This document shows positions 1 to 64,000 of a stretch of DNA of 64,000 nucleotides, piece by piece (position 1 is the first letter of the stretch; every line of letters begins with the position of its first letter). Position numbers and translations under genes: made by a program. The notes beneath the pieces were generated by a model, which ran no database searches, had not been told where the DNA came from, and worked only from the letters and a program-made list of their open reading frames with translations. Origin of the DNA: Ethanoligenens harbinense YUAN-3 (GTDB lineage: Bacteria > Bacillota > Clostridia > Oscillospirales > Ethanoligenentaceae); the NCBI RefSeq assembly GCF_000178115.2, contig NC_014828.1, positions 2,431,501-2,495,500 of the forward strand, read 5' to 3'.

Positions 1-56
1 TACCAAAACAAAACACCCCGCCCGGAAATTCGGATGGAGCGTTTACTGTCCCGCGC

Positions 57-1085
57 CTATTTGTTATACAGAAAATCATTCAGGCTCTGCATGAGCCACT
101 GGATCTCTTCCTCATTTGCAATAAAGTATTTGATATTGCCCTCTTTGCTTTCGCGGATCAGGCGGGCCGAACGGAGCACATCCAGATGATGCGAAATGGT
201 GGCGGTCGTCAGGTGCAGCCGGTCTGCCAGCAGCTTGCCGTAGGTGGGCTGCAGGATCAGAAGGCGCAGGATCTCAAGGCGCGTCTCATCGCTCAATACC
301 TTTAATGCAGCCGAAAGTTTCCGCCTGGACTGCCCGGCGCCGCTGTTCTCCCTTCGCATGTCAAACAGAAACATCCGGGCGGATCGGTTGTATGCCATCA
401 CGTAATGCGGAGCGATGTAATACGATGGCAGGAAAAACAATTCCCGCACGGAATCATCGGGGGTGATCCTGCGGTTCATGATCTGCTCCGCCACATCATA
501 GGCGGAACGCCCGGACAAGCTGTCTCGCAGCGAATCGACCGCCGCTTTGTATTTCTCTTCCAGGTGCGGCTCCATCCCGGAGAAAAACAGCTTGCCGATC
601 TCTCGGAGCAGTACGGTCAGATCGTTTTTGAAGGTCTGCGTTTCATACAGGAGGCTTTCGAAAACGTCGTCCCGTCCCCGATACACCCATGGAAGATCCT
701 GCAGCCAACGCGGTAAAGCCTGCCTGTCCGCGACAAGCTGATCGATCAGCTTGTCTTCCAACTCTTCTCCCGTGAGGATGCGGATAAACCGCCGGTTGTC
801 GTATGCCTGCACCGCGGCGGCAAATCCGTCCGGATCGTGAAAGATCCGGCAATCCAGCAGAAGTTCAAAAAACTCGATTCCCTGATAAGGAAGCCCCGCC
901 ACTTTCTCCAGAAACGCCTCGCTGCCTGCGGAGAGACATCCGGACAGCTCCTCGGTCTCTTCCCGGGCGGCGGCATGGTGTTTGTTGTCCGCCAATACAT
1001 TCACCAGCGCAAGCAGCTCCGCCACCGCCGAGTAGAACACGTGGATTTCCGGCTCTTTCGTTTGGGTCGTCACCTCGACCGACAT
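57..1085 (-). CDS. ArsR-family HTH transcriptional regulator with long N-terminal domain
   Basis: A 342-residue protein. The last ~90 residues form an ArsR-type winged helix: LKVLSDETRLEILRLL is followed by the recognition helix TTATISHHLDVLRSARLI and a wing ending NIKYFIA. The first ~240 residues match no domain I can name. ArsR proteins are usually 90-120 residues, so the N-terminal part is probably a sensor or dimerisation domain. No metal-binding CxC motif is visible in the HTH, so metal sensing is not supported. ATG start at 1085 with a GGGTGAT-type ribosome site. A clean sigma-A promoter lies just upstream. The downstream target is unknown. Confidence 0.8.
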   Translation of the reverse strand: MSVEVTTQTKEPEIHVFYSAVAELLALVNVLADNKHHAAAREETEELSGCLSAGSEAFLEKVAGLPYQGIEFFELLLDCRIFHDPDGFAAAVQAYDNRRFIRILTGEELEDKLIDQLVADRQALPRWLQDLPWVYRGRDDVFESLLYETQTFKNDLTVLLREIGKLFFSGMEPHLEEKYKAAVDSLRDSLSGRSAYDVAEQIMNRRITPDDSVRELFFLPSYYIAPHYVMAYNRSARMFLFDMRRENSGAGQSRRKLSAALKVLSDETRLEILRLLILQPTYGKLLADRLHLTTATISHHLDVLRSARLIRESKEGNIKYFIANEEEIQWLMQSLNDFLYNK

Positions 1086-1118
1086 CGTTTATCACCCGCT
1101 TCCAGTCCAATCCTTATG

Positions 1119-1147
1119 ATTGTAATCGGAATTTCACGGCATGTCAA
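1119..1147 (-). promoter_or_regulatory. Sigma-A promoter of the ArsR-like gene
   Basis: On the minus strand, TTGACA (1142-1147) and TACAAT (1119-1124) are separated by 17 bases, about 34 bases upstream of the ATG at 1085. The -35 box is consensus and the -10 box has one mismatch. Confidence 0.75.
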
Positions 1148-1187
1148 TGCGGCCCGCGATGGCCGGTCTTCCGGATGCCTGGCGGCG

Positions 1188-1715
1188 TCACGCGCCCCAT
1201 TTTTCAAGCCATCGATCGAACCGGGCCATCAGGATGTGCAGAACATACAGGTTCAGGGCCATGAAAACCACCGACAGCACCGCGCTGATGACCATCGGGG
1301 GCTGCAGCGCGGCGGGAAGCATCCGGCAGAACGTGTAGACACAATAAGGCAGCAAGGCGATTGAGGTCGCCAGACTCGGAACATAGCTTCTCAGCACGGC
1401 GGCCTGCAGGATATGGATGACCAGATGCAGCGAGAGCGCGAAGAACACCCCAAACCAAACCACATCACAATCGAACACCACGGACAAGACGGTCACGCCG
1501 CTGATCAGGATGAACTCCTCGGCCACGCCAAGCACAAACGCCGGCACGGAGGTCTGTTCCATATGGGGCAGTATGCGGCCCGCAAAACGCGGGATACGCT
1601 CGCTGAAAACGGAACGATGGCGGTGGAACCACGCACGCAGAAAGATGATTTCTTCAAAGTCATGGACCATGAACAGGATCGGAAGCAGCCAAACCAGCAC
1701 CATGTGTTCTTTCAA
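1188..1715 (-). CDS. HXXEE domain membrane protein
   Basis: About 175 residues, mostly hydrophobic, with four to five likely membrane helices. The motif HDFEE near the N-terminus (in LFMVHDFEEIIFLRAWF) defines the HXXEE family, whose function is unknown. The reading frame stays open upstream to 1940 but that part is Arg-rich and overlaps the oxidoreductase gene. I chose TTG at 1715 because GAGGAAAAG sits nine or so bases before it; ATG at 1703 is the alternative. The gene follows the FAD oxidoreductase by 109 bases on the same strand and may be co-transcribed with it. Confidence 0.7.
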   Translation of the reverse strand: MKEHMVLVWLLPILFMVHDFEEIIFLRAWFHRHRSVFSERIPRFAGRILPHMEQTSVPAFVLGVAEEFILISGVTVLSVVFDCDVVWFGVFFALSLHLVIHILQAAVLRSYVPSLATSIALLPYCVYTFCRMLPAALQPPMVISAVLSVVFMALNLYVLHILMARFDRWLEKWGA

Positions 1716-1824
1716 TTTTTCTTTTCCTCTTGACGGTATTACGGCACCCGCCAAAACGTTTACACGATCGGTACGCGAACCGGACGTTCCGGACCGTTTC
1801 CCCGCGCGACGATCTGCTCGGACA

Positions 1825-3303
1825 TCAGCTGTTTCCCTGGAATACCGTGCCGGTATCCCGGCACAGAAACTGGACGGCGCGCCTGCCGGAATCGACCGCC
1901 ACCGGCAGCCCTCCGGGGCTGCGCAGCCGCTGGCCCGCAAAATAGAACTGCCCGATGTGTTCGGTTTTCGCGGGATAATACGTATTCTGCCGGCCCATGA
2001 CGGTCATCCAGGAGCCTTTGTAGGAATGCAGATACCGTTCGTATGTCAGCGGCGTCGCCACATCCCAGACGGCGATCTTCCCGGCCGTCTGCGGATATCG
2101 TTCCGCCAGAATGGCAATGAACGCCTCCGCCAGCTTTTCCTTTTCGGCCTGATATGTGCCGTTTTCCCGGCAGGCTTTCCAGTAATCGTAGCTGTCCCCG
2201 ATGATGGTACAGGTGACGGCGGTACAGCCCTCCGGCGCATATCCCCGGTAGCCCGCGTAATTGCAGATACCGACGACCGGTTCCGCCACGCCTCCGCACA
2301 CCAGCGGCTCCTTCGGAATAAACTGCACCCTTTCCGGCAAGGCGGACAAATCGGCCTGCACCCCCACGCTGATAAAGGTGTCGAGCATGGGCTTGGTCGT
2401 CCGGCGCATCTTTTCCGCCCAGGGGTCACGAATGGGTTCGTCGAACAGGGTGTTGATCGCGGCCAGTGTATCCTGCGTCACGATGACCGCATCGGCCAAG
2501 ATGTTTTCCCCGTTTGCCGCCACGCCGCAGGCAACATCGTTTTGAACAATCACCTTATCGACCGGTGTGCCGTACCGAATAGTGCCGCCCAGCGCTTCAA
2601 ACCGTTTCGCCATGCGCAGAGCCATCCCCAGTGAACCGCCCTCTGGATATCCCCCGTCGCCGGAGGCAAGCGTTGCGATGGTAAACATCACGCCTGCCGC
2701 GTTATATGTGGGACCGATGATGCTTTCCAGCAGCAAACGCAAAAGCGGGCTTTTAAACCGGCCGGCATATTCCCGCACGGTCTGATTCGCATAAAAGGGC
2801 ATGCGGGACAAAGCGGGCAGCATGCCGAACAACATCGAAACGGGCATGGATGCTTTTTTCTTCACCTTCACGCCCCGGATATCCATTACCGGCATGGTCA
2901 TCTTTGTAAATTTTTTGACATCCGTGCATAGATGGTCGATTTCCTTTTTGTCCTCCGGTGAGAGCGCCATAAAATGCGCGCGGAGCTTTTCCACGTCACG
3001 GTACAGACATGCTGTCTGCCCGTTGTAATCGAACGTAAAGAAGGGGTCGCGGTTATGAACCTGCACGCCGTCATCCAGTGCACCCGTTTCTCGCCAAAGC
3101 CGATGCAACGGCATTTCGGGCGAGGAACCGGTCAGCCAGTGCAAACCGCCCTCAAACAGATAGCCTTTCCTGCGCCAACTGGTGGAGGCGCCCCCGGGTA
3201 TGGTATGGCTTTCAAAGATGGTGACCTGAAAACCGCTCTGCAGTGCGTATATTCCCGCCGTCAGGCCGGAAATGCCCGCGCCCACAATGCTCACTTTTTT
3301 CAT
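1825..3303 (-). CDS. FAD-dependent oxidoreductase, phytoene desaturase (CrtI)-like
   Basis: 492 residues. The N-terminus has the Rossmann dinucleotide-binding motif VGAGISGLTAGIYALQSG (residues 6-23), the acidic end of the second strand (FES), and GGASTSWRRKGYLFEGGLHW, typical of the CrtI/carotenoid isomerase group. The C-terminal FAD motif YFAGQRLRSPGGLPVAVDSG (near residue 450) is intact. Length matches the family (about 490-510). ATG start with GAGGGAAACAG upstream. No carotenoid synthesis genes lie nearby, so the substrate is open; many clostridial members are annotated only as NAD(P)/FAD-dependent oxidoreductases. HXXEE protein lies downstream. Confidence 0.8.
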   Translation of the reverse strand: MKKVSIVGAGISGLTAGIYALQSGFQVTIFESHTIPGGASTSWRRKGYLFEGGLHWLTGSSPEMPLHRLWRETGALDDGVQVHNRDPFFTFDYNGQTACLYRDVEKLRAHFMALSPEDKKEIDHLCTDVKKFTKMTMPVMDIRGVKVKKKASMPVSMLFGMLPALSRMPFYANQTVREYAGRFKSPLLRLLLESIIGPTYNAAGVMFTIATLASGDGGYPEGGSLGMALRMAKRFEALGGTIRYGTPVDKVIVQNDVACGVAANGENILADAVIVTQDTLAAINTLFDEPIRDPWAEKMRRTTKPMLDTFISVGVQADLSALPERVQFIPKEPLVCGGVAEPVVGICNYAGYRGYAPEGCTAVTCTIIGDSYDYWKACRENGTYQAEKEKLAEAFIAILAERYPQTAGKIAVWDVATPLTYERYLHSYKGSWMTVMGRQNTYYPAKTEHIGQFYFAGQRLRSPGGLPVAVDSGRRAVQFLCRDTGTVFQGNS

Positions 3304-3616
3304 TCTGTTTCCCTCAAATCACGATGTGGCACGTCCGCAAGGGGAGAATGCAGCGGACAAACCGCAGGGGGACGTTGCGCCGGCATCCTTTAGCGGAGCT
3401 TTCTATATCTTTATTAAGAATACTCCATTTGGCATACCATAACAATTAAAAACAGGTAAAATTGTACCGAACGTTGAATCTCGTCGAATGTGAGGTCCCC
3501 TGGTTTCGGCAGCAACCCCCGATCTTTGCCCATGCATCTTTCTTTATGGCGGATTCGGTGGTATAGTGTAATCCATCGGGCATCCCGATAGCATACAGCG
3601 AAAAGAGGAGACAGCC
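3304..3616. other. Divergent intergenic region
   Basis: 313 bases between the divergent CrtI-like and Gfo/Idh/MocA genes. On the minus strand TTGTTA, 17 bases and TATTCT (about 3413-3441) could serve the CrtI-like gene. TATAGT near 3562 may be the -10 box of the plus-strand gene, without a clear -35 box. No small gene seen. Confidence 0.4.
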
Positions 3617-4606
3617 ATGATCCGTTTTGCGACAATTGGGACCAATTTTATCACGGAATGGTTTTTGGAAGCGGCCAAACGGTGCGATGCCGTGGAGTAT
3701 CTCGGGGCCTATTCCCGAAGCGCCGAAAAGGCCCGGCGGTTTGCAAACGCGCACGGCGCGCCGCTGGCCTTCGACGATCTGGAAGAACTGGCCGCCCATC
3801 CTGACATCGACGCTGTTTACATTGCAAGCCCCAACAGCTTTCACTACCCGCAGGCAGCGCGGATGCTGCGGCACGGGAAGCATGTGCTGTGCGAAAAAAC
3901 CATCACGGCCAACTACCCGGAACTGACCGAACTGATTGCCGTCGCAAAGGAGCACCATGTGGTTTTGATGGAAGCGATGCGCTCCGTTCACACACGTGGA
4001 TTTGCCGTTTTGCAGAATAATCTGCACAAACTCGGAACGATCCGAAGGGCCACGTTCCAATACTGCCAATATTCTTCACGGTATGACAATTACAAAAAAG
4101 GAATCATCGAAAACGCTTTCGATCCCCACTATGCAAACGGCGCGCTGATGGACATCGGCGTCTACTGTGTACACCCGCTCGTAAAACTGTTTGGCATGCC
4201 ACTCTCCATCCACGCGGACGCGCTGATTCTGCAAAACGGGATAGACGGTGCCGGCACCATCCTGGCAAAATACCCGGAGATGCAGGCGGAACTCCTCTAT
4301 TCCAAGATCACCAACAGCGCGCTGCCCAGCCAGATTCAGGGAGAAAACGGCTCTCTGCTGATCGAGGAGATTCCCAACCCGCATAAACTGACGATCGTAT
4401 ACCGGGACGGCACCACAGAGGCCCTGCTGAATGAACCCGAAGCACGGGACCTTTTATCCGAACTGAACGTCTGGGCGGCATGCATCCAAAGCGGGAAGAT
4501 CCTGCATCCGAACCTTGCCTGCAGCGAAATGGAACTGCGCATCCTGGACGAAGCCCGGAAACAGCAGGGCATCCATTTTCCTTCGGACGAGGGACGCATC
4601 TTTTGA
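3617..4606 (+). CDS. Gfo/Idh/MocA family oxidoreductase
   Basis: 329 residues, normal family length. N-terminal Rossmann fold (MIRFATIGTNFITEWF, residues 1-16), where GTNF replaces the more usual GxGxxG. The family cap HGKHVLCEKTI (about residues 90-100) carries the EK lysine, and the middle part has the GALMDIGVYCVHPL segment. It probably oxidises or reduces a sugar or cyclitol with NAD(P). No sugar operon surrounds it, so the substrate is unknown. GAGGAGACAGCC precedes the ATG at 3617. Confidence 0.85.
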   Translation: MIRFATIGTNFITEWFLEAAKRCDAVEYLGAYSRSAEKARRFANAHGAPLAFDDLEELAAHPDIDAVYIASPNSFHYPQAARMLRHGKHVLCEKTITANYPELTELIAVAKEHHVVLMEAMRSVHTRGFAVLQNNLHKLGTIRRATFQYCQYSSRYDNYKKGIIENAFDPHYANGALMDIGVYCVHPLVKLFGMPLSIHADALILQNGIDGAGTILAKYPEMQAELLYSKITNSALPSQIQGENGSLLIEEIPNPHKLTIVYRDGTTEALLNEPEARDLLSELNVWAACIQSGKILHPNLACSEMELRILDEARKQQGIHFPSDEGRIF

Positions 4607-4671
4607 ACCGCCCCTCCTCCCCACGCTCGGCATCCCAAGGTGGCTTTTCCCAAATTTTTTGCAGATTCGGC

Positions 4672-4699
4672 TTGCGCCAACGGCACAATAGGGTATAAT
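4672..4699 (+). promoter_or_regulatory. Probable promoter of L,D-transpeptidase gene
   Basis: TTGCGC (4672-4677) and TATAAT (4694-4699) with a 16-base spacer, 73 bases before the TTG start at 4773. Confidence 0.55.
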
Positions 4700-4772
4700 A
4701 AAATCAATATTTGCCCGCCCGTTTTTCAAGCAGCCGTCAGGGCGGCCGTGCCCATATACAGGAGGTCTTCTT

Positions 4773-5435
4773 TTGAAAAATCCCCGGTTGTTTCACCACA
4801 ACAGACCCAAACGGCGCCTGCGCCCGATCGGTGCCGTCGTCATTGCCGCCGCCGTGGTCTGCATCGCCGCCGTCTACATGGTCTCCGCGCATGTACCCGC
4901 TTCGGGGCAAAGCGTACCGTCATCCGCCGTGACGAAATCCACGCCGTCCAAAACGGCTGCCAGCCATGCGGCCGTTTCCTCTACCCCGCTGACCCCCGCA
5001 CAGGTTGCCGCGTCCCACCTGCCCGCCGTGCAGGTGAGCCTGGCGGAAGCAGCGAAACCCCTGTGGGTGCATGTCGATCTCACCACGCAGAACGTCGTGG
5101 TATACGACGCCCAGAACCGTGTCGTGGAAGCGTTCATCTGCTCCAGCGGCTCGCCGGGCAACGACACCCCCACCGGCACCTATACGGTTACAGACCGCGG
5201 AGAGTCCTTCTACAACCCCAAATACAAGGAAGGCGCGTATAACTGGGTGCGTTTCAACGGCAGCTACCTGTTCCACAGTGTCCCGTTCGACGCTAATAAG
5301 AACATTATCCCCGAGCAGGTCGCCGATCTCGGCGAACCCTCCTCGCACGGCTGCATCCACCTCTCCATGGACGATTCCAAATGGATCTACGACAACATCC
5401 CGCGCGGCACCAAAGTCGTCGTCGACAATTCATAA
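4773..5435 (+). CDS. Membrane-anchored L,D-transpeptidase (YkuD/ErfK family)
   Basis: 220 residues. A basic N-terminus (RPKRRLRPIG) is followed by one membrane helix (about 19-41), a Ser/Thr/Ala-rich linker and a YkuD domain (about 90-220). The catalytic motif is SSHGCIHLS near residue 190, with Cys as nucleophile. Such enzymes make 3-3 peptidoglycan crosslinks or attach proteins to the wall on the outer face. The start is TTG at 4773, chosen because AGGAGG lies eight bases upstream and the anchor begins there. Followed by a strong terminator, so probably a single-gene unit. Confidence 0.9.
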   Translation: MKNPRLFHHNRPKRRLRPIGAVVIAAAVVCIAAVYMVSAHVPASGQSVPSSAVTKSTPSKTAASHAAVSSTPLTPAQVAASHLPAVQVSLAEAAKPLWVHVDLTTQNVVVYDAQNRVVEAFICSSGSPGNDTPTGTYTVTDRGESFYNPKYKEGAYNWVRFNGSYLFHSVPFDANKNIIPEQVADLGEPSSHGCIHLSMDDSKWIYDNIPRGTKVVVDNS

Positions 5436-5498
5436 ACGATGCAAATCAAAGCCACCCGTTCAAACGCTGGTGGTTGCGTTGTGCCAAAGCCGCAACGC

Positions 5499-5533
5499 AA
5501 AGCGGGCCGCCCTTGTGAGGGCGGCCCGCTTTT
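5499..5533. terminator. Bidirectional intrinsic terminator
   Basis: AAGCGGGCCGCCC and its exact complement GGGCGGCCCGCTT flank a six-base loop, with T or A runs on both sides. It sits between the convergent L,D-transpeptidase and rnr genes and can serve both. Confidence 0.9.
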
Positions 5534-5561
5534 GTATTCATTCAGCTAAAAGGACAGTTTG

Positions 5562-7661
5562 TCACGCCAACTCGAAATCCACCTGGCCGAGCGCGACTTC
5601 CACCCGCGTGGCGACGACGGTCACCGCGTCGCCGATGGAATAGCGTCTGCCGTTGGTGGTGCAGAAAAGCTGCATGTTCTTTTCATCGTAATCGAACCAG
5701 CCCTTGAGCGTCTCCACCCGCACCAGGCCCTCCACGGTGTTTTCCAGTTCCACGTAGAACCCGTAGGATTTTACGCCTGTGATGGTGCCGGAGAACGTCC
5801 CGCCCACATGCTGGAGCATATATTCCGCCTTGTAAATGTCATCGCAGTCCCATTCGATCTGCATGGCGTTGACTTCGCGCTCGCTGGACTGCTCGGCCGC
5901 CTCGGCCACAAAGCTTTCATACCGGTGAAGAATCTCCTCCGTTTCCACCTTGTGCTCCAACAGTTCCGACAGGATACGGTGGATGACCAGATCGGGATAT
6001 CGCCGGATCGGTGAAGTAAACTGGCTGTAGTATTTGAGCGCCAGCCCAAAATGCCCCAGGCATTCCGGCCAGTATTTCGCTTTGGCCATCGTACGCAGCG
6101 CCATCTGGTTGAGCGCACGCTCTTTAGGCGTGCCTTCGATCTCGCGCAGCACCTCCGCCAGATCGCCCGGCTTCAGGCCCGGCTTGATCTTACGGTTGTT
6201 GATGCCCACTGCGGCCAGGGATGCCGCGAAGTTCTCCAGCTTGAGCGCGTCGGGCTCCTCATGCACGCGGTAGACGAACGGCAGCTTTTTCTCACTGGCA
6301 AACGTAGCAACCGCTTCATTGGCCAGCAGCATGAACTCCTCGATCATGCGCTCGGAGATGCCGCGCGTACGGCGGACGATGTCCACCGCCACACCCTGCT
6401 CGTTGAACACAACCTCGCAGTCATCCGACTCAAAGTCGATGGCGCCGCGGCGCTTGCGCGCCTGCTGAAGCAGTTCCGCCAGCTCGCGCATCCGCGCGAT
6501 GGACGGCAGTGCGTCTTTATATTTTGCCAGCAGGTCTTCGCCCGCCGTTTCGGCATAAATCTGGTTGATCTCATCGTAAACGCCCTTGACATAAGAGCGG
6601 ATGACGCTTTTGTGCAGCTCGTGCCCGATTATCTCGCCGCTGCCGTTCACGTCGATAAACACGGTAAACGCCAGCCGGTCTTCCCGGGGATTGAGCGAGC
6701 AGATGCCGTTGGAAAGGGCCTCCGGCAGCATGGGGATGACGCGGTTGCCGAAATAGATGGACGTGCCGCGCTCAAAGGCTTCCTCATTGAGCGCCGTACC
6801 CGGCCGCACATAATGCGACACATCGGCAATGTGCACGCCCAAGCGGTAGCCGCCGTCCGTCTTCTCGATGGAGATCGCGTCGTCCAAGTCCTTGGAATGT
6901 GCGCTGTCGATGGTGAGGATGATGCGGTCACGCAGATCAAACCGGCCGGCAGGATCGAAAGTCTGCGGAATAGCGTTTGCCTCCGCCAGCACCTCGTCGG
7001 GGAAAACCTGCCTGGCGTGCTTGCGATCCAGCACGGCCTGGCAGCAGGCCGCGCCGCTGTCGGCAGAGCCGTAGCTCATCACCACATGCACCTGCCCGTT
7101 GTCGGCGGCGGTAGGATAACGGAGCATCTCGGCCATCACTTTTTCATGCTCGCCCAGCGTTTTCACGTCGTCCGGCAGAACCTCGATACGCTCCTTGAAC
7201 CCGAAATCCGGCAGTACGAAGCCGCGCCCACCCTCACGGTAATACGTGCCGGTGAACTTGACGAAGTTGCGCTTGACGATGCGCGTCACTTCACCTTCGG
7301 GCAGGCGGTCGGTCTCGCGCAGGATACGCACTTCCACCTCATCGGTGGGCATGGCGCCCATCAACCGGGATTTGTCGATATACACGTCGGTGGACTGATC
7401 GGCAAGCTGGGCAAAACCGCCGCGCTTGGACATATTCATGATGGTGGCGGGTTTGCCCTCCGCCTCACGGGCGTGCACCTTTTTGGTTTTGGATATGGTC
7501 AGCGAGCCTTCCCGCTCCATCTGCTGCAAAAGGCGGAAAAAAGCCGGGCGTCCGCTCTCGGGAAGCGAAAGCGCCGCAGCCAGTTCATTCACCTGCATCG
7601 GGCGATATCCGTCGGCCCGGATAAACCGCAGCACCCGTTCTTGGGTTTTGGTCATATTCAT
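5562..7661 (-). CDS. rnr: Ribonuclease R
   Basis: 699 residues. Order: N-terminal winged-helix/cold-shock region (1-~210), RNB catalytic domain (~240-570) with GRFDLRDRIILTIDSAHSKD and DLDDAISIEK providing the metal-binding Asp residues, and a C-terminal S1 domain (~620-699). A processive 3'-5' exoribonuclease in RNA turnover and trans-translation. The Lys-rich tail of E. coli RNase R is absent, as in many short Firmicutes forms. It follows secG by 112 bases on the same strand, the common Firmicutes order secG-rnr, although smpB is not seen downstream. Confidence 0.95.
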   Translation of the reverse strand: MNMTKTQERVLRFIRADGYRPMQVNELAAALSLPESGRPAFFRLLQQMEREGSLTISKTKKVHAREAEGKPATIMNMSKRGGFAQLADQSTDVYIDKSRLMGAMPTDEVEVRILRETDRLPEGEVTRIVKRNFVKFTGTYYREGGRGFVLPDFGFKERIEVLPDDVKTLGEHEKVMAEMLRYPTAADNGQVHVVMSYGSADSGAACCQAVLDRKHARQVFPDEVLAEANAIPQTFDPAGRFDLRDRIILTIDSAHSKDLDDAISIEKTDGGYRLGVHIADVSHYVRPGTALNEEAFERGTSIYFGNRVIPMLPEALSNGICSLNPREDRLAFTVFIDVNGSGEIIGHELHKSVIRSYVKGVYDEINQIYAETAGEDLLAKYKDALPSIARMRELAELLQQARKRRGAIDFESDDCEVVFNEQGVAVDIVRRTRGISERMIEEFMLLANEAVATFASEKKLPFVYRVHEEPDALKLENFAASLAAVGINNRKIKPGLKPGDLAEVLREIEGTPKERALNQMALRTMAKAKYWPECLGHFGLALKYYSQFTSPIRRYPDLVIHRILSELLEHKVETEEILHRYESFVAEAAEQSSEREVNAMQIEWDCDDIYKAEYMLQHVGGTFSGTITGVKSYGFYVELENTVEGLVRVETLKGWFDYDEKNMQLFCTTNGRRYSIGDAVTVVATRVEVALGQVDFELA

Positions 7662-7737
7662 TTTATCTGATCTCCCATAACCTGTTCGATCGCAACCGAT
7701 CCTATTTCACATCACTTCCGCACAGCCACGACTGTGC

Positions 7738-7766
7738 AAAAAAAGAAACGCCCCGCGGCTGCGGGG
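7738..7766 (-). terminator. Intrinsic terminator downstream of secG
   Basis: Minus-strand stem CCCCGC/GCGGGG (7751-7766) followed by a tail of mostly T (complement of 7738-7748). It lies between secG and rnr, so read-through or a second promoter must feed rnr. Confidence 0.8.
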
Positions 7767-7773
7767 CAGTGTC

Positions 7774-8031
7774 TCACTTATTGGCAAAAGCCATGGCGAC
7801 TTCCACCGCTACAACGAGCACCACAAACACGATTGCCGCGATACGGGTCAGCCTGGTCAGAGCGGCATCCGCCGTGCTGGTGCCTTTCTTGCCTAAAAAC
7901 GATTCCGACGAGCCCCCCGTGATGGCACCGCCGAGAGCCGATGTCTTACCGTGCTGCATCAGCACGATCACAATGAGGATAACGGCGGCAAGCAACAGCA
8001 GTACGCCGCCCACGATTTCCAAAACGCTCAT
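7774..8031 (-). CDS. secG: Preprotein translocase subunit SecG
   Basis: 85 residues with two membrane helices (about 5-25 and 58-82) joined by a glycine/serine-rich loop containing the family pattern LMQHGKTSALGGAITGGSSE. SecG is the small non-essential subunit of the SecYEG channel and aids protein export. The length is typical. ATG start with a GGAGGAATGG-type ribosome site. Own promoter upstream (8171-8199). Confidence 0.95.
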   Translation of the reverse strand: MSVLEIVGGVLLLLAAVILIVIVLMQHGKTSALGGAITGGSSESFLGKKGTSTADAALTRLTRIAAIVFVVLVVAVEVAMAFANK

Positions 8032-8170
8032 ATTCCATTCCTCCGCGGTATTTTTCCCGCTCCGTTTCGATTTATGAAAACGCCGGTTTCCGGCTTCTGT
8101 GTCACAGCTGTTCGTGCCCGCGCCTGCGGCGCGCGGCTTTTCCAGTCAACGCCGCGACCCATACAGCTAT

Positions 8171-8199
8171 AGCATACCATACCTTGCATGCAAATGCAA
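8171..8199 (-). promoter_or_regulatory. Probable secG promoter
   Basis: Minus strand TTGCAT (8194-8199) and TATGCT (8171-8176), 17 bases apart. It lies 140 bases upstream of the secG ATG. Confidence 0.55.
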
Positions 8200-8290
8200 T
8201 TCTTCACTGTGGCGGGCGCATAAATTTTTCATATAAGGACATGCTAGAGAGGCAGCCACACTGGAAATATGCGTTTGCAACGTGGCTGTG

Positions 8291-8330
8291 AACCGCTGCG
8301 GTTTGAAAAAACCGCGGCGGTTACTTTTTG
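8291..8330. terminator. Hairpin, probable end of the topoisomerase A transcript
   Basis: AACCGCTGCGGTTT (8291-8304) pairs with AAACCGCGGCGGTT (8309-8322) with one mismatch. A CTTTTT run follows on the plus strand only, so for the minus-strand gene ending at 8429 the tail is poor. Confidence 0.5.
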
Positions 8331-8428
8331 GCGGACAGTGCCCGCAAACGCAACGCGCCCGAAACTTTCGATCAGCCAACAGTACTCCAGCCCGCTATTT
8401 TTCCGGCCGTCTATTCGAAGCGGACCGA

Positions 8429-10663
8429 TCAGAAATGGAGCTGCTCGCCCATCGTATCCTCCCGGGCGGGCATCTGCCCCGCGCCCGGCAGGTTCCGCAC
8501 ACGGTAGCGCCCCGGATTTTTGAATGTGCCTTCCTCATAGAGCTGCGCGTCGGTGACTGCCTGGCCTGGCTTGAGCGTCATGGCCGTCACGCCCTGCGTA
8601 GTGTGCGTGGTTTTGACCGGCACCGCGCCGGTGTCCAGCAGCAGCATTTTGCCCGCAGACGATGTGAGCACAACTTCCCGATCTTCCGTCAGGTGAAACA
8701 TCGCCACCAGTGATTCCTTGTCGCTGTAGGCATTTACCAGCTTACGGCGGCGGGTCTTGGTCTTGTAGGACGCCAGTTCCACCTTGGCTGCCTTGCCGTT
8801 TGCATAAATGAACAGCAGCCAGCCGTCATACTGTTTGGCGACGACCATCCGCCGCAGGGCCTCGCCCTCGTCAAACCCCAGCCTGGCGGGCAGATAATCA
8901 CCCAACACGCTGGCTTTTCCGTCCTCAAACTCGGATACGGACGATTTATAGACCTGGCAACGGTCGGTGAAAAAGAGCAGCTCGCAGCCATTGGTGCTTT
9001 CCACCGTTTGCACCAGCGCGTCGCTTTCCTTGAGCTTCTGCTCGCCGGACATACGCAGCGACTGCGGCGTAATCTTCTTAAAATACCCCTCGCGCGTGAG
9101 GAACAGCGTGACCGGATACGCTGGAATTTCCTCCTCGTCCGGGGCCGTTTCCTCCTTCACATCGTAGAGAATGAGGCTGCGCCGCGGCCTGCCGTATTTT
9201 TTGACGATGGCGCGCAGTTCGTCCGCGATCAGTCGGAGCATCCGGGCGTCTTCCCCCAGCGTTGCCTCCAAGTCGGCAATTTCTCTTTCCAGTTGCTCGA
9301 TCTCCTGTGTCTTTTCCAGAATATACGCACGGTTGAAATGCCGCAATTTGATCTCTGCGACGAATTCTGCCTGCACCTCGTCGATGCCAAAGCCGATCAT
9401 CAGGTTGGGCACCACTTCGGATTCCTCGTCGGTTTCCCGCACAATGCGCACGGCCTTGTCAATGTCCAACAGAATCTTTTCGAGGCCGCGCAGCAGGTGC
9501 AGCCGGTCTTTGGCGCGCCCTAGGTCGAAACGCAGGCGGCGGCGCACACAGTCCATGCGAAACGCCGTCCAAGCCCGCAGCAGGCCGCGCACGCCCAGCA
9601 CCTGCGGCCGTCCGCCTACCAGCACATTGAAATTGCAGCCGAACGTATCTTCCAGCGGCGTGAGACGGAACAGGCGGGACATCAGCTTGTCTCCGTCCGC
9701 ACCGCGCTTGAGGTCGATGGTCAGTTTCAAACCGGAAAGGTCGGTTTCGTCGCGGATATCGGCGATCTCGCGCACTTTGCCTGTCTTGACCAGCTCCACG
9801 ATGCGGTCCATGATCGCCTCCACCGTAGTGGTGGGCGGTATCTCGGTGATCTCGATGAAACGCCCGGCTTTGTCCAGTTGGTAGCGAGCACGCACCCGCA
9901 GGCTGCCTCGGCCGGTCTCGTAGACGGAGCGAAGCGTGTCCGCGTCGTAGAGCACCAGCCCGCCGCCCGGAAAATCGGGCGCTTTGAGCAGCGGCAGGAG
10001 GTCGGCCGCCGGGTCTTTCATCAGGCGTATGGTCGTTTCGCAAACCTCGGTCAGATTAAACGGACAGATAGAACTGGCCATGCCCACCGCGATGCCGATG
10101 TTCGAGTTGATGAGAATGGATGGGAAGGCTGCCGGCAACAGCACCGGCTCCTGCATGGTGCTGTCATAGTTATCCACAAAATCGACCGTTTTTTTGTCGA
10201 TGTCACGGAACAGCTCATTGCAGATCGGGTCGAGTTTGACCTCCGTATAACGGGACGCGGCAAACGCCATATCGCGCGAATACGCCTTACCGAAGTTGCC
10301 TTTGGAATCCACATACGCGTGCAGCAGTGCCTCGTTCCCGCGCGAAAGGCGCACCATCGTTTCGTAGATGGCCATATCGCCATGCGGGTTGAGCCGCATG
10401 GTCTGCCCCACCACGTTGGCTGATTTGGTACGCGCCCCGGACAAAAGGCCCATTTTATACATCGTGTATAGTATTTTGCGGTGCGAAGGCTTGAACCCGT
10501 CGATCTCCGGGATGGCGCGGGAGATGATGACGCTCATGGCATAGGGCATATAGTTGGCGGTGAGGGTGTGCGTAATGGGTTCACTGAGCACTTTGCCCGC
10601 GCCTTCGATGCGCACCTTTGTGCTGCCTGCACGTTTCTTGGAATGTTCGTCTTTGGGTGGCAT
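8429..10663 (-). CDS. Type IIA topoisomerase subunit A (ParC/GyrA-like)
   Basis: 744 residues. The N-terminal breakage-reunion domain has the catalytic Tyr139 in AASRYTEVKL and the GFKPSHRKILY motif; the C-terminal ~230 residues form the degenerate beta-pinwheel. No GyrA-box (QRRGGKG) is visible, which argues for topoisomerase IV-like decatenation rather than supercoiling. The position equal to E. coli GyrA Ser83 is Met (NPHGDMAIYE). It pairs with the subunit B gene directly upstream (gap 170 bases). Clostridia carry such a second pair besides gyrAB, so I give no symbol. Confidence 0.88.
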   Translation of the reverse strand: MPPKDEHSKKRAGSTKVRIEGAGKVLSEPITHTLTANYMPYAMSVIISRAIPEIDGFKPSHRKILYTMYKMGLLSGARTKSANVVGQTMRLNPHGDMAIYETMVRLSRGNEALLHAYVDSKGNFGKAYSRDMAFAASRYTEVKLDPICNELFRDIDKKTVDFVDNYDSTMQEPVLLPAAFPSILINSNIGIAVGMASSICPFNLTEVCETTIRLMKDPAADLLPLLKAPDFPGGGLVLYDADTLRSVYETGRGSLRVRARYQLDKAGRFIEITEIPPTTTVEAIMDRIVELVKTGKVREIADIRDETDLSGLKLTIDLKRGADGDKLMSRLFRLTPLEDTFGCNFNVLVGGRPQVLGVRGLLRAWTAFRMDCVRRRLRFDLGRAKDRLHLLRGLEKILLDIDKAVRIVRETDEESEVVPNLMIGFGIDEVQAEFVAEIKLRHFNRAYILEKTQEIEQLEREIADLEATLGEDARMLRLIADELRAIVKKYGRPRRSLILYDVKEETAPDEEEIPAYPVTLFLTREGYFKKITPQSLRMSGEQKLKESDALVQTVESTNGCELLFFTDRCQVYKSSVSEFEDGKASVLGDYLPARLGFDEGEALRRMVVAKQYDGWLLFIYANGKAAKVELASYKTKTRRRKLVNAYSDKESLVAMFHLTEDREVVLTSSAGKMLLLDTGAVPVKTTHTTQGVTAMTLKPGQAVTDAQLYEEGTFKNPGRYRVRNLPGAGQMPAREDTMGEQLHF

Positions 10664-10833
10664 CCGGCCGCTCCCTCCTTGTGAATTGGTATTTCATGCG
10701 CTGGCATTCAGGACACAGCACCGTTTTGCCGGTGTTTACCTGCACAGGAATGCAAGCACAGCCCGCTTCAGACTATCCGGTCGTTTCTCTCGCCAAACCA
10801 ACCTGAACATGCCCGCGGGCTGTGTCCGCCCGG

Positions 10834-12819
10834 CTAGGAAACGTCCGCGAGGTCAATGTATTCCTCGCCGTGCTCGGCGATATACTGCTTGCGCTCAGCC
10901 AGATTGTTACCAAGCAGCATATCGAAGACCTCCACCGTTTTCTCCACATCGTCCGGCAGCACGCGGATAAGGCGGCGGGTTTCTGGGTTCATGGTGGTTT
11001 CCCACATCATGTCCGGCTCGTTTTCGCCCAGCCCTTTGGACCGCTGCACTGTATATTTCTTTCCTTTGAGCTTGGCCAGGATGGTGGATTTCTCCGGCTC
11101 GGTATAGGCAAAATAGGTCATCGACTTCTCGTTGATCTCATAGAGCGGCGATTCGGCAATGTAGACATATCCCTCGCGGATGAGCGTGGGCACCAGACGG
11201 TAGAGCATGGTGAGGATGAGCGTGCGGATCTGATAGCCGTCCACATCCGCATCGGTGCAGATAACCACCTTGTTCCAACGCAGCTGCTCCAGCGAAAAGC
11301 CATGCATGTCCTTGTTGGCGCGGGTGTTTACCTCCACGCCGCAGCCCAGCACCTTGATGATGTCGGTGATGATGTCGTTTTTGAAGATCTTGGCGTAATC
11401 GGCTTTCAGGCAGTTGAGAATCTTGCCGCGCACCGGGATGATGGCCTGGAACGTCGCGTCTCGCCCCAGCTTGCAGGCGCCGAGCGCCGAGTCGCCCTCC
11501 ACGATGTAGAGTTCCCGTTTGGAGACGTCGCGCGTGCGGCAATCCACGAACTTCTGCACGCGATTGGCGATATCCAGCGAGCCGGAGAGCTTCTTTTTGA
11601 GGTTCAGCCGCGTCTTTTCGGCGTTCTCGCGGCTGCGCTTGTTCACCAGCACCTGCTCGGCGATCTTGTTCGCGTCGTCCGGATTCTCAATGAAATAAAC
11701 TTCCAGACTATGGCGCAGGAAATCCGTCATGGCCTCCTGAATGAACTTGTTGGTGATGGATTTTTTGGTCTGGTTCTCATATGAGGTAATCGTGGAGAAC
11801 GAGGACGATACCAGCAGCAGACAGTCCTCAAGGTCCTGGAAACTGATGCGGCTCTCATTTTTCAGGTATTTGTTGCTCTGCTTGAGCAGCGCGTCGATCT
11901 GAGAGAGAAAAGCCGAACGCACCGCCTTTTCGGGCGCGCCGCCGTGCTCCAGATAGCTGGAATTGTGGTAATATTCGAGACGGTTTGCGCTGTTGTGGAA
12001 GCAGAACGCCACCGCGATCTTCACTTTGTATTCCGGCTTGTCCGCCCGGTCGCGCCCCTGCCGTTCGCAGGAAATGGACTGCACCGGTGTGAGCGCGTCC
12101 TCGCCCGCCAACTCGCGCACATAGTCCTCGATCCCGTTTTCATAATAGAATTCGCAGGTCTCAAAGCCGTCCGGGGTCTCGTCGCGCAAGAGGAACCGCA
12201 AGCCGGGGTTGACCACGGCCTGCCGCTTGAGCATATCCTGATAAAACGCGAGCGGCACGTCGATATCGGTGAATACGTCCAGATCGGGCAGCCAGCGCTG
12301 CACCGTACCGGTGGTTTTGTCCTTACTCTTTTTCTTTTGCAGGCCGCCGACGTTTTCGCCGCGCTCGAAGTGCAGCGTATACTCCATACCGTCGCGCCGG
12401 GAGATCACGTCCATATACCGGGACGCATACTGTGTGGCACAGGCGCCCAGCCCATTCAGACCCAGCGAATACTCATAGCTTTCACCCGCCTGCGTATTGT
12501 ATTTGCCGCCGGCGTACAGCTCGCAATAGACCAGTTCCCAGTTGAAGCGTTTCTCGGCGGGGTTGTAATCCACCGGTACGCCGCGACCGAAATCCTCCAC
12601 CTGCACCGAATGATCGGCAAACCGCGTGACGATGATGCGGTTGCCGTAGCCTTCGCGCGCCTCGTCGATGGAGTTGCTCAATATTTCAAAAATGGAATGC
12701 TCGCAGCCCTCCAGCCCATCCGAGCCGAAAATCACGCCCGGGCGTTTGCGCACACGTTCGGCGCCTTTCAAGGTGGAAATGCTGTCGTTTCCATAAGTTT
12801 GGCTTCGTGCCCTGGCCAT
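10834..12819 (-). CDS. Type IIA topoisomerase subunit B (ParE/GyrB-like)
   Basis: 661 residues from the ATG at 12819, chosen because TGGAGG lies just upstream; the frame stays open to 12891. GHKL ATPase motifs: NSIDEAREG, EDFGRGVPVD and GLNGLGACATQY. TOPRIM motifs: YIVEGDSALGACKLGRD and the metal-binding TDADVDG. The subunit binds ATP and drives strand passage with the A subunit encoded next. The GyrB-specific insert of Gram-negative bacteria is absent. Order B then A in one operon fits a dedicated topoisomerase. Confidence 0.9.
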   Translation of the reverse strand: MARARSQTYGNDSISTLKGAERVRKRPGVIFGSDGLEGCEHSIFEILSNSIDEAREGYGNRIIVTRFADHSVQVEDFGRGVPVDYNPAEKRFNWELVYCELYAGGKYNTQAGESYEYSLGLNGLGACATQYASRYMDVISRRDGMEYTLHFERGENVGGLQKKKSKDKTTGTVQRWLPDLDVFTDIDVPLAFYQDMLKRQAVVNPGLRFLLRDETPDGFETCEFYYENGIEDYVRELAGEDALTPVQSISCERQGRDRADKPEYKVKIAVAFCFHNSANRLEYYHNSSYLEHGGAPEKAVRSAFLSQIDALLKQSNKYLKNESRISFQDLEDCLLLVSSSFSTITSYENQTKKSITNKFIQEAMTDFLRHSLEVYFIENPDDANKIAEQVLVNKRSRENAEKTRLNLKKKLSGSLDIANRVQKFVDCRTRDVSKRELYIVEGDSALGACKLGRDATFQAIIPVRGKILNCLKADYAKIFKNDIITDIIKVLGCGVEVNTRANKDMHGFSLEQLRWNKVVICTDADVDGYQIRTLILTMLYRLVPTLIREGYVYIAESPLYEINEKSMTYFAYTEPEKSTILAKLKGKKYTVQRSKGLGENEPDMMWETTMNPETRRLIRVLPDDVEKTVEVFDMLLGNNLAERKQYIAEHGEEYIDLADVS

Positions 12820-12967
12820 GCCATTGCCTCCAGATTCAGAAATGTCCCGCAACAAAGCGTTCCCGTTTCGTGGCGTTTGATGCAGATGCAAGTATTACTG
12901 TACCGTACATTCCGCTGAATTGTCAAGCAATTTTATGCAGCGGAACGTGACCGCACGGCGCCACCCG

Positions 12968-13018
12968 CGAAAACGGGCCGTTTTCCAACAGCCAAATGCC
13001 GCTGGAAAACAGCCCGTT
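12968..13018 (-). terminator. Probable ftsH terminator
   Basis: An inverted repeat of about 17 pairs (12972-12992 with 13001-13018, two small mismatches or bulges) followed on the minus strand by TTTT. It lies between ftsH and the topoisomerase B gene. Confidence 0.65.
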
Positions 13019-13046
13019 GCAGGGTCGTATAAAAAGGGGCGGCCCG

Positions 13047-14915
<1,869 letters not shown>

Positions 14916-15097
14916 TTCAAACTCACTCCCTGATGCCGGGCAAACACGCCCCGCAGGATAGGGGAACTCTGCATGTCACAGGTTCCTTTACGTTGTGCGT
15001 CCTGTAACAATGCGTCCGTCGGCTTGCCGCCGGGCTTGTGGTAGGACCTTTTCTATTATACACGGTAGGGCTGAAAAAAACCAGCTTGCGCGCGCGG

Positions 15098-15637
15098 TTA
15101 TGCACCATATATTTCCGGACGCAGCAGGCCGACAAACGGCAGGTTGCGGTATTTCTCCGCATAATCCATGCCATAGCCGACCACAAAGCCGTCCGGCACG
15201 GTAAAACCGATGTATTTCGGCTCCACAGGCACCGCCCGCCCGGACGGCTTGTCGAACAGCGTGCAGATTTCCACGCTGGCCGCATGCTGGGCGCGCAGCT
15301 CGTCCTGCAGGAAGGCCAATGTGTGCCCGCTGTCCACGATATCTTCCACGATCAACACGTCGAACCCCTCCGGCGGCTGGTCGAGATCCTTGCGCACCTC
15401 AATGGCGCCATTGCTCGATACGCCGTCCCCGTAACTGGAAACCGACACAAAATCCACCGCAAGCGGCAGATCGACCGCGCGCGCAAGGTCCGCAACGAAC
15501 AGGAACGCACCCTTCAGCGTGCCGACAAGCAGCAGATTCCTGTTCGCGTAATCCGCCCGGATCCGCGCGCCGAGCTCCGCCACCCGTGCGGCGATCTGCT
15601 CCTCTGTGAACAAAACCTGTTCAATATCCTCCGTCAC
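15098..15637 (-). CDS. hpt: Hypoxanthine phosphoribosyltransferase
   Basis: 179 residues from GTG at 15637, which has AAGGGG six bases upstream; a longer open frame reaches 15808 but overlaps tilS fully. The PRPP-binding motif VLIVEDIVDSGHTL and the GTLKGAFLFVADLAR segment are diagnostic. It salvages hypoxanthine and guanine to IMP and GMP with PRPP. The 5' end overlaps the tilS 3' end by 17 bases, showing translational coupling. Confidence 0.94.
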   Translation of the reverse strand: MTEDIEQVLFTEEQIAARVAELGARIRADYANRNLLLVGTLKGAFLFVADLARAVDLPLAVDFVSVSSYGDGVSSNGAIEVRKDLDQPPEGFDVLIVEDIVDSGHTLAFLQDELRAQHAASVEICTLFDKPSGRAVPVEPKYIGFTVPDGFVVGYGMDYAEKYRNLPFVGLLRPEIYGA

Positions 15638-16976
15638 CGGTTGCCCCTTTCCGCGTGTCCGCATCATATGCGAGAAACAGGACCCGGCGGGTGCCGGTAT
15701 CCGGCGCGCAGCGCGCGTCCGGCCCGAAGCCGCCCACCCAGATGATCCCGGTTTCATCCGCCGCCACCGGCACATACGGCCGCAAAGACGGCGGAACCGC
15801 TTGCTCATTGAACAGTTTTTTTAAAGACTTTCCTACGCCGCGCCCAGCCGGATGATAGAAATCCCCCGCCCGCCGGGTACGGATGACCGCTTTACCGATT
15901 ATTTTATCACAATCCAGAACGCTTTTGAAATAGCGTGCACAAAAACTTTCAAATTTTTTTACATTTGCATGCTCGACCGGCGTGACTTTCAGGCGAACCG
16001 GGCCGTTTTCCAGTACGCCGGGCGCAAGCGGCCGGCAAAACGGCGCGGGCGGTTCCTCTTTTCCTGGGGAAAACGAAAGCACTCCGCGCACGATCTCGGC
16101 AAACCAGCCGCCCCGCAGCTGCGTGCGCCCCGCGCCCGTGCGCAGCAACTGTTCCATGGCTCGCACATGCACGGCTTCGGGCCGCAGGCCGGTCGTCTGC
16201 GCGGCTGCGGCCGCCAGCGCCCGCGCGCACAACGGCGACGCGCGCAGCACCTCCGCCGCAAAACCGCCCGGCACCGCCGCAGCACGCAGAAGGGACGCGG
16301 TGAGGTCTTCCAGCACCGCCTCATCCCGCGCGAACAGGCGCATGTCGCGGGCCAAGGTACGCTCCAGCGCGGGATTGAGCGCGCGCAGAGCGGGCACCAC
16401 GTCCAGCCGGATACGGTTGCGCCCATAGGCACGGGAAAAATTGGTGCTGTCTGTCACATAATTGAGACCGTGCGCTGCGCAGTAAACCTCCACCTCCGCG
16501 CGCGTGGTCTCGATGAGTGGCCGCACGATGTTCCCGCGCACCGGCGGGATGCCGCGCAGACCCGCCAGACCGGTGCCCCGCGCAAGGTTGAGCAGCATGG
16601 TTTCCACGCTGTCGCTCAAAGTATGGGCAGTGGCGATCTTCGCGCCGAGCGCTTCCGCCTGCTCCGCAAAAAAAGCGTAGCGCAACCTGCGCCCGCAAAG
16701 TTCCTCCGATTCGCCGGTGCGGGCGGCCTCGGCGCGCACGTCGGTGCGGCGCACAAAGCAGGGCACGCCCCATTCCACACAGCGCGCACGGACAAACGCT
16801 TCGTCCCGATCCGCTTCTTCTCCGCGCAGCCCGTGGTTGAGGTGGGCGGCAAACACGCGCAGCCCCCATTCCTCACGCAGCGCGCAGAGCAGGTGCAGCA
16901 GCGCCGTGGAATCGGCGCCGCCCGAAAATGCCGCCAGCACAGCGTCGCCCGGTGCGAGCAGATGGTATGTTTTCAT
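15621..16976 (-). CDS. tilS: tRNA(Ile)-lysidine synthase
   Basis: 451 residues. The N-terminal PP-loop ATP pyrophosphatase motif is AAFSGGADSTALLHLL (SGGxDS). The protein also has TAHTLSDSVETMLLNLARGTG and the C-terminal TilS domain RRAGDFYHPAGRGVGKSLKK. It adds lysine to C34 of tRNA-Ile2 so that it reads AUA. I chose ATG at 16976, four bases after the dnaB stop; an upstream open stretch to 17171 lies inside dnaB. Confidence 0.93.
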   Translation of the reverse strand: MKTYHLLAPGDAVLAAFSGGADSTALLHLLCALREEWGLRVFAAHLNHGLRGEEADRDEAFVRARCVEWGVPCFVRRTDVRAEAARTGESEELCGRRLRYAFFAEQAEALGAKIATAHTLSDSVETMLLNLARGTGLAGLRGIPPVRGNIVRPLIETTRAEVEVYCAAHGLNYVTDSTNFSRAYGRNRIRLDVVPALRALNPALERTLARDMRLFARDEAVLEDLTASLLRAAAVPGGFAAEVLRASPLCARALAAAAAQTTGLRPEAVHVRAMEQLLRTGAGRTQLRGGWFAEIVRGVLSFSPGKEEPPAPFCRPLAPGVLENGPVRLKVTPVEHANVKKFESFCARYFKSVLDCDKIIGKAVIRTRRAGDFYHPAGRGVGKSLKKLFNEQAVPPSLRPYVPVAADETGIIWVGGFGPDARCAPDTGTRRVLFLAYDADTRKGATGDGGY

Positions 16977-16980
16977 GGTA

Positions 16981-18330
16981 TCACGCGCCTGCATGGACCC
17001 GCTCCATCGCTGTGAACTCGGTGTGCATGCCGTCCCAGTGCAAGGGGATATCCCCCACCGCGCCGTGACGGTTTTTGCCCACAATGCAGGTCGCCTGGTT
17101 GTGGTTTTCCTCGTTCTGTTCGTAATAATCCTCACGGTAGAGGAACATAACGATATCCGCGTCCTGCTCAATGGAGCCGGACTCTCGCAGGTCGGAGAGC
17201 TGCGGGCGGTGCCCGGTGCGCGACTCGGTGCCGCGCGAGAGCTGCGAAAGCGTGAGCACCGGCACGTCGAGATCGCGCGCCATAATCTTCAGGCTCCGGG
17301 TGATCTCGGAAACCTCCTGCACGCGGTTCTCGATGCGCCGCCCGGAGGACATCAGCTGAAGGTAGTCGATGACCACGAGGTCGAGCTCGTGCAGGCGGCG
17401 GCAGCGCGCCTTGATCTCCGGCACCGTGATACCGGAGGTATCGTCGAAATAAAGCGGACATTTGGAGAGCGTGTCCGCCCCCTCGGCCAGGCGCACCCAT
17501 TCGTCCGCCGCCAGTTCACCGGTGCGCAGCTTGGTGTTCTCGATGCGCGCCTGCGCCGAAAGCATACGCGAGACATTCTGCTCCGCCGACATTTCCAACG
17601 AGAAAAACGCCACCTTGCCGCCCGCGCGCGCCACATTCTGCGCGATGTTGAGCGCAAACGCCGATTTGCCCATGGCCGGGCGGGCGGCAAGCAGGATGAG
17701 GTCGGACGGGTTGAGGCCGCCGATATAGCGGTCAAGCTCCGAAAAACCGGTGGACATGCCGAGAAAATCCTTTTTGTCCGACCCGCTGATCTTTTTCAGG
17801 CGGTCGTAGGTCTCGAGGATAACCTCCTTGACATGATGCAGGCCGGTACCCTGCTTATCCTGCCGGATATCGTAAATGCGCTGCTCGGCCATGTCCACCA
17901 CGGCACGCACGTCATCGGTCTCCTGCACGGCGGCACCGATGATCTCCCGCGACACCTGAATGAGGCTGCGCAGGTAATATTTGTCCTCCACGATGCGGGC
18001 GTATGCCATGGCGTTGGCCGCCGACGGCACCATCTGCATCAGCGAGAGCAGATAGGCCTTACCGCCCGCCTCGTCGTACACGCCCTCGGCCTTGAGTGCG
18101 TCGAGCAGGGTGACGAAGTCGATGGTCTGGCTGGCGGAAAACATCCGCACCATCACGGTATAGACGGCGCGGTGCTGCGCCAGATAAAAATAGGATGCCT
18201 TGAGGACATCCAAAAGCTGCGTCAGAACGCCGGGGTCGAGCAGCACGGCACCCAGCACCGACTGTTCCGCCTCCAAACTGTACGGGAGCGGCACGTTCCC
18301 CAGCAGCTCATTTGTTTCTTCGGCGGCCAT
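16981..18330 (-). CDS. dnaB: Replicative DNA helicase
   Basis: 449 residues, standard length for DnaB (DnaC of Bacillus). The N-terminal domain begins with LPYSLEAEQSVLGAVLLD. The RecA-like domain has Walker A ARPAMGKSAFALN and VVIDYLQLM as Walker B. It unwinds DNA at the fork and loads primase. GGGAGGG precedes the ATG at 18330. It follows rplI by 47 bases, the conserved Firmicutes order gdpP-rplI-dnaB. Confidence 0.97.
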   Translation of the reverse strand: MAAEETNELLGNVPLPYSLEAEQSVLGAVLLDPGVLTQLLDVLKASYFYLAQHRAVYTVMVRMFSASQTIDFVTLLDALKAEGVYDEAGGKAYLLSLMQMVPSAANAMAYARIVEDKYYLRSLIQVSREIIGAAVQETDDVRAVVDMAEQRIYDIRQDKQGTGLHHVKEVILETYDRLKKISGSDKKDFLGMSTGFSELDRYIGGLNPSDLILLAARPAMGKSAFALNIAQNVARAGGKVAFFSLEMSAEQNVSRMLSAQARIENTKLRTGELAADEWVRLAEGADTLSKCPLYFDDTSGITVPEIKARCRRLHELDLVVIDYLQLMSSGRRIENRVQEVSEITRSLKIMARDLDVPVLTLSQLSRGTESRTGHRPQLSDLRESGSIEQDADIVMFLYREDYYEQNEENHNQATCIVGKNRHGAVGDIPLHWDGMHTEFTAMERVHAGA

Positions 18331-18377
18331 GCCGTTTTCCCTCCCGGTTTCGTTTGGTTGTCTCTGCGCGAAAAGAC

Positions 18378-18827
18378 TCAGCCCGGTTCGCCCACCTGGA
18401 CGGACAGCTTCGCGCTGATTCCCGGGTGCAGGCGGATCTCGAACGGATAAGTGCCGTAGGACTTAATCTCGCCTTCGAGAACGATCTTTCGTTTGTCCAC
18501 ACCCACCGAGAACTGTGTCTTGACGGCGGCGGCAATCTCTTTGGCTGTTACCGCGCCGAACAGACGCCCGTTCTCACCGGCTTTGGCCGTCAGGCGCACC
18601 ACCACGCCGTCCAGCTTTTGGGCCGCCGCTTCCGCCTCGGCCTTTTCCACCGCGGCTTTATGCTCTTTGGCGGCTTCGCGGCCCTTGAGGTCGTTAATGG
18701 CCTGTGCGCTGGCCTCGGCGGCCAACCCGCGCGGCAACAGAAAATTGCGGGCGTATCCGTCGGACACGTCCACCATCTGCCCGGCTTTGCCGCTGCCTTT
18801 GACATCCGCTTTCAAAATCACTTTCAC
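18378..18827 (-). CDS. rplI: 50S ribosomal protein L9
   Basis: 149 residues, full length. The N-terminal domain [20 protein letters not shown] contains the L9 signature with [12 protein letters not shown], then a long Ala/Lys/Glu helix (about 40-75) and the C-terminal domain. It binds 23S rRNA near the L1 stalk base. It sits between gdpP and dnaB. Confidence 0.97.
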
Positions 18828-18962
18828 GTGCAGACCCTCCGTTTCGGCGCGGCAGCGCGAAACGCCGCCGCATCGTTCGCCTTCTCGCCGGCAGATGCCG
18901 GTCGGTGGCTATCATTATAACATTCCGCGCGCAGGCGGGCAATCCCACCTGAAATTCCGCTC

Positions 18963-20930
18963 TTATTTGTTGCTTTCAAAATACCGGTCGAGCGCCTGGA
19001 ACAGACGGTCCCGCGCCTCGGCGGGCGTGGTATCCGGTATCTGAGCGCCGGCCATGGTCAGGTGCCCGCCGCCGCCCAGCGTTTCCATCACCAGTTGCAC
19101 GTTCACCGCGCCCATGCTGCGGGCGGACATCGACGTGCCGCCGCCGTCGGCATAGAGCACAAACGATGCCTGCACCCCGCGGATGGTGAGCAGATCGTCC
19201 GCCGCCTGCGGTGCGATGAGCTTGATGTCCGGATCGGGGCCACCGGTGTAGACGGCAACGGCGCAACCCTTGTAGACCTGCGCGGAGCTCACCAGCGCGG
19301 TGCGCTTCTTGTAATCATCCATGCTGCCCGCAAACACCTGCTTGACGCGGGCGGTGTCCGCCCCCTTGCGGCGAAGATAGCCCGCCGCCTCAAAGGTGCG
19401 CACGCCGGTGCGAACGGAAAAATTGCGGGTGTCCAGCGTCATGCCGGCGAGCAACGCGCTGGCCTCCACCGAGGTGACGGCGCTGTCCGCGATGTACTGC
19501 ATCAGCTCCGCCACCATTTCGCTGGAGGAAGACGCATAGGTCTCATGATAGAAGATGACGGCGTTGTCAATGAAATCAACCATTTTCCGGTGGTGGTCGA
19601 TGACCACCACCGTGCGCGCCACGCGGTACAGATCGGGCGATTCCACGAAGCCCTTGCGGTGGGTATCCACCACAATGAGCAGTGTGCGGCGCATGACGAG
19701 CATCAGGCATTCCTCGGGCGGGATGAACGCGTCGGCATACCCCTCCTCCTGCCGGAGCTGCTGGACAAAATCCGCGGCCAGGCAGGTCTTGAGGTTGACC
19801 ACGATGCGCGCGTCGCGTCCGCGCGAGATGCAGGCCTTACGCAGGGCCACCGCAGCGCCCAGGGAATCGAGATCGGCATTGCGGTGCCCCATGATGAGCA
19901 CGTTGTCGCTGCCGTCGATGAGTTCCCCGAGCGCCGAGGCGATGATGCGCGTTTTGACCTTGGTGCGCTTTTCCACTGCTTTGGACACGCCGCCGTAAAA
20001 CTCAAAGCCGTTCTGCGTTTTCACGGCCGCCTGATCCCCGCCGCGGCCGAGCGACATATCCAGCGCCTGGCGGGCCATTTCCTCCGCCTGCGCGAAGGTC
20101 TTGGCCCCGCGCCCCACGCCGATGGAAAGGGTGGCGGGCATGTGCTCCGACGTGACGATCTTGCGCACAGCGTCGAGGATATCGAAGCGCGACTCCACGA
20201 TCTTGCGCAGGTGCCGTTCCTCGAAGATGAACAGGTATTTGTCCCGGTCGGCGTGGCGCAGAAAGCCGGTGGTGCCGGAGACCCAGCGCACCAGCTCCCG
20301 CTCGATCTGGCTGACGATGCCGACCTTTTCGCCCTCGCGGGCGTTCTGCATCAGTTCGTCGTAATTGTCGATCATAATCATGGCCACGACCGGGCGGCTC
20401 TCGCGGAATTCGTCGGCGATGTTCTTGAGCTCGGTGTTTTCCACCCAATAGAGCGTGTAGAACCCACGGTCGGCCGGGTGGCCGTAAACGGTGAAGCGCC
20501 GTCTTCTGACCACCACGTCCACCGCCGTGCCGGGTTTTTCAAACGATGCCGGATTCAGGTTCTTCACGATGCACTTGAGGTCGGCGCCGAACTGGTCCAC
20601 GCCCCCGAGGACCTGCTTACGGAACGGATCGTTGTAGAGCACGATCTCGCCGTTCTCCCCCACCACCACCAGCGGCAGCGGAAACAGTTGCAGCGCCTGC
20701 CGGTCGCGCGCGTCCAGCCCGGCGGCCGTTTTGCCGACCAGGGAACGCATGTCGTGCCGCACACCGCGCAAGCCCAGATAGACCGCAGCAATGACCACCA
20801 CCGAGGCGCAGAGTTCCCCCAGCGCCACCTTGTAATCCCAGAACAGGCTGATGAGCGAGATCGCGGGCGGTACCGCAATGGCCAGCACGATGGCCGGCGT
20901 GAGCTGCCAGATGCGTTTTTTTCGTTTCAT
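18963..20930 (-). CDS. gdpP: Cyclic-di-AMP phosphodiesterase GdpP
   Basis: 655 residues from ATG at 20930. Two N-terminal membrane helices (about 8-50), a PAS-like domain (about 75-150), a degenerate GGDEF domain (about 155-290) and a DHH/DHHA1 phosphodiesterase. Catalytic features: MGHRNADLDSLGAAVAL, VVDTHR, VVVIDHHRKM, and GGGGHLTMAGAQI at the C-terminus. It hydrolyses c-di-AMP to pApA and so affects potassium, osmotic balance and cell wall. The gdpP-rplI-dnaB order supports the name. rnjA ends 56 bases upstream. Confidence 0.94.
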   Translation of the reverse strand: MKRKKRIWQLTPAIVLAIAVPPAISLISLFWDYKVALGELCASVVVIAAVYLGLRGVRHDMRSLVGKTAAGLDARDRQALQLFPLPLVVVGENGEIVLYNDPFRKQVLGGVDQFGADLKCIVKNLNPASFEKPGTAVDVVVRRRRFTVYGHPADRGFYTLYWVENTELKNIADEFRESRPVVAMIMIDNYDELMQNAREGEKVGIVSQIERELVRWVSGTTGFLRHADRDKYLFIFEERHLRKIVESRFDILDAVRKIVTSEHMPATLSIGVGRGAKTFAQAEEMARQALDMSLGRGGDQAAVKTQNGFEFYGGVSKAVEKRTKVKTRIIASALGELIDGSDNVLIMGHRNADLDSLGAAVALRKACISRGRDARIVVNLKTCLAADFVQQLRQEEGYADAFIPPEECLMLVMRRTLLIVVDTHRKGFVESPDLYRVARTVVVIDHHRKMVDFIDNAVIFYHETYASSSSEMVAELMQYIADSAVTSVEASALLAGMTLDTRNFSVRTGVRTFEAAGYLRRKGADTARVKQVFAGSMDDYKKRTALVSSAQVYKGCAVAVYTGGPDPDIKLIAPQAADDLLTIRGVQASFVLYADGGGTSMSARSMGAVNVQLVMETLGGGGHLTMAGAQIPDTTPAEARDRLFQALDRYFESNK

Positions 20931-20985
20931 AACCGTCTTCCCCACCAGACAAAGGGCCCGCCTATGCCGCAGGCGGGCCAATCCG

Positions 20986-22776
20986 TCAGACTTCCATAAT
21001 CACGGGCAGGATCATCGGGCTGCGCTTGGTGCGCTCATACAGCAGTTTGGAGAGCGCGTCCTTCACGCGGGACTTGATGGTGCCCCATTCGGTCACATGA
21101 GCATCGGCGCAGTCCATCAGCACGTCGCGCGCGGTCAGGCGGGTCTGCTCCATCAGCGATTCCGATTCGCGCACATACACAAATCCGCGGGAAACGATAT
21201 CCGGCCCGGCGACAAGCGCACCGCTCGCGCCATCAATGGTGGCCACCACCACGATGAGGCCGTCCTGTGCAAGATGCTTGCGGTCGCGCAGCACGATGGA
21301 GCCGACATCGCCGACGCCGGTGCCGTCTACCAGCACCCGCCCGGCGGGCACGGTGCCCACGAATTTGAAATTGCCTTTATCGAATTCCATCACCTTGCCG
21401 ATGTCGGTAATGATGATGTTTTTATCCGGAATGCCGATGCTGCGCGCCAGCGACGCGTTTTTCATCAAGTGCTTGTATTCGCCGTGCACCGGGATGAAAT
21501 AGGTTGGCTTGCAGAGCGACATGATGATCTTGAGTTCTTCCTGCCTGGCGTGACCGGAAACATGCACTTCCTCATAGACCACTTCGGCGCCCAGCCGCAT
21601 CAGCTCGTTGACCACGCGGTCCACCGTCTTCTCGTTGCCGGGAATGGGGTTGGCCGAGATGATGACGAAATCGTCCGGCCCCACCACCACCTTGCGGTGG
21701 TCGGAATAGGCCATGCGATAAAGCGCCGACATGGCCTCGCCCTGGCTGCCGGTGGTGACGATGACCATCTTTTCCTTGGGGAAACGGTCGATCTCGTCAA
21801 TGTCCACCACCAGGCCCTCGGGCACGCGCAGGTAACCGAGCTCCGCGGCGATGCCGCAGACGTTGACCATGCTCCGGCCCGAAACCGCGACATGCCGCCC
21901 GTATTTCTGGGCATAGTCCACGATCTGCTGCACGCGGTGCACGTTGGACGCAAAGGTGGCGATGATAAGCCGCTTGCCCTCCGCCTTGGCAAAAAGCGTA
22001 TTGAGCGCTTCGCCCACCTTCCGCTCACTGAGGGTATAGCCCGGACGCTCGGCATTGGTGGAGTCCATCAGCAGGCCGGTCACACCCTCCTTGCCCAACT
22101 CGCCGAAACGCGCCAAGTCGATCATCTCGCCGTGGATGGGCGTGCAGTCGATCTTGAAGTCGCCCGTCTGCACAAACAGGCCGCCCGGCGTGTTGATGGC
22201 CAGCGCCACCGAACCGGCGATGGAATGGTTGACGTTGATGAACTCGACCGTCATGCAGCCGAGCTTGACCGTGTCGCCCGGCTTGACGACATGCAGCTTC
22301 ACTTTGCCCGTAAGGCCGTGTTCCTTCAGCTTGCCCTCCACCAGCGCAAGAGTGAGTTCGGTGCCGTAAAGCGGCATGTTCACCTGCTTGAGCACATACG
22401 GCAGCGCGCCGATATGGTCCTCGTGCCCGTGTGTAAGCACCACGCCGCGGATACGGTCCTTATTTTTGACCAGCCAGGTCACATCGGGGATGACCAGATC
22501 GACGCCGAGCATGTCGCTGTCTGGAAACGCAAGGCCGCAGTCCACGATAACGATATCGTCTCCGCACTCGTAGGCGGTGATGTTCTTACCGATCTCATTG
22601 AGCCCGCCCAGCGAAACGATGCGCAGCGGAAGCCCCGGCTTGACCGTGGGTTTGCGCCGGCCGCGATGGTAGGGACGGGGGTTCTGGCGCCGCGGGGCGG
22701 ATGCCTTCGCCGCCGCGGCGGATGGTTGACCCGGGCGCTCCGGGGTTGCCGGCGTTGCCGGATTGTTTGTAGTCAC
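20986..22776 (-). CDS. rnjA: Ribonuclease J
   Basis: 596 residues. After a basic, Pro/Ala-rich 45-residue tail comes the metallo-beta-lactamase domain with THGHEDHIGALPYVL (HxHxDH), then the beta-CASP domain and the C-terminal domain. It is a 5'-3' exo- and endonuclease in mRNA decay and rRNA maturation. The start is GTG at 22776 with GGAGGTAATC upstream. J1 versus J2 cannot be told from the sequence alone; the symbol is for the family. Confidence 0.92.
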   Translation of the reverse strand: MTTNNPATPATPERPGQPSAAAAKASAPRRQNPRPYHRGRRKPTVKPGLPLRIVSLGGLNEIGKNITAYECGDDIVIVDCGLAFPDSDMLGVDLVIPDVTWLVKNKDRIRGVVLTHGHEDHIGALPYVLKQVNMPLYGTELTLALVEGKLKEHGLTGKVKLHVVKPGDTVKLGCMTVEFINVNHSIAGSVALAINTPGGLFVQTGDFKIDCTPIHGEMIDLARFGELGKEGVTGLLMDSTNAERPGYTLSERKVGEALNTLFAKAEGKRLIIATFASNVHRVQQIVDYAQKYGRHVAVSGRSMVNVCGIAAELGYLRVPEGLVVDIDEIDRFPKEKMVIVTTGSQGEAMSALYRMAYSDHRKVVVGPDDFVIISANPIPGNEKTVDRVVNELMRLGAEVVYEEVHVSGHARQEELKIIMSLCKPTYFIPVHGEYKHLMKNASLARSIGIPDKNIIITDIGKVMEFDKGNFKFVGTVPAGRVLVDGTGVGDVGSIVLRDRKHLAQDGLIVVVATIDGASGALVAGPDIVSRGFVYVRESESLMEQTRLTARDVLMDCADAHVTEWGTIKSRVKDALSKLLYERTKRSPMILPVIMEV

Positions 22777-23411
22777 AGACGATTACCTCCATGTATGAAA
22801 AAATAAAAATATCAAAGATCACGCGGCTCTTCGTGACGATAGCCGCATGCCAAAGGCAAAAATCAGACGCCCGCGCAGGGAAAGCTCTCCCCCTGCCGCG
22901 CTCGCCATATGGTTGCATGGAGGGCAAAAATGCACGCACATTTTGGTCCTCTATACAACTATACCCCGCCCCGGGTCGCTGCCGTCAAAAACGGCCGGAA
23001 ACAGCCGGAAACAGCCGGAAAAGTCCTACCGGCAGCCGAAAAGGCGAACAAACCGCAAACCAAACAAGGCCAGACCTTGTTTGTAAAATCCCGAATCTTG
23101 TTCATTTCGACTAAAATGCCGCCGCGCTACGCTGCAAATACGCGGAACACGGCAAGTATTCCTGCGCTTTACGTGGGCGACATTTTCTCCCGAAAATCCG
23201 TTGGCTTTAAATTTAGAAACAAGACCTGATGAAACAGCTCAAAAACAAGGCATCCCACAGGGATGCCCCGGATAGTCAGATGAACGAACGGAAAAAACGG
23301 AAACGCCTGCCGACCGCACACGAGCGCTCGCTTTTTACACCGCTCTGCCGCCCCATGGCGGATAGTAAAACTCAAACCGGACACAACTGCACATTCAGTA
23401 TATCCGCATTC
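22777..23411. other. Non-coding region between two minus-strand genes
   Basis: 635 bases. It contains the terminator of the downstream-facing sugar nucleotidyltransferase gene (23241-23267), a hairpin CAAACAAGG/CCTTGTTTG (23061-23083), three tandem copies of GCCGGAAACA-like decamers (about 22993-23022) and the rnjA leader, where GCGGCT and AGCCGC can pair ahead of a T-rich stretch. Short open frames here lack ribosome sites. I see no known RNA family. Confidence 0.45.
23241..23267 (-). terminator. Intrinsic terminator of the nucleotidyltransferase gene
   Basis: Minus-strand stem GGCATCCC/GGGATGCC with a three-base loop, followed by TTGTTTTT. Confidence 0.8.
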
Positions 23412-25748
23412 TCAGCGTTTGTCAAGCGGGTCGCCGCCCCGGAGTTCCTTCTGCAGATCGATGCACAGTTCGTCGGCGGTCTCCATATCCGCCGCTTCGG
23501 CGAGAATGCGCAGGCCCTTCCCGCGCTTGAGCGGGCTGAGCAGCACCTGGCCGCGCCGCCTGGAAAGCAGCACGCCCTCGCCCTCACCCAGGAGTGCGTC
23601 GCCTGCAAACGCGCGCAGCACCTCACCGGGATTGCCCGTCAGCGGCACCGAGCGCACCGCCACGGCAAACCCGGGCAGTGCGGCGGCCGCATCGTGCAGG
23701 CGCAGACCGCCCGTTTTCAGCCAGGAGAGGATGCGCACGCCATTCTGCAGGCCGTCCCGCACCCACTGCTGGCGTGCAGCCAGCGCGCGCGCCTCCCGGT
23801 CCGCGTCGTCGGCCGGGCAGGAAAGGTAACGCAGCACCCGCCGTCCATACTGCCCGGCCAGCGTGTCCAGCACGCGCGGCGCTTCGTAGGGCAACGCCAC
23901 ATCCTCGCCCGCTTCGAACGCGATGCGGCAGCCCAGCGCAAGCGTGTGCAGCGGGGAAAGATAGCGTTCCTCTTCATCGAAAAACGAAGCCGCCCGGCCG
24001 GACGCGGTGAGGTGCAGCCGCAGGCCGCCGGACCGGCTCGGTCCGCCCGGCGCGCAGGACAGTTCCTCCAGCACCCCCGCCAGCCGCTGCCTGGCCTGCC
24101 GGTTGGCGCAACGCACGATGGCGTACATGCCGGCCAGCCCCCGCGGCGCCAGGCCGGCAAGTGCACGCGCATAAAACGCGCCCATGCCCGCAAGCTGTTC
24201 CGGCGCGCCGTATTCCCCCGGCAGGCAGCGCGCGATCTCTCCGGTGGAGAGATGCGCCTCGATGCTGCGCTCCCACTTGCGGCAGAGCGGCAGGCCCGCA
24301 CCGTCAAACAGGCGGAGCACCGCCCGCGCGCCCGCCGCACGCGTGAAAATGCCGAGATCGGCGGCGCAGAATACCGCGGAAAACAGGAACTGCGCTTCAA
24401 ACGCGCTGCCAAAATCCAGCACGCGGGCGCCCGCCGAGAGCGCGCCCGCCGAAAGCGCCTGCTTGAGCGCACGGCCGACGTTGCTGCCGTCGTCCCCCAC
24501 GGCAATCAGGCCGCGCGCGGTAGCCTCCCCTGCCGCCGCACCCAGTTTTGCGCAAAACTCCGGCGTGAGGTCCACCCCCACTTCACCGGAAACACCGTCG
24601 TCATCGAACACACCGCGCCGGGCCGCACCGGATTTGATGTTCCGCGCGGCGCGGGCGCCGTCCTCCACCCGTTTGCCGGGCCAGATGCGTACGCCGGGCG
24701 CGACCACGGCGTCGCGCCCGATCACCGCTTTCGCGCCCGCCACCGCGCCCTCAAACATGGCCGCCCGCGCGCCGAGCGACGCGCCCGCACAGACCAGCGC
24801 ACCGCGCAACTCGCACCGCGCGCCCACATAGGCGTCCGGCAGCAGCACCGACTGCCTCACCTTGGCGCGCGCGCCGACGGCGCAGCCGTCATCCACCACC
24901 GCAAACGGCCCGATCACGGCGTCTTCCCCGATGGTGACGTTCTCACCCAGATACACCGGCGCGTGCAGCGTATACCGCCCCGCCGGGAGCGAGCCTTTGA
25001 CATACACGCCGTTTTCCGCCTGCCCCGGCAGGCGCGCGTCCACTTTGCCGTCGAGCAGGTCGAACTGGCTCTGCACATAGGCGCCGATGTCTCCTATATC
25101 GCACCAGTAGCCGCTTGTGTCAAACCCGTAAAGAGGCATGTCCGCACGCAGCATGGCGGGAAACAGATCCTTGCCGAAGTCATAGGGCCCGCCCTGCGGG
25201 ATGCGCGCCAGCGCTTGCGGTGAAAGGATATAGATGCCGGTGTTCACCGCATCGGTGACCGACTGCGACCATCCGGGTTTTTCCACAAAACCGCGCACCC
25301 GGCCTTCCGGCGCCGTCACCACCAGGCCGTACTCGCGCGGATCGGCCACACGGGAGAGCAACAGCGTGGCCGCAGCTCCTTTCTCCCGGTGGAAACGCGC
25401 GGCGGCGCGCAGATCGAAATCGCAGAGCGCGTCCCCGCTGATAACCAGCACGTCTCCGTCCGCGTTTTCCAGCGCGTTCCGCACGCTGCCCGCCGTGCCC
25501 AGCGGCTCGTCCTCTTCCACAAAACGCAGCGCCACCCCGGCGCAGCGCCCGTCCGGCCAGGCGGCACGGATGGTCTCGGGCAGATAGCGCAGCGTCACCG
25601 CCGCACGGGTGATCCCGTTCTGCGCAAGCAGTTCCAATATATAAGCAAGCGCGGGCCTGCCGCACAGGCGCGCCATCGGTTTTGGACAATCGCAAGTAAG
25701 CGGACGCAGACGCGTCCCCTCGCCGCCGGCCATAATCACGGCTTCCAT
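23412..25748 (-). CDS. Sugar-phosphate nucleotidyltransferase fused to a degenerate phosphomannomutase-like domain
   Basis: 778 residues. Residues 1-~230 are a nucleotidyltransferase with MAGGEGTRLRPLTCDCPKPM (binding loop) and the DGDVLVISGDAL metal site. Residues ~250-370 are left-handed beta-helix repeats (VYLGENVTIGEDAVIGP). Residues ~375-778 resemble a phosphohexomutase. The phosphoserine loop (TASHNP) and the metal loop (DGDxDR) cannot be found, so the mutase is probably inactive and structural or regulatory. The first domain may make a GDP- or other NDP-sugar; the substrate is not determined. Very GC-rich, with its own terminator. Confidence 0.8.
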   Translation of the reverse strand: MEAVIMAGGEGTRLRPLTCDCPKPMARLCGRPALAYILELLAQNGITRAAVTLRYLPETIRAAWPDGRCAGVALRFVEEDEPLGTAGSVRNALENADGDVLVISGDALCDFDLRAAARFHREKGAAATLLLSRVADPREYGLVVTAPEGRVRGFVEKPGWSQSVTDAVNTGIYILSPQALARIPQGGPYDFGKDLFPAMLRADMPLYGFDTSGYWCDIGDIGAYVQSQFDLLDGKVDARLPGQAENGVYVKGSLPAGRYTLHAPVYLGENVTIGEDAVIGPFAVVDDGCAVGARAKVRQSVLLPDAYVGARCELRGALVCAGASLGARAAMFEGAVAGAKAVIGRDAVVAPGVRIWPGKRVEDGARAARNIKSGAARRGVFDDDGVSGEVGVDLTPEFCAKLGAAAGEATARGLIAVGDDGSNVGRALKQALSAGALSAGARVLDFGSAFEAQFLFSAVFCAADLGIFTRAAGARAVLRLFDGAGLPLCRKWERSIEAHLSTGEIARCLPGEYGAPEQLAGMGAFYARALAGLAPRGLAGMYAIVRCANRQARQRLAGVLEELSCAPGGPSRSGGLRLHLTASGRAASFFDEEERYLSPLHTLALGCRIAFEAGEDVALPYEAPRVLDTLAGQYGRRVLRYLSCPADDADREARALAARQQWVRDGLQNGVRILSWLKTGGLRLHDAAAALPGFAVAVRSVPLTGNPGEVLRAFAGDALLGEGEGVLLSRRRGQVLLSPLKRGKGLRILAEAADMETADELCIDLQKELRGGDPLDKR

Positions 25749-25879
25749 TCCAGCAACCTTCCCCTCATTTTTTTCGGTGCATGCGGGTCTGCATGCAAGT
25801 CCGCCGTTTTGCGGTACAGACTATAGTATTGCACCGAAAATACGTTTTTATCGCGCCGGGCCGTTCGGACACAAACCCG

Positions 25880-26659
25880 TCATATCGACAGAACAATCAG
25901 CGCGAACTGCATAAACGCCAGCCCCGCGAAAATTCCACCGACCGCAAAACCGGTATGCCCGGCGGCCCGCGCCGACGGGATGAGCCCCGCGAACGACAGG
26001 TAAAGCATAATGCCCGCCACCCACGCAAACAGCACGCCGAACAGCAGCGGGCTTAAAAACGGACGCAGCACCGTGAACGCCAGCAGCGCGCCCACCGGTT
26101 CTGAAAGGCCGGACAGCGCCGAAAAGGTAAACGCCTTGACACGGCTGCCGGTACCGTAATACAGCGGCGCCGACACCGCGATGCCCTCGGGGATGTTGTG
26201 CAGCGCGATGGAAACCGCCACCGGAAGCCCGATGCGCAGCCCGGCGTAGCCCGCCATAAAGGTAGCCATGCCTTCGGGCAAATTGTGCAGCGTCACCGCC
26301 ACGGCGGTGACGGCGCCCACACGCGCCAGAGCCGCCGCCGTACCGCCCGTCACGGGTGTTTTCCGTTCGCGGTGAGGCAGCGCACGGTCAATGGCGGCCG
26401 CACACGCCAGCCCCGCACAGAGGAACACCAGCGTCAGCCCGTCGGCGGTCTGCGCCTGCATCTCCTGCAAAAGATGGGCCCTGGCCTGCGGCAGCAGGTC
26501 GGCCACCGACACCAGAATCATCACCCCGGCGGCAAACCCCAGCGAAAACGACAGGAACCGCCGGTTTTCCCGTTTGGAAAACAGCGCGATCAGGCTGCCC
26601 AGCGCCGTGGCCAGCCCCGCGCCCGTGGAAAGCAGAAACGCCTGCCAGAAACCCTGCAT
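25880..26659 (-). CDS. ZIP family divalent metal transporter
   Basis: 259 residues from ATG at 26659, which has GGAGGGA upstream; the frame runs on to 26749 without a better site. About eight membrane helices. Helix 4 has HNLPEGMATF and helix 5 HNIPEGIAV, the ZIP metal-binding motifs. These proteins take up zinc or a similar divalent metal; direction and metal here are not proven. Divergent from rnhA. Confidence 0.9.
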   Translation of the reverse strand: MQGFWQAFLLSTGAGLATALGSLIALFSKRENRRFLSFSLGFAAGVMILVSVADLLPQARAHLLQEMQAQTADGLTLVFLCAGLACAAAIDRALPHRERKTPVTGGTAAALARVGAVTAVAVTLHNLPEGMATFMAGYAGLRIGLPVAVSIALHNIPEGIAVSAPLYYGTGSRVKAFTFSALSGLSEPVGALLAFTVLRPFLSPLLFGVLFAWVAGIMLYLSFAGLIPSARAAGHTGFAVGGIFAGLAFMQFALIVLSI

Positions 26660-26730
26660 GCCGTCCCTCCGTTCTGCCCTACAGGCCACATGAATCCAAT
26701 CAAACTCGATACAGAATATAGGAATTGGCA

Positions 26731-26759
26731 TTGTATCCCACCCACACATTTGCTACAAT
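26731..26759 (+). promoter_or_regulatory. Probable rnhA promoter
   Basis: TTGTAT (26731-26736) and TACAAT (26754-26759) with 17 bases between, 38 bases before the rnhA ATG. Confidence 0.6.
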
Positions 26760-26796
26760 AGGAAAAAACGAGCGGAACCGTCCGGTGGAGGATGCA

Positions 26797-27270
26797 ATGG
26801 AACAAACGCACAAGCATGTGGAGATCTTTTCGGACGGGGCCTGCCGCGGCAACCCCGGCCCGGGCGGCTATGGCGTCATTTTGCGCTTTGGCGGCCATGA
26901 AAAGGAACTCTCTGAAGGTTTTGCCGAAACCACCAACAACCGTATGGAGCTTTCCGGCGCCATCGCGGGGCTCTCCTGCCTGAAGGAGCCGTGCGACGTC
27001 ACGCTCTACAGCGATTCACAGTATGTGGTCAACGGCGTCGAAAAGGGCTGGGCCAAAAAATGGCGCGCCAACGGTTGGCGCAAAAGCGACAAATCCCCCG
27101 CGCTCAACGCGGACCTATGGGAAAAGCTGCTGGAGCTGCTGGAGCTGCACAACGTGCGCATCGTGTGGGTGAAAGGCCATGCCGGGCACCCTGAAAACGA
27201 GCGCTGCGACGCGCTGGCCGTAGAGGCGGCGCTCCGGTTCCAGCAGGGACCGGCCAAAGGCGGCGCATAA
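26797..27270 (+). CDS. rnhA: Ribonuclease HI
   Basis: 157 residues from ATG at 26797 with GGTGGAGG upstream. Active-site carboxylates are visible: Asp in [15 protein letters not shown], Glu in [10 protein letters not shown], Asp in LYSDSQYVV and Asp in NERCDALA near the C-terminus. It cleaves the RNA strand of RNA-DNA hybrids. Length is standard. The frame stays open upstream to 26725 without support. Confidence 0.96.
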
Positions 27271-27521
27271 CCCGCCGGGCCGCGGTTTTTTCCCTAAAGA
27301 ACCGCCGATTGAACGGAAAATGCGTGGCTGGACGAAACGATTTCTCGTTCGACAAGAACAAATGCACGCGAATCCTTGCTGTATGCGGAGCATTTGGAAC
27401 GCAGTCCGGACGGAAAAGCGACCGCCCGGGCATGCGCTCGGAAGCAATCAGCGGTTCCTTGAACAAACCGATGTTTTACACCGCGCCGCGCCGGAAGCGC
27501 GGCGGATTGGAGTGATCTGCC

Positions 27522-28697
27522 ATGTCCAAATTCGTATATGCCGACAACGCCGCCACCACTGCCGTTTCCCAAGACGTGCTGCATGCCATGCTGCCCTATT
27601 TCGCGGAGCGATATGGCAACCCGTCGAGCATCTACTCGGTGGGGCGCTCGGCGCGCGAGGGCGTGGACAAAGCCCGCAGACAGACGGCGGACGCGCTCGG
27701 CGCCAAGCCCGAAGAGATCGTCTTCACGTCCGGCGGTTCGGAATCGGACAACCAGGCCATCCGCGGTGCGGCTGCCAAGTGTGCCGCCAAGGGGCGACAC
27801 CTCATCACCACCGCCATCGAGCACCACGCCGTGCTGCACACCATGCGCGCGCTGGAAAAAGAAGGCTTCACCATCACCTATCTGCGGCCGGAGCCGGACG
27901 GCACCGTGTTGCCCGAGACACTGGAAGCGGCTATCCGGCCCGACACCACGCTGGTGAGCATCATGTATGCCAACAACGAGATCGGTACAATCCAGCCTAT
28001 TCCCGCCTTTGTGCAAATATGCAGGGCGCGCGGCATCCTTTTTCACACCGACGCGGTGCAGGCCGTGGGGCATGTGCCCATCGACGCGGAACAGGAGGGC
28101 ATTGACCTGCTCTCGCTTTCGGCGCATAAATTTCACGGCCCCAAAGGCGTCGGCGCACTTTATATCCGCAAGGGCGTGCGGCTGCCCAGCCTCATCGAGG
28201 GCGGCACGCAGGAGCGCGGGCGGCGCGCGGGCACCGAGAACACCCCCGGCATCGTGGGGTTGGGCGAGGCTCTTTTCCGTGCCGCCGCCGGGATGGAAGA
28301 GCGGATGGAACGGGTGGCCCGCCTGCGCGACCGCCTGTGCGACGGCCTGCTCGCCATCCCGCACACCCGCCTCAACGGCAGCCGCGCGCACCGGCTGGCC
28401 GGCAACCTCAACATCTCCATCGACGGCATCCAGGCCGAAGGGCTTTTGCTGCTGCTTGACCAGAACGGCATTTGCGCGTCGGCCGGCTCGGCCTGCGCCA
28501 CCGGCGCGGTGCAGCCGTCGCATGTGCTCACCGCCATCGGGCTGCCGGAGGAAGCGGCCCACGCCGCGCTGCGCCTCACGCTCGACGACGTCAACACCGA
28601 CGAGGACGTCGATTATATCATCGAAACCATCACGCGGCTGGTGCAGCATCTGCGCAGCCTTTCGCCGGCCTGGGGCCCGGCGCAGACGACACATTGA
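27522..28697 (+). CDS. Cysteine desulfurase (NifS/IscS family)
   Basis: 391 residues. The PLP lysine lies in SLSAHKFHGPKGVGALY, and the active Cys in ICASAGSACATG on the mobile loop. EHHAVLHTM and the HTDAVQAVGHV segment are also family hallmarks. It takes sulfur from cysteine for Fe-S cluster or thio-cofactor synthesis. No nifU or iscU scaffold follows; a YjbQ gene starts 15 bases later. It could serve the nitrogenase cluster 20 kb away, but nothing in the context shows that. Confidence 0.93.
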   Translation: MSKFVYADNAATTAVSQDVLHAMLPYFAERYGNPSSIYSVGRSAREGVDKARRQTADALGAKPEEIVFTSGGSESDNQAIRGAAAKCAAKGRHLITTAIEHHAVLHTMRALEKEGFTITYLRPEPDGTVLPETLEAAIRPDTTLVSIMYANNEIGTIQPIPAFVQICRARGILFHTDAVQAVGHVPIDAEQEGIDLLSLSAHKFHGPKGVGALYIRKGVRLPSLIEGGTQERGRRAGTENTPGIVGLGEALFRAAAGMEERMERVARLRDRLCDGLLAIPHTRLNGSRAHRLAGNLNISIDGIQAEGLLLLLDQNGICASAGSACATGAVQPSHVLTAIGLPEEAAHAALRLTLDDVNTDEDVDYIIETITRLVQHLRSLSPAWGPAQTTH

Positions 28698-28712
28698 CAG
28701 GGGGACGGCCAG

Positions 28713-29117
28713 ATGGCTTTATTTCTGAAAACCTGCGCGTTGGAAACCATGCAGCGTGAATTCATCGACATCACCCGAACGGTGGAATTGTTTGTGCAGG
28801 AAACCGGCGTGCGGGAAGGGCTGTGCCTGGTTTTCTGTCCGCACACCACGGCGGGCGTCACCATCAACGAGAACGCCGACCCCGATGTGCTGCACGACCT
28901 GAATTATACCTTTGAGCGCGCGTTCCCCAAGCTGCCCGCCTATCTGCACATGGAGGGCAACTCGGATGCGCACATGAAGTCCACCCTCACCGGCGCGTCC
29001 GAGACCGTCATCATCCACGGCGGGCGGCTGCTGCTCGGCCGCTGGCAGGGGCTGTATTTCTGCGAATACGACGGGCCGCGCACCCGCAAGTTCCTTATCA
29101 AGGTACTGGAAGGATAG
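28713..29117 (+). CDS. YjbQ/UPF0047 family protein
   Basis: 134 residues. Family motifs: PHTTAGVTINENADPDV, EGNSDAHMKSTLTG and GRWQGLYFCEYDGPRTRK, with the conserved His residues. Members have weak thiamine-phosphate synthase activity, though the true role is unclear. It lies 15 bases after the cysteine desulfurase and is probably co-transcribed. Start ATG at 28713 follows CAGGGGGACGG. Confidence 0.9.
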   Translation: MALFLKTCALETMQREFIDITRTVELFVQETGVREGLCLVFCPHTTAGVTINENADPDVLHDLNYTFERAFPKLPAYLHMEGNSDAHMKSTLTGASETVIIHGGRLLLGRWQGLYFCEYDGPRTRKFLIKVLEG

Positions 29118-29145
29118 TTCCCGTTTCCCCGCAAAGCACAGCAAA

Positions 29146-29184
29146 GCCGCCCCTTATGGCCGAAAACCATAAGGGGCGGCTTTT
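29146..29184. terminator. Bidirectional intrinsic terminator
   Basis: GCCGCCCCTTATGG (29146-29159) pairs exactly with CCATAAGGGGCGGC (29167-29180), with TTTT after it. It separates the convergent YjbQ and hydrogenase genes. Confidence 0.92.
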
Positions 29185-29215
29185 ACCGAAAACGGGCGGT
29201 GTGTCCGTTTTGTAT

Positions 29216-30958
29216 TTATTTTTTCGCGGCGGCGCCGGGCATTTCCCAGGCGTCATGCGCCGTATGGAGCAGCTCATGTGCGCGATGCGAGAGCGGTTTG
29301 TCCAGATAGTCACGGTACACCTGCACGATGGACGGGTTTTCATGTGAAAACCGCAGCGCGCTGATATTATCCAGCCCGTAGAGGGTCTCCGCGCGGACGC
29401 CCGCCCGCTCCTCGCCCTCGGCGATGGGCTGCCCCCCGCCGCCTGAGCAGCCGCCGGGGCAGGCCATGATCTCCACGAAATCGTACTGCACATCGCCTTT
29501 GCGCAAGGCTTCCACCAGCCGACGGGCGTTGCCCAGACCACTGGCCACCGCTACACGCACCGTGGTGCCCGCGATGTCGATGGCCGCTTCCTTCCAGCCG
29601 TCCATTCCCCGCACGTTTCCAAACGCGTCGGGCTCCGGATTTTTTCCGGTGACCAGATAGTAGGCCGAGCGCAGGGCCGCTTCCATCACGCCGCCCGTGG
29701 CGCCGAAAATCACGCCCGCGCCGCTGCCCACGCCAAGCGGCTGGTCGAACTCCTCCTCCGGCAGCTCCCCCGGGTGGATATCCTCCGCGCGGATCATGCG
29801 GTCGATCTCCCGCGTCGTGAGCACGATGTCCACATCCGGCCCCGCTCCCGCTGTGTCCATGGTGGGCAAGGCGGCTTCCTGTTTTTTAGCCAGGCACGGC
29901 ATGACGGAAATGGAGCAGATGCGTTCCGGCTCCACATCCAACAGCTTGGCATAATAGCTTTTCGTGATGGCGCCGAACATCTGCTGCGGTGATTTCGCAG
30001 TGGAAAGCTGGCGCACCATGTCCGGATACTGCGATTTCAGAAAGCGCACCCAACCGGGACAGCAGGAAGTGAACATGGGGAACGTTTCGTTTTCCCGGTT
30101 CCGGAGCTTTGCGAGGAACTCACTTCCCTCCTCCATGATGGTGAGATCGGCGCTGAACGTAGTGTCGAAGATATAACGGAACCCGATCTTGCGCAGCGCG
30201 GCCACCAGCCGTTTGGCGGTCGCCTGCTCCCGCGGCAGACCAAGTGATTCGCCCCACGCGGCGCGCACGGCGGGCGCGATCTGCACCACGGTGATCGTAT
30301 CCGGATCGGCCAGCGCGGCAAACGCCTTGTCGGTGTCGTCCCGCTCGCGCAGCGCGCCCACCGGGCAGTGCGTGATGCACTGGCCGCAGAGCGTACAGTC
30401 CGATTCCTCCATTTTGCGGTTCTGCGACACGTCCACCGTGGTGCGCGAGCCGGTGTTGGCAATGTCCCAGATGTTCATATCCTGGATCTTGTCACAAACC
30501 TGCACGCAACGCATGCACTTGATGCACTTGGAAAAATCGCGGATGAGCGGAAACGACTTGTTCCATTCAGAGACCGGCATTTCCCGCCGGTAGGGCAGAT
30601 CGAGAATACCGAGGTCGTTGGAAAGCGACTGAAGGTTGCAGTTGCCGCTGCGCGCGCAACTGGCGCAATAACAGTCGTGCTGCGAGAGGATGAGCTCCAC
30701 ATTGGTGCGCCGTGCCTCGCGCACGCGCGGGCTGTTGGTGGAAATGACCATGCCTTCCGCCACCTTGTTGCCGCAGGCCGTCACCAACTTCTCAATGCCC
30801 TCAATCTCCACCAGGCAAACCCGGCAGGCGCCGATCTCATTGAGGCCCTTCAGGTAGCAGAGCGTGGGGATATGAATGCCCGCCGAAGCCGCCGCTTCCA
30901 GAATGGTGGTGTCTTCGCCCGCCTGCACGGGGGTGCCGTTGATCGTCACGTTTACCAT
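29216..30958 (-). CDS. [FeFe] hydrogenase, NADH-linked type (HydA/HndD-like)
   Basis: 580 residues. Order: plant-type [2Fe-2S] domain (Cys34, 45, 48, 62), His-Cys3 [4Fe-4S] domain (His94, Cys98, 101, 107), two-cluster ferredoxin domain (CIKCMRCVQVC from 145, CTLCGQCITHC from 188), then the H-cluster domain. L1 is FTSCCPGWV with Cys299 and Cys300, L2 MPCLAKKQE, and L3 MACPGGCSGGGGQP. It makes or uses H2 in the cytosol. It overlaps the upstream flavoprotein gene by seven bases, pointing to an electron-bifurcating or NAD(P)H-linked complex. No 24 kDa NuoE-like gene is adjacent. Confidence 0.94.
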   Translation of the reverse strand: MVNVTINGTPVQAGEDTTILEAAASAGIHIPTLCYLKGLNEIGACRVCLVEIEGIEKLVTACGNKVAEGMVISTNSPRVREARRTNVELILSQHDCYCASCARSGNCNLQSLSNDLGILDLPYRREMPVSEWNKSFPLIRDFSKCIKCMRCVQVCDKIQDMNIWDIANTGSRTTVDVSQNRKMEESDCTLCGQCITHCPVGALRERDDTDKAFAALADPDTITVVQIAPAVRAAWGESLGLPREQATAKRLVAALRKIGFRYIFDTTFSADLTIMEEGSEFLAKLRNRENETFPMFTSCCPGWVRFLKSQYPDMVRQLSTAKSPQQMFGAITKSYYAKLLDVEPERICSISVMPCLAKKQEAALPTMDTAGAGPDVDIVLTTREIDRMIRAEDIHPGELPEEEFDQPLGVGSGAGVIFGATGGVMEAALRSAYYLVTGKNPEPDAFGNVRGMDGWKEAAIDIAGTTVRVAVASGLGNARRLVEALRKGDVQYDFVEIMACPGGCSGGGGQPIAEGEERAGVRAETLYGLDNISALRFSHENPSIVQVYRDYLDKPLSHRAHELLHTAHDAWEMPGAAAKK

Positions 30959-32796
30959 CTTTCAGACCTCCCGCCTTTGAATATTCCATAACCGAAATGG
31001 TCGCAGCGCAGGCAGCGCGACGATTCCTGCGCCGCCTCTTGGGCGGTCATGCCGCATTCCGCCAGGTCGAAATCCTGCTTGCGCTCCGCCGCCTCGCGCT
31101 CGGTAAGGTTGACCCGTCCGCACGGCAGGCGGTCGTCCAGGCAGGCGGGCGGAATCTCGACATCCGAAACGATCTCGTGGTTGAAGCCCAGATAATTGTC
31201 GATGTTGGCGGCGGCCACCTTGCCGGCCGCAATGGCCCGCACCACGGTGGACGGCCCGCTCACACAGTCGCCTCCTGCAAACAGCCCGGCCGTACCCTCC
31301 ACTGTGGCGATCTGCCCCGCGGCGTTGGCCCGGATGGTCCCCCGCTGGATCGGGATGCCGAACTGCTCAAACGGGCGGTAGTCAATGCGCTGCCCCACGG
31401 CCACCACGATGAGGTCACAGGGGATGCGTTTTTCGCCCGTTTCGGCATTGAACGGGCGAGGACGCCCGCCCGCATCCGTCTTGCCGATGATCTGCGGCCG
31501 GACCCACAGCGCGGCCGCCCGGCCGTCCACATCAACCTCGATGCGCAGGGGCACTTGCAGCTCCATAACCTCGCAGCCTTCCCCGATGGCGCTCTCCACT
31601 TCTTCAGGGAGCGCGGTCATATCCGCCTTGCGGCGGCGGTAGACGAGGCCGACCGTTTCGGCACCCAGCCGCATAGAGGAACGCGCCGCGTCCATCGCCA
31701 CGTTGCCGCCGCCGATCACCAGCACCCGCTTGCCGCGGACATCCGGATACTGCCCGTTGCCGATGCCGCGGAGCATCTCCACGGCGGAAATCACGCCCGG
31801 GCTGTCTTCCCCCTCGATCTCGAGCGGGCGGTTTTCATGCGCGCCGATGGCGATATACACCGCGTCGTAGTCCTTCGTCAACTCTTGGATGGAAAGCGCT
31901 CCTCCCACATCCACGCCGGCCTTCACCGTGATGCCCGTGGAGAGGATGGCGTCGATATCCTCCTGCAGACGCTCTCTCGGCAGGCGGTAGCTTGGGATGC
32001 CGTAGCGCAGCATGCCGCCGAGCAGGGGCTGCTTTTCGAACAGGGTCACCTTGTGCCCCATGAGAGAAAGATAATACGCCGCGCTCAGGCCGCTGGGCCC
32101 GGCCCCCACCACGGCCACGCGCTTGCCGGTAGCAGGCGCGCAGGCGGGCGCGGGCACGGTGCCGGCATGGTCCACGGCAAAACGTTTGAGTCCGCGGATG
32201 TTCACGGAATCGTCGATCATGTTCCGGCGGCACCGTGCCTCACACGGGTGCTCGCAGACAAACCCGCAGGCCGTGGGGAACGGATTGTCCTTGCGGATGA
32301 GGCGCACGGCGTCGGCATGGCGGCCGGCCTTTACCAGCGCCACATAGCCGGGGATATCCACCCCCGCCGGGCAGAGCGCCACGCAGGGGACCGGCTGGTT
32401 GAGACCGCAGGTGCATCGGCCGTGCGTAATGTGCTCGATATAATCGTCCCGGAAGCCGTGCACGCCTTTGAGCACCATATTGGCGGCCTCCCAGCCGATG
32501 GCACAGTCGGCGGAGGCGGCGATCACGCGCGCGGTGCGCTCGATCAGCTCCAGGGTCTGCATATCGGCCCGGTGGTCCAGCACGTCTTCCAGCAGGTTCT
32601 CCAGTTGTGCCAGCCCAATGCGGCAGGGGACGCATTTCCCGCAGGTCTGCGCCCGGCAGAATTTTAAAAACGACGCGGCCATGTCCACCGGGCAAAGCCC
32701 GGGAGGACTGGCAACGATCCGGCGCTCCAGATCGCGATACAGGTTCTCCACGACCATTTGCGCCCGGTCCGGCGTCAATATTTCCAATCGGCTCAT
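30952..32796 (-). CDS. NuoF C-terminal/GltD-like Fe-S flavoprotein, hydrogenase partner
   Basis: 614 residues from ATG at 32796 (GGGAGGTTTCGGAA upstream). Residues ~30-110 look like the Fe-S part of NuoF (CGKCVPCRIGLAQLENLL). Residues ~130-210 hold the GltD-type Cys cluster (PCVALCPAGVDIPGY, CGFVCEHPCEARCRR). The rest is a two-dinucleotide-domain flavoprotein: VAVVGAGPSGLSAAYYLS for FAD and VLVIGGGNVAMDAARSSMRL for NAD(P). The NuoF FMN/NADH domain is missing. It probably passes electrons between NAD(P)H and the hydrogenase encoded next. Confidence 0.85.
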   Translation of the reverse strand: MSRLEILTPDRAQMVVENLYRDLERRIVASPPGLCPVDMAASFLKFCRAQTCGKCVPCRIGLAQLENLLEDVLDHRADMQTLELIERTARVIAASADCAIGWEAANMVLKGVHGFRDDYIEHITHGRCTCGLNQPVPCVALCPAGVDIPGYVALVKAGRHADAVRLIRKDNPFPTACGFVCEHPCEARCRRNMIDDSVNIRGLKRFAVDHAGTVPAPACAPATGKRVAVVGAGPSGLSAAYYLSLMGHKVTLFEKQPLLGGMLRYGIPSYRLPRERLQEDIDAILSTGITVKAGVDVGGALSIQELTKDYDAVYIAIGAHENRPLEIEGEDSPGVISAVEMLRGIGNGQYPDVRGKRVLVIGGGNVAMDAARSSMRLGAETVGLVYRRRKADMTALPEEVESAIGEGCEVMELQVPLRIEVDVDGRAAALWVRPQIIGKTDAGGRPRPFNAETGEKRIPCDLIVVAVGQRIDYRPFEQFGIPIQRGTIRANAAGQIATVEGTAGLFAGGDCVSGPSTVVRAIAAGKVAAANIDNYLGFNHEIVSDVEIPPACLDDRLPCGRVNLTEREAAERKQDFDLAECGMTAQEAAQESSRCLRCDHFGYGIFKGGRSERW

Positions 32797-33050
32797 TTCC
32801 GAAACCTCCCGGCACCTCTCGTTGTTTAGGCGATTGTGTTTAAAAAAATCAACAATTTTCCCGTTTGTTATATATAATATCATATTTTTTTTGCATCCAC
32901 AATCTTTAAACCACAATTTCATGTTACCGGGAAGATGTTCCAAATGTGCACAGCACCCGCCGAGAAAAAGCCCCCGGTAATCTTCGCGGAGCACTCAACC
33001 GTATTCCGGGAAGAAACGCCGCCTGTGCCGGTCCGCTCACACGCAATGAC

Positions 33051-33212
33051 ATGCGAAACTTTCCCCGACAGCCCGTACTGAGCGGCGAAGGCGTCACGGA
33101 TCTTACCGGTCTTTCGTACGCGCAGTATGTTTTGGCGCTGGATCTTTCCGAAAACAAAATCACGAAACTGAAACCGCTGATCGGCCTCAAGCGTCTGCAA
33201 TTTCTCAACCCG
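33051..33212 (+). pseudogene. Leucine-rich repeat (internalin-type) gene relic
   Basis: In one frame the translation reads GVTDLTGLSYAQYVLALDL and then SENKITKLKPLIGLKRLQFL, about two and a half internalin-type 22-residue repeats. The frame continues upstream and downstream without more repeats, signal peptide or ribosome site. I read it as a fragment of a lost surface-protein gene. An alternative is a chance match, but the L/N spacing is too regular for that. Confidence 0.6.
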
Positions 33213-33452
33213 GACAAAACCCGCGCGATTTCGCCGCACCCCGTCACACAACACCCGGCGCAGCTCGGATATCTGTCGTTCCGCAACAACTGCGTGCGGG
33301 TCCACCCGATGTGCCGCGAGGCGACTTCCATTTCTGTGCGCTCCGGTTTTCCGGCGCCGTTACGGCCCCTCTTGTGTACGAAAAGCACGACTGCTGCAAG
33401 CCTGCCTGATTTGCATCCGCCTTTTCCGGCCGTCCTTATGCCGCACCACAGC

Positions 33453-33487
33453 AAAACGCAGGTCAGCCGAAAGGCTGCCTGCGTTTT
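33453..33487. terminator. Intrinsic terminator of tetR
   Basis: AAAACGCAGGTCAGCC pairs with GGCTGCCTGCGTTTT (one bulged base) around a GAAA loop. It lies 15 bases past the tetR stop and works on the minus strand through TTTT. Confidence 0.75.
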
Positions 33488-33501
33488 GTGTTGCCTGTGT
33501 G

Positions 33502-34122
33502 TCAGCGGTTCTCTGTCCGCGTGAGCATGGACACAATGACCTGCGCGCAATCTTGAATCAAAACCTCCGGGTCGATGCCCGGGGTCTGCCCAAAAGCCAG
33601 CTCGTCCTGAATCCGGTCCACCATATGGCATACAAGGAAAATCTGCTCGTGCGGGTGCCGGAAGGCATACCCCTGCCGGTTAATTTCCTCGGTAACCGTA
33701 TCCATCAGAGCGTTTTGCATATCGGTATAATACCGGCCGACGTCCTCATCCCGGTATTGCAGCGATTTGATTTCATCATGGAACCGGCGCGTCAAATTTG
33801 TATGAAATTTGGCCAGGATATGCAGTATGTTTTCCATGGTCTGCGGGGTATCGCCTGTTTCGGACAATTTGGAAATTTCTTCTGATATATCATGCAGGAT
33901 CGCATGACCGGAACGTTCTATACAGGCCAACAGGATGTCTTTCTTGTCCTGAAAATACGCATAGATCGTACCGGTGGAAAGGCCGGCTTCCGCGGCGATC
34001 TCACTGGCGTAGGTCTCAAAATATCCTTTTCGATTGAAGATGCAGTACGCGGCTTCAATGATTCGTTCTTTCTTTTCGATTGACCGCTTTTGCTGCGGAA
34101 CCCGTACGGTCTTTTTGGCCAT
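33502..34122 (-). CDS. TetR/AcrR family repressor
   Basis: 206 residues from ATG at 34122, eight bases after AAGAAGGGG. The N-terminal HTH is IIEAAYCIFNRKGYFETYAS followed by EIAAEAGLSTGTIYAYFQDK, the TetR signature. The C-terminal domain (about 60-206) is all-helical and would bind the ligand. Divergent from the MFS gene with two operator-like palindromes between; it almost certainly represses both. Confidence 0.92.
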   Translation of the reverse strand: MAKKTVRVPQQKRSIEKKERIIEAAYCIFNRKGYFETYASEIAAEAGLSTGTIYAYFQDKKDILLACIERSGHAILHDISEEISKLSETGDTPQTMENILHILAKFHTNLTRRFHDEIKSLQYRDEDVGRYYTDMQNALMDTVTEEINRQGYAFRHPHEQIFLVCHMVDRIQDELAFGQTPGIDPEVLIQDCAQVIVSMLTRTENR

Positions 34123-34165
34123 CGGTCGCACCCCTTCTTTTCAGGCGGGTTGAACTTTACTCTAT

Positions 34166-34194
34166 ATTGTAGCCGAATTCCCCCTCCGTGTCAA
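34166..34194 (-). promoter_or_regulatory. tetR promoter
   Basis: Minus strand TTGACA (34189-34194) and TACAAT (34166-34171), 17 bases apart. The -35 box overlaps the edge of the palindrome at 34193-34214, consistent with autoregulation. Confidence 0.8.
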
Positions 34195-34214
34195 CATGAA
34201 AATATTTTCATGTT
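34193..34214. promoter_or_regulatory. Perfect 22-base palindrome, probable TetR operator 1
   Basis: Each half reads AACATGAAAAT outward to centre. It touches the tetR -35 box and ends five bases before the MFS -35 box, so a bound repressor would block both promoters. Confidence 0.8.
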
Positions 34215-34218
34215 TATA

Positions 34219-34248
34219 TTGACTTTTACCACCTTGCGGTCGTAATAT
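34219..34248 (+). promoter_or_regulatory. MFS gene promoter
   Basis: TTGACT (34219-34224) and TAATAT (34243-34248) with 18 bases between. Flanked on each side by an AACATGAAA half-site. Confidence 0.65.
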
Positions 34249-34249
34249 A

Positions 34250-34270
34250 AACATGAAAGATTTTTCATCT
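34250..34270. promoter_or_regulatory. Imperfect palindrome, probable TetR operator 2
   Basis: AACATGAAAG is followed by TTTTCAT in inverted order, the same half-site as operator 1. It begins two bases after the MFS -10 box, over the transcription start. Confidence 0.65.
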
Positions 34271-34291
34271 ATATGCAAGGAGGCGATCCGA

Positions 34292-37159
34292 TTGAAGAAC
34301 ACCCAAACCGGCGGCCGGCGGCGCATGGCGGGCTTTATCGCGCTGTGTCTGGCAATGTTTGTGGTGGCGCTGGACAGCACCGTCACCAATATTGCACTGC
34401 CGGATATCATGAACGCATTTCGGTCCAACCTGAACGATGCGAGCTGGATCAGCACCATTTATGTGCTGGGACTTGGCGTTTTGATCATCACATCCGCCAA
34501 GATCGCGGACCAGTTCGGGAGAAAGAAGCTGATGCTGATCGGGTTTGCGCTGTTCGGCCTGAGTTCAGCCCTGTGCGGCTTGTCGCAGTCCCTGCTGTTT
34601 TTGATTGCCATGCGGGCCGTGCAGAGCATCGGGGGGGCCATCATTTTGCCGCTTGTACTGCCGATGGGCCTTGCGCTGTTCGGCAAGGCCAAAATGCGCA
34701 GCATCTCCAGCGTGATCGGCGTGACCACCGCGATTGCCGCTGCGGGCGGGCCTGCTTTAGGCGGGCTTATCATTCAGTTTTCCAGTTGGCGGGTCATCTT
34801 CTATTTAAATGTGCCGCTCATTGTGATCGCGCTGATCCTGACGGCGACCTGCATCGACGAATCCTATGATGAAACCGCCTCCAGAAGCATTGATTTTGCA
34901 GGCATGCTTCTATTGTCCGCCGCCCTGTTTCTCTTGACGTTTGCCCTGCTGAAAGGGCAGGATTATGGCTGGCACTCCGCGTTGATCGTGTCCATGTTCG
35001 TGGGCTCCGCCGTGATGCTGACGCTGTTTCTATTGGTGGAGAGCCGGTCCCGAGCCCCCATGATGGAACTGGGCCTGTTTAAGGAACGCGCTTTCACGGC
35101 CTCCAATGTCTGTTACATGCTCGGCGGATTTGCCGTCGTCTGCCCGACTTTGATTCTGAATTACTTTTTGCAGAACATTTTGAACGACACGGCGCTGAAC
35201 GCCGCGCTCATTACCATGTGGGTCTCGGCGACGGTCATCCTTTTCATGCCGCTGGGCAACCTGCTGGCCGCGAAGCTTGGAAGTGCGAAAGGCATCAATG
35301 TCCTTGGCCTGCTGCTGCTTGGCGCCGGTTCCCTCCTTCTTTCGGGCATCACGGTCCACACGTCCAGAGCGACGATGATTTTTGATATGGTGGTTTGCGG
35401 TTTTGGGCTGGGTTTTTGCTGCCAATCCATCATTACAGCGGTAAAATTCCTGCCGGTGGAAAAAAGCGGCATGGCTTCCGGCATCATCAACGCCCTCCGG
35501 CAGATCGGCACCTGCATCGGCATTGCCGTTTTGGTCAGCCTTTTAAACACCAACGTCACCACCGCGAAAACCTCTATGAAAGCGGCCGCCATCGCGGACA
35601 TCCGGCGTTCCGGCATCGCAAAGCCGGTTCAATCGGTGGGCATCGCCGATATCACCGCCATTTTCGACAACAAGGATAAGACCAAACAGAACGCATTACA
35701 AAACAAGCTCACCAATGACATAAAACATGCGATGGCTTCCCTTTCCGCCGTGCCAAAGCCCTCAAACGGCACGCTGGGGACATTCTACGACGCCGCCAAT
35801 ACGTTGCGTGACGGAACTGCACAGGCGGCGGATGGGCAACAGGCATTACATACCGGCATCGACTCGTTATCTTCCGGGCTGAGCGGCCTGCAGGACGGCA
35901 GCCATTCCCTTTCCGCCGGGCTGGGCAGCTTGCAGACCGGCGGCAACTCGCTTTCCGCCGGGCTGGGCAGCTTGCAGACCGGCAGCAGCTCACTTTCCGC
36001 CGGACTGGGCACACTGGACCAGGGGCTGTCGCAAACGCTCTCCGGTGCGCAAACGCTGGATGCCGCAAGCAGCCAGGGCGTGCCCGCGCTGTCCTCGGGT
36101 ATCGGGCAGATCAACAACGGCGCACAGCAGCTTCTGTCCCAGTTTTCGTCGGGCGGCACAGGCGATCCGACCCTTTACGATGGCGTAACCGGGGTATCCA
36201 ACGGCTCCGCCAGTCTTTCGTCCAATCTGAACAATTATGTCTCGGCAGTAGATAATACCTATTATTTGATGATAACCAGCAACCCGGAAGCGACACAGCT
36301 CCTGCAAACCTATCAAAATCAGCTTGCGCAGGCGGAAGCCGCCTACTCCGCCGCGACCGGAGATGCCAAAACAGCCTATGGCCAACAGGCGCAGGCCCTG
36401 ACCGGCCTCGTCACGCTCTATACGGTGGGCACAGACCCCACCGTTACGAATGAAGCGCAATTTGCCGCAAAACTGGTCGCCCTTGCACAGCAAAGCCAGA
36501 CAGATCAGAATGTTGTGGCGAGTGGGGATCAGATCACCACCGGCACCGGCCAGCTTTCCGGCGCCGCACAGAAAGTCGCCGCACAATTTCAGGACGGCGG
36601 TACGTTCAAAAGCGGCATGCAGCAGATTGCAAACGGAACCGCCCAGCTCAACCAGAACGCCGAAAAACTGACCGCTTTGCAACAGGGCCTCGACCGGCTA
36701 ACCAACGGGCTGCTCCAACTGAAAACCGGTTCCAGCCAACTTTTGAGCGGTTCACAAGCTCTACAGAATGGTATTGCTTCCGCAGCAAGCGGCTCCAGGG
36801 CGCTGCAAAGCGGCCTTGCCTCCGCAAATGCTGGAGGCAGTCAACTGCAGCAGGGCCTTGATTCCGCGGCCAGCGGCAGCGTTCAGTTGCGGTCCGGCTC
36901 GAGCCAATTGGTAGACGCCAGCGCAAAAATCCAGGACGGCACGGCACAGCTTGCCAAAGGCGTGGGGCTTGCCGGCCAGGCCAACGCTGTACAAACCGTT
37001 CTGAACAAAGTCAATCAATACAAAGACGACCAGACGGCGGACGCTTTTGACCGTGTTTTCCTGATTGCGGCAATTATCCTGTTTGCCACCTGTTTCATCG
37101 GTCTGTTCACAGACCGGGAAGAACATCCCGTTTCACAAGAAAAACCCCGTGCAGATTAA
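34292..37159 (+). CDS. DHA2-type MFS efflux pump with a giant heptad-repeat extracellular loop
   Basis: 955 residues from TTG at 34292, chosen because AAGGAGG ends eight bases before it; an in-frame ATG at 34253 lies inside operator 2 and lacks a ribosome site. Residues ~12-425 are a 13-helix EmrB/QacA-like transporter (VVALDSTVTNIALPDI is the family motif). Residues ~430-915 are a loop with LxxGxxxL-type heptads such as SLSAGLGSLQTGGN, like those of YhgE/Pip. Residues ~920-940 form the last helix. The loop thus lies between helices 13 and 14. Normal members have ~480-520 residues. Likely expels a toxic compound sensed by the TetR protein. Confidence 0.85.
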   Translation: MKNTQTGGRRRMAGFIALCLAMFVVALDSTVTNIALPDIMNAFRSNLNDASWISTIYVLGLGVLIITSAKIADQFGRKKLMLIGFALFGLSSALCGLSQSLLFLIAMRAVQSIGGAIILPLVLPMGLALFGKAKMRSISSVIGVTTAIAAAGGPALGGLIIQFSSWRVIFYLNVPLIVIALILTATCIDESYDETASRSIDFAGMLLLSAALFLLTFALLKGQDYGWHSALIVSMFVGSAVMLTLFLLVESRSRAPMMELGLFKERAFTASNVCYMLGGFAVVCPTLILNYFLQNILNDTALNAALITMWVSATVILFMPLGNLLAAKLGSAKGINVLGLLLLGAGSLLLSGITVHTSRATMIFDMVVCGFGLGFCCQSIITAVKFLPVEKSGMASGIINALRQIGTCIGIAVLVSLLNTNVTTAKTSMKAAAIADIRRSGIAKPVQSVGIADITAIFDNKDKTKQNALQNKLTNDIKHAMASLSAVPKPSNGTLGTFYDAANTLRDGTAQAADGQQALHTGIDSLSSGLSGLQDGSHSLSAGLGSLQTGGNSLSAGLGSLQTGSSSLSAGLGTLDQGLSQTLSGAQTLDAASSQGVPALSSGIGQINNGAQQLLSQFSSGGTGDPTLYDGVTGVSNGSASLSSNLNNYVSAVDNTYYLMITSNPEATQLLQTYQNQLAQAEAAYSAATGDAKTAYGQQAQALTGLVTLYTVGTDPTVTNEAQFAAKLVALAQQSQTDQNVVASGDQITTGTGQLSGAAQKVAAQFQDGGTFKSGMQQIANGTAQLNQNAEKLTALQQGLDRLTNGLLQLKTGSSQLLSGSQALQNGIASAASGSRALQSGLASANAGGSQLQQGLDSAASGSVQLRSGSSQLVDASAKIQDGTAQLAKGVGLAGQANAVQTVLNKVNQYKDDQTADAFDRVFLIAAIILFATCFIGLFTDREEHPVSQEKPRAD
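35909..36010 (+). repeat. 42-base tandem repeat inside the MFS gene
   Basis: Two near-identical 42-base units begin at 35909 and 35951, with a third partial copy at 35993 (CTTTCCGCCGGACTGGGC). They encode the 14-residue unit SLSAGLGSLQTGGN. Recent duplication and slippage probably lengthened the loop. Confidence 0.85.
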
Positions 37160-37516
37160 AGATCTCTATCCCACCAAAATAGCAATACAAACCGTTCGGG
37201 TACGCTGTTTGCGGCAAACCCGAGCGGTTTCTTTTCTCCTGAAAACCGAATCTGCGCCGCTCTTTTTCAAACCAATGGCGAAGAGATACGGCAGCAGAAT
37301 ATTTCCCCGCGCGCCGCCGGTGACCGCACGCTTTTATGGTGCGCCCGTAACCATTCACCAGTCCGCAGCCCGTGCGGCCGGATGCGCCCGAAGCAACGAC
37401 CGCAGCTGTTTCAAAAGAGACCGCATGTAAAAGTTCACACAGATTTTACAATACCGGGATAGCATGAGCCGGTTGTCCCTGTATAATCAGTTTGACGTAT
37501 GCAAGCATGAAAAAGG
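37160..37516. other. Intergenic region between MFS and YibE genes
   Basis: 357 bases with the MFS terminator at its start. TATAAT near 37481 could be the -10 box for the next gene but has no good -35 partner. No small gene seen. Confidence 0.4.
37189..37240 (+). terminator. Terminator of the MFS gene
   Basis: AAACCGTTCGGGT (37189-37201) pairs with ACCCGAGCGGTTT (37218-37230) with one G-U pair; CTTTTCT follows. Confidence 0.8.
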
Positions 37517-38770
37517 ATGGAACAACAAGTGAGAAAAAAACAAGCATATGAAATCAAACCCGTTGGAACGTTTCACATCCGATTTTCGCATGACATTTTG
37601 GTGAGAATTTTCGCGCTGCTGGCCCTGTTTTCGCTGACGGCCATCCTGATGATCTACGCCGCCGCCGGTCTGCACACCGGTCTGGCCGGGAGGCAGGGCG
37701 CCAGTGATTATGTCAAGGCACGGGTGGAAGCAGTGCTGTCAAGCGACACCTCGCCCGACAACGCCTATCCCGAACGCAGGACCGGGGAGCAGCAGCTGCG
37801 CATCCGCATTCTGGAAGGCAGCTACAGCGGCCGGCAAATGGAGATCACCAATTATGTGAACGTGCTGCATGACATTGAGGCGCGTCAGGGCATGACCATC
37901 GTAGTGCAACTGACCCACCAGAGCGACGGCAGTCTCTCCGCCTCGGTCTACAATTACGACCGCTCCGGCGTGCTCATCCTATTCGGCGTTTGTGTTCTGG
38001 CCCTGCTCTGCATCGCGGGCGGGCTGAAAGGGGTGCAGTCCCTGTTTGGCATCCTGTTTACCGTGCTGTGCGTGGTCTTTATTCTGCTTCCATTTGTGCT
38101 CAAGGGCGCCCCCCCGATCGGTATAGCGCTCCTCGTGGTGGTTCTGGCCACCGCCGTCCATTTCATTCTGCTGGACGGTATCGGGCGGAAAACGGTGCCC
38201 GCCCTCATTTCAACTGTGGCCGGCGCGCTCTTTTCAGCCGGTGCGGCAAGCCTGGTCGGAGCCATCGCCTCGCTCAATGGATTTCATATGCAGGAGGCCG
38301 AGGCGCTGCTCTTGCAGTCTGCTCACGGGCAGATTCCCATCCACGGGCTGCTGGTTGCGGGCATCCTTATCTCGGCGCACGGTGCGGTGATGGACGTGGC
38401 CATCACCATTGCGTCGGCGGTGGACGAATTCCGCCGGGAAAGCCCGATGCACAGTGACACCGACCGTTTTCGGTTCGGCATGCGCGTTGGCCGCGATGCC
38501 ATGGGCACCATGGTCAATACGCTGGTGCTGGCGTATGTCGGGTCGTCGCTCAACACGCTTTTGCTGCTGTATTCCTACGGTATCTCGTTCGCGCAGCTCA
38601 TCAACACCGATCTGATCGGGGTCGAACTGCTGGAAGGCCTGGCCGGCAGTCTGGGAATCATTCTCACGGTGCCGCTGGTTGCGTTTCTGTCCGCCTTTTT
38701 GGCGGGACGGCTTCATACCGCACCAACTACGCTGCCGAAAAAGCCGGAGCCTGTGAAGCAGCCGCAGTAG
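37517..38770 (+). CDS. YibE/F family membrane protein
   Basis: 417 residues. One N-terminal membrane helix (about 28-50), an outside domain (about 55-150), then six or so helices with the YibE/F core (GLKGVQSLFGILFTVLCV; ISAHGAVMDVAITIASAV; GRDAMGTMVNTLVLAYVG). The biochemical role of the family is not established; Lactococcus YibE and YibF have been linked to transport. The ATG at 37517 has only AAAAGG next to it; GTG at 37529 is an alternative. Followed by a strong terminator. Confidence 0.85.
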   Translation: MEQQVRKKQAYEIKPVGTFHIRFSHDILVRIFALLALFSLTAILMIYAAAGLHTGLAGRQGASDYVKARVEAVLSSDTSPDNAYPERRTGEQQLRIRILEGSYSGRQMEITNYVNVLHDIEARQGMTIVVQLTHQSDGSLSASVYNYDRSGVLILFGVCVLALLCIAGGLKGVQSLFGILFTVLCVVFILLPFVLKGAPPIGIALLVVVLATAVHFILLDGIGRKTVPALISTVAGALFSAGAASLVGAIASLNGFHMQEAEALLLQSAHGQIPIHGLLVAGILISAHGAVMDVAITIASAVDEFRRESPMHSDTDRFRFGMRVGRDAMGTMVNTLVLAYVGSSLNTLLLLYSYGISFAQLINTDLIGVELLEGLAGSLGIILTVPLVAFLSAFLAGRLHTAPTTLPKKPEPVKQPQ

Positions 38771-38800
38771 CCGCGCCATTCCAACTGAATACAGAGAAGG

Positions 38801-38835
38801 AAAAAGCCCGTGGGATTTTCTCCCACGGGCTTTTT
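38801..38835. terminator. Bidirectional intrinsic terminator
   Basis: AAAAAGCCCGTGGGA pairs exactly with TCCCACGGGCTTTTT around a five-base loop. It separates the convergent yibE-like and nucleotidase genes. Confidence 0.92.
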
Positions 38836-38860
38836 GAATGAAATGCTTTAAAAAAGCAAA

Positions 38861-41278
38861 TCAGCGGCGTTTGTTCTTTTTGCGAAGAAGTACGAGGAGC
38901 GCCGCGCCGGAAATACCAAACATCACGAACGCGCCGGTCAGCGGATAACGCATGTCGCCGGTAAACGGGTTGCTGGCCGACACGGCGGAGGAAGCCGCGG
39001 AAGACGCCGCAGAACTGCCGGACGCGGCGGACGAGGCGGAAATCGAAGCGGCAGCCGACGCAGAAGACTTCGAGGAACCGGAGGAAGAACTGCCGGAATC
39101 GGTGGGATTGACCGCCACCACCGCCGCTTTCAGCACGGCGGAATCGGCAACCAGCGCCTGTTGCTGTACCGTCAGCGCGTTGTATGCTTTCAGCGCCGTA
39201 TTGACCGTTGTCTGATCCACCCATGTGGGAGAATACGGAAGGTTGAGGATGCTCGTCATCACAGCAACCGCAGCAGCCTGATCGCTGCTCTGGGCGCTCA
39301 TATCGTTGGTCACGGCGGTCATGCCGATGGTGTTGTTGACATAGGCCTCCGCATAGTTCCCGTTCTGGTACACATAGATGGTATGCGAACCGGATGTCAG
39401 GTTCGACACGGTCAGCACACCGTTGGAATCGGTCGTGCCGTAGGCCGCGGACGTGTTATCAATGCTGTAAACCACCTGCCGATTCGCCACGGCGCCGTTG
39501 GAGTCGGTCAGCGTGACGGACGCGCTGTAGTCCGGATAGACATAGCTGGTGGCCAGCCGGATGCGTCCCTGGCTCATGGGATACGCGAATGTGCCGCCGC
39601 CCGCTTTCGTGAGCGCGGTGATATAGTTGCCGGTGATGACATCCAGCGCGTCGCCTTCACCGATGTTCTTGATGCCGGAAAGCATGGTATAACCGTCGCC
39701 GCCCGCGTCTTCATAATCGTTGGTGGCAAGCACGATCTTGGTGGTGGTATCGTTGCGGTCGAGTACCTGTTTGTCGCTGCCGTCCGGATTGAGCAGCACA
39801 ATCTGCTTCACGCGGCTGCCGGTCACGGCCGGCGTCGCGGCGGTATTAGAGGGCGTATCAGAAGGATCGTATGTGAAACGCATGCCGGAAACCTGCGGGA
39901 AACGACCGTCCGCACCGGTGATTTTTCCGGTGGTGGCATCCTGCCCCGCAATCTTGGACACGCCGTTTTCAATGATCTGATAAAGGACATCCGGCGTGAC
40001 TTCTTTCATCGAGAGAATGTTGCCAAACGGCAGGATGGTGCTCACCTGCCCCTGCGTGATGTCGCCCTGCGGGATGGAATCGCGCACACCGCCGCCGTTT
40101 TCCAGCGCCACGATGGGCAGCCCGGCTTCCTCCGTGCCCGCCACATGGGACTTGGCGGCATCAGCCATGGCATCGGCCACCAGGTCGCCCATATTGCTTT
40201 CACCCAGACGGGCAATGGAGGTGTTGTTCACTACGCCGCCCCAGAGCGCCGTGGACGTGTGGCCCACCACTTGGTTGAACAGCGGCGCCTGCGCGCTGCT
40301 CAACTGAGTGGCCAGAGCCTGCACGGCAGTGTCGGGGGTATAGTCTTTTTGGGCCTGCGCGGCACTGATGAGAGTCTCTTTCGGCGTCACCGTGCCGTTT
40401 GAATCCACGGTGATGTCCAGCCGGCCCACGTTGGCGCCGTAGCAGCCCGTCTGCACGATCAGCGTGCCGTTGACCACATTGTTTTCCACCGTGTGGCTGT
40501 GCCCGTCGATCAGCACGTTCAGACCGGTCAGTTGGCTGGCGATCTGGTCGCTGTTGGGGGAACTCATGGGATCATTGCCGATGTGCATGACACCCACGAT
40601 CACCTGCGCGCCCTCGCCTTTGAGCGTGTTGATCTCCTGCTGGGAAACAGCGACCGGATCTTTGAACGTTACGCTTCCGGCAGTACCGATCAGATAGGAG
40701 GGATTGGTTTTGTAAGCGGTTTCCGGTGTCTCGATGCCGAAAAAGCCGACCTTGACGCCGTTGACGGTCTTGATGAGATCGCAGCCGTTGTTGCCGCTCA
40801 GTCCTTGGCCGTTCACACCCTGGAGAATGGGCTGGCTGCCATAATAGGTATTGGCGGAGAGCGTGGGATAGTTGGAGTTGCGCACGTTGTCAAACATCAC
40901 GTCCAGGCCATAGTCAAACTCGTGATTACCCAGCACGCCCAGGTCATATTTCATCGCGTTGGTCAGCTTGATGACATCTGCGCCCTTGCTGATGTTCGCA
41001 AACGGCACGCCCTGCGAGGCGTCGCCCGCGTCCACCAGCAGGGAACCCGGCACGCTTTCGCGGATCCCGGCCGTATAATCGGCACCGATGGTGGTCAGCA
41101 CTTTGGAACTGTTGTAGGCATCAATGAGATGACCGTGCATGTCGTTGGTGTGAAAGATGGTGATGGTGTCGGTGGACGGTGTCACCGCCAAAGCGGGCAC
41201 GGATGTCCCCAGGACCAGCCCCGCCGCGCAGGCAAGACCCAGCAGGCCGGCCCAGCATGTCCGGATAAACTTTTTCAT
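38861..41278 (-). CDS. Cell-wall 5'-nucleotidase/metallophosphatase with C-terminal sorting signal
   Basis: 805 residues. Signal peptide (about 1-31), metallophosphatase domain (TITIFHTNDMHGHL, GDASQGVPF, VLGNHEFDYG), 5'-nucleotidase C-terminal domain (about 330-560), an Ig-like domain (about 580-650), a helical region, then a Ser/Ala linker, NPFTGD at 770-775, a membrane helix and KKNKRR. The end is a sortase signal of the NPxTG type. It would release phosphate and nucleosides from nucleotides outside the cell. CGGGAGG precedes the ATG. Confidence 0.92.
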   Translation of the reverse strand: MKKFIRTCWAGLLGLACAAGLVLGTSVPALAVTPSTDTITIFHTNDMHGHLIDAYNSSKVLTTIGADYTAGIRESVPGSLLVDAGDASQGVPFANISKGADVIKLTNAMKYDLGVLGNHEFDYGLDVMFDNVRNSNYPTLSANTYYGSQPILQGVNGQGLSGNNGCDLIKTVNGVKVGFFGIETPETAYKTNPSYLIGTAGSVTFKDPVAVSQQEINTLKGEGAQVIVGVMHIGNDPMSSPNSDQIASQLTGLNVLIDGHSHTVENNVVNGTLIVQTGCYGANVGRLDITVDSNGTVTPKETLISAAQAQKDYTPDTAVQALATQLSSAQAPLFNQVVGHTSTALWGGVVNNTSIARLGESNMGDLVADAMADAAKSHVAGTEEAGLPIVALENGGGVRDSIPQGDITQGQVSTILPFGNILSMKEVTPDVLYQIIENGVSKIAGQDATTGKITGADGRFPQVSGMRFTYDPSDTPSNTAATPAVTGSRVKQIVLLNPDGSDKQVLDRNDTTTKIVLATNDYEDAGGDGYTMLSGIKNIGEGDALDVITGNYITALTKAGGGTFAYPMSQGRIRLATSYVYPDYSASVTLTDSNGAVANRQVVYSIDNTSAAYGTTDSNGVLTVSNLTSGSHTIYVYQNGNYAEAYVNNTIGMTAVTNDMSAQSSDQAAAVAVMTSILNLPYSPTWVDQTTVNTALKAYNALTVQQQALVADSAVLKAAVVAVNPTDSGSSSSGSSKSSASAAASISASSAASGSSAASSAASSAVSASNPFTGDMRYPLTGAFVMFGISGAALLVLLRKKNKRR

Positions 41279-41897
41279 TTTTCCTCCCGGTTGTCAAAAA
41301 ATGTTTTTGCTTTTACCGGAAGCGTTTCTTTATACAAGGAAACGGCTGTCCCATTTCAGCAACGCATCCGTTCCGGAAAAGCAATTTCGACCATGCTTTA
41401 AGTATGTAACTTTTTCGCGGAAGGAAAAATTACATCTTTATATAGCCTTTGTAAAATTTATGTAATATTTTGTGTGCCTTTTTCCGGGACACCTACCGAA
41501 AAAGGGACGTCCTCTTTTGAACCGGCCCTGTTCCATGGGCTTTTCGATTACAATGGCCATGATATGCCCATTCCAGGAATCTCCCGATGCTCCGTTTTTC
41601 ACCATCTATTGCTGATTTTTATGGGAAAGCGTATAATCATGTAAAAGCCGGCATCCGTCTTGCCTATGCACCAATATGTTCCGGGCCGGCGTTGGCACCG
41701 GCATGCCTGCAATCAACCGCCTCGAAAGGCCGCCGGGCGCGCATTGCTTGTAGAATCGGCAAGTGTTTGGGCATACCGGCAATATGGAAGCTGCTTTCTG
41801 CAAAAACACATTTGTTCAAGGGCTTTTTATATCGTTTGCATTTCAAGAAAATCCAAGATTGATCGCGTGGTAAAACGCGCCGGGAGGAACGCTTGTC
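41279..41897. other. Divergent intergenic region with no gene found
   Basis: 619 bases between the divergent nucleotidase and epimerase genes. AT-rich near 41390-41480. Short open frames (for example 41587-41862) have unlikely composition and no ribosome site. No clear promoter pair or RNA fold seen. Confidence 0.4.
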
Positions 41898-42779
41898 ATG
41901 ATGGATTACACATTAAAAAACGAGTACGTAGACCTGAAACTGAGCGCGTATGGCGGACAGTTGACTTCCATAAAGGCAAATGCCATAGAATATCTTTGGC
42001 AGGGCGACGCAGCCTATTGGAGCGGCCAGGCGCCGATTCTTTTCCCGATTGTAGGAAGCCTGCGCAATAAAGAGGCAACCGTCGGGAAAAATAAGACCTG
42101 CCATATGGAACGCCATGGCGTGGCGCGCAAGCAGAACTTTGACATGATTGCATGTACCGGTGAATCCATTTCTTTTTCCTTTGATTCCAACGAATCCACG
42201 TTGTCACAGTTTCCCTACCGCTTTCATCTGATCGAGAAGTATGTCCTTCACCAAAACAGCATTGAGGTGCAATACATCGTTCAGAATACCGGTGACGGCG
42301 TGCTCCCGTTTCAAATCGGCGGTCATCCCGGATTTAATTGTCCTTTGCTCCAGGGCGAACGTTTTGAGGATTATCAAATCGAATTTGAATACCCGGAGAC
42401 CGCCGACTGTCCCCAGATCGTGCCAGATACCGGCCTTGTGGATGTAGAAAACCGCAGGCGTGTTTTGACGGACTCCAAAACTCTTCCATTAAAGCACAGC
42501 CTGTTTTACAAGGATGCCTTGATTTTTGACCGACTGAAATCGAGGAACGTGAAATTACGGAATCCGCACACCGGCCATTATGTGGCACTTTCTTTTCATG
42601 ATTTTAACAATCTGCTTATTTGGTCCAGTTCAAATGACGGACCGTTTGTTGCACTGGAGCCATGGAGCGGATTGGCAACTTGCAGCGACGAAAGCGATGT
42701 TTTTGAAGAAAAACGCGGGATCTATTTATTAGAGCCCCGGCAAATGAAATCTTTTTCCCATACAATCACCGTCGGATAA
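41898..42779 (+). CDS. Aldose 1-epimerase family protein
   Basis: 293 residues. Mutarotase fold with SAYGGQLTSIKANAIEYLW near the N-terminus, the substrate region FPIVGSLRNKE, HGVAR, and QIGGHPGFNCPL, where the catalytic His is expected. A C-terminal Glu in VALEPWSGLATC matches the general base. This is the LacX-like branch, which interconverts anomers of hexoses or hexose phosphates. GGGAGGAACG precedes two ATG codons (41898 and 41901). Confidence 0.88.
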   Translation: MMDYTLKNEYVDLKLSAYGGQLTSIKANAIEYLWQGDAAYWSGQAPILFPIVGSLRNKEATVGKNKTCHMERHGVARKQNFDMIACTGESISFSFDSNESTLSQFPYRFHLIEKYVLHQNSIEVQYIVQNTGDGVLPFQIGGHPGFNCPLLQGERFEDYQIEFEYPETADCPQIVPDTGLVDVENRRRVLTDSKTLPLKHSLFYKDALIFDRLKSRNVKLRNPHTGHYVALSFHDFNNLLIWSSSNDGPFVALEPWSGLATCSDESDVFEEKRGIYLLEPRQMKSFSHTITVG

Positions 42780-42993
42780 GACGCGCGAATGGTTTCGGAT
42801 GGAAACAGAGCGGATACAGTCCAACTGAAAAACAGACGGCATCGCGCTTGTTGCCTCTGCATCCCATACGGACGATCCGCATCACGGGCCGCCTGACGCA
42901 GGCCCTTTCACTCCGCATGCGGCGAATAACTCAGCGCATATTCCAAGGCCGCGTCCGGTGATTTTGTTAGACGAACATATCCGATCGCCACGG

Positions 42994-43036
42994 CACAAAC
43001 CCGCACGGAAGGGCACCCCTTCCGTGCGGGTTTGTG
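42994..43036. terminator. Very stable hairpin between convergent genes
   Basis: A perfect 20-pair stem (42994-43013 with 43017-43036) with a three-base loop. No long T run on either side, but TTTG closes the stem. It lies between the epimerase and the flavoprotein genes and probably stops both. Confidence 0.7.
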
Positions 43037-43062
43037 CGTCCGCCCATTACAGAATGGACCCT

Positions 43063-44313
43063 TTACCGCGGCGTCGGTTCTGCATAGAAGTATCTCGCTT
43101 TCTCATCGACCGCGAAATGATCGGTAAAATTTTCATTCCACCGTTGTGCTGCGCGTTTGAGCGGGATTCCCCGCTTGACCATCGCGGCGTAAAATCCACC
43201 GCCTGCGATATCACCCACAAGCAGCGCGCCACGTAAAATGCCGTTTTCGGTCACGAATTTCTTGTAAACGGCGCCCGAAGTCAACGTTTCGATTGCGGAA
43301 TCGGTATCTTCCGGAGGATTCACCTCTCCGATCGACAGCGCCGGCAGACCGCAGAAATTCAGGGCGTTGATTTTTGAAAACGTATCTTGATACACGCTGT
43401 CCTTCCCGGCCATGTTTTCAGCGGCGACGATGCCTTGCTTCACGGCGAGCGGCCAGATGCCCGAGATGCCGGTGACATCGCCCGCGGCATAAACGTCCGG
43501 AGTGCTCGTGCGCATATGGTCGTCAACTTCTATGGCGCTGCTTGTGCGCGGTATGTTTCCCGATTTCTGCGAGGAAAAGGCAAGATTGGGCCGCGCGCCG
43601 GAAGCCACCACGACAAAATCACAGGGAACCGTCTCTCCGTTTGCAAGCACCAGAGAACAGACTTGACCGGCGCCATTTTGCTGCGCGCTCGTAACGGCGG
43701 TTCCAGTGTGGAATGCTGCCCCTTCCTGCTCGAACAGTGTCTGGTAAAGCCTGGCCGCGGGTGCATCCAAGTAAAGCGGCAGGACACGGTCAGCAAGCTC
43801 CACAACATGAACCTTTACGCCACGCTGCAGAAGCGCCTGCGCCGCATCCATGCCAACCAGACCCGCACCGATCACGACGGCTGTCCGGTCACCCGTGCCG
43901 CATACCTCCGCAATGCCTTCCGCATCCCGAAAGGCGCGCAGAGTGTACACGTTGCCTGCCTGCGCAAGCCCCGGGACAGGCGGCAGGACGGCACGCGCGC
44001 CGGTTGCGATCAGCAGCCTGTCGTAGCGGAGCCGCTCACCGTTGTGCAGACGCATGACCTTCTGGTCAAAGTCGATGGAGGGGCAGGCGCTCTTATTGAT
44101 AAAACGGATGTTGTTTTCTCCAAAGAAGTAGGAGGGAACAAAGCTGAGATCGTCCAGCGCACGGGCTCCGGCAATGTAATGATGGAGCAAACAGCGCGAG
44201 ACCGGGCTGACGTCTTCGGCCACGACCGTGATTCTGCCCTTCTGATCCAGTATGCGCAGCCGCTCTGCGGCCTTCAGTCCCGCGGCACCCGCGCCAAGTA
44301 TTACATAATGCAT
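43063..44313 (-). CDS. NAD(P)/FAD-dependent oxidoreductase (FNOR, CooF partner type)
   Basis: 416 residues from ATG at 44313. FAD motif VILGAGAAGLKAAERLR, NAD motif AVVIGAGLVGMDAAQALLQRG (about 143-161), and the second FAD motif VYAAGDVTGI. It has the shape of rubredoxin/ferredoxin-NAD+ reductases of the pyridine nucleotide-disulfide type. Its start overlaps the ferredoxin stop by one base, so the two are coupled. In several acetogens such a pair follows cooS; no cooS is seen here. It probably moves electrons between NAD(P)H and the ferredoxin. Confidence 0.85.
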   Translation of the reverse strand: MHYVILGAGAAGLKAAERLRILDQKGRITVVAEDVSPVSRCLLHHYIAGARALDDLSFVPSYFFGENNIRFINKSACPSIDFDQKVMRLHNGERLRYDRLLIATGARAVLPPVPGLAQAGNVYTLRAFRDAEGIAEVCGTGDRTAVVIGAGLVGMDAAQALLQRGVKVHVVELADRVLPLYLDAPAARLYQTLFEQEGAAFHTGTAVTSAQQNGAGQVCSLVLANGETVPCDFVVVASGARPNLAFSSQKSGNIPRTSSAIEVDDHMRTSTPDVYAAGDVTGISGIWPLAVKQGIVAAENMAGKDSVYQDTFSKINALNFCGLPALSIGEVNPPEDTDSAIETLTSGAVYKKFVTENGILRGALLVGDIAGGGFYAAMVKRGIPLKRAAQRWNENFTDHFAVDEKARYFYAEPTPR

Positions 44314-44765
44314 CACACATTCACCTCGATCACCAGCAGTGCCCCTTTCGGGCAGCTTTCCACACAGCGGGGAATTTCGCGCCGGTTGCACAAGTCGCAC
44401 TTCACGATCACGCTATGCGTGCTCTGGTCGGGCCTCAATACCCCAAACGGGCAGGCCAGCACGCACATAAAGCAGGCGGCGCAGCAATCTGCGTCATACG
44501 TAACCCGGCCGGAAAGCGGATTTTTGGCCATCGCTCCGCTGATGCAGGCCTGAGCGCACGCAGGCTCGTCACACTGGCGGCAGAAAATCGGCGTAAAGTG
44601 CCCATTGGCATCCGGAAGGATGCTGATGCGGCTTTCGCTTTGCTCTTCGGCGGAATCCATCCCTTCCATAGTCTGGCCGCCGGTCTGGTCATACTCCGCC
44701 GCGCAGGCGGCCGTGCATTTCATGCAACCGTCGCAAAGTTCTCGCCTGATCTGTATTCTTCTCAT
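44313..44765 (-). CDS. CooF/HycB-like 4Fe-4S ferredoxin
   Basis: 150 residues with four Cys clusters: CDGCMKCTAAC, CRQCDEPACAQAC, CCAACFMCVLAC and CDLCNRREIPRCVESC. This is the four-cluster electron carrier layout of CooF, HycB and similar subunits. It acts in the cytosol as electron link between an oxidoreductase and the flavoprotein encoded next. GGGGAGGGGGG precedes the ATG. Expression appears controlled by a leader terminator (44806-44840). Confidence 0.88.
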   Translation of the reverse strand: MRRIQIRRELCDGCMKCTAACAAEYDQTGGQTMEGMDSAEEQSESRISILPDANGHFTPIFCRQCDEPACAQACISGAMAKNPLSGRVTYDADCCAACFMCVLACPFGVLRPDQSTHSVIVKCDLCNRREIPRCVESCPKGALLVIEVNV

Positions 44766-44805
44766 ACAGGCCCCCCTCCCCTGTGGAAAGCGCCGCCCTG
44801 TTCAC

Positions 44806-44840
44806 AAAAAAAGAGCTTGCCCGTCATGCGGGACAAACTC
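44806..44840 (-). terminator. Leader terminator (possible attenuator) of the ferredoxin operon
   Basis: On the minus strand GAGTTTGTCCCG (44829-44840) pairs with CGGGCAAGCTC (44813-44823), then seven T. It lies between the promoter (44883-44911) and the start codon at 44765, so transcription of the operon must pass it. I recognise no riboswitch class in the short leader. Confidence 0.7.
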
Positions 44841-44882
44841 CTTCGTTTGCAGCGGCTAAAACTGTGTGATTCTTGTTTTTTC

Positions 44883-44911
44883 ATTATAGATTAAATGTCG
44901 TCCATAGTCAA
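44883..44911 (-). promoter_or_regulatory. Promoter of the ferredoxin/flavoprotein operon
   Basis: Minus strand TTGACT (44906-44911) and TATAAT (44883-44888), 17 bases apart. Confidence 0.8.
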
Positions 44912-44991
44912 CAATTAGGTTAAATATAACAACAATCTACAAATTGCCTTTTGGTTGCTCCACCGCGTGGTGGCAAACATCCCATGCCGCT

Positions 44992-45573
44992 CTATTCGGA
45001 CGCCATGCGCAGGATCTGCGCGTTTGCAGTGAACAGGTCAATCGGGCTGTAACTGTAATAAAAATCAACATCATCCGAAATGACGGCCACCCCACTGCGT
45101 TTGCAGAAATCGAGCAGATAGTAATCGAAAAAATCACAGCGATGAGAAGAATACCCGTCCGCAAAGGCCTCCACCATCCCGGGGCTGATCGTTGCGGGTT
45201 CGATCGCAATGCCGGGGATGGAGGAAAGCTGTTTCAGAATCAGCGTGATCTCATGCTGCACCATGCTGCGCTGTGCGGGCAGTTGCCGGAATTTCTTTAC
45301 GGACAGGTTGGTTCCTTTGAGATTGTTGTAAATGTCGCACTCGTTTTTTTCGATGAAATGGAGCATTTCGTTGATGTTGAGCGTCGTAACGATCAGCCTG
45401 TTTCCGTGCGAAATGACATTCTTGATAAATTCCGGATAAGCGGTTTTCTGATAGGCCTTGGTGATTGCGCACCGGCTGTAAAAGGTCCACAAAAGGATAT
45501 GGGTATCCATGGCAAATGCGACCGTTTGGTCCGGAAATACCGGCAGATTCGTAATGTCATAGATCGTATGCAT
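44992..45573 (-). CDS. PIN-domain protein
   Basis: 193 residues. Four acidic positions expected of a PIN nuclease are visible: Asp23 (VAFAMDTHILLW), Glu69 (TTLNINEMLHF), Asp147/Asp150 (HRCDFFDYYLLDF) and Asp167-170 (ISDDVDF). PIN domains cleave RNA with divalent metal; many are toxins but this one is longer than VapC (about 130) and has no VapB-like gene next to it. It is the third gene of an operon after the GHKL ATPase and the STAS-like protein; ten bases separate it from the latter. AAGGTGATGG precedes the ATG. Confidence 0.7.
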   Translation of the reverse strand: MHTIYDITNLPVFPDQTVAFAMDTHILLWTFYSRCAITKAYQKTAYPEFIKNVISHGNRLIVTTLNINEMLHFIEKNECDIYNNLKGTNLSVKKFRQLPAQRSMVQHEITLILKQLSSIPGIAIEPATISPGMVEAFADGYSSHRCDFFDYYLLDFCKRSGVAVISDDVDFYYSYSPIDLFTANAQILRMASE

Positions 45574-45583
45574 TCCATCACCT

Positions 45584-45931
45584 TCAGTTGTCCGTAATGT
45601 TGGACTGGGTGATGTCGCTTATCTTGATGAGCGTTTCCTGTTGGGCGTAGATGGCGCTGGCGTTTTCAAAGGAGTGAAGGTATGTGTCCATCCCGAGATC
45701 CGAAATGTTCGTCAGCCGGATTTTTTCCGCACATTCGTCCGGAGAAAGCTTCATGACGAAATTTCCGATGCTTGCGTTGAAAAACATCGTGGCGAAAAGC
45801 GAGATGCCGGAAAAGTCGAGTTCGACTGTCTCGCCGTCCTTCAGAGAGGCCTCGATCGCCTTTCGCAGCTTCCTTCCGTCCGATTCGGTCAGAGCCATCG
45901 TTGCAATATCGCGGACCATTACTTTTTGCAT
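45584..45931 (-). CDS. STAS-like domain (DUF4325) protein
   Basis: 115 residues. VELDFSGISLFATMFFNASIG is the hallmark strand-loop-helix of DUF4325, a STAS-like fold related to SpoIIAA anti-anti-sigma factors. No obvious phosphorylatable Ser at the SpoIIAA place, though Ser64 region (GISLF) is close. GAGGTGAG precedes the ATG. It lies between the ATPase (20 bases) and PIN genes, so a partner-switching role with the ATPase is likely. Confidence 0.8.
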   Translation of the reverse strand: MQKVMVRDIATMALTESDGRKLRKAIEASLKDGETVELDFSGISLFATMFFNASIGNFVMKLSPDECAEKIRLTNISDLGMDTYLHSFENASAIYAQQETLIKISDITQSNITDN

Positions 45932-45951
45932 AGCGTTTTCTCACCTCTCGT

Positions 45952-46818
45952 TCAGTCCACCAGATAGATATGCCGGTCGTCAGCATGAATGTTCATGCTG
46001 ACGATTGTGCCTTTGATGGGGTTTTTTAATTGATAGAACTTTCTGGATTTCGAATCGATCCGGCAATACGCGCTTTCGGTGACAAAATCGATCCGCCCAT
46101 GGTTGGCACGGGAGAAGCTTTCCAGCAGGCTCAGGCCGGCGCCGCGCGGGTAATCCACGATGCCGTTCAAAGTTGAGTGTGTCTTGTCAAAAGCCCATTC
46201 CAGCGCTTTCTCATTGCTGAGACGGGTGTGCAGATAGCGGTTCACGTTGGTGCAGACCCCAACGCCGGCGTCATACACCGAAAAAGAAAAATGGTTGGAG
46301 CTGTTGATAAAGCCGCAGCAGAACACGCCGATCTCGCTTTTTCCATGTTCAAACGCGTTGGAAAAGATCTCGGTGATTTTGGAAATAAACTGGTTTTTCA
46401 ATGCGCTGCTCAGGTAGACGGGAGCACAGTTTAGAATCTTTTCAACCGTTGAATAAGTGTCTTCGATGCGCCGGAACCGGTTGAACGGAATAGAAGAGTT
46501 TTTCGAATCCAACTGCGTGCGATGTTTGGGGGAATAATAGCATCCGCAGATGCCCGCCTGCTTGAGGAACTGCGCAAGTTTTTGGTTGGCAATGTCGTAA
46601 CGGATGACGACCTCTTTGCCGTACTTGTCACCAAGATAGATAGACGACGCGACGAGCACCGCAAACGCGGGGTGCATATATCGATATTCACTCATGTCGA
46701 TCTCGATTCGGGAACAACCACCGGCCATGATGCATTGATGCAGCTGACCAAACATCTCATAGGAAGGTCTGCCCTGATACATGACCGTATTGAATTTGAA
46801 TATGCGGCATCCGTCCAC
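45952..46818 (-). CDS. GHKL ATPase with N-terminal STAS-like region
   Basis: 288 residues. The first ~95 residues resemble a STAS-like domain (SRIEIDMSEYRYMHPAFAVLV). Residues ~115-288 are HATPase_c: N box EIFSNAFEHG (Asn154), G1 box YDAGVGV (183-187), and PRGAGLSLLESF as G2. It lacks HisKA and receiver parts, so it is like anti-sigma kinases rather than a classic sensor kinase. First gene of a three-gene operon. Start GTG at 46818 with AGGTGAG upstream. Expected to bind ATP and phosphorylate or sequester a partner. Confidence 0.8.
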   Translation of the reverse strand: MDGCRIFKFNTVMYQGRPSYEMFGQLHQCIMAGGCSRIEIDMSEYRYMHPAFAVLVASSIYLGDKYGKEVVIRYDIANQKLAQFLKQAGICGCYYSPKHRTQLDSKNSSIPFNRFRRIEDTYSTVEKILNCAPVYLSSALKNQFISKITEIFSNAFEHGKSEIGVFCCGFINSSNHFSFSVYDAGVGVCTNVNRYLHTRLSNEKALEWAFDKTHSTLNGIVDYPRGAGLSLLESFSRANHGRIDFVTESAYCRIDSKSRKFYQLKNPIKGTIVSMNIHADDRHIYLVD

Positions 46819-47157
46819 CCACTCACCTGCTTTCCGGTCCAGACAGTCTGGATATCACGTCACGTTACGTTTTATTATACTTCAACAAATCAAAACCGCA
46901 ATAGATTCTGTATAAAAAGCGAAAAAAGGCTGACTTAAAATAAAACATCGCAAAACATCGGACCATACGCTATCTTTTCCTAAATAAAACGTTATAAATC
47001 AAAACGTAAAGGCTGCGGCATGGCACGCATGATTCCGGGCAACACACCGGGCAGATCACGCGGACATACCTTGCACCACAAGCCCAACCGGGCGGCCACC
47101 GGGAGCGGCGGGCATAAAAAACAGCCGATGTCAAAGGCATCCGCCATTCGGACCGGA
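46819..47157. other. Non-coding region upstream of the ATPase operon
   Basis: 339 bases. Holds the ATPase operon promoter, ACGTAACGTGACGTGAT-like repeats just downstream of it, a direct repeat AAAACATCG (about 46945-46961), and AACGTTATAAATCAAAACGT (about 46988-47007). The motif CGTTACGTTTT (46863-46873) recurs at 47696-47706 in the permease leader. No gene found. Confidence 0.45.
46874..46901 (-). promoter_or_regulatory. Probable promoter of the ATPase-STAS-PIN operon
   Basis: Minus strand TTGCGG (46896-46901) and TATAAT (46874-46879) with a 16-base spacer, 56 bases before the GTG start. The -35 box is weak. Confidence 0.5.
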
Positions 47158-47547
47158 TTACCGTGTTTTCGACTGTTCATCTGCCGGATACCGGATGCTT
47201 TCGTTGTGCTCATCAAGCTGCTCACGAAAATCCAGATAGCGGACCAGCTCCAGCTTGGAGTTATCAGACAAGTTTCGGAATTTCGTAATGATCCGCCACT
47301 CTTCAGACGAAAGCTGGCGGGGGTCGCCGAAATCCGTATGGTTCGGCATAAGGCTTTCCAATTGGATACCCAGCGTAGCACACATTTTAATAACGGTTTC
47401 AACGGCCATTCCATTGATGCCCGCCTTCAAGCCGCTCTTGATTGTGGAATATGGGATATCGGCCGCAAGGGCGAACTGACGTACGCTTTTGTATTTTCCT
47501 TTAATAAGCGCCAAAACAAATTCCGTTGTATCCATGTCGATCTTCAT
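47158..47547 (-). CDS. XRE-like helix-turn-helix regulator
   Basis: About 129 residues from ATG at 47547 (47535 is an alternative; neither has a strong ribosome site). The HTH is KSVRQFALAADIPYSTIKSG and the following helix ETVIKMCATLGIQLESLM. The C-terminal ~60 residues (SSEEWRIITKFRNLSDNSKLEL) are typical of phage-like XRE repressors. The frame stays open upstream to 47781 but that part looks non-coding. It is divergent from the permease and nitrogenase genes and may control them through the operator at 47644-47663. Confidence 0.8.
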   Translation of the reverse strand: MKIDMDTTEFVLALIKGKYKSVRQFALAADIPYSTIKSGLKAGINGMAVETVIKMCATLGIQLESLMPNHTDFGDPRQLSSEEWRIITKFRNLSDNSKLELVRYLDFREQLDEHNESIRYPADEQSKTR

Positions 47548-47569
47548 TTCTATCGTTTTTGATAATGAT

Positions 47570-47598
47570 AGCATAAATGCGGCGGTCCGTAAATGCAA
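47570..47598 (-). promoter_or_regulatory. Probable promoter of the XRE gene
   Basis: Minus strand TTGCAT (47593-47598) and TATGCT (47570-47575) with 17 bases between. Confidence 0.5.
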
Positions 47599-47637
47599 CG
47601 AATGGAAACGCGTGATAAACGGAATATCAAAAAGTGT

Positions 47638-47666
47638 TTGACAATAGACGAAATGTAGTCTATAAT
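47638..47666 (+). promoter_or_regulatory. Consensus sigma-A promoter of the permease unit
   Basis: TTGACA (47638-47643) and TATAAT (47661-47666), both perfect, with a 17-base spacer. It is the only strong promoter I see upstream of the metal transporter genes that precede vnfH. Confidence 0.88.
47644..47663. promoter_or_regulatory. Inverted repeat in the promoter spacer, probable operator
   Basis: ATAGAC and GTCTAT flank eight bases and fill the spacer of the permease promoter. AGACGAAAT recurs at 47675-47683. A bound repressor here would shut the promoter; the divergent XRE protein is the natural candidate. Confidence 0.6.
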
Positions 47667-47761
47667 AACAGCACAGACGAAATAAATCCGTTTTCGTTAC
47701 GTTTTGACACGATAAGTTCCGTGATGCATCGTTTTGCCAAACCGAATAACAAGAGGTCGAT

Positions 47762-47806
47762 GGAGCCCTTTTTAAGCGCAACGCTTAAAAAGGGCTCCTT
47801 TCTTTT
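47762..47806 (+). terminator. Leader terminator (attenuator) before the permease gene
   Basis: A perfect 17-pair stem (47762-47778 with 47782-47798), three-base loop, then TTTCTTTT. It lies 35 bases upstream of the permease ATG and about 95 bases after the transcription start, so the transport genes can only be transcribed by read-through or anti-termination. Confidence 0.85.
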
Positions 47807-47841
47807 GGGAATCATCTGCGCTACGAAAAGAAGGTGGAAAA

Positions 47842-48927
47842 ATGGAAATGGAAACTCAGAGCCGGATCGGGAAAGCCGTGAGAACAAAGACCCGCACACA
47901 CGACGGGGCCGACCATCTGGACATCCCGGTTCTCCCGCTCCTGATTGTCTCACTGATTGTCCTGTTTCTTCTTTCCATCAATTTGGGCAGATTCGGTATC
48001 CCCATCGACCAATTCGCCGGTTTCGTTCTGGATAAAACGTTTGGCATGCATTTTTCTTATCCCGCAACGATTGAAACTGTGCTGATGAACATCCGCATCC
48101 CGCGCATCTTCGCCGCGATCTTAGTGGGCACCGCGCTCTCTGCATCGGGCGCATCCTATCAGGGTCTGTTCAAAAACCCAATGGTCTCGCCCGATATTTT
48201 GGGGGCGGCTGCCGGCGCGGGCTTCGGAGCGGCGCTTGCGATCCTCCTTTCTTTCAACACCGTGGGCATCCAGATTTCCGCATTTGCTTTCGGCCTGCTC
48301 GCGGTCATGCTTTCTTATCTGTTGAGCCGTGCCATCGGCAAAGGCAGCAATGTAATCCTGATTCTGGTGCTGACCGGCATCGTCATGGAATCCATGTTCG
48401 CCGCGCTGACATCGGCCATCAAATATGTCGCCGACCCGGACAGCAAGCTGCCGGAGATCACATTCTGGCTCATGGGCAGCCTGTCGCGCCTGCTCGGCAT
48501 GGGGGATATTCTGAAGCTTCTGATTCCGGTCGGGATCGGCATTCTGCCGCTTTACCTTCTCCGCTGGAAAATCAATGTACTTTCCTTCGGAGAGGAAGAG
48601 GCCATCGCGATGGGTGTTAACACCAAAAGACTCCGGTTGGTCATCATCGCCTGCTCTACGCTGCTGACGGCCTGCGCGATCTCCGTCAGCGGGATGGTCG
48701 GGTGGGTCGGCCTTGTGGTGCCGCATATTTCCCGCATGCTGGTCGGGCCGAACTACAAAAAGCTGCTGCCGGTCTCCATGGTCACGGGCGGTATCTTTTT
48801 ACTCGCCGTCGATGATGTGGCCCGCAGCGCAATTTCGATCGAGATTCCGCTCGGTATCTTGACGGCGTTGATCGGGGCTCCGTTTTTTGTCTTCTTGCTG
48901 CTGCGCGGCAAGAAAGGGTGGCTGTAA
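47842..48927 (+). CDS. FecCD/BtuC-type ABC transporter permease
   Basis: 361 residues with about ten membrane helices. Family motifs: LMNIRIPRIFAAILVGTALS, GASYQGLFKNPMVSPDILG and GWVGLVVPHISRMLVG, the coupling helix to the ATPase. This importer class handles iron-siderophores, haem, B12 and, in some anaerobes, molybdate or tungstate. The binding lipoprotein follows, but no ATPase gene does. The position just before the V-nitrogenase operon suggests metal uptake for it. AAGGTGG precedes the ATG. Confidence 0.93.
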   Translation: MEMETQSRIGKAVRTKTRTHDGADHLDIPVLPLLIVSLIVLFLLSINLGRFGIPIDQFAGFVLDKTFGMHFSYPATIETVLMNIRIPRIFAAILVGTALSASGASYQGLFKNPMVSPDILGAAAGAGFGAALAILLSFNTVGIQISAFAFGLLAVMLSYLLSRAIGKGSNVILILVLTGIVMESMFAALTSAIKYVADPDSKLPEITFWLMGSLSRLLGMGDILKLLIPVGIGILPLYLLRWKINVLSFGEEEAIAMGVNTKRLRLVIIACSTLLTACAISVSGMVGWVGLVVPHISRMLVGPNYKKLLPVSMVTGGIFLLAVDDVARSAISIEIPLGILTALIGAPFFVFLLLRGKKGWL

Positions 48928-49010
48928 AACATCCTCACGCGCGGTTCGGCTCGCCTGGGCTTCTGTAAATCGATATACAACCATACAACAAAAGAAAGCA
49001 GGGGAAGCAA

Positions 49011-50177
49011 ATGTTTCAAAAGGAAAGAGAATGTAAAATCACAGGGCCGTTCCGGCTCCTGCTGCTGGCTTTGTGCTTCGCGCTGCTGTTTACGTTATAT
49101 GGATGTGCAAGCACAAACACAAAGATATCCGCCACTTCCTCGACTGATTCGAGCAGCACGACCAGAGTGGTCACCGATATGGCGGGCAGAAAGGTGACCA
49201 TTCCCAAAAACGTCACTCGGGTCGTCTCGCTGAGCAACAACACCTCGGTCGACACCTACATACTGGCCCCGGATAAACTGCTGGGCTGGAGCTTTACGCC
49301 CAAGACCGACGCAAAGCCCTATATCGACGACAAATACTTCAACCTTCCGGTGCTTGCGACCGACACCTCCAATTCGGCAAATTTTGAGAACATCATCGCA
49401 CTCAAGCCGGATGTGATTATCTGCTCCAATGAGGACGAGGTGTATCAGCCGGACGAACTGCAGTCCAAACTGGGCATTCCGGTCGTCTATGTGGATATTG
49501 AGCTAAAAAACACCGCGAAGGTTTACACTTTCCTAGGCGATGTGCTCGGTGTTCAGAGCCGCGCGAAAAAGCTTGCGGACAGCACGACAAAGGCGCTCGG
49601 CACGGTGGAAAAGGCAATGGCCAAAATTCCGGCCTCCAAAAAGCGCAAGGTTTATTACGCGGAAGGCGCCGATTGGCTTCAGACGGACATTTCGGGCAAT
49701 GTGCACGCGCAGGTCATCGATGTGGCGGGCGGCATCAATGTGGCGAACATCTCGGAGGACAAAACCGGCTCGATGGCGAAGGTCTCGCTGGAGCAGGTGA
49801 TTGCGTGGAATCCGGATGTCATCCTCGTGGGCGCGACCGCCGCAAAAGGCGGCTTCTATTCCAAAGTGTATTCAACGCCGGCATGGGCCGCCATCAACGC
49901 TGTGAAGAACAAACAGATCTATCAGATCCCCTCACTCCCCTTCAACTGGTTTGACCGCCCGCCGTCCGCCACGCGCATCCTCGGCGTGGAGTGGCTCGCA
50001 AACCTGCTCTATCCGGACACGGTGAAGCTGGACATGAAGAGCGAAACCAAAACGTATTACAATCTGTTCCTCCACAAAACGATCACCGACCAACAGGCAA
50101 GCGACATCCTGAACGTGGTTTCCTCCACGTCTTCCTCCAGCGCGTCTTCTGCAGCTTCTTCGACGGCGTCCAAATAA
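49011..50177 (+). CDS. ABC transporter metal/chelate-binding lipoprotein
   Basis: 388 residues. Lipoprotein signal with lipobox LYGC (Cys32), then a class III (BtuF/FhuD-like) binding protein: VTDMAGRKVTIPKNVTRVVS, the long backbone helix (about 155-185), and AWNPDVILVGATAAKGG. The tail is Ser-rich. It would deliver a metal chelate or oxyanion to the permease encoded 83 bases upstream. It ends 82 bases before vnfH. Ligand unknown; vanadate, molybdate or an iron chelate are the candidates. Confidence 0.9.
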   Translation: MFQKERECKITGPFRLLLLALCFALLFTLYGCASTNTKISATSSTDSSSTTRVVTDMAGRKVTIPKNVTRVVSLSNNTSVDTYILAPDKLLGWSFTPKTDAKPYIDDKYFNLPVLATDTSNSANFENIIALKPDVIICSNEDEVYQPDELQSKLGIPVVYVDIELKNTAKVYTFLGDVLGVQSRAKKLADSTTKALGTVEKAMAKIPASKKRKVYYAEGADWLQTDISGNVHAQVIDVAGGINVANISEDKTGSMAKVSLEQVIAWNPDVILVGATAAKGGFYSKVYSTPAWAAINAVKNKQIYQIPSLPFNWFDRPPSATRILGVEWLANLLYPDTVKLDMKSETKTYYNLFLHKTITDQQASDILNVVSSTSSSSASSAASSTASK

Positions 50178-50205
50178 CCGGCTGCCGGAAGGCCGCTTCC
50201 ATTCG

Positions 50206-50229
50206 GTATTTATAACTTTATATAAATAC
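50206..50229. promoter_or_regulatory. AT-rich palindrome upstream of vnfH
   Basis: GTATTTATA and TATAAATAC are perfect inverted arms separated by six bases, 30 bases before the vnfH ATG. The two TATA arms with a six-base gap resemble ModE-type Mo-boxes, but the outer bases differ. It may be an operator for metal-dependent control, or part of a promoter. Confidence 0.5.
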
Positions 50230-50259
50230 AAATTTATTATTTGAAAGGGGCCATTTTAA

Positions 50260-51087
<828 letters not shown>

Positions 51088-51233
51088 CGCAGGCAGAACT
51101 CCGACACAGTATACAAGAGGAACCTTCGCCCGTTTATCCAAAATTGCGCAAAAAACGGGAACGGTTTCATCGTCTGCCGGATGCGGCCCAAATTCGAACC
51201 TTGAAATTTGAACATTAAGTTGGGAGGATTTTT

Positions 51234-51551
51234 ATGAAAATGATTCGTGCGATTGTCCGTCCGGAAAAAGCCACGGACATTACCGATGGACTTTCCGAAG
51301 CCGGTTTCTATTCCATGACCAAATTCAACGTATTTGGCCGCGGCAAGCAGAAAGGCATCTCGGTCGGGCAGGTGCACTATGACGAGCTGCCTAAAACCAT
51401 GATCATGGTTGTGGTGGACGACGATGCGGTAGACGACGTCATCAAGGCCATCAGTTACAAGGCATACACCGGCAATTTCGGAGACGGCAAAATTTTCGTG
51501 AACACCGTGGACAATGCCTATACGGTGAGAACCGGCAAAAAAGGCCTATAA
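51234..51551 (+). CDS. nifI1: PII-like nitrogenase regulator NifI1
   Basis: 105 residues. GlnB/PII fold with MKMIRAIVRPEKATDITDGL, the T-loop region FNVFGRGKQKGISVG and GDGKIFVNTVDNAYTVRTG at the C-terminus. NifI1 and NifI2 form a complex that blocks the nitrogenase when 2-oxoglutarate is low, as known in methanogens and Firmicutes. It sits between H and D, the usual place. GGGAGGATTTTT precedes the ATG. The T-loop lacks the uridylylated Tyr of GlnB. Confidence 0.92.
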   Translation: MKMIRAIVRPEKATDITDGLSEAGFYSMTKFNVFGRGKQKGISVGQVHYDELPKTMIMVVVDDDAVDDVIKAISYKAYTGNFGDGKIFVNTVDNAYTVRTGKKGL

Positions 51552-51576
51552 GCTGAACGAAACGGAGGCAGACGTA

Positions 51577-51948
51577 ATGAAGGAGATCATCGCGATCATC
51601 CGCCCCAACAAAATGGAAAAGACCAAAGAGGCGTTGGACCGTCTCGGCTTCCCCAGCTTCACAGCTTCAGCCGTGATGGGGCGCGGCCACCAAAGGGGCA
51701 TTGCAGGTGAGGTTACGACGCCCATTGATACCAAAATGAAAGCTGCTGAAAAGGGCATCGGCATGAAGTTTATCCCCAAACGGATGATTTCGATTATTGT
51801 CGATGACAACAGCGTGGATGAGATACTAAAAACACTGATCGCCGTCAACCAAACCGCTCAAATCGGCGACGGCAAAATTTTTGTCTGCCCGCTTGAAGGT
51901 GCAGTCAGAGTCAGAACCAACGAAACAGGCACGGATGCGCTTATTTGA
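51577..51948 (+). CDS. nifI2: PII-like nitrogenase regulator NifI2
   Basis: 123 residues, longer than NifI1 as usual. PII fold: IIAIIRPNKMEKTKEALDRL, an extended T-loop (SAVMGRGHQRGIAGEV followed by TTPIDTKMKAAEKGIGMKF) and IGDGKIFVCPLEGAVRVRTNE. Works with NifI1, 25 bases upstream. ACGGAGGCAGACGTA precedes the ATG. Confidence 0.92.
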   Translation: MKEIIAIIRPNKMEKTKEALDRLGFPSFTASAVMGRGHQRGIAGEVTTPIDTKMKAAEKGIGMKFIPKRMISIIVDDNSVDEILKTLIAVNQTAQIGDGKIFVCPLEGAVRVRTNETGTDALI

Positions 51949-51961
51949 TTTCTAAGCATGA

Positions 51962-53464
<1,503 letters not shown>

Positions 53465-53466
53465 AT

Positions 53467-53805
53467 ATGTCGGAAAAAACCGAACAGCTCTTTCTGTATC
53501 TGCAGGAGCGCTGCCTGTTTCAGTTCCATTCCCGCTCGTGGGACAGAGAAGAAAACATCCATGTCACCTGCGAGGATCTGGTCAAACTGCTGACCGGTGA
53601 AAAAGTCCTCCGGGAAACTCCGGAAGACCGGTGCCACTATGCGGACGCCGTTTTGCTGGCTGAACAAGTCAAGGAGAAATTTCCCTGGATGCTCAAGCTC
53701 AGCGATGATGAGCGGCGTGACGTGATCCAGGGGGCATTTGAAAAACTCATGGACGTGACGGTAACCAATTCCCGCAACGCAGAATTGAACAACGAAAATT
53801 ACTGA
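53467..53805 (+). CDS. vnfG: Alternative nitrogenase delta subunit
   Basis: 112 residues from ATG at 53467, nine bases after AAAGGG and two bases past the vnfD stop. HSRSWDREENI is the hallmark of AnfG/VnfG, and the C-terminus TVTNSRNAELNNENY also fits. Only V- and Fe-only nitrogenases have this subunit, so it rules out a Mo enzyme. It binds the alpha subunit and may help cofactor insertion. Confidence 0.92.
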   Translation: MSEKTEQLFLYLQERCLFQFHSRSWDREENIHVTCEDLVKLLTGEKVLRETPEDRCHYADAVLLAEQVKEKFPWMLKLSDDERRDVIQGAFEKLMDVTVTNSRNAELNNENY

Positions 53806-53835
53806 TTCACAGGGAACAACAAAGAGGTGATATGA

Positions 53836-55221
<1,386 letters not shown>

Positions 55222-55953
55222 GCGCCGGCCTCTTCCGTCGGCTATAGCGGGCGGACTGTATCCTGCCAAATGGAACGGCAGGCGCCCGGTGCGGAAGTCG
55301 GATATCAATGGGGATATCCTGTCCATCCCTGAATACGGCGAAGGCCGCTCCCATACAGGCAAAACCGCTTTGCGATGGAACAGCCGTTCTTTTGGTCATC
55401 GCCCGCTCTCTTCCACGCCTTGTTTAAAAGCAGACGATCCATCGGTTTGAAAAGTACGGACAAGGCCTAATGAATATGGGAAAAGCGCTGGTAGCCCATG
55501 CTATCGGCGCTTTTTCCCAACGTGAGCAAGCCGATTGGGGCTTTGCATGCGGGCCCTTGGCGCTTCAAACGCTTTGTTTGCGGGCAAATGGCACTGCTTC
55601 CCGAGAATACACCCTGTCGCAACGGAATTCCCCAAAACGGCCGGATGTTTCAGTGAAAACGTGAAGATATCGAACGAAATTTGACAGTCACCATCAAAAT
55701 ATTGCAAACCTCCCAAATATGTGATAAGGTGTTTTACAACAAAACGGCACAAAAAGCAACAAATTGATTCATATCTTGACGGAATCTGCCGGGCAGAATC
55801 AAACGTAACGCATCATTACGAGATTTATCCGGCATGCAGCTCCAGGTATCCAAAACCGCCGTACGGTTCCGCCGATAACGCGTGATACGCCGAAAGCCGG
55901 GGGACGGCCCGTTTCAGAGTGACAAGCGACAGAACGCCTATGGAGGGATGCTT
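55222..55953. other. Long non-coding gap inside the nitrogenase island
   Basis: 732 bases. It contains a long hairpin (55478-55518) and an AT-rich segment (55670-55800) with TTGACA near 55682 and TTGACG near 55777, neither with a good -10 box at the right distance. Short frames have no ribosome site. It separates the structural operon from the assembly genes. Confidence 0.45.
55478..55518 (+). terminator. Long hairpin after vnfK, probable terminator
   Basis: GGGAAAAGCGC (55478-55488) pairs with GCGCTTTTTCCC (55507-55518); the inner bases extend the stem to about 18 pairs with two G-U pairs and a CCAT loop. The T run lies in the 3' arm rather than after it. It sits 257 bases past vnfK. Confidence 0.5.
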
Positions 55954-56175
55954 ATGAATTCGTATTCACACCTCACAAACGCGATGCTACAACGTGGGGT
56001 TCAACTCAAAGACATTGCTTCTGTACTTCAAGCGAGCGATACGACGGTATATAAAAAGATCCACGCGGAGACCTCCTTTACGTTTGAAGAGGCCAAAAAA
56101 ATACAGTCGGAACTCTTCCCGGATCTTTCGCTCACGTATCTGTTTGAAATCCAAGAAAAAATCTCTCCATATTAA
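55954..56175 (+). CDS. Small helix-turn-helix protein
   Basis: 73 residues from ATG at 55954, seven bases after GGAGGG; ATG at 55948 is too close to the site. HTH: VQLKDIASVLQASDTTVYKKI, then a helix FTFEEAKKIQSELFPD. It is like an XRE/Cro HTH with little else. It lies between the structural and assembly genes of the nitrogenase island, 75 bases before the E-like gene, so a local regulatory role is reasonable but unproven. Confidence 0.65.
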   Translation: MNSYSHLTNAMLQRGVQLKDIASVLQASDTTVYKKIHAETSFTFEEAKKIQSELFPDLSLTYLFEIQEKISPY

Positions 56176-56195
56176 AAAGCGCCAAGATCAATATC

Positions 56196-56223
56196 TTGCC
56201 TTCGTGCCATCGTTTCGTATGAT
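56196..56223 (+). promoter_or_regulatory. Possible promoter of the E/N-nifB-nifV unit
   Basis: TTGCCT (56196-56201) and TATGAT (56218-56223) with 16 bases between, 28 bases before the ATG at 56251. The short distance fits a brief leader with GATGGAGGAG as ribosome site. Confidence 0.5.
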
Positions 56224-56250
56224 ACATCAAGGATGGAGGAGTGAGCTGAA

Positions 56251-57786
56251 ATGTCCGGCATCACCAAGGACCAGATCGTTTTTCATGGCAAGCTCAGCGA
56301 ACTGTACCTGCTTGCCAAAGAAGGTAAAATTCCAACACACCTTCAGGGCAGCCATACGCGTCCCTGCAAATTCTGGACGGCGACCAAAGTCCTCAGCGGC
56401 ATCCGGAATGCCGTAATCATCACCCACGGGCCGAGCGGCTGCGCATACGGCGTCAAGCAGGCCTATAAACTGACGAACTGCCGCAACAGCGGTTCGTATT
56501 ACGAGCCTGTCGTCAGCACCGACGCGGATCTGAACACCGTCATCTACGGCGGCGAGCGAAACCTGCGCGAAGCCATTCTGGAGGTCGACCGGAAATACCG
56601 CCCGGAGATCATCATCGTGGCGACGAGCTGCGCCACCGGCATCATTGGCGACAATGTGGATGCGGTCGTCGGCAAGCTGAAAGGCGAGATTGGTGCTGAA
56701 ATCATGCCGATTCACTGTGAGGGCTTCGCGGGCGACTACCGTACCGGGTTCGACCTGGTTTTTGAGCAGATCGTCGATTTCATGGAGCCCCCCACGCCGG
56801 AAAAGCGGGAAACCTTAAAGCACAGTGTCAACATTGTCGGCGCGAAAATGGGGCCGGAACGGACCGAAGTCGATACCGACGTAAAAGAACTGGTGCGACT
56901 CATCCACGGGATGGGCGCCGACGTGCACGCGGTCATCGCGGGCAACTGCACGCTCGCGCAGCTCAAGGCCGCGCCGAGCGCCGCCGTCAACTGTGCGCTC
57001 TGCCTCGACCTGGGCTACCCGATCGGCAAAGCCATGCGCGATAAGCACGGCACGCCGCTCAATTCGACCATCCTGCCATACGGCATCGCCGCCACTGAAA
57101 AATGGCTGATGGGCGCCGCCAAACATCTCGGTATGGAGGAACAGGCACAGGCGTTCATGCAGGCGGAATATGACGCGGTAAAAGAGGAATATGAGGCGGC
57201 GAAGCAATATCTGGAAGGGAAACTGGCCATTGTCGAAGGGCACGATGCGATCAAATCCCTGTCCATCGCACACATGCTGGAAAAAGATTTTGGCATGCGC
57301 CCGGTCATCTACAATTTTCATCCCTGGAGCGCGCAGGCGCGTGAAACGAGCATCGATTACCTGCTTGAAACGGGCGTAGACCCGGAAATCCTCATCACCA
57401 AAGGAACGCTCGCCTTTGGCAAATACGAATCCATGCAGCAAACAGAGGAAGAACTCATGGCTTTCCTCGGCAGCACGAATCCGGCCGAAACGGTCTATTT
57501 CGGTTCGTCGCTGAGCTTTCCGCACATCCCGCTGGTGGATCTGAACGCCATTCTCAACCGTCCGCGCTTTGGCTACCGCGGTGCGCTCAAGGTCGCGGAA
57601 TGCATCACCACATCGCTCGCATACGCATTCCGGCCGCGCAGCAGCCTGACAAAACAGATTGTATTTCCCAAAAACGCGGGGCTGGCTTCCGGGGCGTCGC
57701 TCACGTCCAAGCTTTCCAACGAGTTGCCGGACTGCACGATCTACGCGGAACACAGAAGGGGGCGAGGCCAATGTATGATGAACTGA
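56251..57786 (+). CDS. Divergent NifE/VnfE-like cofactor scaffold subunit
   Basis: 511 residues of the nitrogenase component 1 fold. Cluster Cys39 (TRPCKFW), Cys64 (HGPSGCAYG) and Cys127 (ATSCATGIIGDN). Cys248 in AAVNCALC aligns with the cofactor Cys257 of VnfD. The position of the cofactor His423 is Asn432 in VDLNAILNRPRFGYRG, as in NifE (LDIN...FGYAG), so this is a scaffold rather than an enzyme. Overall similarity to standard NifE is low. It overlaps the N-like gene by 16 bases. With its partner it would finish the cofactor from the NifB product. Confidence 0.72.
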   Translation: MSGITKDQIVFHGKLSELYLLAKEGKIPTHLQGSHTRPCKFWTATKVLSGIRNAVIITHGPSGCAYGVKQAYKLTNCRNSGSYYEPVVSTDADLNTVIYGGERNLREAILEVDRKYRPEIIIVATSCATGIIGDNVDAVVGKLKGEIGAEIMPIHCEGFAGDYRTGFDLVFEQIVDFMEPPTPEKRETLKHSVNIVGAKMGPERTEVDTDVKELVRLIHGMGADVHAVIAGNCTLAQLKAAPSAAVNCALCLDLGYPIGKAMRDKHGTPLNSTILPYGIAATEKWLMGAAKHLGMEEQAQAFMQAEYDAVKEEYEAAKQYLEGKLAIVEGHDAIKSLSIAHMLEKDFGMRPVIYNFHPWSAQARETSIDYLLETGVDPEILITKGTLAFGKYESMQQTEEELMAFLGSTNPAETVYFGSSLSFPHIPLVDLNAILNRPRFGYRGALKVAECITTSLAYAFRPRSSLTKQIVFPKNAGLASGASLTSKLSNELPDCTIYAEHRRGRGQCMMN

Positions 57787-59117
57787 CTTTCGAAGACTGC
57801 TCCCACAGCAAGGACCCGCTGATGAGCTGCGCATTGGAGGGCGTTGCCAGCATCATTGCGGGCATCGGCAACGTCAGCGTGGTCATTCATTCCCCACAGG
57901 GGTGCGCGGCGACCGTAGCGGCGGCGTATGATACCCACGAGATTGATTTTACCCACCGGAAAACCGCCTGCACACATCTGTTTGAAACCGACATCGTGAT
58001 GGGTGCGACCGACAAGCTGGCACAGATGATCAAGGAGGCGGACCAAAAGTTTGCGACCAAGGTCATCTTCGTCGTAGGCACCTGCGCGGCCGACATCATC
58101 GGCGAAGACATCGAGGGGCTCTGTGCCTCCATTCAGCATGAGGTCGACGGCATACTGATCCCCGTCGTCGCCGGCGGATTCCGCGGCAACAAATACGACG
58201 GAATGGATATCGGGCTTGCCGCCTTTACCCGCTTCATCCAGAAGAAGGGCGAGACCATCCCCAAAAGCGTCAACCTCATCTGCCCGCAGGCAAGCCTGAA
58301 CCCGACCTGGGGCGCCGACCTGAAATGGATGACGGAATGCCTCAAACGCATGGGGGTCCGTGTCCAGTCCGTCATCTCGCACGATACCACCATGCGCGAA
58401 ATCGAGGGGGCGGGTCGCGCGTCCGCCACCATTCTGCTCAGCCATGACGCCGGATATAAATTTGCCAAAAAGCTGGAGGCGGATTTTGGAATCCCGCTGA
58501 TCTTATCCGACATTCCTCTCCCCATCGGCATCACGAATACCAAACGCTTTCTTCGCGCTCTTGCCGACACCTTCGACGCGCATGAGGAAGCGGAAAACAT
58601 GATCGAAGCCGGTGAGAAATACGTCATCGACATCCTGCGCCGCCGTGCGCTGATGATTATCCCGCGATATCGCAACTGCAGAGTGGCCATCTCCACGGAC
58701 GCAACCTTCGGCATCGGCCTGACCCGCATGCTGTTCGAGGAGTTGGAGATGATCCCCACCCTGATCCTGCTGCGCAGCGGCAGGGAGGAAGCCAAACGGC
58801 TCTTGGAAAGCGAACTGGAAAGCATGGGGCTCAAGGCGAAAGTCGCTTTCGCGGCGGACGGCTACCAGACCAAACGCGCGCTGCAGGAGGCAAATGTCAG
58901 CGCCGTCATCGGTTCCTCCTGGGAGTCCTATCTGGCAAAAGAGGTGGGCATCCAGGTGGGGTTCGATCTGTTTTTGCCGACGAACCGCGACGTTTACTTA
59001 GACAAAGCGTATTTCGGTTTTACCGGCATGCTCAACATGATGGAGATCATGGGGAACGACTGGGAACGCGCATTTCGTTCCGACAACATCCTGTGGGAAC
59101 AATACGACAATATCTAA
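57771..59117 (+). CDS. Divergent NifN/VnfN-like cofactor scaffold subunit
   Basis: 448 residues from ATG at 57771 (GGGGGCGAGG upstream); the frame stays open to 57600 inside the E-like gene. Nitrogenase beta-like fold. Cys20 (PLMSCALEG), Cys45 (HSPQGCAA) and Cys105 (VGTCAADIIGED) sit at all three P-cluster places, whereas Azotobacter NifN keeps only one. Together with its partner that makes six Cys, enough for a P-cluster-like [8Fe-7S] cluster. It overlaps the E-like gene by 16 bases and lies four bases before nifB. Confidence 0.72.
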   Translation: MYDELTFEDCSHSKDPLMSCALEGVASIIAGIGNVSVVIHSPQGCAATVAAAYDTHEIDFTHRKTACTHLFETDIVMGATDKLAQMIKEADQKFATKVIFVVGTCAADIIGEDIEGLCASIQHEVDGILIPVVAGGFRGNKYDGMDIGLAAFTRFIQKKGETIPKSVNLICPQASLNPTWGADLKWMTECLKRMGVRVQSVISHDTTMREIEGAGRASATILLSHDAGYKFAKKLEADFGIPLILSDIPLPIGITNTKRFLRALADTFDAHEEAENMIEAGEKYVIDILRRRALMIIPRYRNCRVAISTDATFGIGLTRMLFEELEMIPTLILLRSGREEAKRLLESELESMGLKAKVAFAADGYQTKRALQEANVSAVIGSSWESYLAKEVGIQVGFDLFLPTNRDVYLDKAYFGFTGMLNMMEIMGNDWERAFRSDNILWEQYDNI

Positions 59118-59121
59118 GGCG

Positions 59122-60390
59122 GTGAAAGAAGTGATTCAAAACTCTGCGGCGGCAAACCTGGAAAAAACAATGAACCATCCCTGTTATAACTGCGGGGCTT
59201 CCCAAAACGCACGCATCCATCTGCCGGTGGCGCCCAAATGCAACATCCAGTGCAATTACTGTGTCCGGCAATTCGATTGCGTCAACGAATCGCGGCCGGG
59301 CGTCGTAAGCGCCGTGCTGACACCCGGGGAGGCCGTATCCCGGTATTTTGAGGCAAAAAAGACCATACCGAATCTGACGGTTGCCGGCATCGCCGGCCCC
59401 GGTGACGCGCTTGCCAACTTTAAAGAAGTCCGCGAGACACTGCGGCAGATTCGGCAGCGCGACCCGGATGTAACCTTCTGCCTGTCCACCAACGGGCTGA
59501 TGCTCCCGTTCTACGCGAACGATCTGCTCGCCCTTGGCGTGAGCCATGTGACGGTAACGATGAACACGGTGGACGCCGCCGCGGGCGCGAATATCTACGA
59601 CCACATCAACTACCTCGGCAAGACCTATACGGGTGCGGACGGTGCGGCCATCCTGCTGCAAAACCAGCTTTCCGGCATCCGTTACCTCGCCGAGAAAGGC
59701 GTTGTCCTCAAGGTCAACATCGTGCTGCTCAAGGGCATCAACGAGCATCAGATCGAAGATATCGTCCGCACGGCAAAGGACTGCGGCTGCAGAATCACCA
59801 ATATCATGCAGCTCATCCCGGTCAGCGGCAGCAAATTCGCGCACATGGAGCCGGCCGGCAATGCGGATCTGAACCGGATCCGCAAGCAAAGCGCGGACAT
59901 CCTGCCCCAGATGTACCACTGTAAGCAGTGCCGCGCGGACGCAGTGGGCGCCCTGGAAAACGATCTTTCCCGCCAATTCGGCGGGAAAAGCGACGACGAT
60001 AAGGCGGCCGGCGTCAAAGGCCGCTACCGTTTCGCGGTATGCTCCGTGGATGGCACACGGGTCGATCAGCACTTCGGACACGCGGAGCGATTCCTGATCT
60101 ACGATTATCGGGACGGCGCGGTTCGCTTTGTGGAGGCAAGACCGGTCGAGAAGTACTGCGCCGGCCCCGACCAGGCCGACGAAGAGGATCAAATTGCCAA
60201 AGCGGTCAAAACCATCGACGAATGCGATTGCGTCGTCTGCATGCGCATCGGGAACCATCCATCCCATGTGCTCCGCGACAAAGGGCTGGAGATTTTCACG
60301 ACCTACAATCAAATTGAGGGTGCCCTGAAGGAAGCGGCTGAAACGCTGGCATCAAGGGAGGCAGTCGGCGTGCCCGCGGCTTGCGGCTGA
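59122..60390 (+). CDS. nifB: Nitrogenase cofactor biosynthesis protein NifB
   Basis: 422 residues. Radical SAM motif CNIQCNYC (Cys40, 44, 47), with the NifB-specific HPCYNCGASQNARIHLPVAP upstream and AGPGDALANF. A C-terminal NifX/NafY-like domain (about 305-400) begins at RYRFAVCSVDGTRVDQHFGH. It builds the 8Fe core with central carbide (NifB-co). GTG at 59122 is taken as start; GTG at 59131 is nearly as good. Four bases follow the N-like gene stop. Confidence 0.94.
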   Translation: MKEVIQNSAAANLEKTMNHPCYNCGASQNARIHLPVAPKCNIQCNYCVRQFDCVNESRPGVVSAVLTPGEAVSRYFEAKKTIPNLTVAGIAGPGDALANFKEVRETLRQIRQRDPDVTFCLSTNGLMLPFYANDLLALGVSHVTVTMNTVDAAAGANIYDHINYLGKTYTGADGAAILLQNQLSGIRYLAEKGVVLKVNIVLLKGINEHQIEDIVRTAKDCGCRITNIMQLIPVSGSKFAHMEPAGNADLNRIRKQSADILPQMYHCKQCRADAVGALENDLSRQFGGKSDDDKAAGVKGRYRFAVCSVDGTRVDQHFGHAERFLIYDYRDGAVRFVEARPVEKYCAGPDQADEEDQIAKAVKTIDECDCVVCMRIGNHPSHVLRDKGLEIFTTYNQIEGALKEAAETLASREAVGVPAACG

Positions 60391-60442
60391 ATGTCCGGCG
60401 ACGGTCCGGTATGATGCAATCGATAAGGAGGGAACGAACAGG

Positions 60443-61513
60443 ATGATCGCGGTCGATTTCTCAGACAGCACGGTCGAATGTGCAGTGCAGCGGCAACTGC
60501 CTTCCTCCGAAATTGAGAAGATGTGCGAAACGCTTGGCCGATATGCCGTTTCATGCTTCGACATCCGCCTCGATGCCTACCGGCGGTATCTGTCCACGGG
60601 CAACACACCGGGCACCGGGCGGATGCGATGCATGGTAGGCACCGCCGTGGAAGATGCCGTGCAGGCGGCTGATTTCCGGCAGGTTACAGTCTGCGTGCAT
60701 CAGGCCGACCCAAACGGGTTGAAAGGCCTTGCCGCTGTCGTGCGCGCCGTCAAACCCGGAGATGTATATCTCTGCCTGGAGGACGCCTGGAGAATGCAGC
60801 CGGGCGAATGGGAACCCATTTTTACGTTTACGGAGCGGTATGGCATAAAGGGCATTGTCTATTGTTCGGAAGGGGCCGAGGATCTCTTCGGCCTTTTCGA
60901 GCGACTGCGCGCCCTCGTTCAAAACGCGCCCTGTCCGGTCGAATTCAAAGCCTCAAATGCTTTCCGCATGGCCACCGCGCAGACCCTTGCGGCGCTCCGG
61001 GCAGGCGTCGGCCGGGTTGGGGTGTCTGCGGCCGGAGCCGGATGCCGCGCCCCGCTGGAAGAGGTGCTGATGGCAGCCGGGCATCTGTGGAACGTGAACA
61101 TTCCCTCTTGCCGGACACTGGCAGAAGATTTCCGCGCGGTCCTTTCCATGCTGGACATCCGCGTGCCGGCGCGGAAGGCCCTGATCGGGCCAAACATCTT
61201 TGCCCATGAATCCGGCATCCATGTGGACGGCATCGTCAAAAACCCTTCGCTTTATGAGGTGATTCGGCCGGAGGATGTGGGGCTGACGCGTCGGCTCGTC
61301 ATCGGCAAGCACTCGGGGAACGCCTCCGTACGCATCAAACTGTTACAGCATGGCATCCGGCTTTCGCGGCAGGACGCCGCGGCGCTGCTCGACAAGGTCA
61401 GGATACTGGCGCATCGGCAGAAGCGGCCGTTGACCGACAACCAACTGCTCGGGCTTTATGAAAAATACACCGTGAAAGGGAGCCTGGAGCATGTCGGCTG
61501 CAAAAACTTTTGA
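60443..61513 (+). CDS. nifVω: Split homocitrate synthase, omega (C-terminal) part
   Basis: 356 residues. The first ~220 residues look like a worn TIM barrel without the catalytic DTTLRDG motif. The rest is the homocitrate synthase C-terminal domain: GPNIFAHESGIHVDGIVKNP and VIGKHSGNASVRIKL. Clostridium pasteurianum has such a split NifV, where omega and alpha work together. It overlaps the alpha gene by 23 bases, so translation is coupled. Product homocitrate is the organic ligand of the cofactor. Confidence 0.88.
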   Translation: MIAVDFSDSTVECAVQRQLPSSEIEKMCETLGRYAVSCFDIRLDAYRRYLSTGNTPGTGRMRCMVGTAVEDAVQAADFRQVTVCVHQADPNGLKGLAAVVRAVKPGDVYLCLEDAWRMQPGEWEPIFTFTERYGIKGIVYCSEGAEDLFGLFERLRALVQNAPCPVEFKASNAFRMATAQTLAALRAGVGRVGVSAAGAGCRAPLEEVLMAAGHLWNVNIPSCRTLAEDFRAVLSMLDIRVPARKALIGPNIFAHESGIHVDGIVKNPSLYEVIRPEDVGLTRRLVIGKHSGNASVRIKLLQHGIRLSRQDAAALLDKVRILAHRQKRPLTDNQLLGLYEKYTVKGSLEHVGCKNF

Positions 61514-62324
61514 GCTTGTGGACACAACACTTCGCGACGGGGAACAACAGGCGGGTCTGGTCTTTTCGATGCGAGAGAAGCTTACGCTCGCAAAAGCGCT
61601 GGATCGCGCGGGCATTCGCTGCATCGAGGCCGGTATCCCCGCGATGGGCTCATTTGAGCAACAGACCATGCGGGAGTTGATAAAACTCCGCCTGAATGCC
61701 AGGCTGATCGCCTGGAACCGGGCCAATCGCAGCGACATTCTCGCCTCGGTCGCGTGCGGCTTTTCGTGGATCCATATCTCCCTTCCGGTCTCCGACCTGC
61801 AGATCCGGGACAAGCTTGCCAAAAACAGGGAGTGGGTGCTCCGGGCGCTTTCACAGACCATTGCATTTGCCCGGGCACAGGGCTGCCGCGTGACGGTCGG
61901 CGCGGAAGACGCCTCACGGGCGGACCTCGGCTTCTTTTTGAAATTTGCAGAGGTTGCCGCACAAAGCGGCGCGGAGCGCATCCGCTTTGCGGATACGGTC
62001 GGCTGCCTTGAACCGTTTTCCGCGTACGAAAAGCTGAAACAGGCCGGGGAACGGTGCCCGCTCCCCATCGAATTTCATGGGCACAACGACTTTGGGCTTG
62101 CGTTGGCCAATACCCTGGCGGCCAAAGAAGCCGGCATCCCCTATGCCAGCTGCACGATCTCGGGCATCGGGGAGCGGGCGGGCAACGCCTGCCTGCAGGA
62201 TGTGGCCGCCATGCTGAACCGGAATGACCCAGGCTGCTGCGCGGTCGACACGGCTGAGCTTGCACGGGCCGAAGCCATCATTCCGCCGCCCCGCAACGAT
62301 CTTTCCGGTTTGAAAATATCATAA
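61491..62324 (+). CDS. nifVα: Split homocitrate synthase, alpha (catalytic) part
   Basis: 277 residues. The catalytic TIM barrel: ELVDTTLRDGEQQAG (residues 8-22), metal-binding HGHNDFG (about residue 190), GRVTVGAED-like strand (RVTVGAEDASRAD) and GIGERAGNACLQDV. It condenses acetyl-CoA with 2-oxoglutarate. The usual ~370-residue NifV has a C-terminal domain that here is in the preceding gene. GGGAGCCTGGAGC precedes the ATG inside the omega gene. Confidence 0.9.
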   Translation: MSAAKTFELVDTTLRDGEQQAGLVFSMREKLTLAKALDRAGIRCIEAGIPAMGSFEQQTMRELIKLRLNARLIAWNRANRSDILASVACGFSWIHISLPVSDLQIRDKLAKNREWVLRALSQTIAFARAQGCRVTVGAEDASRADLGFFLKFAEVAAQSGAERIRFADTVGCLEPFSAYEKLKQAGERCPLPIEFHGHNDFGLALANTLAAKEAGIPYASCTISGIGERAGNACLQDVAAMLNRNDPGCCAVDTAELARAEAIIPPPRNDLSGLKIS

Positions 62325-62344
62325 AAACAAAGGAGTGTTACGTG

Positions 62345-62971
62345 ATGCAAATCGCAGTGATAGAAAACAACGAAGGAAAAACCCATTCCATTTTCGAGCC
62401 GGGTTTTCTTGCGGTCTACGAGCATGAGAACAAAGAGTGGAAGGAACTGAGCCGGAAAGAAAACCCCGTTCCAGATGCACAGGGTATCGCGGCCGTTCGG
62501 CAATCCCTGTCGGATGTGGTGGAAAGTCTGCCCCATGTCCGCATCCTCATTGCGAGCGATCTTTCAGGCGTTGCCTTCAGCATTTTTGAAAGCGCAGGCT
62601 TTGAAATCTTTTTGGTGAAGTCCGACGCCGCTTCCGCTCTCGCATCGGTGCGGAAAACCATTTTGGAGGATCAGAAAGAAAGCGAGTCCGCCAACAATGT
62701 GGACATCTCACAGTTCTTTGAGCACGGGACCAACAAGGGCGATTTCGTCGTGAACCTGCAACAGGCACAGATGGCCTACCCGCAGCTATCTTCCAAAAAA
62801 ATCCTGCTCGATCATGTCAAGCGGGGCGAATTCAATCGGCTCGATGTCATCGTATCCCATACGCCCAAGTGGTTCGACCGGGAGCTTCCTCTGATGGGGT
62901 TCCAATACGAGACCGTCAACATCCTGCCCGATAAAAAAACTCTGCGGGTCAGCCACGCCCCTCTAATGTAA
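62345..62971 (+). CDS. anfO: AnfO-family alternative nitrogenase accessory protein
   Basis: 208 residues. MQIAVIENNEGKTHSIFEPG is the AnfO family start, and DLSGVAFSIFESAGFEIF fits its middle. AnfO is found with Fe-only nitrogenase operons and is needed for full activity there; its presence next to a VnfD-like subunit is a mixture of the two types. AAAGGAG lies nine bases before the ATG; GTG at 62342 is an alternative. Function in the cofactor or maturation path is unknown. Confidence 0.8.
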   Translation: MQIAVIENNEGKTHSIFEPGFLAVYEHENKEWKELSRKENPVPDAQGIAAVRQSLSDVVESLPHVRILIASDLSGVAFSIFESAGFEIFLVKSDAASALASVRKTILEDQKESESANNVDISQFFEHGTNKGDFVVNLQQAQMAYPQLSSKKILLDHVKRGEFNRLDVIVSHTPKWFDRELPLMGFQYETVNILPDKKTLRVSHAPLM

Positions 62972-62984
62972 GGCGGTGCTTGCG

Positions 62985-63929
62985 TTGGAAACGGCCATTA
63001 CCAAATACGGCGCGTTCGAGGACATCGGCCTCTCGGATTATTTTGAGAACGGAGCGCTCAGGCGCTGCATCGTCAGGCAGGAATACAGAGTGACTCTGCC
63101 CTGCGGCACCTTCATTCCGCAATATCTGGACGACGGCAACCGGAAGAAACTGCTCAAGTCCATGACGTTTTACGCAGGCGGCGCGCTGTCCTCGTTGATC
63201 CTGCAACAGACAGAGCAGGTGCAAACCAGTCTCGGCAGCCTGCCCGCGGAGATGGTCACCTTTTATGAAAGCGGCGCGGTCAAGCGCATCTTTCCCACCT
63301 TCGGCAGCATTTCAGCTTACTGGACGGAGTCGGATGAGCAGGCTCTTTCACCCACTCTGGATTTCGATCTGCCGGTCTGCGCGTTTTCGGGCAAGGTCAT
63401 CAACATCGCCTTCTATGAGACGGGAGAGCCCAAGAGCCTGACGCTGTGGCCGGGAGATTCCGTCTTTGTCAAGACGCCCCTGGGTACCATGCAGACGCGC
63501 ATCGGTTTCTGCCTGTATCCGGATGGTTCTGTCCGATCCGTGGAGCCGCCCGTCCCCGCTGAAATCAATACGCCCATCGGCCGGATTCCGGCGTTCGACC
63601 CGGATGCGATCGCACTCGACGGCGAGGCCAATTCGCTTGTGTTTGCCCCAAACGGCGCGATCGAGTCCCTCCTGACCTGTACGGCAAAAGTCGTTGCGGC
63701 CGACCGGCATAACAAACAAACCGTCCACGCGCCCGCTTTTCAAAGCAGTTTCTATTTTGACGACAGGCAGGCGGTCGCGCCGATGAAGGTCCGGTTTTCC
63801 GACGGTATAGTTTCGTTCGGGAGACGAAAAGGCCCGGCGGCTGCCGTATATGACATAGACGGGAGCGCCTTCCGAATCGAACCGGTCAGCATTGCCCACT
63901 GCGCGAACATCTGCGACGCATGCGAGTGA
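62985..63929 (+). CDS. Unknown protein of YwqK/MORN-like beta-hairpin repeats
   Basis: About 314 residues from TTG at 62985, eight bases after AAGGCGG; GTG at 62976 overlaps the site. At least five repeats have the pattern F/Y-x-x-G-x-[VIL]-[KR]: YFENGALRRCIV, FYESGAVKRIFP, FYETGEPKSLTL, LYPDGSVRSVEP and FAPNGAIESLLT. No signal peptide or catalytic motif. The C-terminus has CANICDACE, a possible metal site. Being the last gene of the nitrogenase operon, 13 bases after anfO, it likely helps nitrogenase or metal handling, but I know no function. Confidence 0.6.
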   Translation: METAITKYGAFEDIGLSDYFENGALRRCIVRQEYRVTLPCGTFIPQYLDDGNRKKLLKSMTFYAGGALSSLILQQTEQVQTSLGSLPAEMVTFYESGAVKRIFPTFGSISAYWTESDEQALSPTLDFDLPVCAFSGKVINIAFYETGEPKSLTLWPGDSVFVKTPLGTMQTRIGFCLYPDGSVRSVEPPVPAEINTPIGRIPAFDPDAIALDGEANSLVFAPNGAIESLLTCTAKVVAADRHNKQTVHAPAFQSSFYFDDRQAVAPMKVRFSDGIVSFGRRKGPAAAVYDIDGSAFRIEPVSIAHCANICDACE

Positions 63930-64000
63930 CCCGAACAGACGAAACGCGCCGGCGCCACCTGGCAGGAAAACGATCGGCCGTTCCGCGAAAGCATACGGGC
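63930..64000. other. Window end
   Basis: 71 bases after the last stop codon with no feature. The operon may continue beyond the window. Confidence 0.4.

Follow-up and report, generated by a model that had tools for sequence, protein, structure and literature searches.

A VnfEN pair of the Anabaena/Paenibacillus type in the vanadium nitrogenase cluster of Ethanoligenens harbinense YUAN-3

Two overlapping genes of Ethanoligenens harbinense YUAN-3 encode VnfE and VnfN of the Anabaena/Paenibacillus/clostridial type, a known but little-studied family, and very likely specify the scaffold on which the FeV-cofactor is finished for VnfDGK. They lie within the window, i.e., the whole 64-kb stretch of DNA analyzed here (positions 2431501-2495500 of a single-contig genome of 3.0 Mb), in which no Rfam match was found. 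The vnfE-type gene (56251..57786, + strand) specifies an alpha-type subunit of 511 aa and the vnfN-type gene (57771..59117, + strand) a beta-type subunit of 448 aa, which fell on the beta side in a joint tree; both proteins match PF00148. Translation of vnfN starts at the ATG at 57771, resulting in a 16-bp overlap with vnfE, and the mechanical ORF start of the N-like frame (57600) falls within vnfE. An earlier note on this DNA had delimited the pair exactly (56251-59117) and described it as very divergent, which is confirmed by our searches. The best NCBIfam model for both subunits was nifE, at 150 (E) and 145 (N) bits for a cut-off of 505, and the NifEN equivalog cut-offs were missed by far (E, 149.6 of 505.1 bits for nifE; N, 32.5 of 326.8 bits for nifN). 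The same note had also placed the pair far from VnfEN, and this has to be withdrawn, as the pair is the published Anabaena/Paenibacillus-type VnfEN. Both subunits joined the cyanobacterial and Paenibacillus vnfEN products in one clade (100/100 for E and for N), which, for VnfEN of this type, is the placement that the note had named as speaking against its reading.

The pair follows directly an operon of the order vnfH-nifI1-nifI2-vnfD-G-K, all genes of the cluster being on the + strand. The Fe protein gene vnfH (50260..51087; TIGR01287, 458 bits over cut-off) precedes genes for PII regulators of the nifI1 (51234..51551) and nifI2 (51577..51948) types, both recognized by PII models and conserved in vnf loci. 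The structural genes are vnfD for the V-nitrogenase alpha subunit (52073..53464; TIGR01860, 922.6 bits, cut-off 823.1), vnfG for the delta subunit (53461..53805; TIGR02930, 128.9 bits, just below the cut-off of 141.7, and 88.2 for anfG), and vnfK for the beta subunit (53836..55221; TIGR02932, 830 bits with a cut-off of 874, versus 728 for anfK). Downstream of vnfN lie a nifB-nifX fusion (59122..60390; TIGR01290, 390 bits over cut-off, with PF04055 and PF02579) and the two halves of a split homocitrate synthase, nifV-omega (60443..61513; TIGR02660 in part, HCS_D2) and nifV-alpha (61491..62324; HMGL-like). Reading this region as an Anf cluster was ruled out by the score of the VnfD model, 922 bits versus 738 for AnfD. 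Besides the vnf cluster, the host genome carries a nif cluster of the conventional kind and a further nitrogenase-like pair; none of its ten component-1 genes is left over for an Anf enzyme.

Family membership of the window pair is evident from its identity to proteins of other vnf clusters. VnfE is 86% identical to the UBA1320 protein and 74-75% to a Nostoc vnf-cluster protein; as a pair, VnfEN shares 75% (E) and 60% (N) identity with the pair behind vnfK on Nostoc plasmids, and 74% (E) and 62% (N) with the Paenibacillus zanthoxyli JH29 pair. A tblastn search of plasmids returned three Nostoc records at 75% identity, and in the two that were opened E-like and N-like genes lie directly behind vnfDG and vnfK. 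No proteobacterial vnfD occurred among the best plasmid matches, the one plasmid record examined for Azotobacter/Rhodopseudomonas VnfEN carried no component-1 gene, and scans of viral contigs found no relative. Among 84,980 species genomes scanned, 59 loci were identified, hosted by cyanobacteria, Bacillota, Desulfobacterota, Methanosarcina, Methanothrix, and Archaeoglobus; one record labeled Fibrobacter is a short contig that may be misbinned. This distribution rules out a family confined to clostridia. The earlier idea that the pair evolved with a clostridial alternative nitrogenase thus survives in its link to vanadium nitrogenase but not in its restriction to clostridial hosts. Linkage to vnfDGK was constant: vnfK is upstream of E at all 50 loci with enough upstream sequence (within 1.2 kb at 48 of them), and N is downstream of E for 55/55 usable E genes. 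The window pair resembles VnfEN of Anabaena variabilis/Nostoc and P. zanthoxyli JH29 in this gene order behind vnfDGK, in the interface cysteines, and in the C-terminal tail. Its cluster differs in having a clostridial host, separate vnfD and vnfG genes (they are fused in cyanobacteria), and nifB and the split nifV as further members behind the pair. In Nostocales cyanobacterium HT-58-2 (CP019636.1, 4862183-4883675), vnfD, vnfK, and vnfE are each split into several frames, and the vnf cluster is apparently decaying.

The vnf cluster of A. variabilis includes vnfEN, for cofactor synthesis (PMC6645180), and PMC8406325, citing Thiel 1996, describes these genes as essential for V-nitrogenase. An operon carrying the P. 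zanthoxyli JH29 pair makes V-nitrogenase in a nifBHDKEN deletion host, the operon minus vnfEN makes none, and vnfEN outperformed nifEN in this operon (PMC8287671). A genetic requirement of VnfEN or NifEN for V-nitrogenase has been shown in these close relatives; the role is thus established at the level of the family and extended from it to the window pair, which might be replaceable by the cell's own NifEN. We know of no purified member of this VnfEN lineage. The working that we propose for VnfEN is based on analogy with NifEN, its model (PMC13128457, PMC13031127), and on NifB, NifV, and VnfH being encoded alongside. VnfE and VnfN would form a nitrogenase-shaped complex that receives NifB-co ([8Fe-9S-C]), the product of the neighboring NifB, and moves it into the Cys251 pocket of VnfE. 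On VnfEN, and with the help of VnfH, one apical Fe of NifB-co would then be exchanged for V and homocitrate from the neighboring split NifV would be added, before the finished FeV-cofactor passes to apo-VnfDGK. The tetramer form, the chemistry, and the cofactor flow of the window pair are predicted on this basis, and V insertion on VnfEN is an inference in the literature as well (PMC11938142).

The descent of the pair was assessed with mixture-model trees, one per subunit, plus a joint tree and AU tests. The E family fell outside the NifD/NifE/VnfD/AnfD clade and the N family outside the NifK/NifN/VnfK/AnfK clade (100/100 each), while the joint tree assigned E to the alpha and N to the beta side (100/98). 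AU tests rejected grouping of E with NifE (p 0.003), NifD (0.004), VnfD (2e-46), and VnfD+AnfD (0.005), as well as grouping of N with NifN (9e-80) and VnfK+AnfK (6e-8). The pair is therefore no duplicate of NifEN or of VnfDK, and the scaffold lineage separate from NifEN that the earlier note had suggested is borne out by trees and tests alike. The VnfEN of Azotobacter vinelandii and Rhodopseudomonas palustris, of the same name and role, are set apart from the window type by their descriptions as products of a recent nifEN duplication (PMC3733012, PMC7216921); the grouping with NifE and NifN that marks the Azotobacter type is among those rejected above. Such duplications also lend some plausibility to a fast-evolving ordinary NifEN or VnfDK duplicate drawn to a deep position by long-branch attraction, and the stems are indeed long (1.8 and 1.4 changes per column), with a warning from the tree program on long branches meeting. 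We nevertheless regard this explanation as improbable, given that each subunit was excluded independently at 100/100, that the AU tests reject the groupings it would require, and that VnfE/N is deep in a Nature 2025 study, too (PMC12176620), as a separate branch whose order relative to group VI is unresolved there. Since the stems are long, we claim no exact sister group. Nor is the separate lineage new from this window, because that study had presented VnfE/N, the V-nitrogenase maturase, as an early branch before; its VnfE/N presumably is the family described here. A NifEN origin of VnfEN, as given in reviews, is thus rejected for the non-proteobacterial form; if the published Azotobacter origin holds, V-cofactor scaffolds consequently arose more than once.

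Structure models suggest that the nitrogenase component-1 fold is conserved in the pair. The single-chain model of N reached a pLDDT of 84, with MarK as best neighbor by TM-score (0.83), and that of E, a low-confidence model (pLDDT 68), had MarD as best structural neighbor (9fmg_A, E 5e-21). MarDK, the nearest in fold, also matches the pair in the placement of the cofactor cysteine and of all six P-cluster cysteines. Together with the position of the pair outside Nif in the tree, this retention would suit a catalytic reductase of the Mar kind, holding a P-cluster and [8Fe-9S-C] and acting on a substrate of its own, whose location in the vnf cluster is incidental. Such an enzyme is very improbable, however, in view of the constant linkage to vnfDGK, the genetic requirement for the pair in the V-nitrogenase of relatives, and the absence of any dedicated H subunit gene apart from vnfH. 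Moreover, the nitrogenase-like DK pairs formed a well-supported clade of their own (98/95, 99/99) that leaves the window pair outside, in a set without a named Mar sequence. Genomic context and the genetics of relatives point instead to V-cofactor assembly, unlike the reductase activity of MarDK. The further nitrogenase-like component-1 pair of the host (genome positions 1852529-1855121) fell within this nitrogenase-like clade, together with pairs from Chlorohelix and Ruminiclostridium.

The scaffold reading leaves the type of metal cluster at the subunit interface to be considered. VnfE carries Cys39, Cys64, and Cys127 (spacings 25/63) and VnfN Cys20, Cys45, and Cys105 (spacings 25/60); the earlier note had named the three of VnfN and counted six P-cluster-like cysteines in the pair. 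All six occupy P-cluster columns and are invariant in an alignment of 54 E and 57 N sequences (E, 53/53, 54/54, and 54/54 readable; N, 57/57 each); VnfN has Cys67 and Cys118 as further invariant cysteines. The pair thereby has the set expected of P-cluster proteins, with three cysteines per subunit at these positions. The six do not set the pair apart, though, as had been supposed from a NifN that keeps a single cysteine. That count applies to Azotobacter-type NifN only, whereas all three beta-side cysteines are kept by 14/14 clostridial NifN, the host's own (1697579-1698883) included, and by 7/10 NifN from VnfEN-bearing genomes. The 14 are the distinct NifN recognized among the 30 best loci in a 391-genome sample of the class; two of the three cysteines were lost only in two cyanobacterial NifN and in the NifN of a Paenibacillus genome. 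Because clostridial NifN share these positions, the six-cysteine set is neither distinctive nor a unique mark of the pair, and ordinary clostridial NifEN may by the same token hold an 8-Fe cluster. MarDK, with the same set, binds a P-cluster, and the six cysteines are inferred to be ancestral (PMC12552129). On that view, their retention is an old state common to clostridial NifEN, with no special acquisition.

The six invariant cysteines of VnfEN probably hold an Fe-S cluster, and as far as residues go a P-cluster is compatible with them. Whether the predicted cluster has eight Fe is about evenly balanced. A VnfEN with a [4Fe-4S] cluster like that of Azotobacter NifEN, its six cysteines notwithstanding, is nearly as credible as not: A. 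vinelandii NifEN functions with such a cluster held by three NifE cysteines (PMC13031127), and cluster type is not fixed by residue counts. The full conservation of all six positions across phyla and the P-cluster of MarDK argue to the contrary. If the scaffold has the ancestral P-cluster, this would point to a later loss in Azotobacter NifEN as the source of its [4Fe-4S] state.

VnfEN has in common with NifEN of Azotobacter, clostridia, and methanogens the role in cofactor maturation, the fold, the cofactor cysteine, and the three alpha-side interface cysteines, and with clostridial NifN the three on the beta side; it departs from them in lying far below the NifE/NifN model cut-offs and outside both clades. 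The cofactor pocket adds to these differences. In hmmsearch and MAFFT alignments, Cys251 of VnfE stands opposite NifD Cys275 and NifE Cys250. Cys248, to which the earlier note had assigned the cofactor, is present but lies three residues before Cys251 and is, like Cys233, an invariant, family-specific cysteine. The cofactor His is absent, as claimed, and N432 is invariant in the VnfE family; its identification as the replacement is ambiguous, since the counterpart is L431 or N432 in an ungapped reading and a gap in the L-INS-i alignment. Tyr/Phe take the place of the catalytic Gln191/His195 of NifD, which fits a scaffold role.

Both ends of VnfE are also unlike those of NifE. The N-terminal cysteines that dock NifB-co in A. 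vinelandii NifE are C15 and C25 (PMC13128457), and the compared NifE have 1-4 cysteines before the first interface cysteine, whereas 13/14 VnfE have none. At the C terminus, VnfE has a tail (residues ∼464-511) with Cys495, kept in 50/54 VnfE, and Cys508, kept in 50/54 with truncated sequences as three of the exceptions; no other group compared has a tail of the same form. The tail, which is of low confidence in the model, may serve cofactor docking. A bolder proposal would make VnfE/N a third, independently evolved scaffold with, in contrast to Azotobacter NifEN, a retained 8Fe-7S P-cluster, in which a Cys495/Cys508 arm and a Cys233/Cys248/Cys251 pocket take up NifB-co in place of the N-terminal arm; we consider this unlikely. 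For the widespread non-proteobacterial VnfEN, the map of conserved residues is now clear.

Several neighbors of the scaffold genes deserve mention. An AnfO-family protein (62342..62971, + strand; PF09582, 188.6 bits) is encoded in the vnf cluster of a host genome without Anf structural genes, and 11 further vnf loci of Bacillota have homologues. AnfO protects the FeFe protein of A. vinelandii from wrong cofactors (PMC11938142); the window protein may therefore be its V-nitrogenase counterpart, and is a probable guardian of cofactor fidelity, belonging to the cluster but not to the scaffold itself. It is followed by a gene for a 317-aa protein without Pfam match (62976-63929), a neighbor kept in five other vnf loci. 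The 1-kb gap between vnfK and vnfE contains a gene for a 74-aa protein (55951-56175), weakly helix-turn-helix-like and with a 44% homologue upstream of the UBA1320 vnf cluster, which is possibly a local regulator. Finally, genes for a FecCD permease and a periplasmic binding protein (47842-50177) lie directly upstream of vnfH; homologues are found at many vnfEN loci, and these proteins may transport V or a metal chelate.
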